This document shows positions 1 through 64,000 of a DNA stretch of 64,000 bases, piece after piece. The position numbers and the translations under genes were made by a program. How positions within the stretch are numbered: the stretch's first letter is position 1; every line of letters begins with the position of its first letter. The notes below the pieces were generated by a model that ran no database searches, was not told the origin of the DNA, and saw nothing but the letters and a program-made list of their open reading frames with translations. Source of the stretch: Halorubrum sp. GN11_10-6_MGM (GTDB lineage: Archaea > Halobacteriota > Halobacteria > Halobacteriales > Haloferacaceae); the NCBI RefSeq assembly GCF_005435165.1, contig NZ_SGUC01000001.1, positions 1 through 64,000 of the forward strand. The letters run 5' to 3'.

Positions 1-95
1 AGACTCACACCATATCTCCGAGCGTTTCAGCTCCGTCGTGAAGTGTTCCGAAAACCGGGGAAAGAAGCGCTCAAAACCATCCTCGAAACTGCGCT

Positions 96-1157
96 ATGAC
101 TCACCAACAATCTCCGCCACAAGAGCGAAGCGTCGTCGCCCGCTGGAAGCAAGGAGAGTACGCAAGCAAGCCGCACTTCACGAATCCCACCGTCGTTTAC
201 GACAAACGGTGTGCGACTTTTCACGACGAGTTCGTGTCGCTGGCAACCGTTGACGGACGTATTGAAGTTGAGTACGTCCTGCCCGACGAAGATCGCGACA
301 CACCTCACAGCCGGTATCTCAACAACGACGACTACGAGGTGACAGGGGCAGAACTCCATAACAAAGACAGCGGGTGGTTTCTTCATCTCCGAACAAAGGC
401 GGAGGTGGAGTCCGACACGTCGGAACAGGCAACGACCGAGCACAGCACAGTTCTCGGTGTTGACCTCGGCGTGAACCAACTTGCTGTCACTTCGACAGGC
501 TCCTTCTGGAGCGGCCACGAGATCAACCACTGGCGACGAGAGTACGAAAAACGCCGGGTGTCACTCCAGCAGTGTGGGTCGCGTCACGCTCACGAGAATA
601 TACAGGCGGTTGGAGAGAAAGAAACGGGGCGGTTCAAAATAATGATTCACCGGATTGCGAACGGTATCATCGAAGAAGCCGCCGAAAACGGTTGTACGGT
701 CATCGCCTTCGAGGAGCTGACCGGTATCCGCGACCGGCTCTCGGATGCCTCGTGGGGACACACGTGGGCGTTTGATCGGTTGTACGAATACGTCGAATAC
801 AAGGCCGAAGTCCACGGCATCGACGTGGAGCAGGTAGCTCCGGAGAATACGTCACGCCGTTGCTCACACTGTGGGTTCACCCATCCGGACAACCGCGACG
901 GCGAAGCTTTCGAGTGTCTGAAATGCGGCTACGAGAACCACGCCGACTACAACGCCGCGAAGAACATCGGACTATGGTATCTCCGCCGTAACCAAACCGG
1001 AGACGGCGGAGGCGCGCCCGTAGGCGTGCGCTTGAATCGCGGGATGTTGAACGTGAACGGAGAGTATGAATCTCCTGCCGGAGAATCCGGCCAGAGCGGG
1101 AGTCCACGCGAAAGCCCCACCCTCAACGAAGCGAGGTCGTCAGATCGAGCGAAATAG
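96..1157 (+). CDS. tnpB: RNA-guided endonuclease TnpB, N-terminally truncated
   Basis: 353 residues. TnpB proteins are RNA-guided DNA nucleases of IS200/IS605 elements and relatives of Cas12. The RuvC parts are intact: GVDLGVNQ near residue 125 (catalytic Asp), IAFEELTG near 205 (Glu), and a CSHCG...CLKCG zinc ribbon near 258-277 followed by [10 protein letters not shown] (third Asp). Full-length relatives from memory carry about 90 more residues before the segment [14 protein letters not shown]. Here that part is missing and all three upstream frames carry stops within the visible 95 bases. The start at 96 is simply the first ATG in frame. The gene is probably a decayed or shortened copy, though the nuclease core could fold. 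The stop codon lies inside the terminal hairpin of the element. Confidence 0.8.
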
Positions 1158-1164
1158 GGTGGGG
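1115..1164 (+). repeat. Right-end inverted repeat of the TnpB element (possible guide-RNA hairpin)
   Basis: Perfect 9-base arms CCCCACCCT (1115-1123) and AGGGTGGGG (1156-1164) enclose the last codons of tnpB. In this family the 3' end of the tnpB transcript yields the omega/guide RNA, whose structured scaffold ends at the element border, so the sequence just after 1166 would supply the guide. The role here is inferred from family knowledge. Confidence 0.55.
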
Positions 1165-1168
1165 TAGT

Positions 1169-1900
1169 TTACAACGAGGGTTGGTTGTCGGAGCCGCCCA
1201 TCATCGAGAAGCCGCCCGCGCGCTCGTGGACCGTGATCCCTCCCTGCCCGATCTCCATCGGGAAGATGTCGGTGTCGATGTCCTGTTTCCGCATCTTCGC
1301 CACCCAAACGTAGCGGTTGACGCCCGAGTCGGTCGGCGTCTGGATGAAGTAGATGTTCCCGTCGGTGAGGAAGTTCTCTAAGCCGACCTCGGTGTCGGGG
1401 AAGACGGCGCCCTGCTCGTTGATGAGCAGCGAGGTGAGCCCGTTCGCCTTGAGGATGTCCGAGAACTTCAGCAGGTACGTGCGCTTCTCCTGTTCCGCGT
1501 CGAAGAAGAGCTGGAACATCGACAGCGAGTCGAGGACGAGCCGGTCGAAGTCGCCGTCCTCGACCGTGTCGAGCAGCCGGTCGACCGCGGTCGAGAAGTC
1601 GGTCTCCCGGAGCATCTCACGTTTGTCGAGGATGACGATGTCGCCGTCGTCGACCATCTCGTCGAAGCCCTCGAAGCCGACCGACTCGGCCGCGCCGCGG
1701 ATGTCGGCCTCGTCCTCCTCGAAGGAGACGTAGACGCCGCGCTCACCGTGTTCGGAGACGCCGTGGTGGAGGTACTGGATGCCGAAGATGCTCTTTCCGG
1801 TGCCCGGGTTGCCGGAAACGAGAACCGTCGACCGCTGGGTGATACCGCCGGTGAGAATGGAGTCGAGCCCCTCGACCCCGGTGGAGACGAGTTCTGACAT
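1169..1900 (-). CDS. KaiC-like RecA-superfamily ATPase
   Basis: 243 residues with one KaiC/RAD55-type ATPase domain. Walker A is GNPGTGKS at residues 30-37, the paired catalytic glutamates follow in VSFEEDE at 61-62, and Walker B is RLVLDSL at 120-126. Single-domain KaiC proteins in haloarchaea are usually described as signalling ATPases; the partner and output are unknown. The gene is divergent from the response regulator at 2045, with which it may form a signalling pair (inference from position). A TATA box reading leftward (1925-1932) sits about 25 bases before the ATG, so the mRNA is probably leaderless. ArlH-like or circadian roles cannot be told from sequence alone. Confidence 0.85.
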   Translation of the reverse strand: MSELVSTGVEGLDSILTGGITQRSTVLVSGNPGTGKSIFGIQYLHHGVSEHGERGVYVSFEEDEADIRGAAESVGFEGFDEMVDDGDIVILDKREMLRETDFSTAVDRLLDTVEDGDFDRLVLDSLSMFQLFFDAEQEKRTYLLKFSDILKANGLTSLLINEQGAVFPDTEVGLENFLTDGNIYFIQTPTDSGVNRYVWVAKMRKQDIDTDIFPMEIGQGGITVHERAGGFSMMGGSDNQPSL

Positions 1901-1924
1901 TCGTCTCTCCTTTGGCGGCCGGAG

Positions 1925-1932
1925 TATATAAA
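1925..1932 (-). promoter_or_regulatory. TATA box for the KaiC-like gene
   Basis: TATATAAA lies about 25 bases upstream of the ATG at 1900 on the minus strand. This is the spacing expected for a leaderless haloarchaeal transcript. Confidence 0.6.
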
Positions 1933-1970
1933 GGACGGTTCAGAACATCGGGCGAACGGACGGCGACAGT

Positions 1971-1977
1971 TTTATTT
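1971..1977 (+). promoter_or_regulatory. TATA-like box for the response-regulator transcript
   Basis: TTTATTT lies about 25-30 bases before an ATG at 2001 that opens a 15-codon leader ORF. The response-regulator GTG start is a further 44 bases down, so the transcript should carry a translated leader. Confidence 0.45.
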
Positions 1978-2000
1978 CTCGACACGCCGCCCGTTCGTGT

Positions 2001-2048
2001 ATGCCCGGTGAAGCGTGTCCCGTCACTCCCGGCGGTGATCGGCGGTGA
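2001..2048 (+). CDS. Possible 15-codon leader peptide coupled to the response regulator
   Basis: The ATG at 2001 lies where transcription should begin from the TATA box at 1971. The predicted peptide is MPGEACPVTPGGDRR, and its TGA (2046-2048) overlaps the GTG start of the response regulator as GTGA. Ten bases reading GGCGGTGATC (2031-2040), one mismatch from the anti-Shine-Dalgarno complement GGAGGTGATC, sit just before that GTG. The arrangement suggests termination-reinitiation coupling. It may be chance, since the peptide has no recognised homologue. Confidence 0.4.
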   Translation: MPGEACPVTPGGDRR

Positions 2049-2608
2049 GCGATCCGTCGGTGCTCGTCGTGGAGGACGAGCCAGACATCGCAGCGCTGTA
2101 CGCCGGCTTCTTGGAGGAGCGGTACGCCGTCGACGTCGCCGAGACCGCCGCCGACGCGGTCGATCGGGTCGACGCGGCCGTCGACGTGGTGCTCCTCGAC
2201 CGCCGACTCCCCGACGGGAGCGGCGACGACGTCTTAGAACACATCCGCGAGGAGGAGTACGACTGCCGGGTGGCGATGGTCACCGCGGTCGAGCCCGACT
2301 TCGACATCATCGACATGGGGTTCGACCTCTACCTCACCAAACCAGTGAGCCGCACGAAGCTGCTCGCGGCCATCGAAACGCTTCTGACGCGCAGCGAGTA
2401 CGACGACCTCGTCCGGGAGGCCGCCGCGCTCGCCAGCAAGCGCGCCGTGTTGAGCTCGCAGAAGCCGGCCGCACAGCGCGAGGGGAACGAGGCGTACGCG
2501 GAGCTTGTCGAGCGGCTGGAGAACTTAGACGCCGACATCGACGACCTCGGCGAGTCGCTGTCGACCGACGACTACCGCGCGATGTTCCGCGACCTCGGCG
2601 AGGCCTGA
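2045..2608 (+). CDS. Response regulator with HalX-type C-terminal domain
   Basis: 187 residues. The N-terminal receiver domain has the acidic pocket at Glu10-Asp11, the phospho-acceptor Asp52 in VVLLDRRLP, Thr80 and Lys99 in LYLTKP. The C-terminal segment (about 120-185) is helical and matches the HalX type found after haloarchaeal receivers, ending in a region rich in Leu and acidic residues. There is no DNA-binding helix-turn-helix. The start is GTG, chosen because the receiver begins at once and a strong Shine-Dalgarno-like stretch precedes it. No histidine kinase is adjacent; the nearest in the window is far away at 50477. The divergent KaiC-like ATPase may belong to the same pathway. Confidence 0.85.
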   Translation: MSDPSVLVVEDEPDIAALYAGFLEERYAVDVAETAADAVDRVDAAVDVVLLDRRLPDGSGDDVLEHIREEEYDCRVAMVTAVEPDFDIIDMGFDLYLTKPVSRTKLLAAIETLLTRSEYDDLVREAAALASKRAVLSSQKPAAQREGNEAYAELVERLENLDADIDDLGESLSTDDYRAMFRDLGEA

Positions 2609-2751
2609 AGCGACGCCGACCGTCTCGCGGTCCCTGAGACGTTCACTCCGATCGATCTGTTTACCGCGTTTGGTGGCTCCGTCGAGTAACATCGATAGGG
2701 AATCGTTCGGTGGAGGACGCAGTTCAAGTGATCTGAGCCCGGAGAGTAACT

Positions 2752-4269
2752 GTGACTACTGTTACCGAGCACCGGGAGGCGCTGCTCGCGGCGGCAGCCG
2801 GCGCGGCCGCGGTTGCGGGCTCGTACCTCGTCACGGGATGGACGCCGTCGTTCGTCGTCAGGCCCGTCGACCAGGCGGTCGTCAACCTGACGCCGGGGCC
2901 GGTCGTGACGTTCTCGATCGAGACGTTCGGTGAGGCGGGCCACCTGATCCACGTCTCCTTGGCGGTCGCGGCCGTGGTCGGGCTGTTCGGCGCGGTCGCG
3001 TTCGCGGGGCTTCGGCTCGCCACGCGCACCGACCGACGCGCGACGGGGGCGGCCGTCGCCGGGGGCGGGTCGTGGCTGCTCGCCGTCGGGCTGACGGGTC
3101 TCTCGCCGGGCGCACTGGGCGCAGCGCTCCCCGCTGCGACCGTCGTCGGGCTCGGCTGGCTCCCGCCGTCCGCCGCGCCCACCGGAGGCGACACGGCCGC
3201 GGCGAGGGACGCACCGGCGGTCGTCGACGCGGTGCGCCGCCGGACGCTCGGGGTCGTCGCCGGTGCGCTCGGGTTCGTCGTCGCGACCGCGGTGGGCCGG
3301 CGGGCGCTCGCGTCGGGCGACGATCCCCTCCCCGACGCCCCGCGATCGGAGGGGGCGTCCGTGCGGCTCCAAGAGCTCGATTCGGCGTCGCTCGCGTTCG
3401 AGAGCGACACCCTTCAGGGGATGGTAACGCCGATCGGCGAGTTTTACAACGTCGACATCGCGGAGTTCGATCCGGAGGTCACCGCGAGCGAGTGGTCGCT
3501 CACGTTCACCGGCGAGACCGGCAGCGGGCGGACGGTCGCGTTCGACGAACTGATCGACCGGCCCGTCGAGAACCGCGCGGTGACGCTGCGCTGCGTCGGC
3601 GAGGACCAGAACGGTCGCCGCATCGGCAACGCAGTCTGGACGGGGACGCCGATCCGGCCGCTGCTAGAGTCGGTCGACCCGCAGGGCGACTGTAACTGCG
3701 CCATGCTGCGCGGCGAGGACGGCTACTACGTCCAGTTCCCGGTCGACGTCCTCGCGGAGGGGTTCCTCGCGTGGGGGATGAACGGGAAAGAACTCCCGAC
3801 CAGCCACGGCCATCCGGTCCGGGTGCTGATCCCGGGCCACTGGGGTGAGACGAACGTGAAGTGGCTCTCGGAGATCGAGCTGTTGAACGTCGAAGACGAC
3901 GGCTACTGGGAGGAGCGCGGCTGGGAGGGAACCGGCGAGGTGACGACCGTCGCCAAGCTCTGGGACGAGGGAGTCACGGAGCTCGACGACGGGCGGATCG
4001 AGCTCGCCGGCCACGCCTACGCCGGGACGCCTGGCGTCGCGCGCGTCGAGGTGTCGACCGACGGCGGCGACTCGTGGACCGACGCCGAACTCTCGGACCC
4101 GCTCCCCGACGCGGACGTCTGGCGGCAGTGGCGCCACGTCTTCGAGCCCGACGGGGAACACGAGGTCGTCGTCCGCGCGGTCGACGGCGAGGGGACCCGG
4201 CAGCTGCGGGAGGAGTCCGGGCCGGTCCCGAGCGGGGCGTCGGGGTGGGTTCGCCGGACGGTCGGGTGA
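2752..4269 (+). CDS. Membrane-anchored sulfite-oxidase-like molybdopterin enzyme
   Basis: 505 residues, GTG start. The first 185 residues hold about four to five hydrophobic segments (near 11-28, 64-87, 104-138, 166-182). A molybdopterin-binding oxidoreductase domain follows (about 205-385), with the likely Mo-ligand Cys281 in VTLRCVGEDQNG. A C-terminal immunoglobulin-like dimerisation domain of sulfite oxidase type (about 395-495) contains VARVEVSTDGGDSW. It probably oxidises or reduces a sulfur or other oxo-substrate at the membrane; the exact substrate cannot be read from the sequence. No Tat signal is seen, and the protein seems anchored by the N-terminal bundle. A second membrane-bound relative with a different topology lies at 13609. 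Confidence 0.85.
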   Translation: MTTVTEHREALLAAAAGAAAVAGSYLVTGWTPSFVVRPVDQAVVNLTPGPVVTFSIETFGEAGHLIHVSLAVAAVVGLFGAVAFAGLRLATRTDRRATGAAVAGGGSWLLAVGLTGLSPGALGAALPAATVVGLGWLPPSAAPTGGDTAAARDAPAVVDAVRRRTLGVVAGALGFVVATAVGRRALASGDDPLPDAPRSEGASVRLQELDSASLAFESDTLQGMVTPIGEFYNVDIAEFDPEVTASEWSLTFTGETGSGRTVAFDELIDRPVENRAVTLRCVGEDQNGRRIGNAVWTGTPIRPLLESVDPQGDCNCAMLRGEDGYYVQFPVDVLAEGFLAWGMNGKELPTSHGHPVRVLIPGHWGETNVKWLSEIELLNVEDDGYWEERGWEGTGEVTTVAKLWDEGVTELDDGRIELAGHAYAGTPGVARVEVSTDGGDSWTDAELSDPLPDADVWRQWRHVFEPDGEHEVVVRAVDGEGTRQLREESGPVPSGASGWVRRTVG

Positions 4270-4294
4270 CGACCGTGCGGTGTCCGTGACCAGG

Positions 4295-5713
4295 TTAAGA
4301 GAGCTGATCGCCGACGATCCGGTCCGCCTCGGCGAGGAAGGCGTCGCGTTCGTCGATCGGAATCGTCGCGCCCGCGGCCACGTCGTGCCCCCCGCCGTCA
4401 CCGCCGACTGATTGGCTCGCCTCTCGCATCACCGTCGAGAGGTCGAGCCCCCGCCGGACGAGCGCGTGCGAGCCGCGAGAGGAGACCTTCAGTTCCTCGG
4501 CGCTCTCCTCGGCGAACGCGATCACCGGTTTCGAACGGTCGACGGCGGGCGAGCCGACCGCCATCCCGGCGACGATGCCGACGATGGTCTCGCGGATGCG
4601 CGACCCCGCGTCGAACCACTGGAGGTGTTCCTCGTGGGTGACGCCCTCGTTTTTGACCCACTGGAGGCCCTCGGAGAGGTTCCGTCGGTGCGTGCGGAGC
4701 AGCCGGCGCGCCTCCGCGAGCGCGTCGCCGCGGTCGCCGAGACACACGGCGAGCCCGATGTCGCCGCGCTCGTAGCGCGCGGTCGCGTTGAGCAGCGTGG
4801 AGAACTCGCTCACGTCCCGCAGCTCGGTGCCGGGCTCCTCGTCGACCAGCGTGTAGGAGGTCCCGACGAGCGCCTCGATCCGGTCGGACGGGACGCCCGA
4901 GGCGACCGCGCGTCGCATCAGCGCCGACGCGAGCGTCTGGCGCTCTTCGGCGTCGAGGTCGACCCAGCGCCGCCACTCCCCGTCGCGTTTCACGTCGACG
5001 TCGAGGTCGGTGAGAAAGGAGATCGCCCCCGCCTCGTCGTTCGAGATGCCCGGGATCTTCACGTCGGAGGCGTACTCCAACAGCTTGGGGAGCGGGCGGG
5101 TCTGTCTGCCGTACAGGTCCAGATCCGTGCGGGCCTCCAGAACGCCGGCGTCGACGCCGTCGGCGACGATCGACTCGTTGGCGCCGACGAGGCCCCCGTC
5201 GGAGTCCTGCATGTCGCCGACGGCGCCGACGACCGCCAGCGCCGCGAGGTCGCGGTTGTCGCCGTCGGGACCCTCCAGCGCGCGGGCGAGGAGGTAGCTC
5301 GCGCCGGCCCCCGAAAGCTCGCTCGCGCCGTCGATCCCTTCGAGCAGCGGGTTGAGGTGGAACCGGGTGTCGCGGTCGGCGGGCTGGTGGTGGTCGGCGA
5401 TGACGGGGACGAAGTCGCCGCGGTCCTCGTGGGCCGCGATCACGTCGAGCTGACCGGAGCCGAAGTCGGTGAACAACACCACGTCGAACTCGCGGGCGGC
5501 GATCCCCGCGATCGAGTCGGCGTCCAACTGCTTCTCGAAGACGACCTCGTGGTCGATCCCGGCCCGCGCGAGCGCGGTCGACGCGACCGCGGCGCTCGTG
5601 ATCCCGTCGGCGTCGATGTGGGAGGCGAGCAGCACCCGGCCCGCCTCGCGCAGTCGGTCGGCGCAGTCGGTCGCGCGGTCGGCGAGGTCGGAGACTGGAG
5701 CGGCGACTGCCAT
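4295..5713 (-). CDS. DHH-family phosphoesterase, archaeal RecJ-like
   Basis: 472 residues. The DHH domain shows HIDADG (32-37), LFTDFG (80-85) and ADHH (106-109). The DHHA1 end carries GGDGGGHDVAAGA near the C-terminus. In archaea these proteins are RecJ-like single-strand exonucleases or GAN/Cdc45-related factors of replication and repair. The ATG at 5713 is preferred over longer in-frame starts because an opposing TTTATG box (about 5737-5745) lies about 27 bases upstream and the residues before it look non-coding. The neighbouring metY is transcribed divergently. Which of the several haloarchaeal RecJ paralogues this is cannot be decided here. Confidence 0.85.
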   Translation of the reverse strand: MAVAAPVSDLADRATDCADRLREAGRVLLASHIDADGITSAAVASTALARAGIDHEVVFEKQLDADSIAGIAAREFDVVLFTDFGSGQLDVIAAHEDRGDFVPVIADHHQPADRDTRFHLNPLLEGIDGASELSGAGASYLLARALEGPDGDNRDLAALAVVGAVGDMQDSDGGLVGANESIVADGVDAGVLEARTDLDLYGRQTRPLPKLLEYASDVKIPGISNDEAGAISFLTDLDVDVKRDGEWRRWVDLDAEERQTLASALMRRAVASGVPSDRIEALVGTSYTLVDEEPGTELRDVSEFSTLLNATARYERGDIGLAVCLGDRGDALAEARRLLRTHRRNLSEGLQWVKNEGVTHEEHLQWFDAGSRIRETIVGIVAGMAVGSPAVDRSKPVIAFAEESAEELKVSSRGSHALVRRGLDLSTVMREASQSVGGDGGGHDVAAGATIPIDERDAFLAEADRIVGDQLS

Positions 5714-5881
5714 TACCACCGCTTGGCGTCCGATCGGGCATAAACGCACGCTTCGGGGATGCGAGCGCGGACCGAGCCGGAAGCGGTGCGGCGGCGCGCT
5801 CGACGTTGGCGGCGCCCGCGACCGCCGCGGCCGCGACGGCAGCGGCGAACCCATCGTCCGGCGAAGGGGCATCAATTGCCG

Positions 5882-5897
5882 TAACTGCCAGTTATAG
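5882..5897 (+). promoter_or_regulatory. metYX core promoter with overlapping palindrome
   Basis: A perfect inverted repeat TAACTG-C-CAGTTA (5882-5894) overlaps the TATA-like TTATAG (5892-5897), which lies 28-33 bases before the metY ATG. A palindrome covering the TATA box is a classic place for a repressor in archaea, so this is a candidate operator for control by methionine or sulfur supply. The regulator is unknown. Confidence 0.5.
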
Positions 5898-5924
5898 ATG
5901 TGTGTAGACGTATGAGCAACAAAC

Positions 5925-7217
5925 ATGACACGTGGGTTTTCCACCCGGAGTCTCCACGCCGGGGCCGAGCCGGACTCGGCGACCGGCGCCCGCGCCACGC
6001 CGATCCACCAGACGACGTCGTACGTCTTCGACGACGCGGACACGGCGGCGGAGATGTACGCGCTCCGGGCGGAAGGGCACATCTACTCCCGGCTCTCGAA
6101 CCCGACGGTGAACGTCTTGGAAGACCGGCTCGCCGACCTCTCCGGCGGGTCGGACGCGGTCGCGACCGGCTCGGGAATGGCCGCGTTCGACGCGATAACG
6201 ACCGTCCTCGCGAGCGCCGGCGACAACGTCGTCGCCAGCTCCGAGATGTACGGCGGGACGGCCGCGTATCTCACGACGATCGCGGACCGCCGCGGGATCG
6301 AGGCGCGGCTCGTCGACACCCTCGACTACGAGGGGTACGCCGAGGCGATCGACGAGGACACCGCCTTCGTCCACGTGGAGACGATCGCGAACCCCTCGCT
6401 CGTCACGCCCGACTTCGAGCGCCTCGCCGACATCGCCCACGAGAACGCGGTCCCCCTCGTCGTCGACAACACGTTCGCGACCCCGTACTGCTGTCGGCCG
6501 TTCGAGCACGGCGCCGACATCGTGTGGGAGTCGACGACGAAGTGGATCACGGGCAACGGCACCACCGTCGGCGGCGTCGTCGTCGATGGCGGGCAGTTCC
6601 CGTGGGACCACCCCGACGCCGATTACGACGAGTTAGACGGGGAGTCGCCCGCCTATCCGATCGACTTCGTCGAGCAGTTCGGTGACGCCGCGTTCGCCAA
6701 CGTCGTCCGACAGCGCGGGATGCGGCCGACCGGCGGCCAGCAGTCCCCGTTCGACGCGTGGCAGACGATCCAGGGACTCAACACGCTCCCGCTCCGGATG
6801 GAGCGCCACTGCGAGAACGCGCGCCGGGTCGCCGAGTTCCTCCGCGACGACGACCGCGTCGACTGGGTCAGCTATCCCGGCTTCGAGGACCACGAGAGCC
6901 ACGACAACGCCGCCGAGTACCTCGACGGCTTCGGCGGGATGGTCACCTTCGGCGTCGACGGCGGCTACGCGGCGGCCAAGGCGTTCTGCGAGTCGGTCGA
7001 GCTGACGAGCTTCCTCGCGAACATCGGCGACGCGAAGACGCTCGTCATCCACCCGGCCTCCACCACGCACGCGCAGATGGACGAAGACGAACAGCGGCTC
7101 GCCGGTGTCTACCCGGAGATGCTTCGGCTGTCGGTGGGCATCGAGGACGCCGAAGACGTGATCGCCGACCTCGACGCGGGGCTGGCCGCGGGCGAGCGAG
7201 TCGCCGAGGGGAACTGA
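5925..7217 (+). CDS. metY: O-acetylhomoserine sulfhydrylase (MetY)
   Basis: 430 residues. This PLP enzyme of the Cys/Met metabolism family makes homocysteine from O-acetylhomoserine and sulfide. The PLP lysine is Lys206 in [10 protein letters not shown], with Asp181 in [12 protein letters not shown] contacting the ring and SRLSNPT near 55-61 typical of the family. Length matches the O-acetylhomoserine branch (about 430) rather than cystathionine gamma-synthase (about 380). It forms an operon with metX, which starts 2 bases after its stop and supplies its substrate. The ATG is 28 bases after the TATA-like element, so the transcript is leaderless or nearly so. Confidence 0.93.
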
Positions 7218-7218
7218 G

Positions 7219-8517
7219 ATGAGCGCCGTCCCGACCGACCACGGCGTCGCCGAACTCGGCGAGTTCACCTTCGAGTGCGGCCAGTCGGTACCCGACTTCG
7301 AGGTCGCCTACGAGACCCACGGCGAGTTCGACGGCGACAACGTCGTGCTGGTCTGCCACGCGCTCACCGGCAGCCAGAACGTCGCGCGCTCTCCCGAGCC
7401 GGAGCGCGACGCTGAGACCACCGGTGCCGGGCAGGCCGGGCAGGCCCGCGCGTGGTGGGACGACGTCGTCGGCCCGGGGAAGGCCATCGACACGACGGAG
7501 TACTACGTCGTCTGCGCGAACGTCCCCGGCTCGTGCTACGGGACGACGGGGCCGGCCAGCGAGCGGCCCGCGGGACTCGACCTGCGCGAGGAGCCCGACC
7601 ACGATCGGTGGGGGACCGCGTTCCCGCCGGTTCAGGTCGAGGACTGGGCGCGCGCGCAGCGCCGCCTGCTCGACCACCTCGGCGTGGGGCGGCTCCGCGC
7701 GGTCGTGGGCGGGAGCGTCGGCGGGATGAACGCGTTGGAGTGGGCGAAGCGGTACCCGGACGACGTCGACCGTGTGGTCGCCATCGCGACCGCGGGGCGC
7801 CTCGACGCGCAGTGTCTCGCGCTGGACGCGGTCGCGCGGCGGGCGATCCGGGCGGACGCGGACTGGAACGGCGGGGACTACTACGGCGACGACCGGCCGG
7901 GCCCGACGGAGGGGCTCGCCATCGCCCGCCAGATCGGCCACATCATGTACCTCTCGAAGGCGTCGATGGAGCGGAAGTTCGGGCGGCGTTCGGCGGGGCG
8001 CGACTCGCTCACGCGCGAGGACGGCGACCTCGGGCTGCCGCCCGAGCCGACGGCCGGCTTCTTCCCGTACCGCGAGGTGGAGTCGTACCTCGACTACCAG
8101 GCGGAGGGGTTCGGCGACCGCTTCGACGCGAACAGCTACCTCTACCTGACGCGCGCGATGGACGAGTACGACCTCGCCGCCGGCCACGGCACCGACGCCG
8201 ACGCGCTCGCCGCCTTCGAGGGCGAGACCCTGCTCGTGAGCTTCACCGCCGACTGGCACTTCACCGTCGAGCAGTCCCGCTCGCTCGCCGACGCCTTCCG
8301 CGAGGCCGAGGTGCCGGCCGCGCACCACGTGGTCGACTCGGACCACGGCCACGACGCGTTCCTCGTCGAGCCCGAACACGTCGGCCCGCCGGTCCGGGAC
8401 TTCCTCGCGGACGGCGTCGACGGCCGGGCCGTCTCCGACGAGGGCGGCGACGACGGCGACGATCCGCGACCGGACTCCGACCACGCACCGGTCCACGCGA
8501 GTCTGTTCCGCGGCTGA
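7219..8517 (+). CDS. metX: Homoserine O-acetyltransferase (MetX)
   Basis: 432 residues, alpha/beta hydrolase fold. It transfers the acetyl group of acetyl-CoA to homoserine, feeding MetY. The nucleophile is Ser166 in [14 protein letters not shown]. The catalytic Asp is in VSFTADWHF and the His in [12 protein letters not shown] near residue 375. [12 protein letters not shown] near 101-112 is typical of the family. A loop rich in Gly/Ala/Glu (about 58-78) and an acidic tail of about 40 residues extend it beyond bacterial MetX. The 1-base gap after metY shows co-translation. Acyl preference (acetyl or succinyl) cannot be fixed by sequence reading, but the MetY partner favours acetyl. Confidence 0.92.
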
Positions 8518-8641
8518 GCGGTCTCCGGCCGCGGCCTCGGCGGCGCTGTCGCGCGATCGGGAACGCGTCGATCGTTGTCGCGGGTTTATCACGAACGACC
8601 ATGAGAACGTTCATGCCGGTCCCTCCCGTGGTGTGTGAGGT

Positions 8642-10294
8642 ATGCCAGGCGGACACGCGCAGACCCTGCGACCGTTCATGTGGCGCGCCGAACGACTGTA
8701 CCCGGACACGGAGATCGTCTCCCGGACCCACGAGGGGCGCACGCGGCACACGTACGCCGAGTACGCCGACAGGACCGCACAGCTCGCGAACGCCTTGGAC
8801 GACTACGGGATCGAGCGCGGCGACCGGGTCGCGACGTTCTGCTGGAACCACACCCGGCACTTCGAGACGTACTTCGGCGTCCCGAACACCGGCGCGCAGC
8901 TCCACACGATCAACCCCCTGCTGCCCGACGAACACATCCGATACATCGTCGACGACTCCGACGACGAGATCCTCTTCGTCGACCCCTCGCTCGCCGAGAA
9001 GATCGCGGGCGCCGCGGAGGGCGCCGCCGAGTTCGAGGACGTCGACTTCGTCGCGATGGGCTCGGAGGGGATCGACGCGCTCGACGCGCCCGCCTACGAG
9101 GAGTTCATCGCGGACCACTCGACGGAGTACGACTGGCCGGACCTCGACGGCGACCAGCCGGCCGGCCTCTGTTACACCTCCGGCACGACGGGGAAGCCGA
9201 AGGGCGTCGAGTACACGCAGTCGATGCTGTGGAGCCACACGATGGCCTCCCAGACGCCGCAGGGGATCCCGATGGAGGACTCCGACGTCGTCATGCCCGT
9301 CGTCCCCATGTTTCACGTCAACGCGTGGGGGATGCCGTTCACCGCGGCCGCCGCGGGCGCGAAACACGTCTACCCCGGCCCCGCGCCCGATCCGGCCGAC
9401 CTCGCGGCGCTGATCGAAGAGGAGGGGGTGACGATCTCCGCGGGCGTCCCGACGGTGTGGCTCGGGCTGCGCGAGTACGTCGAGGCGGGGAACGACGTCG
9501 ACCTCTCGACGCTCGACACGGTGATCGTCGGGGGCGCGGCCGCGCCCCGGGCGCTGATCGAGTGGTACGACGAGCGCGGCGTCGAGGTGCTTCACGCGTG
9601 GGGGATGACCGAACTCTCGCCGATCGGCACCGTCTCGCACCTCACGGACGACCTGCGCGACGCGGACTACGAGACGCAGGTGACCAAGCGCTCGAAGCAG
9701 GGGCTCGTCGTCCCCGGACTGGAGTTCGAGGTGATAGACGAGGACGGCGAAGAGGTGCCGTGGAACGGCGAGGACTTCGGCGAGCTCCGGATTCGGGGGC
9801 CGTGGGTCACGAAGGAGTACTTCGCGCGCCCGGAGGCCAGCGAGGAGGAGTTCGTCGACGGCTGGCTGAAGACCGGCGACGTAGTGACCGTCGACGAGGA
9901 CGGGTACATGCAGCTCGTCGACCGGACGAAGGACGTGATCAAGTCCGGCGGGGAGTGGATATCCAGCGTCGAGTTAGAGAACGCGATCATGGCCTACGAC
10001 GGCGTCAGCGAGGCGGCCGTCGTCGGCGTCCCCCACGAGCGCTGGCAGGAGCGCCCCGTCGCGTTCGTCGTCGTGGCCGAGGACGTCGACCGCGACGAAC
10101 TCGTCGAGCGGATCGAGTCCGGGCTCCGCGAGGAGTACCCCAAGTGGTGGGTGCCGGACGCGGTGGAGTTCATCGACGAGGTCCCGAAGACCGCGACCGG
10201 GAAGTTCTCGAAGAAGGATCTCCGGGAGCAGTACGGCGACCAGTCGCTCGTCGAGGGCGCGGTGCCGGAAGACGACGCGCCAGACGGCGAGTAA
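8642..10294 (+). CDS. Acyl-CoA synthetase (AMP-forming)
   Basis: 550 residues of the ANL adenylating family. The P-loop-like motif CYTSGTTGKPKGVEYT lies near residue 177-192. The A5 region is WGMTELSPIG near 320, and A8/A10 lie in GDVVTVDEDGYMQLVDRTKDVIKSGGEW and the terminal KTATGKFSKKDLRE, which holds the catalytic lysine. It activates a medium- or long-chain carboxylic acid to its CoA thioester; the acid is not predictable. A TATA-like GTTTATC (about 8583-8590) is about 55 bases upstream, so this mRNA would carry a short leader. It stands alone between metX and a convergent small gene. Confidence 0.88.
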   Translation: MPGGHAQTLRPFMWRAERLYPDTEIVSRTHEGRTRHTYAEYADRTAQLANALDDYGIERGDRVATFCWNHTRHFETYFGVPNTGAQLHTINPLLPDEHIRYIVDDSDDEILFVDPSLAEKIAGAAEGAAEFEDVDFVAMGSEGIDALDAPAYEEFIADHSTEYDWPDLDGDQPAGLCYTSGTTGKPKGVEYTQSMLWSHTMASQTPQGIPMEDSDVVMPVVPMFHVNAWGMPFTAAAAGAKHVYPGPAPDPADLAALIEEEGVTISAGVPTVWLGLREYVEAGNDVDLSTLDTVIVGGAAAPRALIEWYDERGVEVLHAWGMTELSPIGTVSHLTDDLRDADYETQVTKRSKQGLVVPGLEFEVIDEDGEEVPWNGEDFGELRIRGPWVTKEYFARPEASEEEFVDGWLKTGDVVTVDEDGYMQLVDRTKDVIKSGGEWISSVELENAIMAYDGVSEAAVVGVPHERWQERPVAFVVVAEDVDRDELVERIESGLREEYPKWWVPDAVEFIDEVPKTATGKFSKKDLREQYGDQSLVEGAVPEDDAPDGE

Positions 10295-10341
10295 CGGCGG
10301 CGTAACCGCGGCTCGGCGAACTCAGTCGTCGCGGGCGCGTT

Positions 10342-10782
10342 TCAGTCGTCGCGGTCGCCGATCACCCACTTGTGCGAGTAGCTCTCCCCGCACGTACAGT
10401 GGGCGTACGCGTGGACCACGTCGCCCTCGGCGTAGAGGCCGCCGACCTCCTCGTTTTGCGCCTCCGCGAACGCGAAGACGAACTGGACCTCGTGGTCGTC
10501 GTCGGGCTCCTCATCGGCGAAGGGACACGCCCCGTCGTCGAGCGTGCGCGCGATCTCGCCCTCGGCGCCCATCGCCGTCTTCGCGAACTCCATCGCGCCC
10601 ATCCCCGTGCCGGCCTGGAACGCGGAGCGACCGGTCTCGCCGTCGAGGATCAGGCGAACGCCGCCGTCGGTCTCGGTACCGACCTCCCGCAGCCGGGAGT
10701 CGTCGTCGAGGTACGCGTCGCTCAGGTAGAAGACCACGTCGTCGAGCCGCTCGCCCGCGAGGAACTCGTCGAGGTTGCTCAT
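10342..10782 (-). CDS. Conserved haloarchaeal protein of unknown function (DUF5807-like)
   Basis: 146 residues, very acidic. From memory it resembles the haloarchaeal DUF5807 family. Near the C-terminus HAYAHCTCGESYSHKW offers a CxC plus His cluster that may bind metal. The ATG at 10782 is chosen because the conserved opening MSNLDEFLAGERLDD begins there; the longer in-frame extension is GC-rich shadow. The gene converges with the acyl-CoA synthetase. No function can be assigned. Confidence 0.75.
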   Translation of the reverse strand: MSNLDEFLAGERLDDVVFYLSDAYLDDDSRLREVGTETDGGVRLILDGETGRSAFQAGTGMGAMEFAKTAMGAEGEIARTLDDGACPFADEEPDDDHEVQFVFAFAEAQNEEVGGLYAEGDVVHAYAHCTCGESYSHKWVIGDRDD

Positions 10783-10912
10783 GCCGGCCGGAGGCGCGTG
10801 AGCGGTAAAAGGCGTGCGTGTCGACCCGAGCGGAACGGCGCCTCTCGCGACCGACCGGCGGCGAGGAAGTCGGCCCGAACCGATGATAAACTGTGTAGAA
10901 TCGGGGTAACTG

Positions 10913-10919
10913 TTAATAC
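10913..10919 (+). promoter_or_regulatory. TATA-like box for the 34-residue small ORF
   Basis: TTAATAC lies 24-30 bases before the ATG at 10943, the spacing of a leaderless haloarchaeal promoter. It supports the small ORF as a transcribed gene. Confidence 0.4.
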
Positions 10920-10942
10920 GCATCACGGAGATCCGTCGCGTG

Positions 10943-11047
10943 ATGAGTGCGCAGACCCGATCCGGCGACCGGCTCGCAGAGTGGGCGCAGCTGGTCGACG
11001 AGGACGTGCCGGAGGAGCTCCGGGAGGAGCGCTCCGCCGACGGATAA
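10943..11047 (+). CDS. Small acidic helical protein, 34 residues
   Basis: The predicted protein MSAQTRSGDRLAEWAQLV followed by DEDVPEELREERSADG is amphipathic and acidic, with halophile-like composition and third-position G/C throughout. A TATA-like box stands at leaderless distance and the stop is 52 bases before the Hef gene. No homologue is recognised. It may be a small regulatory protein or an upstream ORF on a hef transcript. Confidence 0.45.
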   Translation: MSAQTRSGDRLAEWAQLVDEDVPEELREERSADG

Positions 11048-11099
11048 CTTTCACCCCGCTTCGCGAAGGCTTTAGGCCGAAGGCGGCGAAGCACCGGCG

Positions 11100-13577
11100 A
11101 TGGCGACCGAGGCCGCCGGAATCGACCGACCGCTGCTCGTCGACGACTTCCTCCAGCGCCGCCGCTACCAGCTCCAACTGGCGGACGCCGCCGCCGACGA
11201 ACACACGCTGGTCTGTCTCCCGACCGGGCTCGGCAAGACGACGGTGAGCCTGCTCGTCACCGCCGAGCGCCTCCACGAGGCGGGCGGGAAGGCGCTCTTC
11301 TTGGCCCCCACCAAGCCGCTCGTCCAGCAGCACGCCGACTTCTACCGCGAGGCGCTCTCGATCCCGGACGACGAGATCGTCGTGTTCACCGGCGACGTGA
11401 AGCCGGACGACCGGGCCGCACTGTGGGACGACGCGCGGATCGTGATCGCGACCCCGCAAGTCGTCGAGAACGACCTCGTCGGCAACCGGATCTCGCTTCG
11501 CGACGTGACTCACCTCACCTTCGACGAGTGTCACCGCGCGACCGGCGACTACGCGTACGTCTACATCGCCGAGCGCTACCACGCCGACGCGGCCGACCCG
11601 CTCGTGACGGGGATGTCCGCCTCGCCCGGCGGCGACACCGAGGAGATCGAGACGGTCTGCGAGAACCTCGGGCTCGTCAACGTCGAGGTGATGACCGAAG
11701 ACGACGCCGACGTCGACGAGTACACCCACGACACCGACGTCCAGTGGGAGCAGGTGACGCTCCCGGACGAGGTCCTCGCGATCCGCGACGCGCTCAACGA
11801 GGTGATCACGGACCGGCTGGAGAAGCTGAAGCAGCTCGGGGTGACGAACACGACGAACCCCGACCTCTCGCAGAAGGACCTCAACAAGATGCGGGGGCAG
11901 CTGAAACAGATGATGGACAACGACCAGTCGGAGGGGTACAAGGGGATGAGCACCCACGCCGAGGTGATGAAGCTCCGGCGCGCGACCGAGCTGGTCGAGA
12001 CGCAGTCGGTCGAGTCCGTCCGGCGCTACTTCGAGCGCCAGCGCGAGGCCGCGCGCTCCTCGGGCGCCTCGAAGGCGAGCCAGCGCATGGTCGCGGACCC
12101 CAAAGTGAGAGAAGCCATGCGGAAGGCGGAGTCGTTCGACGGGCTCCACCCCAAGTTCTCGAAGGCGCGAATCCTGCTCGCCGAGACGCTCGGGATCAAC
12201 GAGGGAGAGCGCGCCATCCTCTTCACCGAGTCGCGCGACACCGCCGAGGCGCTCGTGGAGTTCCTCTCCGCGAGCTTCGACGTGCGGAAATTCGTCGGGC
12301 AGGGCGACAAGGACGGCTCGGACGGGATGAGCCAGAAACAGCAGCAGGAGACGCTCGACGAGTTCAAGGCGGGCGAGTTCGAGGTGCTCGTCTCCACGAG
12401 CGTCGCCGAGGAGGGGCTCGACGTCCCCGAGGTCGACCTCGTCTGCTTCTACGAGCCGGTCCCGACCGCGATCCGCTCGATCCAGCGGAAGGGTCGAACC
12501 GGTCGGCAGGCGGAGGGGAAGGTGGTCGTCCTGATGGCCGAGGACACCCGCGACGAGGCGTTCTTCTGGATCTCCCGTCGGCGCGAGAAGAAGATGGCCA
12601 GTCAGCTCACGGAGCTGAAGCAGGCCACCGACGACATCGAGGACACCGTCGGCGACGACGGGCAGGCCGGGCTCGACGCGTTCTCCGGCGGGGACGCGGC
12701 GACGGACGATGACGCGCCGGACGACGACGCGACGGCGGATGCCGTCGAGGCCGAGGAGGGCGACGAGGGGAGCAAAGGCGACGCCGACGCCGGCCTCACC
12801 GACTTCGCCGCGGAGGCGCGAGGCGGTGACGAAGCGGGCGGTGAGGACGACGCCGGCGACACGGAGGTGGGCGACGATACCGCCGACGCGGACGACGACG
12901 GCGTCGTCGCGACCGCCGGGGTCGACGAGGGGGTCGAAATCGTCGTCGACCAGCGCGAGCTCGACTCCTCCATCGCGAAGGACCTCTCGACGCGCGACGG
13001 GCTCGTCACCCGGCTGGAGACGCTCGCGGTCGGCGACTACGTCCTCTCGGACCGGGTCGCCGTCGAGCGGAAGTCGGCGGCCGACTTCGTGGACTCGATG
13101 CTCGACTCCGACCGGTCGATGTTCGAGCAGGTCGGCGAGCTCTCGCGGGCGTACGCGCGCCCCGTGATGATCGTCGAGGGGACGAACCTCTACGGGCAGC
13201 GCGACATCGACCCCAACGCGATCCGCGGCGCGCTCGCGTCGCTCGCGGTCGACTTCGACGTGAGCGTGCTCCGCACCGAGAGCGAGGAGGACACCACCGA
13301 ACTGCTCGCGACGATCGCGAAGCGGGAGCAGGAGACGCGCGACCGCGAGGTGAGCGTCCACGGCGAGAAGACGACGAAGACCCGCGCCGAACAGCAGGAG
13401 TACGTCGTCTCCTCGATCGCCGACATCGGTCCCGTCACGGCGCGCACGCTGCTCGAACACTTCGGCACGGTCGAGGCCGTGATGACGGCGCCGGAGGACG
13501 ACTTACTGGAGGTCGAGGGCGTCGGTCCGGTGACCGCCGAGCGCATCCGCGAGGTCGTCGGGAGCGAGTACGAGTAG
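11100..13577 (+). CDS. hef: Hef helicase/nuclease (FANCM-XPF family)
   Basis: 825 residues. The N-terminal superfamily 2 helicase has LPTGLGKT (40-47), FDECH (141-145), and late motifs VSTSVAEEGLD and QRKGRTGRQ. After an acidic linker (roughly 535-605) comes an ERCC4-type nuclease with VDQRELD, GDYVLSDRVAVERKSAADFV (the GDXnERKX3D signature) and a C-terminal tandem helix-hairpin-helix, DIGPVTARTLLEHFG and VEGVGPVTAERI. In archaea Hef processes stalled forks, and in Haloferax it becomes essential when the Hjc resolvase is lost. All helicase and nuclease motifs look intact. A TATA-like CTTTAGG (about 11069-11075) suggests its own leaderless promoter. Confidence 0.95.
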   Translation: MATEAAGIDRPLLVDDFLQRRRYQLQLADAAADEHTLVCLPTGLGKTTVSLLVTAERLHEAGGKALFLAPTKPLVQQHADFYREALSIPDDEIVVFTGDVKPDDRAALWDDARIVIATPQVVENDLVGNRISLRDVTHLTFDECHRATGDYAYVYIAERYHADAADPLVTGMSASPGGDTEEIETVCENLGLVNVEVMTEDDADVDEYTHDTDVQWEQVTLPDEVLAIRDALNEVITDRLEKLKQLGVTNTTNPDLSQKDLNKMRGQLKQMMDNDQSEGYKGMSTHAEVMKLRRATELVETQSVESVRRYFERQREAARSSGASKASQRMVADPKVREAMRKAESFDGLHPKFSKARILLAETLGINEGERAILFTESRDTAEALVEFLSASFDVRKFVGQGDKDGSDGMSQKQQQETLDEFKAGEFEVLVSTSVAEEGLDVPEVDLVCFYEPVPTAIRSIQRKGRTGRQAEGKVVVLMAEDTRDEAFFWISRRREKKMASQLTELKQATDDIEDTVGDDGQAGLDAFSGGDAATDDDAPDDDATADAVEAEEGDEGSKGDADAGLTDFAAEARGGDEAGGEDDAGDTEVGDDTADADDDGVVATAGVDEGVEIVVDQRELDSSIAKDLSTRDGLVTRLETLAVGDYVLSDRVAVERKSAADFVDSMLDSDRSMFEQVGELSRAYARPVMIVEGTNLYGQRDIDPNAIRGALASLAVDFDVSVLRTESEEDTTELLATIAKREQETRDREVSVHGEKTTKTRAEQQEYVVSSIADIGPVTARTLLEHFGTVEAVMTAPEDDLLEVEGVGPVTAERIREVVGSEYE

Positions 13578-13608
13578 CCGGGATCAGCGGCCGGTGGTTG
13601 CGTCGCGC

Positions 13609-14733
13609 TCAGTCGAACCCGCTCACCAGCGTCACGACCCATTGCCCGAGGTCGTACTCCGCGCGGACCTCCACGCGCGTCACCCACTTCACCCACTGGA
13701 ACCCCCGCCTGTCGGGCGCGACGAGCCGGGCGGGCGCGCCGTGGCCGTGGGTCAGGCGCTCGCCGCCGACGTGGGTGGCGAGCAGTGCGTCCTCCGCCTC
13801 CTCGATCGGGAGGCTCCACCGGTACCCCGTCACGGAGGTGAACCGGACGTAGGCGGGCTCGCGGTCGACGGCGGTTCCGTCGTCGGCCTCGCTCGCGGCC
13901 TCGACTCCGCCGGCCGCGTCGAGCAGGTCGCCGACGCGGATTCCGCCCCACTCTTGGACCGTGTACCACCCGCTGGTACAGTCGAGGAGGGCCTCGGTCT
14001 CGTGGCCCGCCGCGAGCTCGTCGGCCGTCAGCTCGACTGAGTCGGCGACGAGCCCGTCGACCGTCAGCCGGTACTCGTCGCGGTCGATCGGGTCGGGGTC
14101 GTCCGCGACCCACGAGGTGATCGGGAAGGCGCCATTGCCCGCGCCCTCGCGGGGCTGTGACCCGGTGAACCGGCGGTCCGCGCCCGCGGTGTCGAGCGCG
14201 TCGTTGACCCCCTGCTGGAGCCGGTACGTCGCGCCGCCGGCCGCGAGCAACGCGAAGTAGCGGACCGCGGTCCGCCGGCGCTCGAAGTCGACGCGGCGGG
14301 GGAGCCGGAACCGAGTGGCGGCGTGTGCGGCCACGAGCGGGACTAAGACGAGCCCGAAGCCGACGTGGACGGACAGCAGCGTCCAGTACGAGAGCCGCAC
14401 GTCGAGCCCGAACACCCACGCGGCGCCGGTCCCGATCGCGCCGACCGCGGCGACGAGCGTCAGGACGGAGAGGGCGGTCGACCGCCGCCAGAGGTTCGGG
14501 TCGGTGAGCCGGCGGCGGACGCGCGCGAGCTTCCACGCGAGCAGCGCGACGATCCCGACGCCGAGCGCGCGGTGGAGCCAGAACAGGGGCCATCCCGCCG
14601 GAACGCCGACGGTGAACGAGACCAGCCCGGTGACCGCCTCGGCGACGACGAAGAGGAGGAGCGACCAGTCGACCGCGCGCGGCGGCGGCTCTAGCCGGTC
14701 GAGCGCGGTCCGGAGTCGGTCCCTCGCGGCCAT
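13609..14733 (-). CDS. Membrane molybdopterin oxidoreductase with N-terminal cytochrome-b-like domain
   Basis: 374 residues. About four to five transmembrane helices fill residues 20-185, with histidines in LFWLHRALG, LLSVHVGFG and VAAHAATRF placed like haem ligands of cytochrome b561-type domains. A molybdopterin-binding domain follows (about 200-374), with the likely Mo-ligand Cys in LLDCTSGWYTVQEWGG. This resembles an MsrP/MsrQ or sulfite-oxidase pair joined in one chain, with electrons passing between the membrane and the Mo site. The substrate is unknown. The gene is convergent with hef. Compare the other Mo protein at 2752, whose membrane part lacks this histidine pattern. Confidence 0.8.
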   Translation of the reverse strand: MAARDRLRTALDRLEPPPRAVDWSLLLFVVAEAVTGLVSFTVGVPAGWPLFWLHRALGVGIVALLAWKLARVRRRLTDPNLWRRSTALSVLTLVAAVGAIGTGAAWVFGLDVRLSYWTLLSVHVGFGLVLVPLVAAHAATRFRLPRRVDFERRRTAVRYFALLAAGGATYRLQQGVNDALDTAGADRRFTGSQPREGAGNGAFPITSWVADDPDPIDRDEYRLTVDGLVADSVELTADELAAGHETEALLDCTSGWYTVQEWGGIRVGDLLDAAGGVEAASEADDGTAVDREPAYVRFTSVTGYRWSLPIEEAEDALLATHVGGERLTHGHGAPARLVAPDRRGFQWVKWVTRVEVRAEYDLGQWVVTLVSGFD

Positions 14734-14817
14734 CTACGCGTGGTACGTGCTAGCGAGACAAAACGGTGCGGTCGAGGCGGCGGTCGTTCGCGAACTCCGG
14801 CTCGGGGCCGGAACGGC

Positions 14818-15645
14818 TCACAGCTCGTACACCTCGCCGTCGACCGCGAGCGGCTCCTCGAACGCCTCGTCGGCGGGGTAGAAGTGCGCGAGGTGGACGA
14901 GCCGCGTGCGGTCGGCGTCGAGGTCGTCGGCGAGCGCGAGCGCGCCCTCCCGGGTCATGTGCTTCGTGCCGAAGGTCCGCGGGACCCCGTCGGGGCCCTC
15001 GTGGCGCCCGCCGATCGGGTGGTGCTCACAGAGCGACGCGGGGACGATGGCGTCGGCGAGCAGCAGGTCGGGGTCGGCGAGCGCCTCGCGGGAGCGCTCC
15101 GGGACGTCGTAGCTGGTGTCCCCGGTGAGCGAGAGCGTCGCGCCCGTCTCGGGGTCCTCGATGACGACGCCGTAACACAGGAGTGGCGGGTGGTCGACGG
15201 GGACGAACCGCACCTCGAACCCGCAGGTCTCGAAGGGCTCGAAGGGGTCGCGGGCGTGGACGCCGATCCGGTCTTCGAGGTAGTCGTACTTGCGCCGGAT
15301 CGTCTCCGCGACGCTCTCGTCGGTCGCGGGGTCGGTCTCGTTCGGGGCGTGGACCGGGAGCCCGTCGACGAGCCGGTAGGCGTTCCCCAGCCCGTCGAGG
15401 TGGTCGAAGTGGATGTGCGTCACGAGCCCGGCGTCCGGGAGCGGGACGTCGGCCGCGAGGAACTGCTGTCTGAAGTCGGGACTGAAGTCGACGAGGAGCG
15501 ATTCGCCGGTGCGCTCGTTGGCGACGTGGACGGAGAAGCGCGACCGCGACACCCCGCGCTCGCGGGCCGTAACGCAGGTGTCGCAGTCGCAGCCGACGGT
15601 CGGCGTCCCCGTCGTATCGCCCGTCCCGAGGAGGGTGACCCGCAT
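14818..15645 (-). CDS. MBL-fold metal-dependent hydrolase (PhnP-like)
   Basis: 275 residues. It opens with MRVTLLGTGDTTGTPTVG and the paired cysteines CDCDTC, as in PhnP-type phosphodiesterases and RNase Z relatives. The metallo-beta-lactamase motif is THIHFDHLDG. Later histidines are in VDHPP, SLTGDTSYD, CEHHPIGG and LVHLAHF. The start at 15645 is set by the conserved opening and a box at about 15670-15676. A cyclic phosphodiesterase role is likely, but the substrate is not given by the sequence. Confidence 0.82.
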   Translation of the reverse strand: MRVTLLGTGDTTGTPTVGCDCDTCVTARERGVSRSRFSVHVANERTGESLLVDFSPDFRQQFLAADVPLPDAGLVTHIHFDHLDGLGNAYRLVDGLPVHAPNETDPATDESVAETIRRKYDYLEDRIGVHARDPFEPFETCGFEVRFVPVDHPPLLCYGVVIEDPETGATLSLTGDTSYDVPERSREALADPDLLLADAIVPASLCEHHPIGGRHEGPDGVPRTFGTKHMTREGALALADDLDADRTRLVHLAHFYPADEAFEEPLAVDGEVYEL

Positions 15646-15758
15646 GGATCGCGGTGCGGGGGCCACGGCCTTAGCGTCCGCGGTCGGGATCGGCGGAGAT
15701 CGGGGATGACCGCGACCGCGACCCCGACGTATAACCCCGAGCCGGACGGAGCGAAACC

Positions 15759-16799
15759 ATGCACACCAGTCGCAGCCTCACCCTCGCGCGGCTCCCCTCG
15801 GGCGTGCCGATCCGGACGACCGTCCACGCGTACGGCGACGGCGAGCTCGTCGACGGCGACGACGGCCCCGAGCTCGACGCGCCCGGAGATTCGCCGGTGG
15901 TGTACGCGCAGGCGGCACAGCACGGCCGAGAGGTGAACGGTGCGGCGGTCCTCCGGCGTCTTCACGACCGTCTGGTCGGCGGCGACGGAGGGGGAAGCGC
16001 CGACAGTCCGACGGCCGCCGACCTCGACGGGACGCTCGTGACGGTGCCCGTCGCCGACCCGCTCACCTTCGACCACGTCTCGTACACGACGCCGGAGTCG
16101 CTCGACTCGCGGCAGCCGAACATGAACCGGTGCTGGCCCGGGGACCCCGAGGGCTCGCTCCACGAGCGGATGGCGGCTCGACTCTGGGGGTTCGCGGGCG
16201 CGGCGGACGCGATCGTCGACCTCCACACCGGGTCGCCGGCGATGGCGACCCACACGGTGTACATGCGCGGCGACGGCGCCTGTCGCGAACTCGCGGCGGC
16301 GTTCGGCACCGACCTCCTGCTCGCGGAGGCCGCGGGTGACGACGCCGACACCGAGTGGGACGAGCGCGGGTTCGCCGGGAAGCTCCGGGTCGCGGCTACC
16401 CGCGAGGGGATCCCGACGATCACGCCCGAGCTCGCTCACAGCAAGGAGATCGTTCCGGGAGCCGTCGAGACCGGCGTCTCGGGGATGCTCGGCGCCATCC
16501 GGCACGAGGGGCTCCTTTCCGGCGAGCCCGAGCCGTGGGACGGCGTCGTCGCGCGCAACCACCTCGGCCGAGTGATCGCCGACGATTCCGGGCTGTTCGT
16601 TCCGGAACCCGACCTCGCCGTCGGCGATCGGGTGACCGAGGGCGAGCGCGTCGGCGAGGTGTTCGACCCGACGACGTTCGAGACGCTTCAGGTCGCGCGC
16701 GTCGACCGCGACGGGATCGCGTACTCGGTCGCGCGGGAGGCGACCGTCACCGCGGGCGCGACGCTCGTCGGCGTCGCGGAGCGGATCGACGGGGAGTGA
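15759..16799 (+). CDS. Succinylglutamate desuccinylase/aspartoacylase family protein
   Basis: 346 residues. This is a zinc carboxypeptidase-fold amide hydrolase of the AspA/AstE group. Zinc ligands are likely His and Glu in AAQHGREVNG near residue 55 and His in IVDLHTGSP near 155; the general-base Glu is likely in TPELAHS. The C-terminal part (about 270-346) looks like a barrel-sandwich domain with LAVGDRVTEGERVGEV. The actual N-acyl substrate is unknown. A second, shorter AspA-like protein lies at 53368. Confidence 0.8.
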   Translation: MHTSRSLTLARLPSGVPIRTTVHAYGDGELVDGDDGPELDAPGDSPVVYAQAAQHGREVNGAAVLRRLHDRLVGGDGGGSADSPTAADLDGTLVTVPVADPLTFDHVSYTTPESLDSRQPNMNRCWPGDPEGSLHERMAARLWGFAGAADAIVDLHTGSPAMATHTVYMRGDGACRELAAAFGTDLLLAEAAGDDADTEWDERGFAGKLRVAATREGIPTITPELAHSKEIVPGAVETGVSGMLGAIRHEGLLSGEPEPWDGVVARNHLGRVIADDSGLFVPEPDLAVGDRVTEGERVGEVFDPTTFETLQVARVDRDGIAYSVAREATVTAGATLVGVAERIDGE

Positions 16800-16828
16800 G
16801 CACGAGAAAACCGGTCGACAGTCCGCAC

Positions 16829-17314
16829 TTACGGCCGGCGGACGCGGATCCGTCCGTCGGCCGCGACCGTGACGAACAGCCGCCTCCGGACCTCCCGGCC
16901 GTGGACCGCGTCGCCCGCGCGGTCGCCAATCGCTTTCATCAGGTCGGGCGCGGTCTGGTTCACCTTCACGCCGGCCTCGTCGCAGGCGTCGTAGACGCGT
17001 TTTGGAGCGTCGTAGAGGTCGGTCCCCGCCTCGATCTCGACGCGGACGGGCGCCGAAAGCGCCTCCTCGAACGCGACCGTCTCGCGGGCGCGCTCGACGT
17101 TGTCGCGGGCGCTCGCCTCGACGCTGGAGACGTTCGCGCGCGAGGTGCCGAGCCGGTCGGCGATGTCCGACTGCCGGAGCCCGCGCTCGCGGAGCGCCAA
17201 CACCTCCGCCTGCCGGCGGGTGAGCACGCTCTCGTCGGCGTCGAAGCCGGAGCGCTCCAGAATCGAGTCGGCGTCGACGTCCGCCGGGTCCGGTCGTCCG
17301 TCGTCTGCGGCCAT
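16829..17314 (-). CDS. Tfx-family DNA-binding transcriptional regulator
   Basis: 161 residues. The N-terminal helix-turn-helix reads LTRRQAEVLALRERGLRQSD followed by IADRLGTSRANVSSVEASAR, a sigma-70 region 4-like motif typical of Tfx. The founding Tfx of Methanothermobacter binds the promoter of the molybdenum formylmethanofuran dehydrogenase operon. The rest (about 95-161) is the Tfx C-terminal domain. The start at 17314 is used because the longer frame upstream is shadow. It lies a few kilobases from a molybdenum enzyme, but control of that gene is only a hypothesis. Confidence 0.85.
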   Translation of the reverse strand: MAADDGRPDPADVDADSILERSGFDADESVLTRRQAEVLALRERGLRQSDIADRLGTSRANVSSVEASARDNVERARETVAFEEALSAPVRVEIEAGTDLYDAPKRVYDACDEAGVKVNQTAPDLMKAIGDRAGDAVHGREVRRRLFVTVAADGRIRVRRP

Positions 17315-17447
17315 GTGATCACCGACGGGCCGGCCGGTCAAAAAACGGCGGTTTCGCGAGGGGGTCGCGGACGTGAATATCGGCGGCCCACGCGACCGAT
17401 CGACGGCGTCCGGACTGTCCGTGGGGTGGGGCTCCCCCGGGACGCCG

Positions 17448-17912
17448 TCACTTGCCCCAGAAGTTCTCGCGGCTGCCGAGCCGCTCGCGGTCCGTGCGGT
17501 CCGGGCGACTGCGTTCGTCGTCTTCGTCGTCGTCGCCCGCGGCGGTCGTCTCTCCCTCCGCATCCTCCTCCGGGTCGTCGGGGAGGCGCTCGATCACTTC
17601 CTGTGCCGTCGCGTGGCTGGACTTCACGCGGTGGATCTTCACCTCGGCGCGCGCCGGCGGGAGGAGCCCGTCGACGAGGACGATGAAGCCGTCGTCGGTT
17701 CGGCCGACGCCGGCGCCGCTCTCGTGGATGTCGTCGACCTCGACGACGACCGCCTCGCCGGGCTGGACCGGCTGCTGTTTCAGCTCGTAGATCGGCATGT
17801 CGTAGTGGTTACACCACTCCGCGCCGCCTTTGTTGCCGTAGTGTTGACACCCCATCCCCTGGATCCGTTCGTCGAAGCTGGGGCAGTCGTCGGCGAGTGG
17901 ACAGTCCGCCAT
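17448..17912 (-). CDS. TRAM-domain RNA-binding protein with N-terminal cysteines
   Basis: 154 residues. Four cysteines in the first 34 residues (4, 10, 22, 34) could bind zinc. A TRAM domain follows (about 47-108) with GEAVVVEVDDIHESGAGVGR and FIVLVDGLLPPARAEVKIHRV. TRAM domains bind RNA; in archaea single TRAM proteins have been proposed as RNA chaperones in the manner of bacterial cold-shock proteins. The C-terminal 45 residues are acidic and disordered. Another TRAM protein, with a membrane anchor, is at 62543. Confidence 0.82.
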   Translation of the reverse strand: MADCPLADDCPSFDERIQGMGCQHYGNKGGAEWCNHYDMPIYELKQQPVQPGEAVVVEVDDIHESGAGVGRTDDGFIVLVDGLLPPARAEVKIHRVKSSHATAQEVIERLPDDPEEDAEGETTAAGDDDEDDERSRPDRTDRERLGSRENFWGK

Positions 17913-18054
17913 ACCGTAGGGGAGACCGGCCGCCGTTGTAAACGTTTTCGACTCTCAGGCCGAAGTTCGCGAAAACGGCCGATTCACGCGGGCGAGCGGC
18001 GGCTGCTTCGAGAGGCGGGAAAGAAAGGCGGTGCCGGCGGGCGCCGAGGCGGCC

Positions 18055-18402
18055 TCACAGGAACTCGCGGACCTCGGAGTACCACATGTCGTGGTGGTCG
18101 ACGGCGTCGAGCGCGTCCGCGACGTCGACCGCGATGGCGTGCCAGCAGCGCTGGTCGGGGTCGTCGGCGTCGAGGTTGTACGTCGCGTCGGCGCAGTTAC
18201 ACTCCCCGTCCTCGACGACGTACTCGTCCTCGTGGCCGACGACGACGGTGAAATCGCGGTAGCGCTTCACGCGCCCCTCGCCGACGGCCTCGATGGCGCG
18301 CTGGCCGCGGTCGCCGTGCGCCTCGACGATGGCCGCGGCGATCGGGCCGGTCAGCTCGCCGGCCTCCTCGATCGCCGAGCGCCAGTCGTCGACCGGCTCC
18401 AT
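18055..18402 (-). CDS. SWIM-type zinc-finger protein
   Basis: 115 residues. CNCADATYNLDADDPDQRCW followed by HAIA gives the CxC...CxH pattern of SWIM fingers, usually linked to DNA or protein binding. The rest is helical and acidic. No partner gene is adjacent. It is a conserved type of small haloarchaeal protein of unknown role. Confidence 0.7.
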   Translation of the reverse strand: MEPVDDWRSAIEEAGELTGPIAAAIVEAHGDRGQRAIEAVGEGRVKRYRDFTVVVGHEDEYVVEDGECNCADATYNLDADDPDQRCWHAIAVDVADALDAVDHHDMWYSEVREFL

Positions 18403-18448
18403 GTCCGCCCGTTCTCGGGCGGTCGGTTAAACAGCGTCGGTCGGATCG

Positions 18449-18620
18449 GTCCGGGACGGACCGTGTGGGGGCGAGTAGGATCTCGCGCTCGGAGCGCGGA
18501 CCGAACCCGCCGGTGTCCGGGACGGACCGTGTGGGGGCGAGTAGGCCGAGACGGACTGCGTCGGGGCGGGTAGGCCGAGACGGACTGCTCGGGGATAGGC
18601 CGAGACGGACCGCGTCAGGT
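18449..18620. repeat. GC-rich imperfect direct repeats between genes
   Basis: A 31-base unit is present in two identical copies (18449-18479 and 18515-18545). It is followed by three shorter related units that begin CCGAGACGGAC near 18546, 18575 and 18600, each ending in a GGGG-rich stretch. The array fills the gap between the SWIM gene and the next small gene. Unit length varies and no spacers are unique, so it is not CRISPR. Confidence 0.6.
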
Positions 18621-18683
18621 CGAGCGGGTCGAATCGAACCACCCGACGGGTGGTTTCAAGCCGCTTCCCCGCCTCCGTCCGGC

Positions 18684-18905
18684 ATGAACGAGATGTGCCA
18701 GCATTTGACGTACCGCGAGTCGGGCGACGGGAAGTCGTTCGAGACGGCCCGCGCGTTCTGTACCGTGACGGAGTCGTTCGTCCAGCCCATGCGCGCGGAC
18801 ATCTGTAACGCGCGCTACGATCTCGACCCCGCGACGGACTGCGAGTTCTACGTGGACTCGCAGGCGGAGCCGGCGGACGACGCGAGCCCCGACGCCGACC
18901 GATGA
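18684..18905 (+). CDS. Small cysteine-containing conserved protein
   Basis: 73 residues. Cysteines are at MCQHLTY, RAFCTVT, ADICNARYD and DCEFYV, a spacing that suggests a metal or redox site. Its TGA overlaps the start of the BKACE gene as ATGA, so the two are co-translated. The function is unknown. The start may instead be the second Met (residue 4). Confidence 0.65.
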   Translation: MNEMCQHLTYRESGDGKSFETARAFCTVTESFVQPMRADICNARYDLDPATDCEFYVDSQAEPADDASPDADR

Positions 18906-19744
18906 CCTACGACGACTACCTCGACGGGAAGCCGGCGATCGTCACCGCGGCACTCACCGGCGGCGTCCACGGGAAGGAGGCGCATCCCGACCTCCCGGAG
19001 ACGCCGGCAGAGATAGCGGCGGCCGCGGCCGCCTGCGAGGAGGCGGGCGCGAGCGTGCTCCACCTCCACGCGCGGCGGGACAACGGGGAGCGCGCCTTCT
19101 CGGCCGAGCGCTTTCAGGAAGTCGCGGACGCCGTTCGCGAGGCCACCGACGACGCCGTTCTCCAGCACTCGACGGGCGGGACGGCGGCGCCGGACGCCCT
19201 CCGGCACGAGCCGCTGCGGACCGACCCCGCGCCCGAGATGGCGTCGCTCGACATGGGCCCGCTCAACCGCTACGACCGGCTCACCTCGGAGAACACGCGC
19301 GAGCTGGTGGCGTCGCTCCACGCGGAGATGAAAGACAGGGGGATCAAGCCCGAGTTAGAGGTGTTCAACGACGGCCACCTCAACGAGTCGCTGGCGATCC
19401 TCGACGACCTCGACGACCCCCCGTACCTCAACTTCCTGTTCGGCGGCGGGACCACGTCACCGCCGCACCCGCGGAACCTGATCAACCGGGTCGAGGCGCT
19501 GCCCGAGGGCGTCGAGTTCAACGTGATCGGATTCGGCCCGCACCAGCTCCCGATGACGACCCAGTCGCTGCTGCTCGGTGGACACGTCCGGGTCGGCTTG
19601 GAGGACAACCGGTACTACGAGCGGGGTGAGTTGGCGACGAACGAGCAGCTGGTGGCGCGGGCGGCGCGGATCGCGGAGGAACTCGGGCGACCCGTGGCGA
19701 CGCCGGCGCAGACGCGGGAGCTACTGGGGCTACGCGGTCGGTAA
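18902..19744 (+). CDS. BKACE family beta-keto acid cleavage enzyme (DUF849)
   Basis: 280 residues of the TIM-barrel family typified by 3-keto-5-aminohexanoate cleavage enzyme, which condenses a beta-keto acid with acetyl-CoA and splits it to a CoA ester and acetoacetate. Family marks are ALTGGVHGKEAHPDLP at the start, VLHLHAR near 53-59, a glutamate in ELEVFNDGHL, FGGG near 181 and VRVGLEDNRYY near 232. Metal ligands are probably the two His of HLH and the Glu. The substrate is unknown. It is preceded with overlap by a small cysteine protein that could be an accessory subunit (inference). Confidence 0.85.
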   Translation: MTYDDYLDGKPAIVTAALTGGVHGKEAHPDLPETPAEIAAAAAACEEAGASVLHLHARRDNGERAFSAERFQEVADAVREATDDAVLQHSTGGTAAPDALRHEPLRTDPAPEMASLDMGPLNRYDRLTSENTRELVASLHAEMKDRGIKPELEVFNDGHLNESLAILDDLDDPPYLNFLFGGGTTSPPHPRNLINRVEALPEGVEFNVIGFGPHQLPMTTQSLLLGGHVRVGLEDNRYYERGELATNEQLVARAARIAEELGRPVATPAQTRELLGLRGR

Positions 19745-19780
19745 CGGAAGTTTGCGCCGCGGCCCTCGACAGCGATACGA

Positions 19781-19790
19781 TATTTAAATA
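19781..19790 (+). promoter_or_regulatory. TATA-like box in the AT-rich islet
   Basis: The palindromic TATTTAAATA is the first AT-rich element after the BKACE gene. It could start a transcript covering the small ORFs at 19803 or 19827 and the zinc-ribbon gene. Confidence 0.4.
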
Positions 19791-19802
19791 GAGAAGTGAG
19801 AG

Positions 19803-19916
19803 ATGTCGACGATTGCTTATACACAGATGTCCCCGTTGAAATCCAATATTCAGGTGCGTTTTCGACTGAAACAGCCGGTCGATGATAGCTGCGAGTACGT
19901 CATTACAGAACGTTGA
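19803..19916 (+). CDS. Possible 37-residue protein in the AT-rich islet
   Basis: The ORF reads MSTIAYTQMSPLKSNIQ then VRFRLKQPVDDSCEYVITER. Composition is protein-like, with mixed strand-forming residues, and codon use is far more A/T-rich than the surroundings. The internal Met at 19827 fits the upstream TATA spacing better, giving 29 residues. No family is recognised. It could be the remnant of a longer transferred gene. Confidence 0.35.
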   Translation: MSTIAYTQMSPLKSNIQVRFRLKQPVDDSCEYVITER

Positions 19917-19930
19917 GAAAATGTGAATAT

Positions 19931-19940
19931 AATTATATAT
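19931..19940 (+). promoter_or_regulatory. TATA box for the small zinc-ribbon gene
   Basis: AATTATATAT lies 22-31 bases before the ATG at 19962. It supports a leaderless start there rather than the earlier in-frame GTG at 19923. Confidence 0.5.
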
Positions 19941-19961
19941 TCTGCTGTCCAATTGCCCAAA

Positions 19962-20171
19962 ATGACGTGTACCCACTGCGGGGCGGCAGAACCCGACGAC
20001 TATACATTACGATTCTCTCCTACAGAGAGGGACCCTCAAACGGTCGAATTAGAGCTGTGCGATGAGTGTATCGAACGATTCCTCGCCGAAGAAAGCGCAG
20101 AACTCGTTTCTCCGGACATCGTGGCGATTGAGGATACCCTATCTGATGAAATTCTTGGTAACCATCGGTAG
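19962..20171 (+). CDS. Small zinc-ribbon protein
   Basis: 69 residues. CTHCG near the start and CDEC around residue 30 form a two-knuckle CxxC...CxxC zinc ribbon. The remainder is an acidic helical tail with LSDEILGNHR at the end. Codon use is much more A/T-rich than its neighbours, suggesting recent transfer. A similar CxRC/CxEC small protein of native codon use is at 27068. Function is unknown; a nucleic-acid or protein adaptor is plausible. Confidence 0.65.
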   Translation: MTCTHCGAAEPDDYTLRFSPTERDPQTVELELCDECIERFLAEESAELVSPDIVAIEDTLSDEILGNHR

Positions 20172-20329
20172 GCGGGCGTTCTGTACCGACCGGTAGGTGG
20201 GCGAAGTATGTCGCTAGCAGAGGAGTTCGACAGAGCCAACGATTTATACATAAGCGGCTGAGATTTCGGCTCCGCTCACCCCAGAATCGTCGACCATTTA
20301 TAAGCGACCGCAGCCGAAAACGCCCGGTC

Positions 20330-22207
20330 CTACTCCAGGACGATCAGCACGTCGCCCATGTCGACGCTGTCGCCCTCGCCGACGTGGACGCTCGCGACGG
20401 TGCCGCCGCGCTCGGCGACCACGTCGTTCTCCATCTTCATCGCTTCGAGGACGCAGACCACGTCGCCCGCGGCGACCTCGTCGCCCTCATCGACGTCGAC
20501 CGAGAGGATCGTCCCCTGCATCTCCGCGTCGATGGCCTCGCCGCCCTCCGCGACGTCGACGCCGCCATCGTCGCCGTCGTCGTCGGATTTCGCCTGCGGG
20601 GGGCGCTGCGCGCCGCTGCCGCCTCCCGCGCCGCCCTCGGGCACCGGGATCGCGGGCGCGCCGCGCTCCTCCAGCTCGACCTCGAAGCGCTTGCCGTTCA
20701 CCTCGACGGTGAACTCGCGTTCGGTCACCTCCTCCTCGTCGTCGCCCGTCGAGGCGGACTCCGTGCCCCATTTCTCCTGCGCCTCGGCGACCAGCTCCCG
20801 GTCGAGCTCCTCGTCGAGGTACTTCGTCGTGTGCGTCCCGTCGACGAAGCGCTCGTCGTCGAGCATGAGCCGATGGAACGGGACGATCGTGACGACGCCG
20901 TCGAGCTCGTACTCCGCGAGCGCGCGCTTCGAGCGGGCGAGACACTCCTCGCGGTCGCTCCCCCACACGATCAGCTTCGCGATCATCGAGTCGTAGTCGG
21001 TGACCAGCTCGTCGCCCTGCCGGAGCGCGTCGTCGACGCGCACGCCGATCCCGCCCGGCGGGTCGTACGTCTCCAGCGACCCCTCGTTGGCGGGCTGGAA
21101 GTCGTTCGCGGCGTTTTCCGCGTTGATCCGGAACTCGATAGCGTGCCCCTCCAGCTCCACGTCCGCCTGCGAGACGGAGAGCCCCTCGCCGCTGGCGACC
21201 CGGAGCTGCTCTTTGACGATGTCGATCCCCGTCAGCTCCTCGGTGACGGTGTGCTCGACCTGAATCCGGGTGTTGACTTCGAGGAAGTAGAAGGGCGTGT
21301 CGGGACCGAGCGGTTCGTCCGGGTCGCGGTCGGGGTCCTCCTCGACGAGGAACTCGACTGTCCCGGCGTTGGTGTAATCGGCGGCGGCGACGCCGCGGCG
21401 GGCGGCCTCGCCGATCTTCTCGCGCAGCTCGTCCGAGAGCGCGGGGGAGGGTCCCTCCTCGATCACCTTCTGGTGGCGGCGCTGGAGCGAGCAGTCGCGC
21501 TCGCCGAGGTGGACCACGTCGGACGTGTCCGCGGGTCCCTCGCCGTCGTCGCCCTCGTCCGCGACGATCTGCACCTCGACGTGGCGGGGGGTCTGGAGGT
21601 AGCGTTCGAGGTACACCGAGTCGTTCGAGAAATACGCCTCGCCTTCGCGTTTCGCGGATTCGAGCGCCTCGGCGGCCTCGTCCGCGCTCTCGACGACCTT
21701 CATCCCGCGGCCGCCGCCGCCCCCTTCGGCCTTGATCGCGACGGGGTAGCCGTACTCGTCGCCGAACTCCGTGACTGCCTCGACGTCGGTGACCGGCTCC
21801 GTCGTCCCGGGGACGATCGGGACGTCCGCGTCGTCCATCACGCGGCGGGCATGCGTCTTCTCCCCGAGCCGCTCCATCGCGTCGCTTTCGGGGCCGATCC
21901 ACGTGATCCCGTCCGCCGCCTCGACGCGGGCGGCGAAGTCGGCGTTCTCCGCGAGGAAGCCGTAGCCGGGGTGGATCGCGTCGGCGCCGGCCGAGCGCGC
22001 CGCCTCGACGACGGCCTCGCCGTCGAGGTACGAGTCGGCAGCGCGGGCGGGGCCGACGTTGTACGCCTCGTCCGCGTACCGGACGTGGCCGCCGTGCTTG
22101 TCGGCGTCGCTGTAGACAGCGACGGTGTCGACGCCCAGCTCCGCACAGGCGCGCATCACACGGACCGCGATCTCGCCGCGGTTCGCCACGAGAACCTTAT
22201 CGAACAT
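20330..22207 (-). CDS. pccA: Acyl-CoA (propionyl/acetyl-CoA) carboxylase, biotin carboxylase and biotin carrier subunit
   Basis: 625 residues. The biotin carboxylase domain begins [20 protein letters not shown] and has the ATP-grasp glycine loop [12 protein letters not shown] near 160. A Gly/Asp-rich linker (about 530-560) leads to a biotinyl domain with the biotin lysine in [11 protein letters not shown] near residue 595. It carboxylates its own biotin, which PccB uses to carboxylate propionyl- or acetyl-CoA. ATG 22207 is chosen over an earlier in-frame GTG/ATG because the family always starts here. It is on the same strand as pccX and pccB, with a divergent small membrane-protein gene between. 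Confidence 0.93.
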
Positions 22208-22293
22208 TCCTGTCGGTTCTTCCACCAACTGCTACCAAACTCTGTCGGTCCGTGCCGAGACGGTTAAGGGGGCCGCGGACGCCACGGTGAGGT

Positions 22294-22506
22294 ATGCTCG
22301 ACGCCGGAAATCCGTACGTGCTGCCGTCGGTACTGGTCGGCGCCGCCGTCTACCTCGGGCTCACGGTCGCCACGGACGTCTCGCTTCCGATCCGGATCGC
22401 CGCCCTCCTCGCCTTCGTAGTCGTCGTCCCGACGGTTCTCAACCGGCTGTTCGGCGGCCGAGGGGAGCCGACGAGCCCGGGTGACGACGAGCCCAGCGGG
22501 GAGTGA
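22294..22506 (+). CDS. Small membrane protein, 70 residues
   Basis: Two transmembrane segments (about 8-26 and 30-50) are followed by a basic RLFGGRGE stop-transfer and an acidic tail. It sits inside the carboxylase locus but on the opposite strand, divergent from pccA. Function is unknown. Confidence 0.6.
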   Translation: MLDAGNPYVLPSVLVGAAVYLGLTVATDVSLPIRIAALLAFVVVVPTVLNRLFGGRGEPTSPGDDEPSGE

Positions 22507-22545
22507 TCGCCGCCCGCGACGGATCGAGAGAGATGTTACCACAGG

Positions 22546-22552
22546 TATATAT
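22546..22552. promoter_or_regulatory. TATA-like box in a convergent intergenic region
   Basis: TATATAT stands in the 240-base gap between the ends of the small membrane-protein gene and pccX, where neither neighbour needs a promoter. It is followed at about 22578-22591 by a short CCCTGA-GT-CAGGG stem. It may drive an unannotated RNA. Confidence 0.3.
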
Positions 22553-22746
22553 GCCGGCGGGCGTATCTGTAAACGCGCCCTGAGTCAGGGCCGGGTCGAC
22601 GGCGCGACGATCTGACGCCGCGCTGTCGGGGGAATGTACGCGGCCGGACGCCCCCGCGTCCGGCGACACCGTTCGACGTGTCGAGTACCCGACCAGCGAC
22701 GGCGCTGTCGCGTGTCGAGCCCGAAAAATCGGCGCCGCCCTCCCGC

Positions 22747-23073
22747 TCAGAACCGGTCGCTGCGACCGGCCGCGGTCCACGGGTCCGCGGGCGCGTCGGC
22801 GGGGACGCGCACCCGGCGGCGGTGGAGCCGGTCGATCCGCCCGGCGAGCGCCCAGATCCCCTCGTCGCGGCCGTCGTCCGCCTCGCTCGCGGCGGCCGCT
22901 GCCGCCGCCAACTCGCCGTCGCGGAGGTGCGCGGCGACGGCGGCGGCGATGGCGGCCGCCTCGTCGTCGCGGGCGTCGTCGGGGATCGACAGACCGGGGA
23001 GCGCGGCCGCTTCGGCGGCGGTCGATCCGGCGTCGGCCGTCCCGGAATCGGCGGGATCGTCGTCGGTCGCCAT
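22747..23073 (-). CDS. pccX: Third small subunit of the haloarchaeal acyl-CoA carboxylase (PccX-like)
   Basis: 108 residues with an Ala/Asp-rich first half and a C-terminal segment [19 protein letters not shown], reminiscent of the epsilon-type subunits of actinobacterial acyl-CoA carboxylases. In Haloferax mediterranei a small third subunit, PccX, is needed for propionyl-CoA carboxylase activity. The gene overlaps the pccB stop by one base, so it is co-translated with PccB. Assignment rests on position and size more than on motifs. Confidence 0.75.
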
Positions 23074-24617
23074 CAGATCGGGATGTTGCCGTGCTTCTTG
23101 GCGGGCTGGTCCGGCTTCTTCCCCTTCAGCATCTTCAGGTCCTCGACGAGGCGCGCGCGCGTCTCGGTCGGCTCGATCACGTCGTCGACGAAACCGCGGT
23201 CCGCCGCGGTGTAGGGGTTGGCGAACTCCTCGCGGTACTCGTCGATGAGCTCCTGTCTGCGCGCGTCCGGGTCGTCCGCCTCGGCCAGCTCCTCGCGGTA
23301 GAGGACGTTGACCGCGCCCTTCGGCCCCATCACCGCGATCTCCGAGGTGGGCCACGCGTAGTTGACGTCGCCGCCGATGTGTTTCGACGACATCACGCAG
23401 TAGGCGCCGCCGTACGCCTTCCGGGTGATGACGGTGAGCAGCGGGACGGTCGCCTCCGAGAAGGCGTACAGCAGCTTCGCGCCGTGACGGATGATCCCGT
23501 TGTGCTCTTGGTCGGTGCCGGGCATGAAGCCGGGAACGTCCTCGAAGGTGAGGATCGGGATGTTGAACGCGTCACAGAAGCGGACGAACCGCGCGCCCTT
23601 CTGGCTCGCCTCGATGTCGAGCGTGCCCGCGTTCACGCGGGGGTTGTTCGCGACGACGCCGACGGAGTGGCCGTCGAGCCGGGCGAAGCCGACGACGATG
23701 TTCTTCGCGAAGTTCTCGTGCACCTCGAAGAACGACCCCTCGTCGACGACGCTGCCGATCACGTCCTTCATGTCGTACGGCTTCCGGGGCGCGTCGGGGA
23801 CGATCTCGGCGAGCTCGTCGTCCGCGCGCTCCGGGTCGTCCCACGGCTCGACCCGAGGCGGGTCCTCCACGTTGTTCGCCGGGAGGTACGACAACAGCCG
23901 CGCGATGTTGTCGAGCGCCTCCTCCTCGCTCTCTTCGGCGAAGTGCGCGACGCCGGAGGTCGACGAGTGGGTGACCGCACCGCCCAGCTCCTCGAAGCTC
24001 ACCTCCTCACCGGTGACCGTCTCGATGACGTCCGGCCCGGTGATGAACATGTGCGAGGTGTCTTTCACCATGAAAGTGAAATCCGTGATGGCGGGCGAGT
24101 ACACCGCGCCGCCGGCACAGGGCCCCATGATCGCCGAGATCTGGGGTATCACGCCCGACGCCTCGGTGTTTCGGCGGAAGATCTCGGCGAAGCCGGCGAG
24201 CGAGGCGACGCCCTCCTGAATCCGGGCGCCCGCGGAGTCGTTGAGGCCGACGACCGGCGCGCCCACGTCCATCGCCTTGTCCATCACCTTACACACCTTC
24301 TCGGCGAACACCTCGCCGAGCGACCCGCCGAAGACGGTGAAGTCGTGCGCGAAGACGAACGTCTTCCGGCCGTTCACCTCGCCGTAGCCGGTCACCACGC
24401 CGTCGCCCGGGATCTGCTGTTCCTCCATTCCGAACGTGTGGTTTCGGTGGGTGCGGAACCGGTCGAACTCGTGGAACGTGCCGTCGTCGAGGAAGTAGTC
24501 GATCCGCTCGCGGGCGGTCATCTTCCCCTTGTCGTGTTGTGACTGGATCCGGTCTTCGCCCCCGCCCTTCGCCGCCCGCTCGCGGCGCTCTCGGAGGTCC
24601 TCGATACGGTCGTCCAT
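23073..24617 (-). CDS. pccB: Acyl-CoA (propionyl-CoA) carboxylase carboxyltransferase subunit
   Basis: 514 residues, the usual PccB length. Both crotonase-like halves are present, with [18 protein letters not shown] near 120, [16 protein letters not shown] near 150 and the C-terminal [28 protein letters not shown]. It transfers the carboxyl group from biotin to propionyl-CoA or acetyl-CoA. The ATG at 24617 opens [15 protein letters not shown] as in the family; a GTG two codons earlier is possible. It is transcribed divergently from the ribosomal stalk operon. Confidence 0.93.
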
Positions 24618-24822
24618 TGTCACGGCGGACCACCCTGCGTCATTACCTCGTGGGTCGGCGACCGCCGTCAAAAGGGTTCCCCTATCCGACGTTTTCGACC
24701 TCGACGGACGTCGAACACGGCCGCGACGCCGGCGGCGGCGAAAAGCGGGGACCCGCGACGACGCCGCGATCACCGCGGAACGGCCCTGTCTCGGGTTCAC
24801 ACGGCGACCGGCGGTTCGACGC

Positions 24823-24829
24823 TTTTAAA
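24823..24829 (+). promoter_or_regulatory. Promoter of the L1-L10-L12 operon
   Basis: TTTTAAA, with transcription expected near 24850, gives an unusually long leader of about 64 bases before the L1 ATG. The 205 bases between the pccB start and this box hold no other recognisable feature. Confidence 0.6.
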
Positions 24830-24845
24830 CCTCCGATGAACCACT

Positions 24846-24880
24846 CTCCGATGAGACAGGCTTCGCCTGTTTCACTGACC
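24846..24880 (+). promoter_or_regulatory. L1-binding structure in the mRNA leader
   Basis: The leader reads GATGAG (24850-24855), then ACAGGC-TTC-GCCTGT (24856-24870), then TTCACTGACC. GATGA and CACTG strands flanking a short helix are the hallmark of the L1 site in 23S rRNA and in archaeal L1 mRNAs. From established work on Halobacterium and Methanococcus, L1 represses its own operon by binding such a mimic. CTCCGATGA also occurs just upstream at 24831-24839, so the loop strand is duplicated. Confidence 0.7.
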
Positions 24881-24913
24881 CGTAGGAGCGACCTGCGTAC
24901 TACGGAGGTGAAA

Positions 24914-25552
24914 ATGGCAGACACAATACAAGAGGCCGTAACCCTCGCACTCGACGATGCGCCCGAGCGGAACTTCCGCGAGACCGTGGACATCGCGATC
25001 AACCTGCGAGACCTCGACCTCAACGATCCGTCGAACCGTATCGACGAGTCCGTCGTGCTGCCGGCTGGAACGGGGCAGGAGACACAGATCGTCGTCTTCG
25101 CGGAGGGCGAAACCGCCGTCCGCGCACAGGACGTCGCTGACGAAGTGCTCGACAGCGACGACCTCGAAGACCTTGGAGACGACGACGACCGCGCAAAGGA
25201 TCTGGCCGACGAGACCGACTTCTTCGTCGCGGAGGCCAACCTGATGCAGGACATCGGTCGGTACCTCGGTACCGTCCTCGGTCCGCGCGGGAAGATGCCT
25301 ACCCCACTACAGCCGGACGACGACGTCGTCGACACAGTCAACCGGATGAAGAACACGGTGCAGCTCCGGTCGCGCGACCGGCGCACGTTCCACACCCGCG
25401 TCGGCGCCGAGGACATGGGCGCCGACGCGATCTCGGACAACATCGACGTCATCATCCGGCGGCTCGAAGCGAACCTCGAGAAGGGCCCGCTCAACATCGA
25501 CGGGATCTACGTGAAGACCACGATGGGTCCCGCGAAGGAGGTGCCCGTATGA
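24914..25552 (+). CDS. rpl1: Ribosomal protein uL1
   Basis: 212 residues. L1 forms the mobile stalk near the ribosomal E site. The signature [20 protein letters not shown] lies near residue 113-132, followed by [20 protein letters not shown]. An acidic insertion ([10 protein letters not shown]) is typical of halophiles. It has a strong GGAGGTGA Shine-Dalgarno at 24904-24911, unusual among the leaderless genes here, consistent with a controlled leader. uL11, which precedes L1 in some archaeal clusters, is not in this window. Confidence 0.96.
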
Positions 25553-26589
25553 GCTCGGTCCGCAAGACCGAGACGATCCCCGAGTGGAAACGGGAGGAGG
25601 TCGACGAGCTCGTCGACTTCATCGACTCCTACCAGTCCGTCGGGATCGTCGGCGTGGCCGGCATCCCGAGCCGGCAGCTCCAGGCCATGCGCCGGGAGCT
25701 CCACGGCTCGGCGGCCGTCCGCATGAGCCGCAACACGCTCACGAACCGGGCGCTCGACGAGGTCGACGACGGCGTCGAGGCGCTGACGGAGTACGTCAGC
25801 GGCCAGGTGGCGCTCGTCGGCACCAACGACAACCCGTTCGGCCTCTTCAAGCAGCTCGAAGCCTCGAAGACGCCCGCCCCGATCAACGCGGGCGAGGTGA
25901 CCCCCAACGACATCGTGATCCCCGAGGGCGACACCGGCGTCGACCCGGGACCGTTCGTCGGCGAGCTCCAGACCGTGGGCGCGTCCGCCCGCATCATGGA
26001 CGGCTCGATCAAGGTGACCGAGGACTCGACCGTGCTGGAGGAGGGCGAGGTCGTCGACGACGACCTCGCGAACGTCCTCGTCGAGCTCGGCATCGAGCCC
26101 AAGGAGGTCGGCTTGGACCTGCGCGCCGTCTACTCGGAGGGCGTCTTCTTCGAGCCGGACGAGCTCGAAATCGACGTCGACGAGTACCGCGCGGACATTC
26201 AGTCCGCCGCGGCCGCCGCGCGCAACCTCTCGGTCAACGCCGCGTACCCGACGGCCGCCACCGCCGGCACCCTTCTCGCGAAGGCGTCCGGCGAGGCGAA
26301 GTCCGTCGGCCTGTTCGCGGAGATCGAGAGCCCGGACGTCGTGCCCGACCTGATCGGGAAGGCCGACGCCCAGCTGCGCGCGCTCGCGGCGCAGATCGAC
26401 GACGAAGAGGCGCTCCCTGAGGAGCTCCAGGGCGTCGAGGCCGCGCCGGCTGCGGAGCCGGCCGACGACGACGCCGACGAGGAGGAACAGGCGGACGAAG
26501 CAACGGAAGACGCCGAGGAGGCCGACGACGACGCCGACGACGACGACGGCGACGACGGCGGCGAAGGTCTCGGCGCGATGTTCGGATAA
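25549..26589 (+). CDS. rpl10: Ribosomal protein uL10 (P0)
   Basis: 346 residues, the long archaeal form. The N-terminal rRNA-binding domain (about 1-105) contains [20 protein letters not shown]. The central P0 domain follows, then helices that bind P1 dimers, an acidic hinge, and the terminal [10 protein letters not shown]. That terminal peptide recruits translation factors and matches the end of P1. The ATG overlaps the L1 stop (ATGA) and has AAGGAGGTG at 25535-25543, so translation is coupled to L1 and shares its repression. Confidence 0.96.
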
Positions 26590-26605
26590 CACGAGGTACA
26601 CACCA

Positions 26606-26950
26606 ATGGAATACGTTTACGCTGCGCTCATCCTGAACGAGACTGGCGAAGAGATCAACGAAGACAACGTCACCGGCGTGCTGGAAGCCGCCGGCGTCGA
26701 CGTCGAGGAGTCCCGCGTCAAGGCGCTCGTCGCCGCGCTGGAGGACGTCGACATCGAGGAGGCCATCGAGACGGCCGCCGCGGCCCCGGCCGCCGGCGCG
26801 TCCGCCGGTGGCGCCGCCGACGCCGACGCGTCGGCCGACGAGGCTGACGACGACGACGACGAGGCCGGCGAGGCCGACGCCGCCGACGAGGCGGACGACG
26901 ACGAGGAAGACGGCGACGGCGGCGAAGGGCTCGGCGAGCTCTTCGGTTAA
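26606..26950 (+). CDS. rpl12: Ribosomal protein P1 (L12)
   Basis: 114 residues. The N-terminal helical dimerisation domain ([20 protein letters not shown] onward) is followed by an Ala/Asp/Glu hinge and the conserved tail [10 protein letters not shown], which binds GTPase factors. GAGGT precedes the start. It is the last gene of the stalk operon, with a T-run 40 bases downstream. Confidence 0.95.
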
Positions 26951-26990
26951 ACCGGCGTTCCGGACGCCGACCGCGTCGACCGACCACCGA

Positions 26991-26995
26991 TTTTT
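26991..26995 (+). terminator. T-run after the stalk operon
   Basis: TTTTT follows a GC-rich stretch about 40 bases after the P1 stop. T-runs without hairpins end transcription in archaea. Confidence 0.35.
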
Positions 26996-27067
26996 GCCGA
27001 CGAGTCAGTATCCGGAGTGATAACGCCGTCCGCGAGTTTATATGTCGATCTCGAAAACGGTGAGTCG

Positions 27068-27259
27068 ATGAAGATCGTCGACGGCGACAAAGCGGAGTGC
27101 GACCGCTGCGAGTCGGTGTTCCCGCTCGCGGACGTCTCCCTGTTGGAGAAAGAGACCAACCGCGACTACGAGCGGGTGCTGTGCGGGGAGTGTCTCAAGA
27201 TCGTCGGCGTGCCGCGCGGATACACCCTACGGCGAGACATCACTCACCTCGCGAAGTGA
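27068..27259 (+). CDS. Small CxxC...CxxC protein
   Basis: 63 residues. CDRCES and CGECLK form a zinc-ribbon pair, and the rest is charged. A box GTTTATATG (27035-27043) lies about 27-30 bases before the ATG. It is similar in plan to the low-GC protein at 19962, but with native codon use. No function is known. Confidence 0.65.
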   Translation: MKIVDGDKAECDRCESVFPLADVSLLEKETNRDYERVLCGECLKIVGVPRGYTLRRDITHLAK

Positions 27260-27317
27260 GCCGCCGAGCGGGGCGCCCATCGAAGTCCTTTTTAAGCGGC
27301 GACGGGAAGCCGCACGC

Positions 27318-27533
27318 ATGGAAATCGACGCGGAACTCCGTCGGCAGATCGGGGTCTCGCTGGCGGCGGCCGCGGTGTTCATCGTCGGATTAGTCGCGAT
27401 CGGCGTCACCTTCGGCGGGTCGACGGTCCTCCCGGAGGCGGGGGCGATCGCGCTCGTCGCGCTGTTGGCCGGGTTCGTCCTCCTGATGGCCGGCGTCGGG
27501 ACGTACCTGATGCGCGCGAAAGACGAGTCGTAG
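27318..27533 (+). CDS. Small membrane protein with two helices
   Basis: 71 residues, helices at about 12-33 and 40-63 with a Gly-rich turn between. CTTTTTAAG (27288-27296) is at leaderless distance. It converges with the primase gene. Function is unknown. Confidence 0.65.
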   Translation: MEIDAELRRQIGVSLAAAAVFIVGLVAIGVTFGGSTVLPEAGAIALVALLAGFVLLMAGVGTYLMRAKDES

Positions 27534-27581
27534 CTCAATCCGTCGTTCGCGTCCCGTTCGTCGCCTTCCGACCCGTAGCGT

Positions 27582-28769
27582 TCACGCTTCTTCCGCCTCG
27601 TCCGTCGCTCGCCCGTCCCGCCAGTCGGTCACCTCGTCGGCGGCGGCCACCCGCTTCTCGTAGTACGAGAGGGGGTCGGCCGCGACCTGCATGTGGTCGT
27701 CCTCGTTGTGGCAGATCCCGTAGTTCGCGAGCGTCTCGCAGGTCGGCGGCGGGTACTGCGTCCCCCGGTCGTCGGTGAGGAACTCGGTCTGGTAGCGAAT
27801 GCCCTCGGCGTCGAGGCTCGTGTCGGCGCAGAAGGCGACGACCTCGTCCGGGCTCATCCCGATGCCGACGAGAAACGCCATCAGCGCGAACGACTCGGCC
27901 GCCGAGAGGGCGACGTCGCGCTCCGCCTTCTCGATCAGGTTCGTCATACACGGCGGGAACAGCGCGGGCGCGACGACATCCGGCGGCTCGGCGTACGTCC
28001 GCTCGGAGAGCAGCCGTCGGAGGTCGGCGACGCGCGACTCCAGCGCCTCGGCGATCCCCTCGTCGGCCGCCAGCTCGAAGGGGAGCCCCTCGGCGACGCG
28101 CTCCTCGACGGCGGCCTCGAGCGCCGCGAGCAGCTCCTCGCGGGAGACGCGCACCGCGCCGTCGGCGAGGGCGCGGTTGACGAGCCGCCACGACTCACCC
28201 CACTCGGGCGAGGTGAGCCGGAGGTACGGGCCGACGTCGATCCGGTAGTGGTCCGGGTCGCGACCGGACGTGGTCCCGGCTGCGCCGCCCCCGGCCGTGC
28301 CGCTCCCGGTCCCGCGGCTCGCCCTGCTGCCGGCCGGCGCGGTCGCGTCGGGGCGCACGGCGGCCGCGAGGTCGAACTCGGCGAGCAGGTCGTCGAGCGC
28401 GACGGTCGCGGACGACACCGACCGCAGCTCGTCGTCGGTCGCGAGGTCGCGGCGGACCCGCTCCATGGCGGTCGCCGCCTCCGCGGCCGCGTACTTCTCG
28501 ATGGCGGGGTCGGAGTCGAGCAGCGAGACGAGGATCCGCGCGATGGGGTACGAGAGCAGCTCCGCCTGCGCGTCGTACGCCGACTCGCCGGGGAACGCGC
28601 CGCTCTCCGAGGCGACGGTCCCTTCGAGGAGGGCGCGCTCGACGCGTTCGCGGGCGCGCTCGACCGCCGGGGCGTCGGCCGCGACGAGCTCCGGCAGCGA
28701 CACCGCGGCCTCGGCGACGGCCTCGCGGGCGCTCGCGAAGAACGGGTACTTGGCGTCGAGCGCGTCCAT
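27582..28769 (-). CDS. priL: DNA primase large subunit (PriL)
   Basis: 395 residues. PriL regulates the catalytic subunit PriS and carries a 4Fe-4S cluster. The four expected cysteines are in order in FPPCMTNLIE, VAFCADTS, PPPTCETLANYG and GICHNEDD. The N-terminal helical domain begins MDALDAKYPFFASAREAV. A Gly/Ala/Thr-rich linker (about 148-172) joins the domains, longer than in non-halophiles. PriS is not in the window. Confidence 0.92.
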   Translation of the reverse strand: MDALDAKYPFFASAREAVAEAAVSLPELVAADAPAVERARERVERALLEGTVASESGAFPGESAYDAQAELLSYPIARILVSLLDSDPAIEKYAAAEAATAMERVRRDLATDDELRSVSSATVALDDLLAEFDLAAAVRPDATAPAGSRASRGTGSGTAGGGAAGTTSGRDPDHYRIDVGPYLRLTSPEWGESWRLVNRALADGAVRVSREELLAALEAAVEERVAEGLPFELAADEGIAEALESRVADLRRLLSERTYAEPPDVVAPALFPPCMTNLIEKAERDVALSAAESFALMAFLVGIGMSPDEVVAFCADTSLDAEGIRYQTEFLTDDRGTQYPPPTCETLANYGICHNEDDHMQVAADPLSYYEKRVAAADEVTDWRDGRATDEAEEA

Positions 28770-28850
28770 GTCGCTCCGAGGTAGAGAGGGCCGGCGAATA
28801 AGCGGTGCGGTCCGCGGGCGGTCCGCAGGCGGTGCGGGGGCGGTCAGGGC

Positions 28851-28890
28851 GATCCCCGGACAGTCAGGGAGATCCCCGGACGGTCAGAGT
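28851..28890. repeat. 20-base tandem repeat in the gap after the priL start
   Basis: GATCCCCGGACAGTCAGGGA (28851-28870) is followed by a copy with four differences (28871-28890). It lies in a GGTCCGC-rich 150-base gap that otherwise holds only the promoter side of priL. Confidence 0.5.
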
Positions 28891-28921
28891 GGGCGCGGTT
28901 CGACCGCGCCGACTCCGGGAG

Positions 28922-29572
28922 CTACCCGTCGGTCTCCTCGATCGCGGCGCCGGGGGCGTTCGACTTGACGCTTTCGAGCCCCTGTTTCGCCTTCTGTTTC
29001 GAGGCGTACCCCTGCCCGGAGTCGGCGATCACGTTGCCGTTGTCGTGGCGGAGCCGCCAGCGATACTCGTCGGCCTTGTCGCGGAACAGCTCGAAGACGG
29101 CGTCGCTTCCGCCCTCCTCGGGAGCCGCCTCGTCCCGGGAGACGTCGATCGCGTGCGCGCCGGGGGCGTTGCGCTGGACGCTCTCGATCCCCGACTGGGC
29201 GTCGCGCTTGTCGGAGTACCCCTCGCCGCCGTCGGCGATGATGTTCCCGTTGTCGTGACGGAGCCGCCAGCGGTACTGGTCGGCGCTGTCGGCGTACAGC
29301 TCGAAGGTCCCCCGGCTCGCGGCCGCGTCGTCGTCGATCTCCGCGTCCTCGTCGGGCCACTCCATCTCGACCTCGAAGTGGACGGTCCCGTCCTCGCGTT
29401 CGAGCTCGACCTCGACGTCGCCGGTCGGCGCCGGGTCGACCGTCACCGTCCCCCCCTCGTCGACCGGAACCGGTTCCCCCCGCCCGAGGGCGCGGGCGAT
29501 CCGGCGGAGGTACGTGGCCAGTCCCTGTCGGCTCCGCGACCGCTTCTCTTCGTGGATAGTCTCCTCTGACAT
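28922..29572 (-). CDS. Two-repeat DUF1508 (YegP-like) protein with amphi-Trp-like N-terminus
   Basis: 216 residues. Residues 4-73 resemble the amphi-Trp domain (VHFEVEMEWP). Two DUF1508 repeats follow, about 88-140 and 157-210, each with F-E-L-(Y/F) then YRWRLRHDNGN and a DGGEGYS or DSGQGYA turn, and a closing helix with SVQRNAPGA or SVKSNAPGA. Such domains are small beta-alpha folds of unknown function. ATG 29572 is used because MSEETIHEEKRSRS opens the amphi-Trp domain. A much larger relative is at 45217. Confidence 0.82.
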   Translation of the reverse strand: MSEETIHEEKRSRSRQGLATYLRRIARALGRGEPVPVDEGGTVTVDPAPTGDVEVELEREDGTVHFEVEMEWPDEDAEIDDDAAASRGTFELYADSADQYRWRLRHDNGNIIADGGEGYSDKRDAQSGIESVQRNAPGAHAIDVSRDEAAPEEGGSDAVFELFRDKADEYRWRLRHDNGNVIADSGQGYASKQKAKQGLESVKSNAPGAAIEETDG

Positions 29573-29678
29573 ACAAGAAAAGCGGTCACAGCCGTGAAAC
29601 AAAAGCGTATGCCCGATCTCGGGTGTCGTCGGCCGCAGATCGGCCTCATGATTCGGAGTCCGGCGGCGTCTCGGCGAG

Positions 29679-30320
29679 TTACGTCGCGTCCGACCGCTCC
29701 GCGATGATCGTCTCGCCCGCGCGCACGGCGTCGCCCTCGGCGACGAGCAGGTCGTCGCGGGTCACGTCCGCGGGCAACACCACGTCCGCGCGCGAGCCGA
29801 ACGAGACGTGGCCGACGCGGTCGCCCCGCTCGACGCGGTCTCCGGGCTCGACCGACGGGTGGATGCGGCGGGCGAACCAGCCCGCGATGACGAGCAGCTC
29901 GTACTCGCCGAAGTCGATCGCGACCTGTTCGTTGCGGTCCGACTCCTTGTCGAACGCCGGGCGGTTCGCGCCGGGGCGGTGCCGCACCTCCCGGACCTCG
30001 CCCGCGAGCGGCGCGCGGTTGACGTGGACGTCGGTGACGTTCATGAACACGCCGACCCGGAGCCGCGAGCCCTCCTCGCGGACCACCGAGACGGTCCCGT
30101 CGGCGGGAGCGACGACCGTCGCGTCCGCCTCCGGCGGCTCGCGCTCCGGGTCGCGGTGGAACCAGAGGATCGCGAGCGCGAGCGCGACCAGCGCGCCGCC
30201 GAGCGGCGGGACGAACGGCAGCGCGACGGCGCCCGCGAGCGCCGGGACGAGCGCCAGGTCCCACGCCGCGTCGACCACCGGGAACGGGAGGAGCCGGGCG
30301 AACGGCGGCGTCCGGCTCAC
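29679..30320 (-). CDS. asd: Archaetidylserine decarboxylase (phosphatidylserine decarboxylase-like)
   Basis: 213 residues, GTG start. Two hydrophobic segments (about 15-50) anchor it. The catalytic core has APADGTV, FMNVTDVHVNRAP, and HVSFGSRADVVLP, where self-cleavage between Gly and Ser would give the pyruvoyl group. It makes archaetidylethanolamine from archaetidylserine. In Haloferax this enzyme (PssD) is needed for archaeosortase-dependent anchoring of surface proteins. The GTG overlaps the stop of the clamp-loader gene (GTGA), so the two are co-translated. Confidence 0.88.
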   Translation of the reverse strand: MSRTPPFARLLPFPVVDAAWDLALVPALAGAVALPFVPPLGGALVALALAILWFHRDPEREPPEADATVVAPADGTVSVVREEGSRLRVGVFMNVTDVHVNRAPLAGEVREVRHRPGANRPAFDKESDRNEQVAIDFGEYELLVIAGWFARRIHPSVEPGDRVERGDRVGHVSFGSRADVVLPADVTRDDLLVAEGDAVRAGETIIAERSDAT

Positions 30321-31366
30321 GGCGCCACCTCCGCGTCGCGCAGTTCGGGAGAGAGCTTGGTCCGCCCCGCGGCCCACGCCGCGAGCAGGTGGACGAGGTG
30401 GGTCGTGTCGTCGAGCCCGTCGGACAGGTCGAGGTCGGCCTCGCCCGCGAGCGCGTGGAGCCGCGCGAGGTCGTCGCCGCCGTACTCGGAGCCGGCGCGG
30501 GCGACGCGGAGCGTCTCGCGGAGCAGCTCCTGGCCGTCGTACCCCTCGTCAAGGAGGTCGTCGAGCGTCGACCGGGCGTCCTTCAGGTCGCCGGCGCGGG
30601 CGTCGGCGAGCGCCTCGCGGAGCGCGTCGTCGTCCCCCACCTCGCCGAGCGTCTCGTAGGCGGTCGACATGGTGATCTCGTCGCCCGCGACCGCGGTGGC
30701 CTGCGCCGAGAGGATCGCCTCGCGGAGGTCGCCGCCGGCCGCGCTGGCGACGAACTCCAGTCCGTCCGCCTCGTACGCGACGCCCTCGCGGTCGCAGATC
30801 GTTTCGAGGACGTCGATCGTCTCGTCGGTCGTCGGCGAGCGCACGCGGATCGGGAAACAGCGCGACCGGATCGGAGCGATGAGCTTCGAGGGCTGGCGGG
30901 TCGCGATCACGAACTGCGTGGTCCGGTGGTGCTTCTCCATCACGCGGCGCAGCGCCTGCTGGAAGTCCTCGCGTATCGCCTCGGCGTTGTCCAGCAGGAT
31001 CGTCTTGTACTCGCCGGACATCGGGGCGTACGACGCCGACTCCTTCAGCACGCGGTTTATCATGTCGCGTTTCGCCATGCCGCTCCGTCCCGCGAGGAAC
31101 CCCTCGAACCGCGGGTCCGTCCGGATCTCCTTTTTCGTCCGGCCGAAGAAGTCCGCGACGTTGATCTCGATCAGGTCGGCGTCCGGGTCGGCGTGCGACG
31201 CGTCGGCGAGCGCGCGCGCCGCCGCCGTCTTCCCGACTCCGGGAGGGCCCTGAACGACGAGGTTCATCGGCTCGTCGACGGCCCGGCGCAGACGGCCGCG
31301 GGCCTCGTCCTGCCGGATCTCGTCGAGATCGGGCGCGTGTGCGTCCGTCCACAGCGGTCCCTGCAT
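30317..31366 (-). CDS. rfcC: Clamp-loader subunit (RfcC-type replication factor C small subunit)
   Basis: 349 residues, AAA+ ATPase. Walker A is QGPPGVGKTAAAR near 41-49, and the SRC motif with the arginine finger is present (PIRSRCFPI). The Walker B region reads TILLDNAEAI, with Asn in place of the usual Glu after Asp, so hydrolysis may be weak. The C-terminal helical collar extends to the end. It would load the PCNA sliding clamp together with RfcA and RfcB, which are not in this window. ATG 31366 opens MQGPLWTDAHAP. It is coupled to the downstream lipid decarboxylase gene. Confidence 0.85.
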   Translation of the reverse strand: MQGPLWTDAHAPDLDEIRQDEARGRLRRAVDEPMNLVVQGPPGVGKTAAARALADASHADPDADLIEINVADFFGRTKKEIRTDPRFEGFLAGRSGMAKRDMINRVLKESASYAPMSGEYKTILLDNAEAIREDFQQALRRVMEKHHRTTQFVIATRQPSKLIAPIRSRCFPIRVRSPTTDETIDVLETICDREGVAYEADGLEFVASAAGGDLREAILSAQATAVAGDEITMSTAYETLGEVGDDDALREALADARAGDLKDARSTLDDLLDEGYDGQELLRETLRVARAGSEYGGDDLARLHALAGEADLDLSDGLDDTTHLVHLLAAWAAGRTKLSPELRDAEVAP

Positions 31367-31460
31367 TACCACCAGTTCCGGGCCGCGCGGTCAAGAATCG
31401 GTCGGTCGCGGCGCCGCCGTCGCGGCCGGGGAGCGCGCCGGTACGGCGGGCGCGGACTCC

Positions 31461-32129
31461 CTACCGGCGCTTCGCGCGCTCGACGGCACGGCCCCAGAGG
31501 TACGCGGTCACGAGGAGCCCGTACGCGAGGACGAAGGTCCCGAACAGCGGGCCGGCGCGCGAGACGGTAAAGAGCGCGCCGCCGACGCCGGCCGTGACGA
31601 CGAGCGCAGTGAACCCGAGCGTCCACCCGAAGAAGTACGCCGCGTGCCCGGCGACCGGCCGGAGGGCCGCCGGCGAGAACGCTCGGCGGAGCGAACCCTC
31701 GCGGCCGTAGGTCGTCAGCGATATCGGGGCGAGGTACGTGCCGAGGATTCCGACGAGGAGGACGGCCGTCGAACCGGCGAGGATGCGGCCGACCGGCGCG
31801 TTCGCCCCGGGCTCCAGCGAGACGATGCCGTAGAGGGTGACGAGGAGGGCCGCGAACGGGACGCCGAGGAAGACCAGACAGACGACCAGCCCCCCGAGCG
31901 ACCGCCGGACGAGCGTCCGCCCGTCGGCGAGGAACTCCGGGATCGAGTCGCCGCGTTCGCTGGCGACCAGCACGCGGACGAGGTAGCCGACGACCGGCAC
32001 CGCCGGGAGGACCGGGACGACGACCGACAGTGCGAGCAACAGCCAGACAGCGAGGAGGGGCCGCTCCGCGGCGTCGCCGGCGATCGGGTACGTGACGGCG
32101 GCGATCGAGGGGCGCATGGGTACGCTCAT
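31461..32129 (-). CDS. DUF4013-type membrane protein
   Basis: 222 residues with about five to six transmembrane helices: 25-52, 78-105, 117-135, 160-185, 190-212. The motif PVVGYLVRVLVASERGD near 44-60 is typical of the DUF4013 group. Function is unknown. The start may be the second Met (MRPSIAAV). Confidence 0.75.
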   Translation of the reverse strand: MSVPMRPSIAAVTYPIAGDAAERPLLAVWLLLALSVVVPVLPAVPVVGYLVRVLVASERGDSIPEFLADGRTLVRRSLGGLVVCLVFLGVPFAALLVTLYGIVSLEPGANAPVGRILAGSTAVLLVGILGTYLAPISLTTYGREGSLRRAFSPAALRPVAGHAAYFFGWTLGFTALVVTAGVGGALFTVSRAGPLFGTFVLAYGLLVTAYLWGRAVERAKRR

Positions 32130-32263
32130 CCGCCGGACCGTAGTATGCCCGTCGGTCCGCCTCCGTGCGGGCGGGGGGCGACTCCGCGGACGCGACCGAG
32201 CGGCGCGGAATCGGCACTAGGAGGTTTGAAAGCGGGGAAAAATCGGTTTTAGAAATTGTTCTG

Positions 32264-32284
32264 GAGTAATGAGTAAGTATATAT
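32264..32284 (+). promoter_or_regulatory. Promoter of the sugar ABC operon with GAGTAA repeat
   Basis: TATATAT (32278-32284) is about 32 bases before the ATG. It is preceded directly by a 7-base tandem repeat GAGTAAT-GAGTAAG (32264-32277) in the place where archaeal activators or BRE-adjacent factors bind. The full TrmB-type site TACT-N8-GAGTA was looked for and not found. Confidence 0.5.
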
Positions 32285-32315
32285 GCCAAACGTCCATTGA
32301 CCAACGTGAAGTACC

Positions 32316-33639
32316 ATGACAGACCAAGACTCGCGGTTATCTCGGCGCCACTTCGTCGGCGCGACTGGGGCAGCGACGCTCGCAGGGCTCGCCGGCTGTT
32401 CCGGCGGCGGAGACGGGGGAGACGGCGGCGACGGCGGTGACGGTGGCGATGGCGGCAGCGGCGGAGGGGGGAACACGCTCGAAGTGCTCCACGGTTGGAC
32501 CGGCGGCGACGGCGCGCGCGGCGGAGGCGCTCGTCGCTGCGTTCGACGAGGAGTACCCGGACGTCGAACACGAGTTCAACCCGATCGGCGGCGGCGGGAA
32601 CCAGAATCTCGACGCGGTCGTCGCGAACCGACTTCAGAACGGGGACCCGCCGAGTTCCTTCGCCAACTGGCCCGGCCCGAACCTCCAGCGCTACGAGGGC
32701 GTGCTGGGCGAGGTCGACGACGTGTGGGAGTCGGAAGGCTTCGAGGACGTGATGGTCCAAGAGGCGGTCGACCTCCACCAGTACAACGGCGCCTATCGCG
32801 CGGTTCCGCTGGGCTCGCACCGCCTGAACTGCCTGTTCTACAACACGTCGGTCGTCGAGGAGGCGGGGGTCGACCCCGACTCGCTGACGAGCGTGTCGGC
32901 GCTGATCGACGCGCTGGAGACCGTCCAGAACGAGACGGACGCGATTCCGATGACCCACGGCGCGAGCGGCACCTGGACGACGACCCAGCTGTTCGCCTCG
33001 ACGATGCTCGGTCAGGAAGGGTACGAGGCGTACATGAACTTCCTCGACGGGAGCCCCGACGAGGCGGCCGTCCAGGCGACCTTCGAGTCGCTCGCGGAGA
33101 TCCTCGGGAACTACATCAACGAGGACGCCTCCTCGATCGGACTCACGGAGTCCAACCAGAACATTATCGAGGGGAACGCGGCGTTCATCCACCAGGGTAA
33201 CTGGGCCGCCGGCGCCTATCGGAACGCCGAGGACTTCAACTACGACGAGGACTGGGGCTTCAAGACGTACCCCGGCTCGGAGGGCATGTACATGCTCCAC
33301 TTCGACTCGTTCCTCTACCCCTCGAACAACCCGAGTCCGGACGTGACGGACCAGTTCATGGCTTTCGCCGGGAGCGAGGCGGCGCAGGTCGCGTTCAACC
33401 AGTATAAGGGGTCGATCCCGACGCGCACCGACGTCGACATGAGCGAGTTCGGGCCGTACCTCCAGGAGACGCAGCAGGACTTCGCCGAGGCGGACGAGCG
33501 GCCGCCGAACCTCCAGCACGGGCTGGGCGTTCCCTCGGAGACCATGACGGCGCTGAACGACGTGATCTCCAGCGAGTTCTCCGGACCGTACAACGTCGAG
33601 GCCGCGGCGGAGGGCTTCGTCGACGCGGTCTCTAACTGA
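32316..33639 (+). pseudogene. Sugar ABC transporter solute-binding lipoprotein, frameshifted
   Basis: The first 66 codons give a Tat lipoprotein signal (twin Arg in LSRRHFVGATG, lipobox LAGC) and a Gly/Asp-rich linker. They then read VLHGWTGGDGAR before the frame is lost at the GC run 32512-32520. The next frame continues as ARAAEALVAAFDEEYPDVEH and runs to 33639 as a family-1 type sugar-binding protein of normal length (about 440 residues in all). A loss of 2 bases, or a gain of 1, in the GCGCGCGCG tract explains the break. It may be a true mutation, a slippage switch or a sequencing error. The rest of the operon is intact. Confidence 0.75.
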
Positions 33640-33692
33640 CACCGGTCACCGATGCGACCGGCTTTCGGCGGTTTCGGCACACGACGAACCAT

Positions 33693-34679
33693 ATGACACG
33701 GAACACTGACACCGGCGACGACAGTGGCGACGCACTTCCCGACGGTGGCGTCGCGGAGAGCGGACAGCGCTCCGGGTTCAGCCCGGTCTCGGCGCTGAAC
33801 GAACGCTTCGGCAGCGACTTCGTGGAGTCGTCGCAGTTCTGGCTGCCGCCGTTCCTGCTGGTGGGTCTCTTCGTCTACGGCGCGATCATCTGGAACCTCC
33901 TGATATCGCTGACGGATTTCACCGGCTTCGGGACCCCGGACTACGGCGACTTGGACCTCGAGATGTACAGCCGCGCGTTGGCGGACAGCGGATTCGTCGA
34001 CGCCGCGATCAACACCTTCATCCTGCTCGTTGGGTTCACCCTGGTGACGCTGGCGCTCGGCCTCGGCCTGGCGATCCTGATCGACCGCAACATCCGGTTC
34101 GAGAACACGTTCAGGACGATCTACCTGTTGCCGATGAGCCTCTCGTTCGTCGTCACCGCCCAGTTCTGGGCGTGGATGTTCAACTTCAACAACGGGGTGA
34201 TAAACATCGTCATCACGTCGCTCGGCTTCGGCCGAGTCGACTGGATCGGGAATCCCGACATCGTCCTCTGGGCGGTGATGTTCGCGCTGATGTGGCAGTT
34301 CGCGGGGTACGCGATGGTGGTGTTCCTCGCGGGCCTGCGGGCCATCCCGGACGAACACTACGAGGCGGCGAAGGTCGACGGCGCCTCCACGGTCAGGATG
34401 TACTGGCGCGTGATCATTCCCCAGCTGAAGGGGTCGACGATCAGCGCCTCGGTCGTCCTGATGGTGTTCGCCCTGAAGGCGTTCGACTTCCTGTACTCGC
34501 TCGTCGGCGGGTACCGACCGCCGAACGGGGCCGACATCCTCGCGACGAAGATGGTCCGTGAGGCGTACGCGAACCTGAACTGGGCGTACGCCTCGGCGGT
34601 CGCCATCACCCTGTTCCTGATGACCCTCGGCATCGTCGGACCGTACCTCTACTACCAGTACAATCGGGGGAACCTATGA
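33693..34679 (+). CDS. Sugar ABC transporter permease (MalF/UgpA type)
   Basis: 328 residues with about six transmembrane helices after a hydrophilic 45-residue N-terminus. The EAA loop reads YEAAKVDGASTVRMYWRVII near 222-241, which contacts the ATPase. It forms a heterodimer with the next gene product. Its stop overlaps the start of that gene (ATGA). Confidence 0.88.
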   Translation: MTRNTDTGDDSGDALPDGGVAESGQRSGFSPVSALNERFGSDFVESSQFWLPPFLLVGLFVYGAIIWNLLISLTDFTGFGTPDYGDLDLEMYSRALADSGFVDAAINTFILLVGFTLVTLALGLGLAILIDRNIRFENTFRTIYLLPMSLSFVVTAQFWAWMFNFNNGVINIVITSLGFGRVDWIGNPDIVLWAVMFALMWQFAGYAMVVFLAGLRAIPDEHYEAAKVDGASTVRMYWRVIIPQLKGSTISASVVLMVFALKAFDFLYSLVGGYRPPNGADILATKMVREAYANLNWAYASAVAITLFLMTLGIVGPYLYYQYNRGNL

Positions 34680-35620
34680 GCAACGACGCACGAACCGACG
34701 GCGGCACGGCATCGGCGACGGACACCGGCGCGTCAGCGGGAGCGCTCGCCCGGATCGACGGGTACCGAATCCTGCTGTATCTCGGGCTGGTCGGAATGTT
34801 GGCGTTCTTCCTGATTCCGATCGAGTCGGGGCTCGTCACCTCGTTTAAGACGCCGGGCGGCGTCTCCGGGTCGCTTCCCTTCGCACCGCCCACGTCGAGC
34901 ACGTTCACTCTCGAAAAGTGGCAGTCCGCGTTCGACGCGCTCGGGCGGGGACTGATAAACAGCGCGCTGTACGCGATCCCGGCGACCGTCATCTCGGCGC
35001 TGCTCGGAAGCTTCGCCGCCTACGGGATCACGCAGTCCAACTGGAAACAGAAGTACAAGGCGCCGCTCCTCGCGCTGTTCGTCGCCGGGATTTTCATCCC
35101 CTATCAGGCCGTTCTCGTGCCGCTCTCGCAGTTCTGGTCGATGGTCCCGCTCCAGGAGTGGCTGGGATTCCTGTGGGCGCTCGGGATCAACAACGACTAC
35201 GTGGGCGTCATCGAACTGATCGTCACTCACGTGGCGTACGGACTGCCGATCTGTACCGTTCTGTTCAGGTCGTACTACAAGAACATGAGCGAGGAGATGA
35301 TCGAGGCCGCGCGGCTGGACGGCGCGTCCATCCGCCGGATCTACCGCCGCATCGTGCTCCCGCTCTCGGGACCGATGTTCGCGGTGGTCCTCATCTATCA
35401 GTTCACGCAGATCTGGAACGACCTCCTGTTCACGCTCGTGTTGGTTCAGACCGAATCCAGCGCGGCGGCGCCGATCGTGTTGATCCTCGCCGGACTGGGG
35501 ACGTCGCTCGAAGGCCAAGACTTCGCGCTCCGAATGGCGGGCGCGTTCATCGCCGCCCTGCCGACGCTCGCGGTGTACATCGCGTTCGGCGAGGAGTTCG
35601 CCGAGGGGGTGGCGACATGA
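34676..35620 (+). CDS. Sugar ABC transporter permease (MalG/UgpE type)
   Basis: 314 residues, six transmembrane helices. The EAA loop reads IEAARLDGASIRRIYRRIVL near 206-225, and the family's C-terminal half follows. It is co-translated with the upstream permease, and its own stop overlaps a 34-codon ORF. Confidence 0.88.
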   Translation: MSNDARTDGGTASATDTGASAGALARIDGYRILLYLGLVGMLAFFLIPIESGLVTSFKTPGGVSGSLPFAPPTSSTFTLEKWQSAFDALGRGLINSALYAIPATVISALLGSFAAYGITQSNWKQKYKAPLLALFVAGIFIPYQAVLVPLSQFWSMVPLQEWLGFLWALGINNDYVGVIELIVTHVAYGLPICTVLFRSYYKNMSEEMIEAARLDGASIRRIYRRIVLPLSGPMFAVVLIYQFTQIWNDLLFTLVLVQTESSAAAPIVLILAGLGTSLEGQDFALRMAGAFIAALPTLAVYIAFGEEFAEGVAT

Positions 35621-35721
35621 ACGCCGCCGCTCGCCAGCAGCAATCCATGACTCGACAGCTACCACGCAGCCGACCGGAGGTATCGCTCGCAAACCGTCGC
35701 GCCGCTCCGTGGGGGCGATAG
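35617..35721 (+). CDS. Possible 34-residue protein within the ABC operon
   Basis: The ATG overlaps the permease stop (ATGA), and its TAG ends one base before the ATG of the ATPase gene. The predicted protein MNAAARQQQSMTRQLPRS followed by RPEVSLANRRAAPWGR is basic, unlike nearly all proteins of a halophile. It may be a translated coupling element rather than a working protein. Confidence 0.35.
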   Translation: MNAAARQQQSMTRQLPRSRPEVSLANRRAAPWGR

Positions 35722-35722
35722 C

Positions 35723-36841
35723 ATGGGAACGCTCGAACTCGACGGCGTGACCAAGGTGTTCCCCGACGGCGACGGCGAGGTCGTCGCCGTCGACGACGTC
35801 AACATCGAGATGCGCGACGGCGAGTTCCTCGTCGTCGTCGGTCCCTCGGGCTGTGGCAAATCGACGACGCTCCGGATGGTCGCGGGGCTGGAGACGGTCA
35901 CCAGCGGCGAGATCCGGCTCGCGAGCAACGTCATCAACGACGTGAAACCCCAACACCGGGATATCGCGATGGTGTTCCAGTCGTACGCGCTGTACCCGCA
36001 CATGACGGTGAAGGGGAACATGGCGTTCGGCCTCGAAGAGTCGACGGACCTCTCCGACGAGGAGATCGAGACGCGCGTCACCGACGCCGCGGCGACGATG
36101 GGTATCGCCGAACTGCTGGACCGGAAACCGTCCGACCTCTCCGGCGGCCAGCAACAGCGGGTGGCGCTCGGGCGGGCGATCGTCCGCGACCCAGAGGTGT
36201 TCCTCATGGACGAGCCGCTCAGCAACCTCGACGCCAAGCTCCGGTCGGAGATGCGGACGGAGCTCCAGCGCCTCCAGAGCGAGCTCGACGTGACGACGAT
36301 GTACGTCACGCACGACCAGACCGAGGCGATGACGATGGGCGACCGCATCGCGATCCTCAACGCCGGCGAGCTCCAGCAGGTCGCGACGCCGCTGGAGTGT
36401 TACCACGAGCCGGCGAACCGGTTCGTCGCCGGGTTCATCGGCGACCCGTCGATGAACTTCTTCGACGTCGAACGAGACGGTGACACGCTCATCGGCGACA
36501 CCTTCGACTACCCGCTCTCCCAGTCGACGCTCGACGACATCGGCGACGTGACCGACCTCACCCTCGGGATTCGGCCCGAGGACATCACCGTGACCGAGGA
36601 CGCGAGCGGCGACCACACCTTCTCGACGGTCGTCGAGGTCGTCGAGCCGATGGGCGACGAGAACACCGTCTACCTGCGGTTCGAGGACGCCCCCGAGGGC
36701 GAGACGTTCATCGCCACCGTCGGCGGCCTCCAGCGGATCTCGGTCGGCGACGAGATCAGCATCGAGATCCCCGAGAAGGCGATCCACCTCTTCGACGGGA
36801 GCACGGGAGAAGCGGTCCACAACCGCGACATCGAGGAGTAG
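35723..36841 (+). CDS. Sugar ABC transporter ATP-binding protein (MsmK/UgpC type)
   Basis: 372 residues. Walker A is GPSGCGKST near 39-47, the signature is LSGGQQQR near 138-145, Walker B/D-loop is VFLMDEPLSNLDAKLR, and the switch His is in YVTHDQTEA. The C-terminal 130 residues form the OB/TOBE regulatory domain with LTLGIRPEDI. With the two permeases it makes an importer for a mono- or oligosaccharide; the sugar is not predictable. No sugar-processing enzyme is adjacent. Confidence 0.92.
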   Translation: MGTLELDGVTKVFPDGDGEVVAVDDVNIEMRDGEFLVVVGPSGCGKSTTLRMVAGLETVTSGEIRLASNVINDVKPQHRDIAMVFQSYALYPHMTVKGNMAFGLEESTDLSDEEIETRVTDAAATMGIAELLDRKPSDLSGGQQQRVALGRAIVRDPEVFLMDEPLSNLDAKLRSEMRTELQRLQSELDVTTMYVTHDQTEAMTMGDRIAILNAGELQQVATPLECYHEPANRFVAGFIGDPSMNFFDVERDGDTLIGDTFDYPLSQSTLDDIGDVTDLTLGIRPEDITVTEDASGDHTFSTVVEVVEPMGDENTVYLRFEDAPEGETFIATVGGLQRISVGDEISIEIPEKAIHLFDGSTGEAVHNRDIEE

Positions 36842-36892
36842 CGCGTCTGTATCGCGGCTCGGCCGGTCGACCGGCGCCGGCAGCTCCCGCGT

Positions 36893-37306
36893 TCACTCCC
36901 GGATTCGTTCTACCTCGCGCCGGATACCCTCACGGACCCTGTCGGCGACGTCGCCGTCCGGGTCGTCGACCGTCTCGGCGTCTTCGGTCTCCAAGAGTCG
37001 GTCCAGCTTTCGCTCGAACGTTCGTTCGTCGATGTCGCCGCGCGCGTAGCGCTCGCGGAGCGCGTCGAGCGCGGGGTCGCCGGTCGCGTTTTCAGTATCG
37101 GCGGAGTCGTCGTCCGGGACCGGCTTCGTCAGCGTGTGGAGGACCGGGAGGAGGATGACGAGGCCGAAGAACCACACGAGCGGGAGGGTCCACCAGAGGT
37201 TGGTGAGGAGGGGCGCGGCGACGCCGGCGCCGACGACGCAGAGCGCGAACACCCGCCGCCAGCGGTGGCGGAGGTTCCACGCGATCCGGCGGGCGAGTCC
37301 GGTCAT
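36893..37306 (-). CDS. SHOCT-domain membrane protein
   Basis: 137 residues. Two transmembrane helices (about 18-34 and 38-60) precede a SHOCT motif (79-106, ALDALRERYARGDIDERTFE), a short helical domain that often joins oligomers. It ends in a charged helix. Function is unknown. Confidence 0.75.
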   Translation of the reverse strand: MTGLARRIAWNLRHRWRRVFALCVVGAGVAAPLLTNLWWTLPLVWFFGLVILLPVLHTLTKPVPDDDSADTENATGDPALDALRERYARGDIDERTFERKLDRLLETEDAETVDDPDGDVADRVREGIRREVERIRE

Positions 37307-37348
37307 GGTCGAGGCGACGCCGGCGACGCGGAAAGCGGTTTCGTCGGG

Positions 37349-37837
37349 TCACTCCCCGTCGAAGCCCTCGATCACCAGTCGGTCGCCCGGCTCGACGCCG
37401 TGGCGCTCGCTCCACCCCCGCGGGACTTCGAGGACGTACCGCCCGGTGCCCTCGTAGCGCGTGAGCGGTCGCGACTCCGGTTCGGCCTCGTGGATCGTCG
37501 TGACCGTGCCGTTCGCGTCGGCGAAGACGATGTCGAGGGGGAACGCCATGTCGCGCATCACGTAGGCGCGCTCCGCGGACTCGCCGTGGACGAACAACAT
37601 TCCCTCGCCGCCGTCGAGCTCGTCGGTCGCGGAGAGCCCGACGTACTGTTTCACGAACCCGTCGGCGACCCGGGCCTCGACGGTCGCGAGCGACTCTCCA
37701 GTCTCGCCGTCGACGGCCTCGACCGTGGTCGTGTCGTAGCCGGTGATCAGGAGAGTTGGAGTCGTCGCGGCGACGGCGACGCCGGCGAGCACGATGAGCG
37801 CGAGCGCGGCCGCGACCCCGATGAGACGGCGGTTCAC
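37349..37837 (-). CDS. DUF192 family protein with N-terminal anchor
   Basis: 162 residues. A hydrophobic anchor (about 5-25) is followed by the DUF192 beta fold (about 45-158). Family marks are VGLSATDELDGGEGMLFVH, MRDMAFPLDIVFAD and YVLEVPRGWSERHGVEPGDR. It is likely on the outer face of the membrane. Function is unknown, despite a wide spread in prokaryotes. Confidence 0.82.
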   Translation of the reverse strand: MNRRLIGVAAALALIVLAGVAVAATTPTLLITGYDTTTVEAVDGETGESLATVEARVADGFVKQYVGLSATDELDGGEGMLFVHGESAERAYVMRDMAFPLDIVFADANGTVTTIHEAEPESRPLTRYEGTGRYVLEVPRGWSERHGVEPGDRLVIEGFDGE

Positions 37838-37897
37838 GGTCGTGGTTCGCGTCGCGGAAGGAAATCGTTTTCCGCTCTCGGGGGGTTGTTTCGGTGA

Positions 37898-37971
37898 GGG
37901 CTCGTGGTCTAGCTGGTTATGACGCGGCCTTTACAAGGCTGAGATCGGCGGTTCGAACCCGCCCGAGCCCA
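37898..37971 (+). tRNA. tRNA-Val (UAC)
   Basis: 74 bases. The acceptor GGGCTCG pairs with CGAGCCC. The D-loop holds AGCTGGTT, and the anticodon stem CGGCC/GGCTG encloses TTTACAA (anticodon TAC). The T-arm is GGCGG-TTCGAAC-CCGCC. The discriminator is A; CCA is not encoded and no intron is present. Confidence 0.93.
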
Positions 37972-38002
37972 CTTCCTGCGGCGATCGATCCCGCGAGCGG
38001 GG

Positions 38003-38818
38003 CTATAAATCGTCAGCGTCGAACTTCAGCAGCCCGGCGAGCGGCGGCGCGAGCGTCCAGAAGACCAACATCGCGGCCGCCGAGAGCTGCTGGTTCGCCG
38101 TGTCGCCGCTGAACAGCTGCTCGCCGAGGAACGCGTTCGACAGCGCCTCGACCGCGGTCGTCGGGTTCGACACCCGGAGGAAGACGCGGAGTTGAGTCGC
38201 CGACACCGGGAGAGCGTCGACGAGGGGACCGGCCGCGCCGACGAGCCTCCCGGTGACGGCGCCCCACAACAGGACGAAGAGGACGTAGATCGCGACGCCG
38301 CCGATCAGCGCCCGGCGCTGCGTGGACGACGCGGCCGAACAGCCCACCGCGATCGCGACGAACACGACGCCGAGCGCGGCCGCGAACACGGTGTACCCGA
38401 GGAACGCGCCGGCGTTGAACGCGACCGGCGCGGCGATCAGGACGAGGCCGGGCAGCAGGAAGCCGGCGAACACCGCGAGCGCGAGCGCCGCGCCGCGGCC
38501 GACGACCTTCCCGAACACCACGTCGGCCCGCGAGTGCGGGAGCGAGAGGAGGAGCTTCAGCGAGCCGGACTCGCGCTCGCCGCTGACAGCGTTGTAGCCG
38601 ACGACGACGCCGACGAGCGGGACGAGCGTCGTCACGAGGAAGGGGCCGATGAACACGCTCAACAGCACCTCCGTGGCGAACTGCTCGTTCCCGCCTGTGG
38701 GCCGCACCGCGAAGGCGAACGCCGCGACGAGCAGCGAGAACAGCGCCACCAAGGCGATCATGCCGCGCGAGCGCACCGTCTCCTGGAAGTCCTTCCGGGC
38801 GATGGCGGGGAGGCTCAT
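38003..38818 (-). CDS. ABC-2 type transporter permease
   Basis: 271 residues with six transmembrane helices. MSLPAIARKDFQETVRSRGM opens it as in NosY-like permeases, and VSGERESGSLKLLLSLPHSR near 78-97 is the cytoplasmic coupling segment. It pairs with the ATPase immediately upstream, whose stop overlaps its start (ATGA). The exported substrate is unknown. Confidence 0.85.
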   Translation of the reverse strand: MSLPAIARKDFQETVRSRGMIALVALFSLLVAAFAFAVRPTGGNEQFATEVLLSVFIGPFLVTTLVPLVGVVVGYNAVSGERESGSLKLLLSLPHSRADVVFGKVVGRGAALALAVFAGFLLPGLVLIAAPVAFNAGAFLGYTVFAAALGVVFVAIAVGCSAASSTQRRALIGGVAIYVLFVLLWGAVTGRLVGAAGPLVDALPVSATQLRVFLRVSNPTTAVEALSNAFLGEQLFSGDTANQQLSAAAMLVFWTLAPPLAGLLKFDADDL

Positions 38819-39879
38819 CGGTCCACCTCGTCGACTGCCGATTCGTCGTCGGTCGTCGGCTCGTCGTCGGTCGTCGGCTCGTCGTCGACCGGCGGACCGG
38901 CGTCGGTCGGATCAGCGTTGGTCTGTGCTGCGTCGGTCGCGTCGGAATCGGCCGGTGTCACGTCCGCACTCGCCGCGTCGCCCTCCGTGTACGCCAGGAA
39001 GAGGTCCTCCAGCGACGCCTCGCGAGTGTGGAAGTCGGCGACGGCGACCCCGGCCTCCTCCAGCGACGCGATGACGTCGGTCTTCGCGTCGCTCGCGCAG
39101 TTCACCACCAGTTCGTCGCCGTCGCGGGTGACGCCGGAGACGCCGTCGAGCGCGCGGACCGCCGCGACCGCGTCGTCGTCGGCGCCCGCGGCCGCGACCT
39201 CCAGGGTCTCCTCGCCGCCGACCGCCCGGCGGAGGCCCTCGACGGAGTCCTCGGCGACGAGCTCGCCGTCACGGAGGATACCGACCCGGTCGCAGACCGC
39301 GCCGACCTGTTCGAGGACGTGCGAGGAGAAGAAGACGGTGGCGCCGCGCTCGGCCTCCGCGCGGACGATCTCGCGCATCTCCTTCGCGCCGGCCGGGTCG
39401 AGCCCGGAGGATGGCTCGTCGAGGATCAGCAGGTCGGGGTCGCCGACGAGCGCCATCGCCAGCGCGAGCCGTTGACGCATCCCCTTCGAGTAGTCGCCGG
39501 CGGGGCGGTCCGCGTCGCCCGCGAGGCCGACCCGGTCGAGGAGCGCGTCGGGGTCGGCGGCGGCGTCCTTCGACTCGACCGCGAACTCGACGTGTTTCCG
39601 CCCGGAGAGCCGGTCGTACACGGAAAAACCGTCGGGGAGCACCCCCGTCCGACGCCGGATCTCGAATCCTTCGGTCGCGACCTCGGCGCCGAGGACGCGG
39701 ACCGTCCCCGCGGTCGGCCGGACGAGGTCTAAGAGCATGTCGATCGTCGTCGACTTGCCCGCGCCGTTCGGCCCGAGGAACCCGTACACCTCTCCGTCTT
39801 CGACGGTGAGATCGAGGTCGCGAACGGCCGTGACGTCGTCGAACGACTTCGTCACGCCGCGCAGTTCGATCGCGGTCAT
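38815..39879 (-). CDS. ABC transporter ATP-binding protein (ABC-2 exporter)
   Basis: 354 residues. Walker A is GPNGAGKST, the signature region is DYSKGMRQRLALA, and Walker B is LLILDEPSSGLDP. After the ATPase domain (1-220) and a C-terminal regulatory domain comes an acidic tail of about 50 residues with the repeated unit DDEPTT. The start at 39879 is set by the conserved MTAIELRGVTKSFDD. It forms an exporter with the permease. Confidence 0.88.
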   Translation of the reverse strand: MTAIELRGVTKSFDDVTAVRDLDLTVEDGEVYGFLGPNGAGKSTTIDMLLDLVRPTAGTVRVLGAEVATEGFEIRRRTGVLPDGFSVYDRLSGRKHVEFAVESKDAAADPDALLDRVGLAGDADRPAGDYSKGMRQRLALAMALVGDPDLLILDEPSSGLDPAGAKEMREIVRAEAERGATVFFSSHVLEQVGAVCDRVGILRDGELVAEDSVEGLRRAVGGEETLEVAAAGADDDAVAAVRALDGVSGVTRDGDELVVNCASDAKTDVIASLEEAGVAVADFHTREASLEDLFLAYTEGDAASADVTPADSDATDAAQTNADPTDAGPPVDDEPTTDDEPTTDDESAVDEVDR

Positions 39880-40062
39880 ACCCTTCGGTTCCGGCGTGAG
39901 TTGATAAAGGATTGCGGGTCGAGGCGCGGGCGTCGCTCCGCTCGGCGAGTATGTCAGCACAGATACCTGTTTGTCGCCGTCAGAAGTGTTTGATTAAATT
40001 TGCTATCGATCAATCTCTATTTCTCTGACTGCTTTTTCTCCGGTCAAAACGATCCGGAATTC

Positions 40063-40118
40063 AGACAAAAATGTCTTGTTTTGGAGATATATTAGGACAT
40101 ATCGACAGATAATATCTC
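40063..40118. promoter_or_regulatory. AT-rich control region before gntP with two inverted repeats
   Basis: AGACA-AAAA-TGTCT (40063-40076) is followed by GAGATAT (40084-40090) and its complement ATATCTC (40112-40118), 21 bases apart. The region from 39960 to 40132 is much richer in A+T than its surroundings. TATA-like GATAATATC (about 40108) and ATAAAAATT (about 40121) lie before the two possible gntP starts. The repeats are candidate regulator sites. Confidence 0.45.
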
Positions 40119-40132
40119 AAATAAAAATTTGA

Positions 40133-41575
40133 ATGGTAATCTCAAACACTCTCAACAGCATGCCTCCGATACCACTTCAAGCAGCTGTCGAGTTTTCGCA
40201 TAGTCCGCTGCTAACATTCGTAATTGGCCTGATAATTGTGGTGGCCCTACTGGTGTGGCTGGACCTCCCGGCGTTCATCGGGCTGATCATCTCGGCGTTC
40301 TTGGTCGGTGTGGTGAACACGATCTTCGTCGCGGACTTCACCGCGGCCGACGCCGGAAGCCAGGTCGCGACGGCGTTCGGGAACGGAATGGCGGGGATCG
40401 GTATCCCGATCCTGATGGCGGCGGTCATCGGGAAGGGGATGCTTGAAAGCGGCGCGGCCCAACGGGTCGTCCGCGGGTTCCAGGGCGCGCTCGGTGAGCG
40501 TAACTCAGACATCGCGCTGCTCGGGAGCAGTTCGGTGCTGGCGGTTCCGGTGTTCTTCGACAGCGTGTTCTACCTGATGGCGCCGCTCGCGCGCTCCATG
40601 CGGGCGCGCGTCGGCCGCGACTACACGCTGTTCATCGTCGTCGTCGGTGCGGGGGCGGCGACGACGCACGTGTTCGTCCCGCCCACACCCGGCCCGCTCG
40701 CAGTCGCCGACCAGATCGGGAGCAACCTGTTCACGACGATCGTGATCGGGCTGGCTGTCGCCGTTCCGGCTGCGATCGTCTCCGGACTCGTCTACGGGCG
40801 TTGGATCAACAGCCGCCTCGACATTCCGCTGCGTGACACGATGGCGACCTCGACGGAGGAACTCCAGGAGGTCGCGGACCGACCGACCAGCGATCTCCCG
40901 GGCATGTTGGAGTCGCTGGCGCCGATCCTGCTGGCCGTTCTGCTCATCGCGTCGTCGACGTTCGTCAACACCTTCCAGGATCTGTTTCCGGTACTGGCCT
41001 CACTCCAGCCGCTCACCGACTTCATCGGCAACAAGAACGTCGCGCTGACGGTCGCCGCACTCGCGGCGGCGTACACGTTCTACCGCTACGACGAGATGAC
41101 CCGGAGCGAGTGGAGCGACGAGCTCACCGAGGCGCTGAAAAGCGGCGGGAACATCGCCGCGATCACGGCGGCCGGCGGGGCCTTCGGTGCGCTGCTCGCC
41201 GCCTCCGGCATCGGCGATTACCTTGCCAGTGCGCTTCAGGAGGTCGGCATCGGGCTGCTCGTCACGGCCTGGCTCATCGCCGCGATCGTCCGCATCGCAC
41301 AGGGGTCGGCCACGGCCGCGATGCTGACGGCCGCGGGGATCATGGCGCCGCTCACCGGACAGCTGACCGTCCATCCGGCCTATCTAGTGATGGTCATCGG
41401 CGCCGGGGGGAACATCTTCTCGTGGTTCAACGACTCCGGCTTCTGGCTCGTCAGCGAGATCGGGGGGCTCACGAAGCGGGAGACGCTTCAGACCTGGACC
41501 GCCCTCACGACGATCATCTCGGTGACTGGGCTCGTCACGGTGCTGATCCTGTCGACGGTCCTCCCGCTCGTCTGA
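40133..41575 (+). CDS. GntP family permease
   Basis: 480 residues with about 12-14 transmembrane segments. Family marks are ATAFGNGMAGIGIPILMAAVIGKGMLESGAA near 73-103, VPVFFDSVFYLMAPLARSMR and HVFVPPTPGPLAVADQIG. GntP proteins import gluconate or related hydroxy acids with protons. ATG 40160 (MPPIPLQ) is an equally good start, nine codons in. The AT-rich upstream region suggests regulated expression or transfer. The substrate is unknown, as no sugar-acid enzymes are adjacent. Confidence 0.88.
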   Translation: MVISNTLNSMPPIPLQAAVEFSHSPLLTFVIGLIIVVALLVWLDLPAFIGLIISAFLVGVVNTIFVADFTAADAGSQVATAFGNGMAGIGIPILMAAVIGKGMLESGAAQRVVRGFQGALGERNSDIALLGSSSVLAVPVFFDSVFYLMAPLARSMRARVGRDYTLFIVVVGAGAATTHVFVPPTPGPLAVADQIGSNLFTTIVIGLAVAVPAAIVSGLVYGRWINSRLDIPLRDTMATSTEELQEVADRPTSDLPGMLESLAPILLAVLLIASSTFVNTFQDLFPVLASLQPLTDFIGNKNVALTVAALAAAYTFYRYDEMTRSEWSDELTEALKSGGNIAAITAAGGAFGALLAASGIGDYLASALQEVGIGLLVTAWLIAAIVRIAQGSATAAMLTAAGIMAPLTGQLTVHPAYLVMVIGAGGNIFSWFNDSGFWLVSEIGGLTKRETLQTWTALTTIISVTGLVTVLILSTVLPLV

Positions 41576-41588
41576 AGCGAGCGGTCTC

Positions 41589-41595
41589 TTTTTTT
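41589..41595 (+). terminator. T-run terminator after gntP
   Basis: TTTTTTT begins 13 bases after the gntP stop, in the gap before the convergent ligA end. It is a typical archaeal intrinsic terminator. Confidence 0.5.
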
Positions 41596-41647
41596 ATCGA
41601 CGACGACAGCACGGGCCGGTTGTCGACGACGACAACCCGGACCGATC

Positions 41648-46941
<5,294 letters not shown>

Positions 46942-46964
46942 GCGCCGCGCGGCGATCGAGCGGG

Positions 46965-46969
46965 TTTTT
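46965..46969 (+). terminator. T-run after the large DUF1508 gene
   Basis: TTTTT follows a GC-rich stretch 24 bases after the stop, before the convergent glutaredoxin gene. Confidence 0.35.
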
Positions 46970-46974
46970 CGGGG

Positions 46975-47262
46975 TCAGGCCGCCGCCAGCAGCTTCAGCC
47001 GGAGGTCGCGCTCGTCGACCTCGTACTTGAACGCCGGGTGGCCGTCGACGAGCACGTACGGGACGCGCTCGCCGTACTCGTCTGCCAGCTCGGGATCGGT
47101 GTCGACGTCGACCTCGTCGATGTCGACCGTCACGCCGTCGAGGTCGGCGGCGACCGACTCGATCGTCTCGCGGGCGACGACACAGAGCGAGCAGTCCTCG
47201 CGGGTGTAGAGGGTCACCGGCACCGTCGTCGGGTCGGCGTCCGCGGCGTCGTCCGCGCTCAC
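46975..47262 (-). CDS. Glutaredoxin-like thioredoxin-fold protein
   Basis: 95 residues, GTG start. The active site is CSLC in YTREDCSLCVVARE, and the cis-proline region is ERVPYVLVDG. It would reduce disulfides or mixed thiols. The GTG overlaps the stop of the upstream gene (GTGA), so it ends a three-gene coupled unit guaAb-unknown-glutaredoxin. Confidence 0.82.
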   Translation of the reverse strand: MSADDAADADPTTVPVTLYTREDCSLCVVARETIESVAADLDGVTVDIDEVDVDTDPELADEYGERVPYVLVDGHPAFKYEVDERDLRLKLLAAA

Positions 47263-47609
47263 GAGTCGCTGTCGCCGTCGGCCAGCAGCTCCTCGGCGAC
47301 CGTCGCGGCGTCCAGCAGCTCGGGGTCGACCGCGAGGTCGGCGACGGTGGCGACGAACTCCGGCAGCGACCGGCTCGCGTACGTCACGACCCGCACGCCC
47401 GGGTTCAGCTCCTTGGCGACCGGGATGCCGGTCGCCTCCTCGACGTCGGTGAGGGCGAAGTAGGCGGCGTCGGCGATACCGGCGTCCTCCAGTTTCTCCG
47501 CCGTGACGAGCCCCTCGATCCGGCGGATCTCGACGCCGAGCGCGGCGAGTTCCTCGCCGAGGCCGTGCTCGTCGGGGCCGGCGACGACGGCCGTTAGCTG
47601 GTCCGCCAT
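47259..47609 (-). CDS. Conserved haloarchaeal protein downstream of guaAb (DUF7126-like)
   Basis: 116 residues. The sequence alternates strands and helices like a small Rossmann or TrkA-N-like domain: AVVAGPDEHGLGEELAALGV, EGLVTAEKLEDAGI and VVTYASRSLPEFVATVADL. No binding motif is certain. It is joined by ATGA to the guaAb stop and by GTGA to the glutaredoxin start. The family number is from memory. A regulatory role for GMP synthase is only a guess. Confidence 0.7.
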   Translation of the reverse strand: MADQLTAVVAGPDEHGLGEELAALGVEIRRIEGLVTAEKLEDAGIADAAYFALTDVEEATGIPVAKELNPGVRVVTYASRSLPEFVATVADLAVDPELLDAATVAEELLADGDSDS

Positions 47610-48526
47610 CACTCGTACTCGATCGTCGCGGGCGGCTTGTGGGTCACGTCGTAGACGACCCGCGCCACGTTCTCGTTCTCGCCGGTGATCCGGCTCTGGA
47701 TCCGCTGGAGCGTGCTCCAGTCGAGCTCCTGCGCGCGGGCGGTCATCCCGTCGCGGCTCTCGACGGAGCGCACGGCGACGACCCAGCCGTGAACGCGGTT
47801 GTCGCCCTTGACGCCGGTCGCCTTGCCGAGGACCGCCGCGAACGCCTGCCACGGGTCGTACTCCTCCAGTTCCTCCTCGACGACGTGGGTCGCCTCGCGG
47901 GCGACCGCGGCCTTCTCGGGCGTCACCTCGCCGACGATCCGGACGGCGAGCCCGGGCCCGGGGAACGGCATCCGCTCGGAGATTATCTCTTCGAGGCCGA
48001 GCGCGCGGGCCACCTCGCGCACCTCGTCCTTGTAGAGGTCGCGGACGGGCTCGACGATCCCCTCGAAGTCGACGACCTCGGGGAGTCCGCCGACGTTGTG
48101 GTGCGACTTGATGTTCCCCTCAGACTCGATGCGGTCGGGGTAGATCGTCCCCTGAACGAGGTAGTCGGCGTCGACGTCGCGCGCGACCGCCTCGAACTCG
48201 TCGATGAACCCCTCGCCGATGACGTGGCGCTTCTCCTCGGGGTCGGTGACGCCCGCGAGCCGGTCGAAGAACCGGTCTTGGGCCTCGATCACGCGCAGCG
48301 ACTCCATGAAGGAGAAGGTGTCGCGGATCTCTTCGGTCTCGCCTTTCCGCATCAGCCCCGTGTCGACGTAGACGGGGGTGAGCTGGTCGCCGACCGCCTC
48401 GTACGCGAGCGTCGCCGCGACCGACGAGTCGACCCCGCCGGAGAGCGCGATGACGGCGTTCGCGTCGCCGATCGCCTCGCTGATCTCGGCGGTCGCCTCC
48501 TCGATGAACTCCTCGGTGTCGACCAT
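47609..48526 (-). CDS. guaAb: GMP synthase subunit B (ATP-pyrophosphatase)
   Basis: 305 residues. This is the synthetase part of archaeal two-subunit GMP synthase: it activates XMP with ATP and aminates it with ammonia from the GuaAa glutaminase, which is not in the window. The PP-loop is [13 protein letters not shown] near 28-40, and the C-terminal dimerisation domain ends [13 protein letters not shown]. It follows pyrG immediately, so two amidotransferases of nucleotide synthesis share one operon. Confidence 0.94.
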
Positions 48527-50182
48527 CTATAGCCTCACGTCCGCGTTCCGCTCGGTTGTGTCCGTCGATCCCAGCGCCGCCTCGACGAGCGAGACGAACG
48601 GCGGGCTCGCGCGGTCCGGTCGCGACCGGAACTCGGGGTGCGCCTGCGTCCCGAAGAAGAACGGGTGGTCCGGGCGTTCGAGGATCTCCATCCGGTTGTC
48701 CGCGCGCCCGGAGAAGACGAGGCCGTCGGCCTCCAAGGCGTCGATGTACTCGGGGTTCACCTCGTAGCGGTGGCGGTGGCGCTCGGTACAGGAGTCCGCG
48801 CCGTACACCTCGGCCGCGAGCGTGTCCGGCTCGATGTCGGTCTCGTGGGCGCCGAGCCGCATCGTGCCGCCCATATCCTCCGTCTCGTACTGCTCGGGGA
48901 GGAGGTCGATGACGGGGTGGGGCGTGTCGGCGTCGATCTCCGCGGAGTGGGCGCCGTCGAGGCCGAGGACGTTGCGCGCGTGTTCGACGACCGCCATCTG
49001 GAAGCCCAGACAGAGCCCGAGGAAGGGCACGTCGTTCTCGCGGGCGTAGCGGATCGCCTCGATCTTCCCGTCCGTGCCGCGGGAGCCGAAGCCGCCGGGG
49101 ACGACGACGGCGTCCGCATCGGCGAGGCGCTGTTCGTGTTCCTCGCGGGTCTCGTCGGCGTCGACCCACAGCACGTTCACCTCGGTGCCGGTCTGGATGC
49201 CGGCGTGTTTCAGCGCCTCGTGGATCGACATGTAGGCGTCTTCGAGCGCGTACTTGCCGACCAGGGCCACGTCGATCTCCTGATCGCGATCCCGGGTGAC
49301 CAGCTCGCGCCACTCGGTCGACCGCTCGGCCTTCGGGAGCGCCTCGTCGGCGAGGCCGAGCCGCTCCATCACGTACTCGTCTAACCCCTCGTCTTCGACC
49401 ATCAGCGGGACGTGATAGATGTCCTCGACGTCGGGGTTCGAGAAGACGGCGTCCGTGGGCACGTCGCAGAACAAGGCGATCTTCTCTTTCGTCTCCGGGT
49501 CGAGCCGGTCCTCGGAGCGCCCGACGAGGATGTCCGGCTGGAGCCCGATCGAGCGCAGCTCCTTCACGGAGTGTTGGGTCGGCTTCGTCTTCTGCTCGCC
49601 GTTCTTCGAGTAGGGGACCAGGGTGACGTGGGTGAAGAGGATGTCCTCGTCGTCCTCCTCGTGGGCGAACTGCCTGAGCGCTTCGAGGAACGGCATCGAC
49701 TCGATGTCGCCGACGGTCCCGCCGATCTCGATCAGACAGACGTCGGAGCCCTCGGCCGCCTCCCGGATGCGGCGCTTGATGTCGTCGGTGACGTGCGGGA
49801 TGATCTGGACGGTCTTGCCGAGGTAGTCGCCGGCACGCTCGCGCTCGATGACGTGTTCGTACGTCTTCCCCGTCGTGACGTTGTGGTCGAACGTCATGTC
49901 GGTGCCGAGGAAGCGCTCGTAGTTGCCGAGATCGAGGTCGACCTCCCCGCCGTCCTTCAGCACGTACACCTCGCCGTGCTCGTACGGGTTCATCGTCCCG
50001 GCGTCGACGTTGAGGTAGGGGTCGACCTTGACGGCGGTGACGTCGAAGCCCGCGTTGGCGAGAAGGCGCCCGGTGCTGGCGGCGGTGATGCCCTTGCCCA
50101 GTCCGGACATCACCCCGCCCGTGACGAACACGAACTTCCGACCCAGCGAGGGGTCGTACCCCGTGTCGGGATCTGCTGGCAT
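48527..50182 (-). CDS. pyrG: CTP synthase
   Basis: 551 residues. The N-terminal synthetase has [20 protein letters not shown] at the start and [20 protein letters not shown]. The class I glutaminase has [16 protein letters not shown] with the nucleophile Cys, and the His-Glu pair in [15 protein letters not shown]. It makes CTP from UTP, ATP and glutamine. Length and motifs are complete. The stop abuts the guaAb start. Confidence 0.96.
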
Positions 50183-50362
50183 ATCGACCGTCCGGCAGGC
50201 CGGGTCAAAACCGTTTCGGACCCTCCGTTTCGGGTGGACGTTCGTGAATATCCGCGTCGCGACCGGCGGCGCGGTCGCTTGCGGAAGCGTGGCGTGAGGA
50301 ATTTTGCGAGGGAAGAGCGCTCCGAGAGCGTCTTCCGCATCACGGGGGGTGAACCCCGGCGA

Positions 50363-50446
50363 TGCGAGGGGAGGGATTTGAACCCACGGACCTCTACAGG
50401 AGCGGAGCTTGAATCCGCCGCCGTTTCCGGGCTTGGCTACCCTCGC
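50363..50446 (-). tRNA. tRNA-Leu (CAA)
   Basis: 84 bases on the minus strand. The acceptor GCGAGGG pairs with CCCTCGC, discriminator A. The anticodon stem GCGGA/TCCGC encloses TTCAAGC (anticodon CAA). A long variable arm (class II) and the T-loop TTCAAAT follow. No CCA is encoded, and no intron is seen. Confidence 0.92.
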
Positions 50447-50476
50447 ACGCGGTCCGTCGTTGGGAGGCGTCGCCCT

Positions 50477-51523
50477 TTATCCCGTCGGTTGCGCGCCGAC
50501 GAGCGTCGCGCGGAACCCGCCCTCAGCGGACTCGCCGATCTCCAGCGTCCAGCCGTGCGCGGCCGCGACGCGCTCGACGATGGCGAGGCCGATGCCCGTT
50601 CCGCCGTCCGGCGAGACGCCGAAGTCGGTCAGTTCCGCGCGGTCGGCGTCGGGGAGCCCCGGGCCGTCGTCGGCCACGTACACGCCTCGGTCGTCGACGC
50701 CGACCCGGACCGTCGGCGCGTCGCCGCCGTGGTCGAAGGCGTTACCGATCAGGTTTCCGACGGCGCGCCGGAGCAGCGTCGGATCGCCGGCGACCGGTCC
50801 CGGGTCCTCGACGACGAGGTCGGCGTCGGCCGGGCAGTCGCCGAAGTCGCCCGATTCGAGACAGTCGCTCGCGAGCTCCGCGAGGTCGACCGCGGCGTCC
50901 TCGGTCTCGACTTCCTCGGGGTCGCGGGCCATCACGAGCGCCTCGTCTATCATCGTCTCGATCCGGTCGAGCGCGTCCTCGGCGGCCCCCAACTCCTCGG
51001 TCTCGCCGGTCTCGCGTGCGAGGTCGACGTACCCCCGCGCGACCGACAGCGGGTTCCGGAGGTCGTGCGAGAGGAAGCCGGCGAGGCGTTCGAGCCGCTC
51101 GTTGAGCCGCTTCAGTTCCCGCTCGCGTTCGACCCGGTCCGTGACGTCGCGGATGACGCCGACGACGCCGACGATCGACCCGCCGTGTTCGATCGGCGTC
51201 AGCCGCGTCTCGACCGTTATCTCGCACCCGTCGCCGAGCGTCATCGCGAGCTGGAGCCGCTCGTCGTCCGCCTCGTCAGCGAGGACGCGCTCGGCGCTGG
51301 CCCGGTAGCGTTCGCCCGTCTCGGGGGCCCAGTACCCCTCCTCGACGAGCCGCTCCGGGTGTTTCGAGTGGAGCACGTCCTCGTCGAAGCCGGTCACCTC
51401 GCGGAGGCGGTCGTTGACGAACACCCGGTTCCGGTCGGCGTCGAGGACGTACGCGCCGTCGCCGAGGGCGTTCACGATCGACTCGGCGTGGTCGATCCGG
51501 TCGGGTCCCGGCGCAGAATCCAT
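50477..51523 (-). CDS. PAS-domain sensor histidine kinase
   Basis: 348 residues, soluble. The PAS/PAC domain (about 12-125) has [20 protein letters not shown] and a PAC strand [17 protein letters not shown]. The H-box is [15 protein letters not shown] near 147-161. The ATPase has an N-box [16 protein letters not shown], the G1 box [10 protein letters not shown] and a G2 box [12 protein letters not shown]. There is no receiver or membrane segment, and no response regulator is adjacent. The signal is unknown. Confidence 0.9.
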
Positions 51524-51608
51524 GCGCCCGCTACGGGCCGGGGGGTCAAGTGTCTCCCGGGTGTCGGCGGGTGCGGGCGACGACCGCGCCCCTCGGTTCG
51601 GGCAGCAC

Positions 51609-52499
51609 TCACCCCGCGATCATCGCGACGCCGACGACGGCGAGGACGGCCGCGACGAGGCGGAGTCGGAAGTGGCGCTCGCCGAGCAGCACGCCGCCGA
51701 GGACGACCGCGACGATCGCCTGCGTGTTGATGACCGGGGAGGCGACGCTCGCGGGCAGCGCCGCGAACGCGACCGTCGTCAGGTGCTCGCCCAGCGCGAC
51801 GAGCGCGCCGACCGCGAGGAACTTCGGGACGTCTCGCCGGGTGACCTCGATCGGGGTCCGGACCGCGGCGGGGAGCAGCACGACCGCGACGCCCGCGAGC
51901 AGCAGCGGGACCCAGAGCGTCCCGGGGATCGCGAGCTCCTGGAGCGCGACCCGCTTGCCCACGTCGGCGACCGCGTAGCAGGCCGCGCTCGCGAGCGCCA
52001 GCTGCGCGGGCCGCGAGCGAGCGGCCCGGACGAACGGCGCGAAGAAGCTCCCCGGCTCGTAGTTCGCGACGTACACCGCGAGCGTGGTGACGACGACGCC
52101 GGCGACCTGAATCGGCGCCAGCACCTGCCCGAGCAGCCCGACCTCCAGCGGGAGGACGAACATCGGGACGACCTTGTTGATCGGCGCGACGTACGACACC
52201 GCCCCGTCCTCGATGGTGCGCAGGAAGAGGACGAACGCCGCGGCCGTCGCGAGGCTCGTAACGGCGACGACGGCGAACCGCCGCGGGACGACGAGCGCGG
52301 ACAGCCCGGCCGCGGCGTCGCCGAACCCGACCGTGAGCCCCGTCGCCGCGAGGAACCACCCGAGCGCCACGGCGTTGATCGTCACCGTCAGCGCGGCCGG
52401 GGGATACCCCGAGAAGGCGCGCTTCAGGACGAAGAGGTACGCGCCCCAGACGACGGCGGCGGCGAGCGCGAAGAGGAGTCCGGCGTCCATTCGATCCAT
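51609..52499 (-). CDS. EamA/DMT-family transporter
   Basis: 296 residues with ten transmembrane helices in two EamA halves (about 5-140 and 150-295). It starts [20 protein letters not shown], and the second half has [20 protein letters not shown], a conserved end-of-repeat motif. It probably exports or imports a small metabolite. ATG 52490 is an alternative start. Confidence 0.85.
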
Positions 52500-52531
52500 C
52501 CGAACGCGACCGGGGGAAAGAAGGGTTCGAT

Positions 52532-52589
52532 CCGGCCGCGGACCGTCGCCGCGAGACCGGCCGCGGACCGTCGCCGCGAGACCGGCCGC
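52532..52589. repeat. 25-base tandem repeat, 2.3 copies
   Basis: CCGGCCGCGGACCGTCGCCG plus GCGAGA (one base shared at the join) occurs at 52532-52556 and 52557-52581, then breaks off after CCGGCCGC. It fills the gap between the divergent EamA and DUF309 genes. Confidence 0.6.
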
Positions 52590-52640
52590 TCCCACGTCAC
52601 CGCGAAACCGTTAGGTCGCTCCCCGGCGAACGCCGCGCAC

Positions 52641-53216
52641 ATGGACGACCACACCCGAGACCCCGGGGTCGCCCCGCCGCTCGGGAACCCGACCGGGTGG
52701 CACGCGGGCGACGACGGTCCGGACTCCGTCGACGCGGCGGAGGGGTCCGGCGGTCCGGCGCGGTCCGACGCACCGTCCGACTCGCGGGTGGTCGGCGGGT
52801 ACTGGGAACACGCGACGCTCCGGCGAGCGACGGAACACGGCGTGCGGCTGTTCAACGACGGCGCCTACCACGAGAGCCACGACTGCTTCGAAAACGAGTG
52901 GTACAACTACGGGAGCGGCACCGTCGAGAGCGCCTTCCTCCACGGGATGGTTCAGGTCGCGGCGGGCGCGTACAAGCGCGTCGACTTCGAGAACGACGCC
53001 GGGATGCGGTCGCTGTTCGAGACCGCCCTTCAGTACCTCGAGGGCGTCCCGGGCGACTTCTACGGCGTCGACGTCGACGACGTCCGCGAAACCCTCCGGG
53101 CCGCGCTCGACGACCCCAGCGCGGTCGACGACTGGCGGATCGCCCTCGACGACGCGCGCCCGCCGGCGTACCCCGCCGACTACGAGTACGCGGAGCGCGT
53201 CGACGAGGAGCACTGA
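52641..53216 (+). CDS. DUF309 protein
   Basis: 191 residues. A disordered Asp/Gly/Ser-rich N-terminus (about 1-60) precedes the DUF309 domain, with [23 protein letters not shown] near 76-98 (the H-E-x-x-E/W core) and [14 protein letters not shown]. The domain is a small helical bundle of unknown role. CCGTTAGG (about 52607-52614) is at leaderless distance. Confidence 0.82.
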
Positions 53217-53367
53217 GGGGACCGGCCGACGTGAGCGGCGACGGGAAACGAACGGAACCGGCGCGGGTGACAGCGGTCGACGAACGGAACCGGCACGGAC
53301 GACGGCGGTCACCCTCCCGTCGCCCCGGATCCGAACGCCACTTATCCGCCGCGCGCCTGCGGGAGAT

Positions 53368-54171
53368 ATGGAAGTTCACGATTTGGGCGACGGGGAGCCC
53401 GAGGTCGCCGTCGTCGGGGCGATCCACGGCGACGAGCCCTGCGGCGCCCGTGCCGTCGAGCGCCTGCTCGACGCCGACCTCGACCCCAAGCGGCCGGTGC
53501 GGCTGATCGTCGCCAACGAGGAAGCCCTAGAGGCCGGGGAGCGCTACCTCGACGCCGACCTCAACCGAGTGTTCCCGGGAAATCCGGACGCTGAGGCCCA
53601 CGAAGTTCGGCTCGCGGCAGAACTCTTCGACGCGCTGGCGGGGTGTACCACCCTCGCGATCCACTCGACGCAGTCGTACGCCGAGCCGTTCGCCGTCATC
53701 GACTCGATGGACGAGGTGACCCGCGCGGTCGCGCCGCACCTCCCGGTCGGCGCCGTGATCCAGACCGACGCGTTCACCGAGGGCCGGCTCATCGAGCACC
53801 CGCACACACTCGAAGTGGAGGCCGGGCTCCAGGGCTCCGAGGCCGCCGCCGACAACGCCTACTGGCTGTCGCGGGCGTTCCTCGCGGCGACCGGCGCCAT
53901 CTCCGCGCCGGGCGCCGACGACGTGGTGGACGCGGGCGGCCGCGAGGACGTCTCGGTGTTCCGGCTGCGCGACCGCATCCCGAAGCCCGAGGCGGAGGCG
54001 TACGAGGTGTTCGCGCGCAACTTCGAGCGCGTCGAGTCCGGCGAGCGGTTCGCGGCCGCCGACGGCGAGCCCCTGCTCGCGGAGGAGCCGTTCTACCCCG
54101 TGCTGCTGTCGCCGAACGGCTACCGCGACCAGTTCGGCTACGTCGCCGACCGCGTCGGGACGCTGGAGTAG
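53368..54171 (+). CDS. Aspartoacylase/succinylglutamate desuccinylase-like protein
   Basis: 267 residues. Zinc ligands are His and Glu of GAIHGDEPCGARAV near 18-31 and His in LAIHSTQSYAEP near 97. The substrate loop ADLNRVFPG near 63 is typical, and the catalytic Glu is in HTLEVEAG. The 151-base gap before it holds two copies of ACGAACGGAACCGGC (53248-53262 and 53280-53294) and little else. The substrate is unknown. Confidence 0.82.
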   Translation: MEVHDLGDGEPEVAVVGAIHGDEPCGARAVERLLDADLDPKRPVRLIVANEEALEAGERYLDADLNRVFPGNPDAEAHEVRLAAELFDALAGCTTLAIHSTQSYAEPFAVIDSMDEVTRAVAPHLPVGAVIQTDAFTEGRLIEHPHTLEVEAGLQGSEAAADNAYWLSRAFLAATGAISAPGADDVVDAGGREDVSVFRLRDRIPKPEAEAYEVFARNFERVESGERFAAADGEPLLAEEPFYPVLLSPNGYRDQFGYVADRVGTLE

Positions 54172-54209
54172 TCGCCCTCGCGGCGCCGAGCGCGGTCGGC
54201 CCCGGCTTC

Positions 54210-54590
54210 TTACTCGACGAGTTCGATCGCGTCGTCGCCGTTCGGCACCGCGCAGATGAACGCGCCGGGCTCGTCGCCCTCGTTGCGGTACCAGTGTTCG
54301 ACGCCCGCGGGGATCAGGAGCGCGTCGCCGGGAGCGACGGCGTGTTCCTCGTCGCCGATCCCGACGACGTACTCGCCGGCGAGGACGTACTGCTCGTGTT
54401 CGACCGCGTTGGTGTGTCTGGGGACCTCGGCGCCGGGCGCGAGCTCGAAGCGCCGCATCGCGAAGTTCGGGGCGCCGTCGGACTCGTCGAGGAGCACGGC
54501 TTTCGAGAGTCCCTCGGCGGCGTCGACGGGCTCGGACGCGACCGCGTCGCCGCGTTTCACGACCGACTCGGGATCGCCTGCGTCGTTCAT
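54210..54590 (-). CDS. Cupin-domain protein
   Basis: 126 residues. The two cupin motifs are RHTNAVEHEQYVLAGEYVVG and DALLIPAGVEHWYRNEG, with three His and one Glu as likely metal ligands. Single cupins of this size may be isomerases, dioxygenases or sensors. It is divergent from the site-2 protease gene. Confidence 0.82.
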   Translation of the reverse strand: MNDAGDPESVVKRGDAVASEPVDAAEGLSKAVLLDESDGAPNFAMRRFELAPGAEVPRHTNAVEHEQYVLAGEYVVGIGDEEHAVAPGDALLIPAGVEHWYRNEGDEPGAFICAVPNGDDAIELVE

Positions 54591-54614
54591 GGGCGTCCGT
54601 GACGGGTGGCGGGT

Positions 54615-54659
54615 ACTTAACCGATCACCGCACGGACCCGGTGACTTAACCGATCACCG
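54615..54659. promoter_or_regulatory. Directly repeated 16-base core promoters of divergent genes
   Basis: ACTTAACCGATCACCG occurs at 54615-54630 and again at 54644-54659. Read on the minus strand, the first copy gives GTTAAGT about 26-32 bases before the cupin ATG (54590). Read on the plus strand, the second gives CTTAACC about 24-30 bases before the protease ATG (54675). Confidence 0.55.
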
Positions 54660-54674
54660 GCCGAACTCGAGGGC

Positions 54675-55877
54675 ATGCGTGGGATCAATGTCGGGAGCGC
54701 GTTCGGGATTCCGATCCGCCTCAACTGGACGTTTCTGCTCGTCTTACCGCTTTTCGCGTACCTCATCGGTCAGCAGGTCGGAACGATCGTCGAGGTGATG
54801 AACGAGACCGCGGGGCTCGGGATCGACGCGGCCGTACTCGCGTCGGGACCGGCGCCGTGGCTGCTCGGGCTGGCAGCGGCGATCGGGCTGTTCGTCGGCG
54901 TGCTGCTCCACGAGTTCGGCCACTCGCTGGTCGCCATGCGGTACGGGTACGAGATCGAGTCGATCACGCTGTGGCTGCTCGGCGGCCTCGCCAGCTTCGC
55001 CGAGTTCCCCGAAGACTGGAAACACGAGTTCTGGATCGCGATCGCCGGGCCGCTGGTCAGCGTCGGGGTCGGGGTCGCCTGCTACGGGATCGTCTTCGCC
55101 CTGCCCGCCGGGACGGGTGCCTCGGTCGCGGTGAACGCCGCCCTCTTCGTCTTCGGCTACCTCGCGCTGTTGAACGTCGTCCTCGCGGTGTTCAACATGC
55201 TCCCGGCGTTCCCGATGGACGGCGGGCGCGTCCTCCGGGCGCTGCTCGCGCGGAACCAGCCGCACGCGCAGGCGACCCAGCGGGCCGCCTCGGTCGGAAA
55301 GGTGTTCGCGTTCCTGATGGGGATCGTCGGCCTGTTCACCTTCCAGCTGCTGCTCATCGTGCTCGCCTTCTTCGTCTACATCGCCGCCTCCGGGGAGGCC
55401 CAACAGACCACCCTGAAGGCCGCCTTCGAAGACGTCACCGTCGGCGACGTGATGACGCCGCGCGAGAACCTCCACACGGTGACGGAGGACACCTCGGTCG
55501 CCGACCTGATGAGCCGGATGTTCGAGGAGCGCCACACCGGCTACCCGGTCCTCGCCGGCGACGACCTCGTCGGGATGGTCACCTTAGAGGACGCCCGGTC
55601 GGTCCGCGAGGTGGAGCGCGACGCCTACCGCGTCGACGACGTGATGGCGACCGACGTCGTCGGGGTCGCCCCGGAGGCAGACGCCCTGAGCGCCCTCCAG
55701 ACCATGCAGGAGCACGGCGTCGGACGCCTGCCGGTGGTCGACGCCGACGGTGAGCTCGTCGGCCTCATCTCGCGGTCGGACCTGATGACCGCGTTCAACA
55801 TCATCCAGACCGGCGGGACGCCGCGGGTCATCGGCGGGCGGCGCGCGCAGCCGGACGAGGGTCCCGGCGTGTTCTGA
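54675..55877 (+). CDS. Site-2 protease family (M50) metalloprotease with CBS pair
   Basis: 400 residues with six or so transmembrane helices. The zinc site is HEFGH at 79-83 and the Asp ligand is in FPMDGGRVLRAL near 183. Two C-terminal CBS domains (about 255-310 and 320-378) may bind nucleotides and control activity. It would cut within the membrane; a substrate such as an anti-sigma-like or regulatory membrane protein is not known. The catalytic set is complete. Confidence 0.9.
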   Translation: MRGINVGSAFGIPIRLNWTFLLVLPLFAYLIGQQVGTIVEVMNETAGLGIDAAVLASGPAPWLLGLAAAIGLFVGVLLHEFGHSLVAMRYGYEIESITLWLLGGLASFAEFPEDWKHEFWIAIAGPLVSVGVGVACYGIVFALPAGTGASVAVNAALFVFGYLALLNVVLAVFNMLPAFPMDGGRVLRALLARNQPHAQATQRAASVGKVFAFLMGIVGLFTFQLLLIVLAFFVYIAASGEAQQTTLKAAFEDVTVGDVMTPRENLHTVTEDTSVADLMSRMFEERHTGYPVLAGDDLVGMVTLEDARSVREVERDAYRVDDVMATDVVGVAPEADALSALQTMQEHGVGRLPVVDADGELVGLISRSDLMTAFNIIQTGGTPRVIGGRRAQPDEGPGVF

Positions 55878-55944
55878 GGCCGCTCGGCCGGCGATCTGAG
55901 TCGCGATCGGCCGCCGCGTCGGCGTCATCGCCCCCGGCGTGGGG

Positions 55945-55950
55945 TATATA
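55945..55950 (+). promoter_or_regulatory. TATA box for the DUF460 gene
   Basis: TATATA lies 25-30 bases before GTG 55975, supporting a leaderless GTG start rather than the in-frame GTG at 55939. Confidence 0.5.
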
Positions 55951-55974
55951 CGCGGCAACGACTTACCTCGGTGC

Positions 55975-58038
55975 GTGACAACCCGGACCATCCGCGCCCG
56001 CGACCGGCCGGTGTTCGGCGTCGACGTCCACAGCGGCGACGTCCGCGGCGACAGTCCCTCCTACGCGCTCGTGATACTCGACCCGGTCGACGAGGACGAC
56101 CCGGACGCCCCGGACGCCGACGGCCCGATGGCCCGAGTGACCCGCGACGTCGTCTCCTTCCGGAAGCTCTGCCGCCTGATCGACGACCGCGAACCGCTGT
56201 ACGTCGCCACCGACAACGCCTACGAGCTGGCGGCGGACAAGGGGGAGCTCGTGGGGTTCCTCCGGTCGCTACCCGACGGCACCCGACTCGTTCAGGTAAC
56301 CGGCGCGGAGCGGCCGGAGCCGCTCTCCAGAGTCGCCTCCAGACACGGGATTCCGTACGGAAAGAAACCGATGAAGGAGGCCGAGGCGGCCGCCCGGCTC
56401 GCGGCCGCGAACGTCGGCCACGAGGTGACCGCGTTCACCGACGAGACGCGGGTAAAGGTGTCCCGAGGGCGCTCGACCGGAAAGGGCGGGTGGAGTCAGG
56501 ACCGGTACACGCGCCGCATCCACGGCAACGTCAGGAAGCGGACGCGGCAGGTCCAGTCGAAGCTGAAGGAGGCGAACCTCGACTTCGAGCGCGACGTGAC
56601 CGAGAAGTACGGCGGCTACGCGAACGCGACGTTCACGGTCGCGGCCCGCCCGGAGGAGATCCCCGTCTCGAACTCGCGGGCGGGCGACGTACGCGTCGAG
56701 GTCGAGCGCGAGCGTCGCGACGGGATCGAGTACGAGCCGTTGGTCAAGCGCCGCGACCGCGTCATCGTCGGCATCGACCCCGGCACCACCACCGCGGCCG
56801 CGGTCGTCGGCCTCGACGGCACCGTCCACGCGTTGTACTCCTCGCGGACCGGCGACACCGCCGAGGTGACGGAGTGGATCGTCGAGCAGGGCCGGCCGAT
56901 CATCGTCGCCGCCGACGTCGAGCCGATGCCGGAGACGGTCGAGAAGTTCCGGCGCTCGTTCGACGCCGCCGGCTGGCGCCCTACCACGGACCTCCCGGTC
57001 GACGAGAAGCTCCACCGGACCCGCGAGGCGAGCTACGCCAACGACCACGAGCGCGACGCGCTCGCGGCGGCACTGTACGCCTACGACGACCACGAGGACC
57101 AGTTCGAGCGGATCGCGGCGAAGACCCCGCCGCGGCTCGACCGCGAGGCGGTGATCGCCGGCGTCGTCGCGGGCGGGTCGTCGGTCGAGGCCGTCGTCGA
57201 CGACCTGAGCGAGGACGACGGCGACGGTGGCGGCGGGAGCGGCGACGGCGACGCGGACGGGACGGATCCCACGGAGCCGGAGCGCACCGAGGAGGAGGAG
57301 ACGATCCGGCGACTCCGCGAGCGCGTCGACCGGCTGGAGTCGCACGCCGAGTCGCTCGAAGACGACCTCGACGAGCGCGACGACCGAATCGACGAGCTGG
57401 AGGGGGAGTTAGAGGAGTCGAAACGCGAGGAGCGCATCGAGGCGCGCACGCGACGGGCGGTGTCGCGGCTGGAGCGCGAGACGGACCGGCTGGAGCGCGA
57501 GCGCGACGAGGCGCAGGAGCGCGTCGAAGACCTCGAACGGAAGGTGGAGACGCTAAAGGAGCTGTGGCGGCTCGACCACTCGAACTTCGGCGACGTCGCG
57601 GAGGGGCGAGGGCTCGTGAGCGTGAAGGTGGTCGAGCAGTTCACGCTCGACGCGCTCGACGCCGCCGACGATGCGTACGGGCTCGTCGCGGGGGACGTGG
57701 TGTTCCTCCGGGACGCGTCCGGGGCCGGCCGCCGGACCGCGGAGCGGCTCGCCGAGGCGGAGCCGCGGGCGGTGATACGCGGCGAGGGCAACCTCTCGGA
57801 CGTCGCCGACGCGGTGCTGTTCGAGCGGGGGGTTCCGGTGGTGGCCGCCGACGCCGTCCCGGTCCGCGAGGTCGACGAGCTGGCGGTCGCGAGCGAGGAG
57901 GACCTCGCCGCCGCCGTCGACGACTGGGAGGAGCGCGCCGAACAGCGCCGGCGCGACGAGAAGGCCGAGCGGATCGACCGGATCATCTCCGAACACCGGG
58001 CGGGGCGGACGCTGCCCGAGACCGAGGAGACCGACTGA
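55975..58038 (+). CDS. DUF460 protein with two RNase H-like regions and a coiled coil
   Basis: 687 residues, GTG start. Residues 11-130 begin FGVDVHSGD, and a second RNase H-like segment begins VIVGIDPGTTTAAAVVGLDG near 263-282 with Asp268. Both have the first-strand Asp of RuvC/YqgF-type folds. NDHERDALAAALYAYDD near 350 supplies a late Asp/Glu cluster. A Gly/Asp linker leads to a long Arg/Glu coiled coil (about 430-530) and a C-terminal domain. The family is archaeal and predicted to act on nucleic acid, but its role is unproven. Confidence 0.82.
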   Translation: MTTRTIRARDRPVFGVDVHSGDVRGDSPSYALVILDPVDEDDPDAPDADGPMARVTRDVVSFRKLCRLIDDREPLYVATDNAYELAADKGELVGFLRSLPDGTRLVQVTGAERPEPLSRVASRHGIPYGKKPMKEAEAAARLAAANVGHEVTAFTDETRVKVSRGRSTGKGGWSQDRYTRRIHGNVRKRTRQVQSKLKEANLDFERDVTEKYGGYANATFTVAARPEEIPVSNSRAGDVRVEVERERRDGIEYEPLVKRRDRVIVGIDPGTTTAAAVVGLDGTVHALYSSRTGDTAEVTEWIVEQGRPIIVAADVEPMPETVEKFRRSFDAAGWRPTTDLPVDEKLHRTREASYANDHERDALAAALYAYDDHEDQFERIAAKTPPRLDREAVIAGVVAGGSSVEAVVDDLSEDDGDGGGGSGDGDADGTDPTEPERTEEEETIRRLRERVDRLESHAESLEDDLDERDDRIDELEGELEESKREERIEARTRRAVSRLERETDRLERERDEAQERVEDLERKVETLKELWRLDHSNFGDVAEGRGLVSVKVVEQFTLDALDAADDAYGLVAGDVVFLRDASGAGRRTAERLAEAEPRAVIRGEGNLSDVADAVLFERGVPVVAADAVPVREVDELAVASEEDLAAAVDDWEERAEQRRRDEKAERIDRIISEHRAGRTLPETEETD

Positions 58039-58131
58039 GGGACTCGTCGGCGGTCCGCGCGCCGGGACGGTCCGCGTGAGTCGTCGGCACGCATCCAGAA
58101 GTCATATGTCCGGGAGCGCACAGTCGGAGGT

Positions 58132-59118
58132 ATGGACGCTCACGAGCTGATCACCCGGAACGCGGCCGAGGTGGTCACCGAGGCGGAGATCGAGGCGCTG
58201 GCCGACGACCCCGAGGGCAAGCGGGCGTACGTCGGCTACGAGCCCTCGGGCGTGCTCCACATCGGTCACATGCTCACCGCGAACAAGCTCATCGACCTCC
58301 AAGAGGCCGGCTTCGAGGTGACGGTCCTGTTGGCCGACGTACACGCCTACCTCAACGACAAGGGGTCGTTCGAGGAGATCCGCCACACCGCCGAACGGAT
58401 GCGCGACCAGTTCATCGCCTACGGGCTCGACGAGTCGAACACGCAGTTCGTCCTCGGCTCCGACTTCCAGCTCGACGACGACTACACCCTCGACCTCCAC
58501 GCCCTCGAACTGGAGACCACCCTCGCCCGCGCCGAGCGCGCGATGGCCGAGATCACGTCGGGGGACTCGGTGAAGGTGTCGCAGGCCGTCTACCCGCTGA
58601 TGCAGGCGCTCGACATCCCGTACCTCGGCGTCGACCTCGCGGTCGGCGGGATGGAGCAGCGCAAGGTCCACATGCTCGCGCGCGACGTGCTCCCGAGCAT
58701 CGACCGCGAGCCGCCGACGAGCCTTCACACGCCGCTCATCGCCGATCTCGCGACCGGCCGCGGGAAGATGTCCTCCAGCGAGGGCGTCACGATCTCGATG
58801 GAGGACTCCCGCGAGGAGATCGAGTCGAAGGTGAACAACGCCTACTGCCCGCCGACGGCCGACCCCGAGCCGACCGACGACGGCGAGTCGCGCGAGAACC
58901 CCGTCCTTCAGGTGTTCGAGTACCACGTGTTCCCGCGGTTCGAGTCGATCGTCGTCGAGCGCCCCGAGGAGTACGGCGGGGATCTGGAGTACGACACCTA
59001 CGACGAGCTGGAGGCCGAGCTGGAGGCCGGCGAGCTTCACCCCGCGGACGCGAAGGGCGCGCTCGCGGAGTACCTCGACCGCCTCATCGCGCCGGGGCGC
59101 CAGCAGCTCGCGGAGTAG
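58132..59118 (+). CDS. tyrS: Tyrosyl-tRNA synthetase
   Basis: 328 residues, the short archaeal class Ic form. The HIGH motif is VLHIGHM at 41-47, and the KMSKS equivalent is KMSSSEG near 207. The tyrosine pocket includes AYVGYEPSG near 32-40 and QALDIPYLGVDLAVGG. It charges tRNA-Tyr in the cytoplasm. It lacks the S4 domain of bacterial enzymes. Confidence 0.94.
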   Translation: MDAHELITRNAAEVVTEAEIEALADDPEGKRAYVGYEPSGVLHIGHMLTANKLIDLQEAGFEVTVLLADVHAYLNDKGSFEEIRHTAERMRDQFIAYGLDESNTQFVLGSDFQLDDDYTLDLHALELETTLARAERAMAEITSGDSVKVSQAVYPLMQALDIPYLGVDLAVGGMEQRKVHMLARDVLPSIDREPPTSLHTPLIADLATGRGKMSSSEGVTISMEDSREEIESKVNNAYCPPTADPEPTDDGESRENPVLQVFEYHVFPRFESIVVERPEEYGGDLEYDTYDELEAELEAGELHPADAKGALAEYLDRLIAPGRQQLAE

Positions 59119-59127
59119 TCGCCGGTA

Positions 59128-59922
59128 TCAGACGTTCGAATCCGGCCGGCCCGTCGTTCCGGTCTCCGCGTTTTCTCTCACCGCGTGCCCGTCGAGCGGA
59201 CAGGTCCCGTCCAGACAGCCGAGCCCCGCCGCCGTCTCGAAGAGGGGGAGCCCGCAGTCGCACTCGCCGACGACGACGCCGGCCGGGAACGAGAAGGTGG
59301 TCTCGCAGTCGGGGTCGTTCTCGCAGCCGAGGTACACCCGGCCGGGCGCGAAGCGGACCCGCAGGTCGCCCTCGCAGTCCGGGCAGTCCCAAATCCCGTC
59401 GAATCGCTCGCTGACGGCGTCTTCCATCGGGTCGCAGGCAGGGTCGAGACAGAGGTGAAACGGCTCGCCGCGCTCGACGCGGATCTTCGGGAGGCCGCAG
59501 TCGTCGCAGGTCGCGTCCGTGACGCTCGCGCCCGCCGGCAGTCCCCAGCGCGTCTCGCAGTCGAGACACACCACGTCGCCCCGCGAGCGAACGAGCGATC
59601 CGCCGTCCTCGGGGCAGGTCCCGACGGGGACGCCCGCCTCGGTGACGGGGAGCGCGCGGCTCGCGGTCGCCTCCGTGGCGACCACCCGGAGCTGCCGGGA
59701 GCCGTCGCGGGCGGTGACGGTGAACCCGTCGCCGTCGCCCTCGACGACGACGCTCTCGGGGCGGGTGAGCCACGCGACGGGCTGGTAGCCGTCGGCGTCG
59801 TGGACGAGCGTCGTGTCGTCGGGTTTTATCAGGACGACGACGCGCCCGCGGTGGGTGCGGGTGCGATCGCCGCGGTCGATTACCTCGCAGTCGCCGGCCA
59901 GCACGCGGAGTCGTTGCGGCAT
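59128..59922 (-). CDS. NucS N-domain (DUF91-like) fused to C4 zinc ribbons
   Basis: 264 residues. Residues 1-90 look like the N-terminal DNA-binding/dimerisation half of NucS/EndoMS (RLRVLAGDCEVIDRGDR..RVVVLIKPDDTTLVHDADGYQPVAW). In place of the nuclease domain come four or five cysteine pairs: CPEDGG..CLDC, CDDCG..CLDPAC, CPDCEG..CENDPDC, CDCG..CLDGTC. These resemble topoisomerase I C-terminal zinc fingers. It would thus bind DNA without cutting it. It lies tail-on to tyrS and beside a repair-type helicase. The domain match is from memory of the family. Confidence 0.7.
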   Translation of the reverse strand: MPQRLRVLAGDCEVIDRGDRTRTHRGRVVVLIKPDDTTLVHDADGYQPVAWLTRPESVVVEGDGDGFTVTARDGSRQLRVVATEATASRALPVTEAGVPVGTCPEDGGSLVRSRGDVVCLDCETRWGLPAGASVTDATCDDCGLPKIRVERGEPFHLCLDPACDPMEDAVSERFDGIWDCPDCEGDLRVRFAPGRVYLGCENDPDCETTFSFPAGVVVGECDCGLPLFETAAGLGCLDGTCPLDGHAVRENAETGTTGRPDSNV

Positions 59923-59977
59923 ACGACGGCTGGCCGCGGCATCGGTGTTAAGCGGTCGTCACGGAGGTTTATCACCG

Positions 59978-62320
59978 TTAGTCGACGCGAACCGTTCGCG
60001 TCGCCGTGACCGGCAGCAGCGGGAGGTCGGGGAAGACGACCGCGACAGTGAACTCCAGCTCGTCGGCGTCGGGTGGACCGAACACGCCGACCGGGACGGC
60101 CGTCTCGCCGTCGAGGTACGTCGTCGTCGCGGTCATCTCCACGTCGTTGACGGTGACGCGGATGCCGGCACGAGCGCTCCCGGAGACGGCCGCGACGGCG
60201 ACCTCGCACAGCTCGTTCTCGCCGACTGCGATGGCGTCCGGGAACTCCCCCCAGTCGACGTCGATCCGTGGACAGTCGCGCGCGGCCTCGACGATCCGCT
60301 CCGCGACGGAGCCGCTCATGCCGGCGCGTTCGAGTTCGTCCGCGCCGGCGTCGACGACGTCGGCGGGCGAGGTGAGACCGGCGTCCGCGAGGCGCTCGGC
60401 GCGGCCGGAGCCGACCCCCTCGATCGCCGTGAGCGCGACGGCTTCGCGGGAGACGCCGTGTTCGACGCGGGCCTCGACGCGGCGCGCGAGGTTGGCGGCG
60501 CGGGGACCGGCGAAACGGTCGAGGAACTCCGCGAGCGCGGCGAGCAGGCGGAGCGCGTTCTGCCGGATCACCCACGCGTCCGACCGGAGGTCCGAGGGGA
60601 TCGAGTCGGCCATCCCGGCGAGCAGGATGGCGAACACCTTGCGATGGCCGTCTTCGAGGTCGGTGTCGCGGCCGTCGAGGATCCGGTCGATCGCGTCCGA
60701 CTCGGCCGAGCGCGCGGAGACGGAGTCGAACTCGCCGGCGGCCGCGACCGTCTCCAACACCCCGTCGACCGTGAGCGTCTCGCGGTCCGCGAGCCGTCGG
60801 AAGCGCCGCGCGGTGTCCAGGCGGAGGTAGTACTTCGAGGCGAGGCGCCCGAGCGCGGTCGGCTCGACCGCGAGGTCGTCGCCGGCCGCGACGAACCCGT
60901 CGTCGACGAGCGAGTCCAAGTGGTCGCGCACGCGGTCGCGCAGCGTCGGGAAGTCGTACTGGTCGGGCTTCGACCGTGCTCGGACGTAGTAGAAGGTCGT
61001 CTCCAGCCACGCCATCACGTCTTCGAGCCCGCGGATCGTTCCCATCGCGATCTCGGCGTTGAGGTGGGACTTGAGGTCGGCCGCGAGCCGCGACTCGATC
61101 GCCTTGCCCTCGCGGAGCAGTTTCCGGTACTTGTCCGCGTCCGCGCGGTCGCAGACGACCCAGCCGTATCCCACGTCGTCGTACTCCGGCCGACCGGCGC
61201 GTCCGAGCATCTGGAGCACGTCCAGCGGCGAGATGTCGGTCTCGCCCTCCAGCGGGTCGTGGTACTTCGTGTCGCGGATGACGACGCAGCGCGCGGGGAG
61301 GTTCACCCCCCACGCGAGCGTCGACGTCGAGAAGAGGAACTTGATCTTCCCCTGCTTGAACCACTCCTCGACGCGGTCGCGGTCCTCCTTTCCGAGTCCG
61401 GCGTGGTGGAAGCCGACGCCGTCGGTGACCGACTGTCTGAGGGTGTCGTTGGTCAGTTCCTTCGCCTCGTTGTGGAAGTCGTAGTCGCCCCGCGAGTCGA
61501 TCGGGATGTCGCGCTCCGTGATCTCGTCGCGCGCCTTCTTGGCGGCCTGAACCGTGTCCTGCCGGGAGGAGACGAAGACGAGGGCCTGCCCGTCCTCGCG
61601 GACGTGCGGCTCGGCCAGATCGAGCGCGCGGTAGAGCCGGCGGTACTTGTCGGCGAACGCGTTCGAGCCGTGCGAGTACGTCTTCACGCCGGTCTCCAGA
61701 TCGACGGGGCGGTACTCGTCGCCGAAGGCGTACGTCGTCTCCGCGGGCGCGTCGAGCCACTCCGCGACGTCGTCGATGTTCGGCATCGTCGCCGACAGCG
61801 CCACGACGCGGGGGTCCTGGAGCCGGCGGAGCCGCGAGACCGTGACCTCCAGCACCGCGCCGCGCTTCTCGGAGTCGAGCAGGTGAACCTCGTCGATGAC
61901 GACGCAGTCCACGTCGGTGATAAAGGAGTAGCGCGCGGAGTCGTGCTTCCGGGTCGCGCTGTCGGCCTTCTCCGGCGTCGTCACCAGCACGTCGGCGCGC
62001 TCGGCGCGCCGCGGGTTCAGGTCGCGTTCCCCGGAGACGACGTAGACGGAGTAGCCCAGCTCCTCGAACCGCTCCCACTCGCTCTCCTTCTCGTTGGTGA
62101 GCGCGCGCAGCGGCGCGACGAACAGGGCGGTGCCGCCCTCCGAGAGCGTCTTACAGATGGCGAGTTCGGCGAGCGCGGTCTTCCCCGAGGCGGTCGGCGC
62201 CGACGCGACGACGTTGTGGTCGGTCTCCAGAATTCCCGGCAGCGCCTCGCGTTGCATCCGATTGAACTCGTCGAACCCGAAGGCGTCGGCGAACTCCGGC
62301 ACCGCGTCCGCGACCTTCAC
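59978..62320 (-). CDS. Ski2/Brr2-type DEAD/DEAH-box helicase
   Basis: 780 residues, GTG start. Motif I is APTASGKT at 41-48, motif II is DEVH at 143-146, and motif III is SATMPN. Motifs IV-VI include FLFSTSTLAWGVNLPAR and MLGRAGRPEYDD. A winged helix and ratchet follow, then a helix-hairpin-helix (IEGVGSGRAERLADAGL near 640) and a C-terminal beta domain like the Sec63/FN3 part of Brr2 and Mer3. It may unwind DNA or RNA. It is related to, but distinct from, Hel308. The GTG is used because MKVADAVPEFADAFGF opens the family. Confidence 0.88.
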   Translation of the reverse strand: MKVADAVPEFADAFGFDEFNRMQREALPGILETDHNVVASAPTASGKTALAELAICKTLSEGGTALFVAPLRALTNEKESEWERFEELGYSVYVVSGERDLNPRRAERADVLVTTPEKADSATRKHDSARYSFITDVDCVVIDEVHLLDSEKRGAVLEVTVSRLRRLQDPRVVALSATMPNIDDVAEWLDAPAETTYAFGDEYRPVDLETGVKTYSHGSNAFADKYRRLYRALDLAEPHVREDGQALVFVSSRQDTVQAAKKARDEITERDIPIDSRGDYDFHNEAKELTNDTLRQSVTDGVGFHHAGLGKEDRDRVEEWFKQGKIKFLFSTSTLAWGVNLPARCVVIRDTKYHDPLEGETDISPLDVLQMLGRAGRPEYDDVGYGWVVCDRADADKYRKLLREGKAIESRLAADLKSHLNAEIAMGTIRGLEDVMAWLETTFYYVRARSKPDQYDFPTLRDRVRDHLDSLVDDGFVAAGDDLAVEPTALGRLASKYYLRLDTARRFRRLADRETLTVDGVLETVAAAGEFDSVSARSAESDAIDRILDGRDTDLEDGHRKVFAILLAGMADSIPSDLRSDAWVIRQNALRLLAALAEFLDRFAGPRAANLARRVEARVEHGVSREAVALTAIEGVGSGRAERLADAGLTSPADVVDAGADELERAGMSGSVAERIVEAARDCPRIDVDWGEFPDAIAVGENELCEVAVAAVSGSARAGIRVTVNDVEMTATTTYLDGETAVPVGVFGPPDADELEFTVAVVFPDLPLLPVTATRTVRVD

Positions 62321-62542
62321 GGCACACCACACCCGTGCGCGAGTCGTCGGGAACCGCGGCTGTGTCGCATCGGATCGAGACGGGGGCTTCGAGGGCAAAG
62401 GCGTTTCTCATGCGGCCGCGCCGCGATCGACTCGGTCGCGAGGCGGCGTGTCGTCACCGGCGCCGCCGCCTCGCGACCGTCGGACGGCGACGCGCCGCCG
62501 CGGACCCACACCGTTTAGGTGGCAGCGGCCGACCGGGTGGGT

Positions 62543-62905
62543 ATGATTCCCACCTCGCCGGTCGTCGTCGGTATCGCCGTCGCGGTCGCGCTGCTCGCGC
62601 TGTTCGTGCTCGCCCGCCGACTTCGCGGACCGTCGAGCGAGGCGCGCGAGTCGAAGCGCGCGCACGAGGCGGCACAGGAGCGCGAGCCGCCGGTCGAGAT
62701 CGGCGAGACGTACGAGTTCGGCGTCACCGAGCTCACCGACCACCACTCCGGCGAGGAGGTCGCCGTCGGGAAGGTCGAGGGATTCGTCCTCTTCACCGAG
62801 GGCATCCCGAGCGGGCTCGAACCGGGCGACGTGATCCGCGCGAAGGTGCTCTCGTTCAACGAGGGACGCACCTCGGCCGACGCGACGTTCGTCGGGCGGG
62901 CGTAG
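62543..62905 (+). CDS. Membrane-anchored TRAM-domain protein
   Basis: 120 residues. One transmembrane helix (about 5-24) is followed by a charged linker and a TRAM fold (about 48-118) with ETYEFGVTELTDHHSGEEVA, GFVLFTEGIPSGLEPGDVIR and SFNEGRTSADATFVG. TRAM binds RNA, so this would hold RNA at the membrane. CCGTTTAGG (about 62510-62518) lies at leaderless distance. Confidence 0.78.
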   Translation: MIPTSPVVVGIAVAVALLALFVLARRLRGPSSEARESKRAHEAAQEREPPVEIGETYEFGVTELTDHHSGEEVAVGKVEGFVLFTEGIPSGLEPGDVIRAKVLSFNEGRTSADATFVGRA

Positions 62906-62994
62906 GGGGCACGGCGGGCCTTCACACACCCCCGCACGACCACGTCCGCTCCGAACCGGAGGTTCATACGTGATGCCGACGAAGTGGTGTCGCA

Positions 62995-64000
62995 ATGGCT
63001 CAGGCCGGCACCCAGGACCTCACGGAGCGGTTCATTCAGTTCTATCGTAACTACTACAGAGAGGATATCGGCCAACTCGCCCAGCGGTACCCCAACGAGC
63101 AGCGCTCGCTGTACATCTCCTACGACGACCTCTTTCAGTTCGACCGCGACCTCGCCGAGGACTTCCTCAACAAGCCGGACCAGATGCGCGAGTACGCCGA
63201 GGAGGCGCTGCGGCTCTACGACCTCCCCGCCGACGTCAGCCTCGGCCGCGCGCACGTCCGCATCGAGGAGCTCCCCGAGAGCGTCGACATCCGCGGAATC
63301 CGCGTCCACGACGACCACATCGGCAAGCTCGTCTCGGTCCAGGGGATCGTCCGCAAGGCCACGGACGTCCGCCCGAAGGTGACCGAGGCCGCCTTCGAGT
63401 GCCAGCGCTGCGGCACGATGACGTACATCCCCCAGTCGGACGGCGGCTTTCAGGAACCCCACGAGTGTCAGGGCTGCGAACGGCAGGGCCCGTTCCGCGT
63501 CAACTTCGATCAGTCCGAGTTCGTCGACTCCCAGAAGCTCCGGATTCAGGAGTCGCCCGAGGGGCTGCGCGGCGGCGAGACGCCGCAGTCGCTCGACGTC
63601 GACATCGTCGACGACATCACGGGGAAGGTGAGCCCGGGCGACCACGTCACCTGCGTCGGCGTCCTCCACATCGAGCAGGTCGAACAGGGCAACGAGAAGT
63701 CCGCCATCTTCGACCTGTACATGGACGGCGTCTCCATCTCCATCGAGGACGAGGAGTTCGAGGACATGGACATCACCGACGCGGACAAACGCGAGATCAT
63801 CGAGCTCTCCGAGCGCGACGACATCTACGAGGCGATGGTCGACTCCATCGCGCCCGCTATCTACGGCTACGAGGAGGAGAAGCTCGCGATGATCCTCCAG
63901 CTGTTCTCCGGCGTCACCAAACACCTCCCCGACGGCTCGCGGATCCGCGGAGACCTCCACATGCTCCTTATTGGCGACCCCGGAACGGGTAAATCTCAAA
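62995..64000 (+). CDS. mcm: MCM replicative helicase, 5' part
   Basis: 335 codons are visible; the gene runs out of the window. The N-terminal domain (about 1-260) contains domain A helices, a zinc finger CQRCG..CQGCE near 139-162 and the OB fold. The AAA+ part starts with PAIYGYEEEKLAMILQLFSG, and the last visible codons give LLIGDPGTGKSQ, the Walker A motif. It unwinds DNA at forks as a hexamer. A TATA-like TTCATACG (about 62963-62970) fits a leaderless start. Haloarchaeal mcm genes often carry an intein near this point; none is visible. Confidence 0.95.
   Translation, partial: MAQAGTQDLTERFIQFYRNYYREDIGQLAQRYPNEQRSLYISYDDLFQFDRDLAEDFLNKPDQMREYAEEALRLYDLPADVSLGRAHVRIEELPESVDIRGIRVHDDHIGKLVSVQGIVRKATDVRPKVTEAAFECQRCGTMTYIPQSDGGFQEPHECQGCERQGPFRVNFDQSEFVDSQKLRIQESPEGLRGGETPQSLDVDIVDDITGKVSPGDHVTCVGVLHIEQVEQGNEKSAIFDLYMDGVSISIEDEEFEDMDITDADKREIIELSERDDIYEAMVDSIAPAIYGYEEEKLAMILQLFSGVTKHLPDGSRIRGDLHMLLIGDPGTGKSQ

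Follow-up and report, generated by a model that had tools for sequence, protein, structure and literature searches.

Organization of the transporter locus

The DNA analysed here, which we call the window, covers the opening 64 kb of contig C99 (244,706 bases), part of a draft assembly of 3.32 Mb in 200 contigs. At the lipoprotein gene, the nearest named relatives belong to Halorubrum (H. coriense, H. ezzemoulense and Halorubrum sp. Atlit-26R). The locus contains the following features:

32268..32315, + strand: upstream stretch with a AATGAGTAAGTATATATG block, conserved and common to most of the 12 close relatives in the alignment
32316..32511, + strand: 5' part of the broken gene, with the start, putative twin-arginine (RR) signal, putative lipobox (LAGC) and Gly/Asp/Ser linker; relatives read alike
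32512..32520, + strand: GCGCGCGCG run, the site of the frame change, where the 12 close relatives have 2 more bases in the alignment
32521..33639, + strand: remainder of the broken gene in another frame, predicted mature solute-binding domain (SBP_bac_8 / SBP_bac_1), with no internal stop
33693..34679, + strand: ABC permease (BPD_transp_1; GlcT-like), intact
34676..35620, + strand: second ABC permease (BPD_transp_1; GlcU-like), intact
35723..36841, + strand: UgpC/MalK-type ATPase of the transporter, intact

The stretch directly upstream of the start is likely to be a promoter region, in which the AATGAGTAAGTATATATG block may represent a TATA box. From their motifs, we take the elements of the 5' part to be a twin-arginine signal and a lipobox. 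The preliminary description of this locus held that the rest of the operon is intact, and this is borne out by both permease genes and the ATPase gene, which are whole.

The mature domain matches the Pfam families PF13416 (SBP_bac_8; 1.6e-22, 81.1 bits, above the gathering score of 27) and PF01547 (SBP_bac_1; 8.4e-17, 62.6 bits, above the gathering score of 26). Sugar-binding proteins of solved structure are matched as well, among them the glucose-binding protein PDB 2b3b (1e-32), and the gene adjoins the permease and ATPase genes. The operon is that of a sugar ABC transporter of the CUT1 type. It resembles such transporters (archaeal GlcS and 2b3b) both in its domain matches and in the order of binding protein, two permeases and UgpC/MalK-type ATPase. 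It differs from GlcS in being frameshifted and in its score against the archaeal GlcS model NF040930 (3.2e-22), where 79 bits fall short of the equivalog cut-off of 500, so that the match does not establish glucose as the substrate. The genome holds seven SBP_bac_8 matches in all, the broken gene and six others, and a search for a second copy of the broken gene returned none at E <= 0.001.

The frame change in the binding-protein gene

The frame from the ATG at 32316 begins MTDQDSRLSRRHFVGATGAATLAGLAGCSGG, which covers the signal and the lipobox, and continues through the Gly/Asp linker to NTLEVLHGWTGGDGAR. This frame contains RRHFVGATGAATLAGLAGC and stays in register with the relatives as far as ...TGGDGAR. 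Beyond the GCGCGCGCG run (32512-32520), the conserved reading lies in another frame (AAEALVAAFDEEYPD...), which extends to the stop at 33639. Aligned at the DNA level with its 12 close relatives (Halorubrum sp. Atlit-26R and 11 genomes), the window shows a single gap of exactly 2 bases, located at this run, and a match in two pieces is likewise obtained against the proteins of genomes G011, G025 and G048. The frameshift in a GC run that had been proposed for this sugar-binding lipoprotein gene is thus real, and the protein restored by a change of 2 bases, given as 440 residues, has 441 by its coordinates. At the junction, the two frames overlap and can be joined cleanly, and there is no homopolymer slip site. 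An exact search of viral contigs with 36 bases across the junction, a search of little value, gave no match. Separately, the length of the Gly/Asp/Ser linker (window 32390-32470) is very variable among the relatives, and the frame is nonetheless kept in nearly all of them.

Intact and broken copies among relatives

We searched 170 genomes of the family and obtained 58 matches at E <= 1e-150, the window's own included, which leaves 57 relatives; at all 58 loci, the sequence preceding the mature part was read. The orthologue is intact in 54 of the 57, which read through in one frame from the signal to a full-length mature part. The remaining three copies differ from one another. G045 is without an in-frame signal, owing to one extra base directly before LHAWTGGDG (C1, upstream of 1550127), again between the signal and the mature domain. 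Projected onto the window, the extra base falls at 32484/32485, some 27 bases upstream of the window's own break, and it lies outside any GC run. In G147 (C1:710100-712000), codon 120 of the mature part is an in-frame stop. The G044 copy ends at a contig end and counts as neither intact nor broken. Ten further loci, several from species already counted, are all in frame. Among the relatives read, the break in the window is private to its genome. In the closest group (the window and 11 relatives, 91-94% identical), two of the 12 genes are broken between the signal and the mature domain.

Length and distribution of GC runs

The run at the site is 9 bases long in the window, 11 in G048 and 10 in G039, and it measures 3 to 7 bases in the remaining 55 relatives. 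A run of at least 9 bases is therefore kept in two of the 57 and interrupted in the others; Atlit-26R, which is outside the 57, has a run of 10. Five places in the window contain at least 9 bases of GC alternation, and 9 overlapping two-strand matches were observed against 27.9 expected from shuffles. Over the 244 kb of the contig, there are 29 GC runs of 9-11 bases, of which GCGCGCGCG alone coincides with a called frameshift. The run is thus an ordinary one: it is short, the genome has many like it, and it is not conserved among the relatives.

Constraint on the mature part and background of frameshifts

The mature part, free of internal stops, shows dN/dS values of 0.11-0.22 between the window and each of the 12 relatives, compared with 0.08-0.29 for the other computed pairs among the relatives. 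Its few private changes comprise five at codon position 3 and one each at positions 1 and 2. The mature part is under normal constraint, similar to that in pairs of other relatives. With no stop and normal constraint, the break must be either very recent or a sequence error, and the constraint test fits both equally.

For the background rate, 244 kb of the contig was compared with matching stretches of G045, G048 and G025 (244 kb each), G008 (64 kb) and G011 (48 kb); an earlier, looser scan was set aside, since its list contained many antisense-ORF artefacts. The places called number one in the window's genome (G000), one in G008, three in G011, four in G025, two in G045 and one in G048. These make 12 in 1,088 kb over six genomes, several of them doubtful (short N-terminal pieces, and pieces without a codon-position pattern). 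In the window's genome, the lipoprotein gene is the only frameshift called in 244 kb (470 gene-by-genome comparisons). A generally indel-ridden assembly is therefore unlikely, though one lone error may have occurred. If genes are taken as about 1 kb, we estimate from the 12 places a called rate of about 1% of genes. At that rate, about 0.1 broken copies are expected among the 11 close relatives, where one is observed, and about 0.6 among the 57, where two are observed, one of them through a stop rather than a frameshift. The coincidence with G045 is suggestive at most. The place called in G008 (C60:236544-252543, about 1817-1889) lies in the counterpart of window 13609-14733, and the compared relatives are intact there.

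Explanations of the break

We consider it probable that a recent 2-base slippage has inactivated the gene of a CUT1-type sugar-binding lipoprotein; the feature itself, a single private frameshift, is ordinary. The missing piece is one repeat unit of the GC run, as expected from slippage, and the longer run of G048 (11 bases against 9) fits this account. Replication slippage in the cell would have dropped one dinucleotide from this short run, in agreement with the observed size of the shift, and the frame would change between the signal and linker on one side and the mature domain on the other. Translation from the normal start should then yield the export signal followed by an out-of-frame, Arg-rich sequence, and the mature domain could be obtained only by internal initiation, in which case it would lack a signal. 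No binding protein would then arrive at the cell surface, and the transporter, although its other components are intact, should be left without its binding subunit, a loss expected to disable it.

The main rival is a sequence or assembly error, in which the gene of the strain is whole and one GC unit was dropped from the consensus where the sequence is rich in GC and of low complexity. The draft state of the assembly, with its 200 contigs, counts for an error and against recent loss; the highly repetitive Gly/Asp linker that precedes the break site also counts for an error. The mature part bears no mark of relaxed selection, and a signal of purifying selection is equally expected under an error. 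Base-calling indels, however, are mostly of single bases and in homopolymers, unlike the change seen here, and the contig has no other called frameshift despite its many GC runs of similar length. Recent loss is somewhat favoured, because what is missing from the dinucleotide run is a whole unit and because the 244 kb yielded no further frameshift call; we regard an error as rather unlikely. It is a more doubtful proposal that Halorubrum readily loses this gene, the transporter being dispensable or costly in some settings, so that the breaks in the window and G045 would reflect repeated selection. The two broken genes in the closest group agree with this variant of recent loss, as do the few places called per 244 kb in the window's genome (1) and in G045 (2). 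However, the background includes some caller artefacts and, by our estimate, puts one or two broken copies among 57 near expectation; moreover, the G045 break may itself be an error.

The preliminary description also offered phase variation and recoding; recent loss and sequence error stand, phase variation finds little support and recoding is contradicted. Under phase variation, the GC run would reversibly change length and switch the lipoprotein on and off. The repeat unit is indivisible by three and lies near the 5' end of a surface-protein gene, and a second species, G045, is frameshifted close to the corresponding place. Yet the run has just 4.5 units, the change in G045 is one extra base where there is no GC run, and none of the 28 other such runs in 244 kb has a called frameshift. 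A tract maintained for switching should be unusually long or else conserved; this one, interrupted in all but two of the relatives, is neither, and we therefore hold phase variation to be very improbable. Similarly slim is the chance that on/off mutations are concentrated in Halorubrum at the junction of signal and mature domain, with two species frameshifted independently at places about 27 bases from each other. Populations might then shed or regain the surface binding protein, for example under virus pressure or sugar scarcity. Programmed recoding, by ribosomal frameshifting or transcriptional slippage, would join both frames, and their overlap and clean join are compatible with it. The junction lacks a homopolymer slip site, however, and the readable close relatives all read straight through but one, which shifts elsewhere, so that recoding is barely credible. 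Programmed frameshifting was rejected on the ground that the frame transition is not conserved at the same place among orthologues.

If the recent loss is real, the strain would be impaired in the uptake of one sugar while keeping the rest of the transporter, which bears on annotation and physiology; if the break is an error, the sequence record needs correction. In either case, knowledge of archaeal gene expression is unchanged, and the second break, in G045, is the sole hint of anything beyond ordinary loss or error.

Comparison with known systems

With repeat-mediated phase-variable genes, the window gene shares a short repeat whose unit is indivisible by three, located early in the coding sequence of a surface protein. 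It departs from them in having no long or conserved tract: the repeat is a short one of a kind frequent in this genome, and the relatives do not conserve it. In the portions available of the literature on repeat phase variation in haloarchaea and other archaea, on frameshifted or pseudogene ABC transporters of Halorubrum and on haloarchaeal glucose transporters, we found no report of a loss of this lipoprotein gene. A survey of prokaryotes reports 206,991 genes with frame transitions in 1,106 genomes (PMC3711429). Like the isolated frameshifted genes and pseudogenes of prokaryotic genomes, the window gene has a private frame transition that its relatives do not conserve, and the dinucleotide size of the change is its one distinctive trait.

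Follow-up and report, generated by a model that had tools for sequence, protein, structure and literature searches.

A haloarchaeal NucS_N and zinc-ribbon protein as a putative accessory subunit of a Brr2/ASCC3-type helicase

What does a protein do that carries the recognition domain of the mismatch endonuclease NucS but lacks its nuclease? Such a protein, P0001, is encoded on the minus strand of the window, a 64,000-nucleotide stretch of Halorubrum sp. GN11_10-6_MGM (contig NZ_SGUC01000001.1), where its open reading frame runs from an ATG at 59922 to 59128, exactly as the earlier note had placed it. The gene and its surroundings are laid out as follows.

59128..59922, minus strand: P0001, NucS_N and zinc-ribbon protein, 264 aa (open reading frame, translation, Pfam, orthologues)
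59644..59922, minus strand: NucS_N domain, aa 1–93 (Pfam PF21003, predicted fold)
59548..59625, minus strand: zinc ribbon 1, degenerate, aa 100–125, with C103, D106, C119 and C122 (orthologue column counts)
59428..59517, minus strand: zinc ribbon 2, aa 136–165, with C139, C142, C158 and C163 (cysteines invariant, 46/46)
59287..59391, minus strand: zinc ribbon 3, topoisomerase C4 type, aa 178–212, with C180, C183, C200 and C206 (Pfam PF01396, invariant cysteines)
59194..59268, minus strand: zinc ribbon 4, aa 219–243, with C221, C223, C236 and C241 (invariant cysteines)
59923..59977, minus strand: spacer of 55 nt from helicase stop to P0001 start (sequence)
59978..62320, minus strand: Ski2-like helicase, Brr2/ASCC3-type single cassette (Pfam, motifs, fold)
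59981..60268, minus strand: immunoglobulin-like (IG) domain at the C-terminus of the helicase, lacking in Hel308 (all-beta, pLDDT ~93)

Domains and distribution of P0001

Residues 3–85 of P0001 matched the Pfam family NucS_N (PF21003) with 32.1 bits, above the curated cut-off of 23.9. In an AlphaFold model made from 46 orthologues (pLDDT 88.5), aa 1–93 aligned with Pyrococcus abyssi NucS (2vld) at Z 12.3 (rmsd 1.7, 88 residues) and with Thermococcus kodakarensis EndoMS (5gkj/5gke) at Z ~11.9, while unrelated folds reached Z 6.2 at most. Single-sequence phmmer was too weak to connect P0001 with NucS in the PDB; the family profile did so significantly (E 2.2e-4). The earlier note's reading of the N-terminal half as the DNA-binding half of NucS is thus borne out, the predicted N-domain having the NucS fold, and so is its statement that the nuclease is absent: no Pfam match to NucS_C was found in P0001 at E ≤ 10, aa 100–243 being zinc ribbons.

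The mismatch-contact residues of T. kodakarensis EndoMS are Y41, N76 and W77 (PMC7343888). The equivalent of W77 is W51 in P0001 and is tryptophan in 46/46 sequences of the family; that of N76 is mostly Ala (A/E/S), and that of Y41 is mostly Phe (F/E/D/L), with Asp in P0001 of the window. Because these last two positions have changed, the mismatch pocket is not kept as such in the family. A general K-P-D / H / W core is retained, and it is plausible that P0001 binds DNA in general.

The topoisomerase-like zinc knuckles described after the N-domain proved to be four ribbons. Ribbon 1 is degenerate in the window protein (CPED) and missing from some relatives; in each of ribbons 2–4 all four cysteines are invariant across 46/46 sequences, by column counts. 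Ribbon 3 resembles the C4 ribbons of topoisomerase I, matching Zn_ribbon_Top1 (PF01396) at the cut-off (31.9 bits against 32), and a topoisomerase was the next-best match of the family profile in the PDB after NucS, but P0001 has no topoisomerase domains.

The closest named orthologues of P0001 are 90–91% identical to it. Orthologues were found in 285 of 292 Halobacteria genomes, a count made without four marginal matches (E 8.9e-6 to 8.3e-4) and, like our other counts across genomes and loci, ignores kinship. P0001 is therefore a core haloarchaeal gene and not a chance open reading frame. In two genomes (G030:C5, L155; G056:C1, L156) it is matched in two pieces with residues missing between them. 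Neither relatives in viral contigs nor a viral fold match at E ≤ 0.001 was found, and a viral origin was rejected on these grounds. A defence-system assignment was also rejected, because PADLOC recognised the neighbour only as a generic helicase and matched P0001 no better than by chance.

A neighbouring helicase and its linkage with P0001

P0001 is co-directional with the helicase upstream, across the 55-nt gap, and convergent with a tRNA synthetase (W/Y type) at 58132–59118 on the plus strand. A TTAA motif seen by eye ~27 nt ahead of the P0001 start (minus strand, within 59923–59977) is a candidate leaderless promoter for P0001 itself. Beside the synthetase lies a coiled-coil DUF460 protein of unknown function (55939–58038, plus strand; PF04312, 155 bits); both genes are close to P0001 in most Halorubrum-group loci and not elsewhere.

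The helicase matched the Pfam families DEAD, Helicase_C, SNRNP200_wHTH and Sec63, and its motifs GKT, DEVH, SAT, FHHAGL and QMLGRAGRP are conserved among 34 orthologues. It falls below the curated Hel308 models (PRK02362, 401 of 887 bits; helicase_Hel308, 264 of 1200), while the second copy that this genome encodes clears PRK02362 (1164.8 of 887 bits). In a tree, the neighbour and the fused helicases described below form one clade (100/100), apart from the canonical Hel308 of the same genomes. The scores and the separate clade led us to reject its identity with Hel308. In a further tree, which has no true outgroup and in which long branches meet, a 100/100 branch puts human cassettes on the side of the paralogue; two putative ASH-Ski2 proteins tried as a root fell inside the Hel308 side. 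A 1275-aa version of the helicase in one genome (G001) was set aside, its N-terminal extension resembling out-of-frame read-through in high-GC DNA.

Against single cassettes, the neighbour scored 282 and 248 bits with human ASCC3, 263 and 261 with Brr2 and 253 with archaeal Hel308; canonical Hel308 favours Hel308 structures, 493 to 229. The model of the neighbour (pLDDT 82.8) contains one cassette of 780 aa. Brr2 cassettes (Z up to 37) and ASCC3 (Z 29.9) align with it over 1–780, whereas Hel308 aligns over 1–684 only, without the IG domain. The RecA1-RecA2-WH-HB-HLH-IG cassette, with ASCC3 as the reference for domain order (PMC10076317), is complete. The earlier note had P0001 sharing its strand with a repair-type helicase; the shared strand stands, but the helicase is a Brr2/ASCC3-type paralogue and not a Hel308 orthologue.

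Over all loci, the helicase lies upstream of P0001 and co-directional with it in 81 of 109; in about a quarter the two genes are apart, and intervening genes are frequent. Outside Halorubrum the helicase was in the fetched flank of 56 of 70 loci, upstream and on the same strand in 55. None of the other window neighbours searched for (tRNA synthetase, DUF460, M50, TRAM and MCM) was found at these P0001 loci (0/70); as a positive control, the same five queries did match in Halorubrum-group loci. The three helicase-less genomes among the 292 all lack P0001, which is present in 285 of the 289 helicase-bearing ones (Fisher 8.5e-6, kinship ignored). P0001 is missing from four haloarchaea whose helicase carries no additional domain at its C-terminus, so P0001 is dispensable for the helicase. 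The link is strong, not obligatory.

Fused relatives in two other families

A survey of 325 genomes of the phylum placed the helicase paralogue only in Halobacteria (58 genomes) and in two further families, f12 (6) and f19 (2); the helicase-bearing lineages are those that carry NucS_N or ribbon modules. The second type of NucS_N, to which P0001 belongs, was confined in the same set to Halobacteria and f19.

The f12 genomes, of ~2 Mb, encode helicases of the same clade as the neighbour of P0001 (L145, L148; 969 and 979 aa) that end in P0001-type ribbons, 39% identical to those of P0001 across 145 residues (L145, E 2e-25). These differ from the haloarchaeal arrangement in having the ribbons fused to the motor and no NucS_N. 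In f19, the 997-aa protein L152:2745-5738, again of this clade, combines helicase, NucS_N (aa 812–887; 29.4 bits, cut-off 23.9) and HRDC (71.3 bits), and matched the P0001 family at 95.4% probability in a profile comparison; L153 (1013 aa) is a second such case. Both share the NucS_N subfamily of P0001, which ends in R/Q where NucS has PPG, but are single chains with HRDC in place of the zinc ribbons. Each half of P0001 is thus found elsewhere as a C-terminal extension of the same motor.

Stand-alone NucS_N and HRDC proteins (L154:3213-4055 and L151:2880-3689, both plus strand), which may be remnants of fusions or a separate unit, are encoded in two f19 genomes (G299, G326) that lack the helicase paralogue. 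Since the module is kept there without the helicase, it can work elsewhere.

Proposed role and comparison with known systems

Judged from sequence, P0001 is probably a separately encoded accessory subunit of the upstream Brr2/ASCC3-type helicase that engages nucleic acid, and a split-off accessory is the most economical account; both of its halves are fused to the same motor elsewhere. Together, the zinc ribbons and NucS_N would hold nucleic acid, or load it, where it enters or leaves the helicase, which could thereby act on chosen structures; the nucleic acid is probably DNA in single-stranded or branched form. We infer a physical complex of the two proteins and, within it, a docking module and a nucleic-acid-binding module; the substrate (DNA, not RNA) and the pathway are read in the same way.

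The earlier note had instead suggested a mismatch or branched-DNA sensor, or a competitor of NucS. That P0001 is a sensor working with or against NucS, binding its substrates without cutting them, strikes us as rather improbable: the NucS_N fold and the invariant W77 equivalent would suit such a role, as would the complete NucS encoded in the same genome and in most relatives, but the changes of N76 to Ala and, mostly, of Y41 to Phe weaken the idea of mismatch sensing, and the conserved partner of P0001 is a helicase. A search for co-occurrence with full NucS also went against it, NucS_C being missing from 24 of the 292 Halobacteria genomes and P0001 kept in 20 of those 24. P0001 is therefore not dependent on NucS, and the competitor role was rejected on the same count, the genomic partner being the helicase. 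As side observations on NucS itself, many genomes of three Halobacteria families (f2, f6 and f8) have two NucS_C matches, which suggests two full NucS-like paralogues, and a 374-aa protein (L002:1399-2523, plus strand) combines a nuclease domain weakly resembling NucS_C (24.6 bits) with a C-terminal part of unrelated sequence, and another small nuclease-like open reading frame follows it.

It is unlikely, if less so, that P0001 serves the helicase on RNA or ribosomes and not on DNA, as TRIP4 does with ASCC3/Slh1 in ribosome quality control. The cassette is equally near ASCC3, Slh1, Brr2 and Hel308, and RNA is also a substrate of ASCC3-TRIP4; yet NucS_N and topoisomerase-type ribbons are associated with DNA, and the fused f19 relatives carry HRDC, a domain typical of DNA helicases. 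Hardly credible is a decaying NucS relative without function, for which one could cite the loss of the nuclease domain and the split or truncated copies in two genomes; the conservation of P0001 contradicts it, both in its retention by 285 of 292 genomes and in the invariant KPD, H, GYQP and WLTR residues and 12 cysteines.

An accessory role with the helicase gives a testable function to a protein present in nearly every haloarchaeon, and would mean that the recognition domain of NucS has been put to a second use away from mismatch repair, that of a helicase module. The helicase, near Hel308 by sequence models yet with the complete Brr2/ASCC3 cassette, bears on the origin of the eukaryotic splicing and ribosome-rescue helicases. 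In titles, abstracts and term matches of open-licence papers on NucS with zinc ribbons, haloarchaeal Hel308 paralogues, DUF91 and archaeal Brr2, we came across no account of P0001 itself or of a partnership between it and the helicase. In a Haloferax review, Hel308 (HVO_0014) and NucS (HVO_0486) are each listed once, and term matches in that review yielded no further copy. With its established genetics, Haloferax volcanii offers a direct way to answer the question of P0001.

With NucS/EndoMS (PF21003 and PF01939), P0001 shares the N-terminal PH-like DNA-binding domain and its K-P-D...H...P-x-x-W core; it differs in lacking the NucS_C nuclease domain (D165, E179 and K181 in NucS), in its added zinc ribbons and in having a helicase as genomic partner. 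The helicase resembles Brr2/ASCC3 over its full length, C-terminal IG domain included, but has one cassette where ASCC3 has two in tandem. TRIP4 (ASC-1) binds ASCC3 through its zinc-finger domain, positions its nucleic-acid-binding domain near the exit and stimulates unwinding with ATPase activity unchanged (PMC10076317). In layout, P0001 would be a putative counterpart, a separate chain with zinc-binding and nucleic-acid-binding domains beside a Ski2-like cassette helicase; TRIP4 has ASCH where P0001 has NucS_N, no Pfam match to ASCH or a TRIP4-type zinc finger was found in P0001, and homology is neither shown nor claimed. We put forward more tentatively, as a possibility that may well prove wrong, that haloarchaea have a single-cassette counterpart of Brr2/ASCC3 with a dedicated NucS_N/zinc-ribbon loader, parallel to ASCC3-TRIP4, with shuffling of the accessory between a fused and a split state across three archaeal lineages. 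By this analogy, P0001 with its helicase and TRIP4 with ASCC3 are comparable in layout, not in descent.
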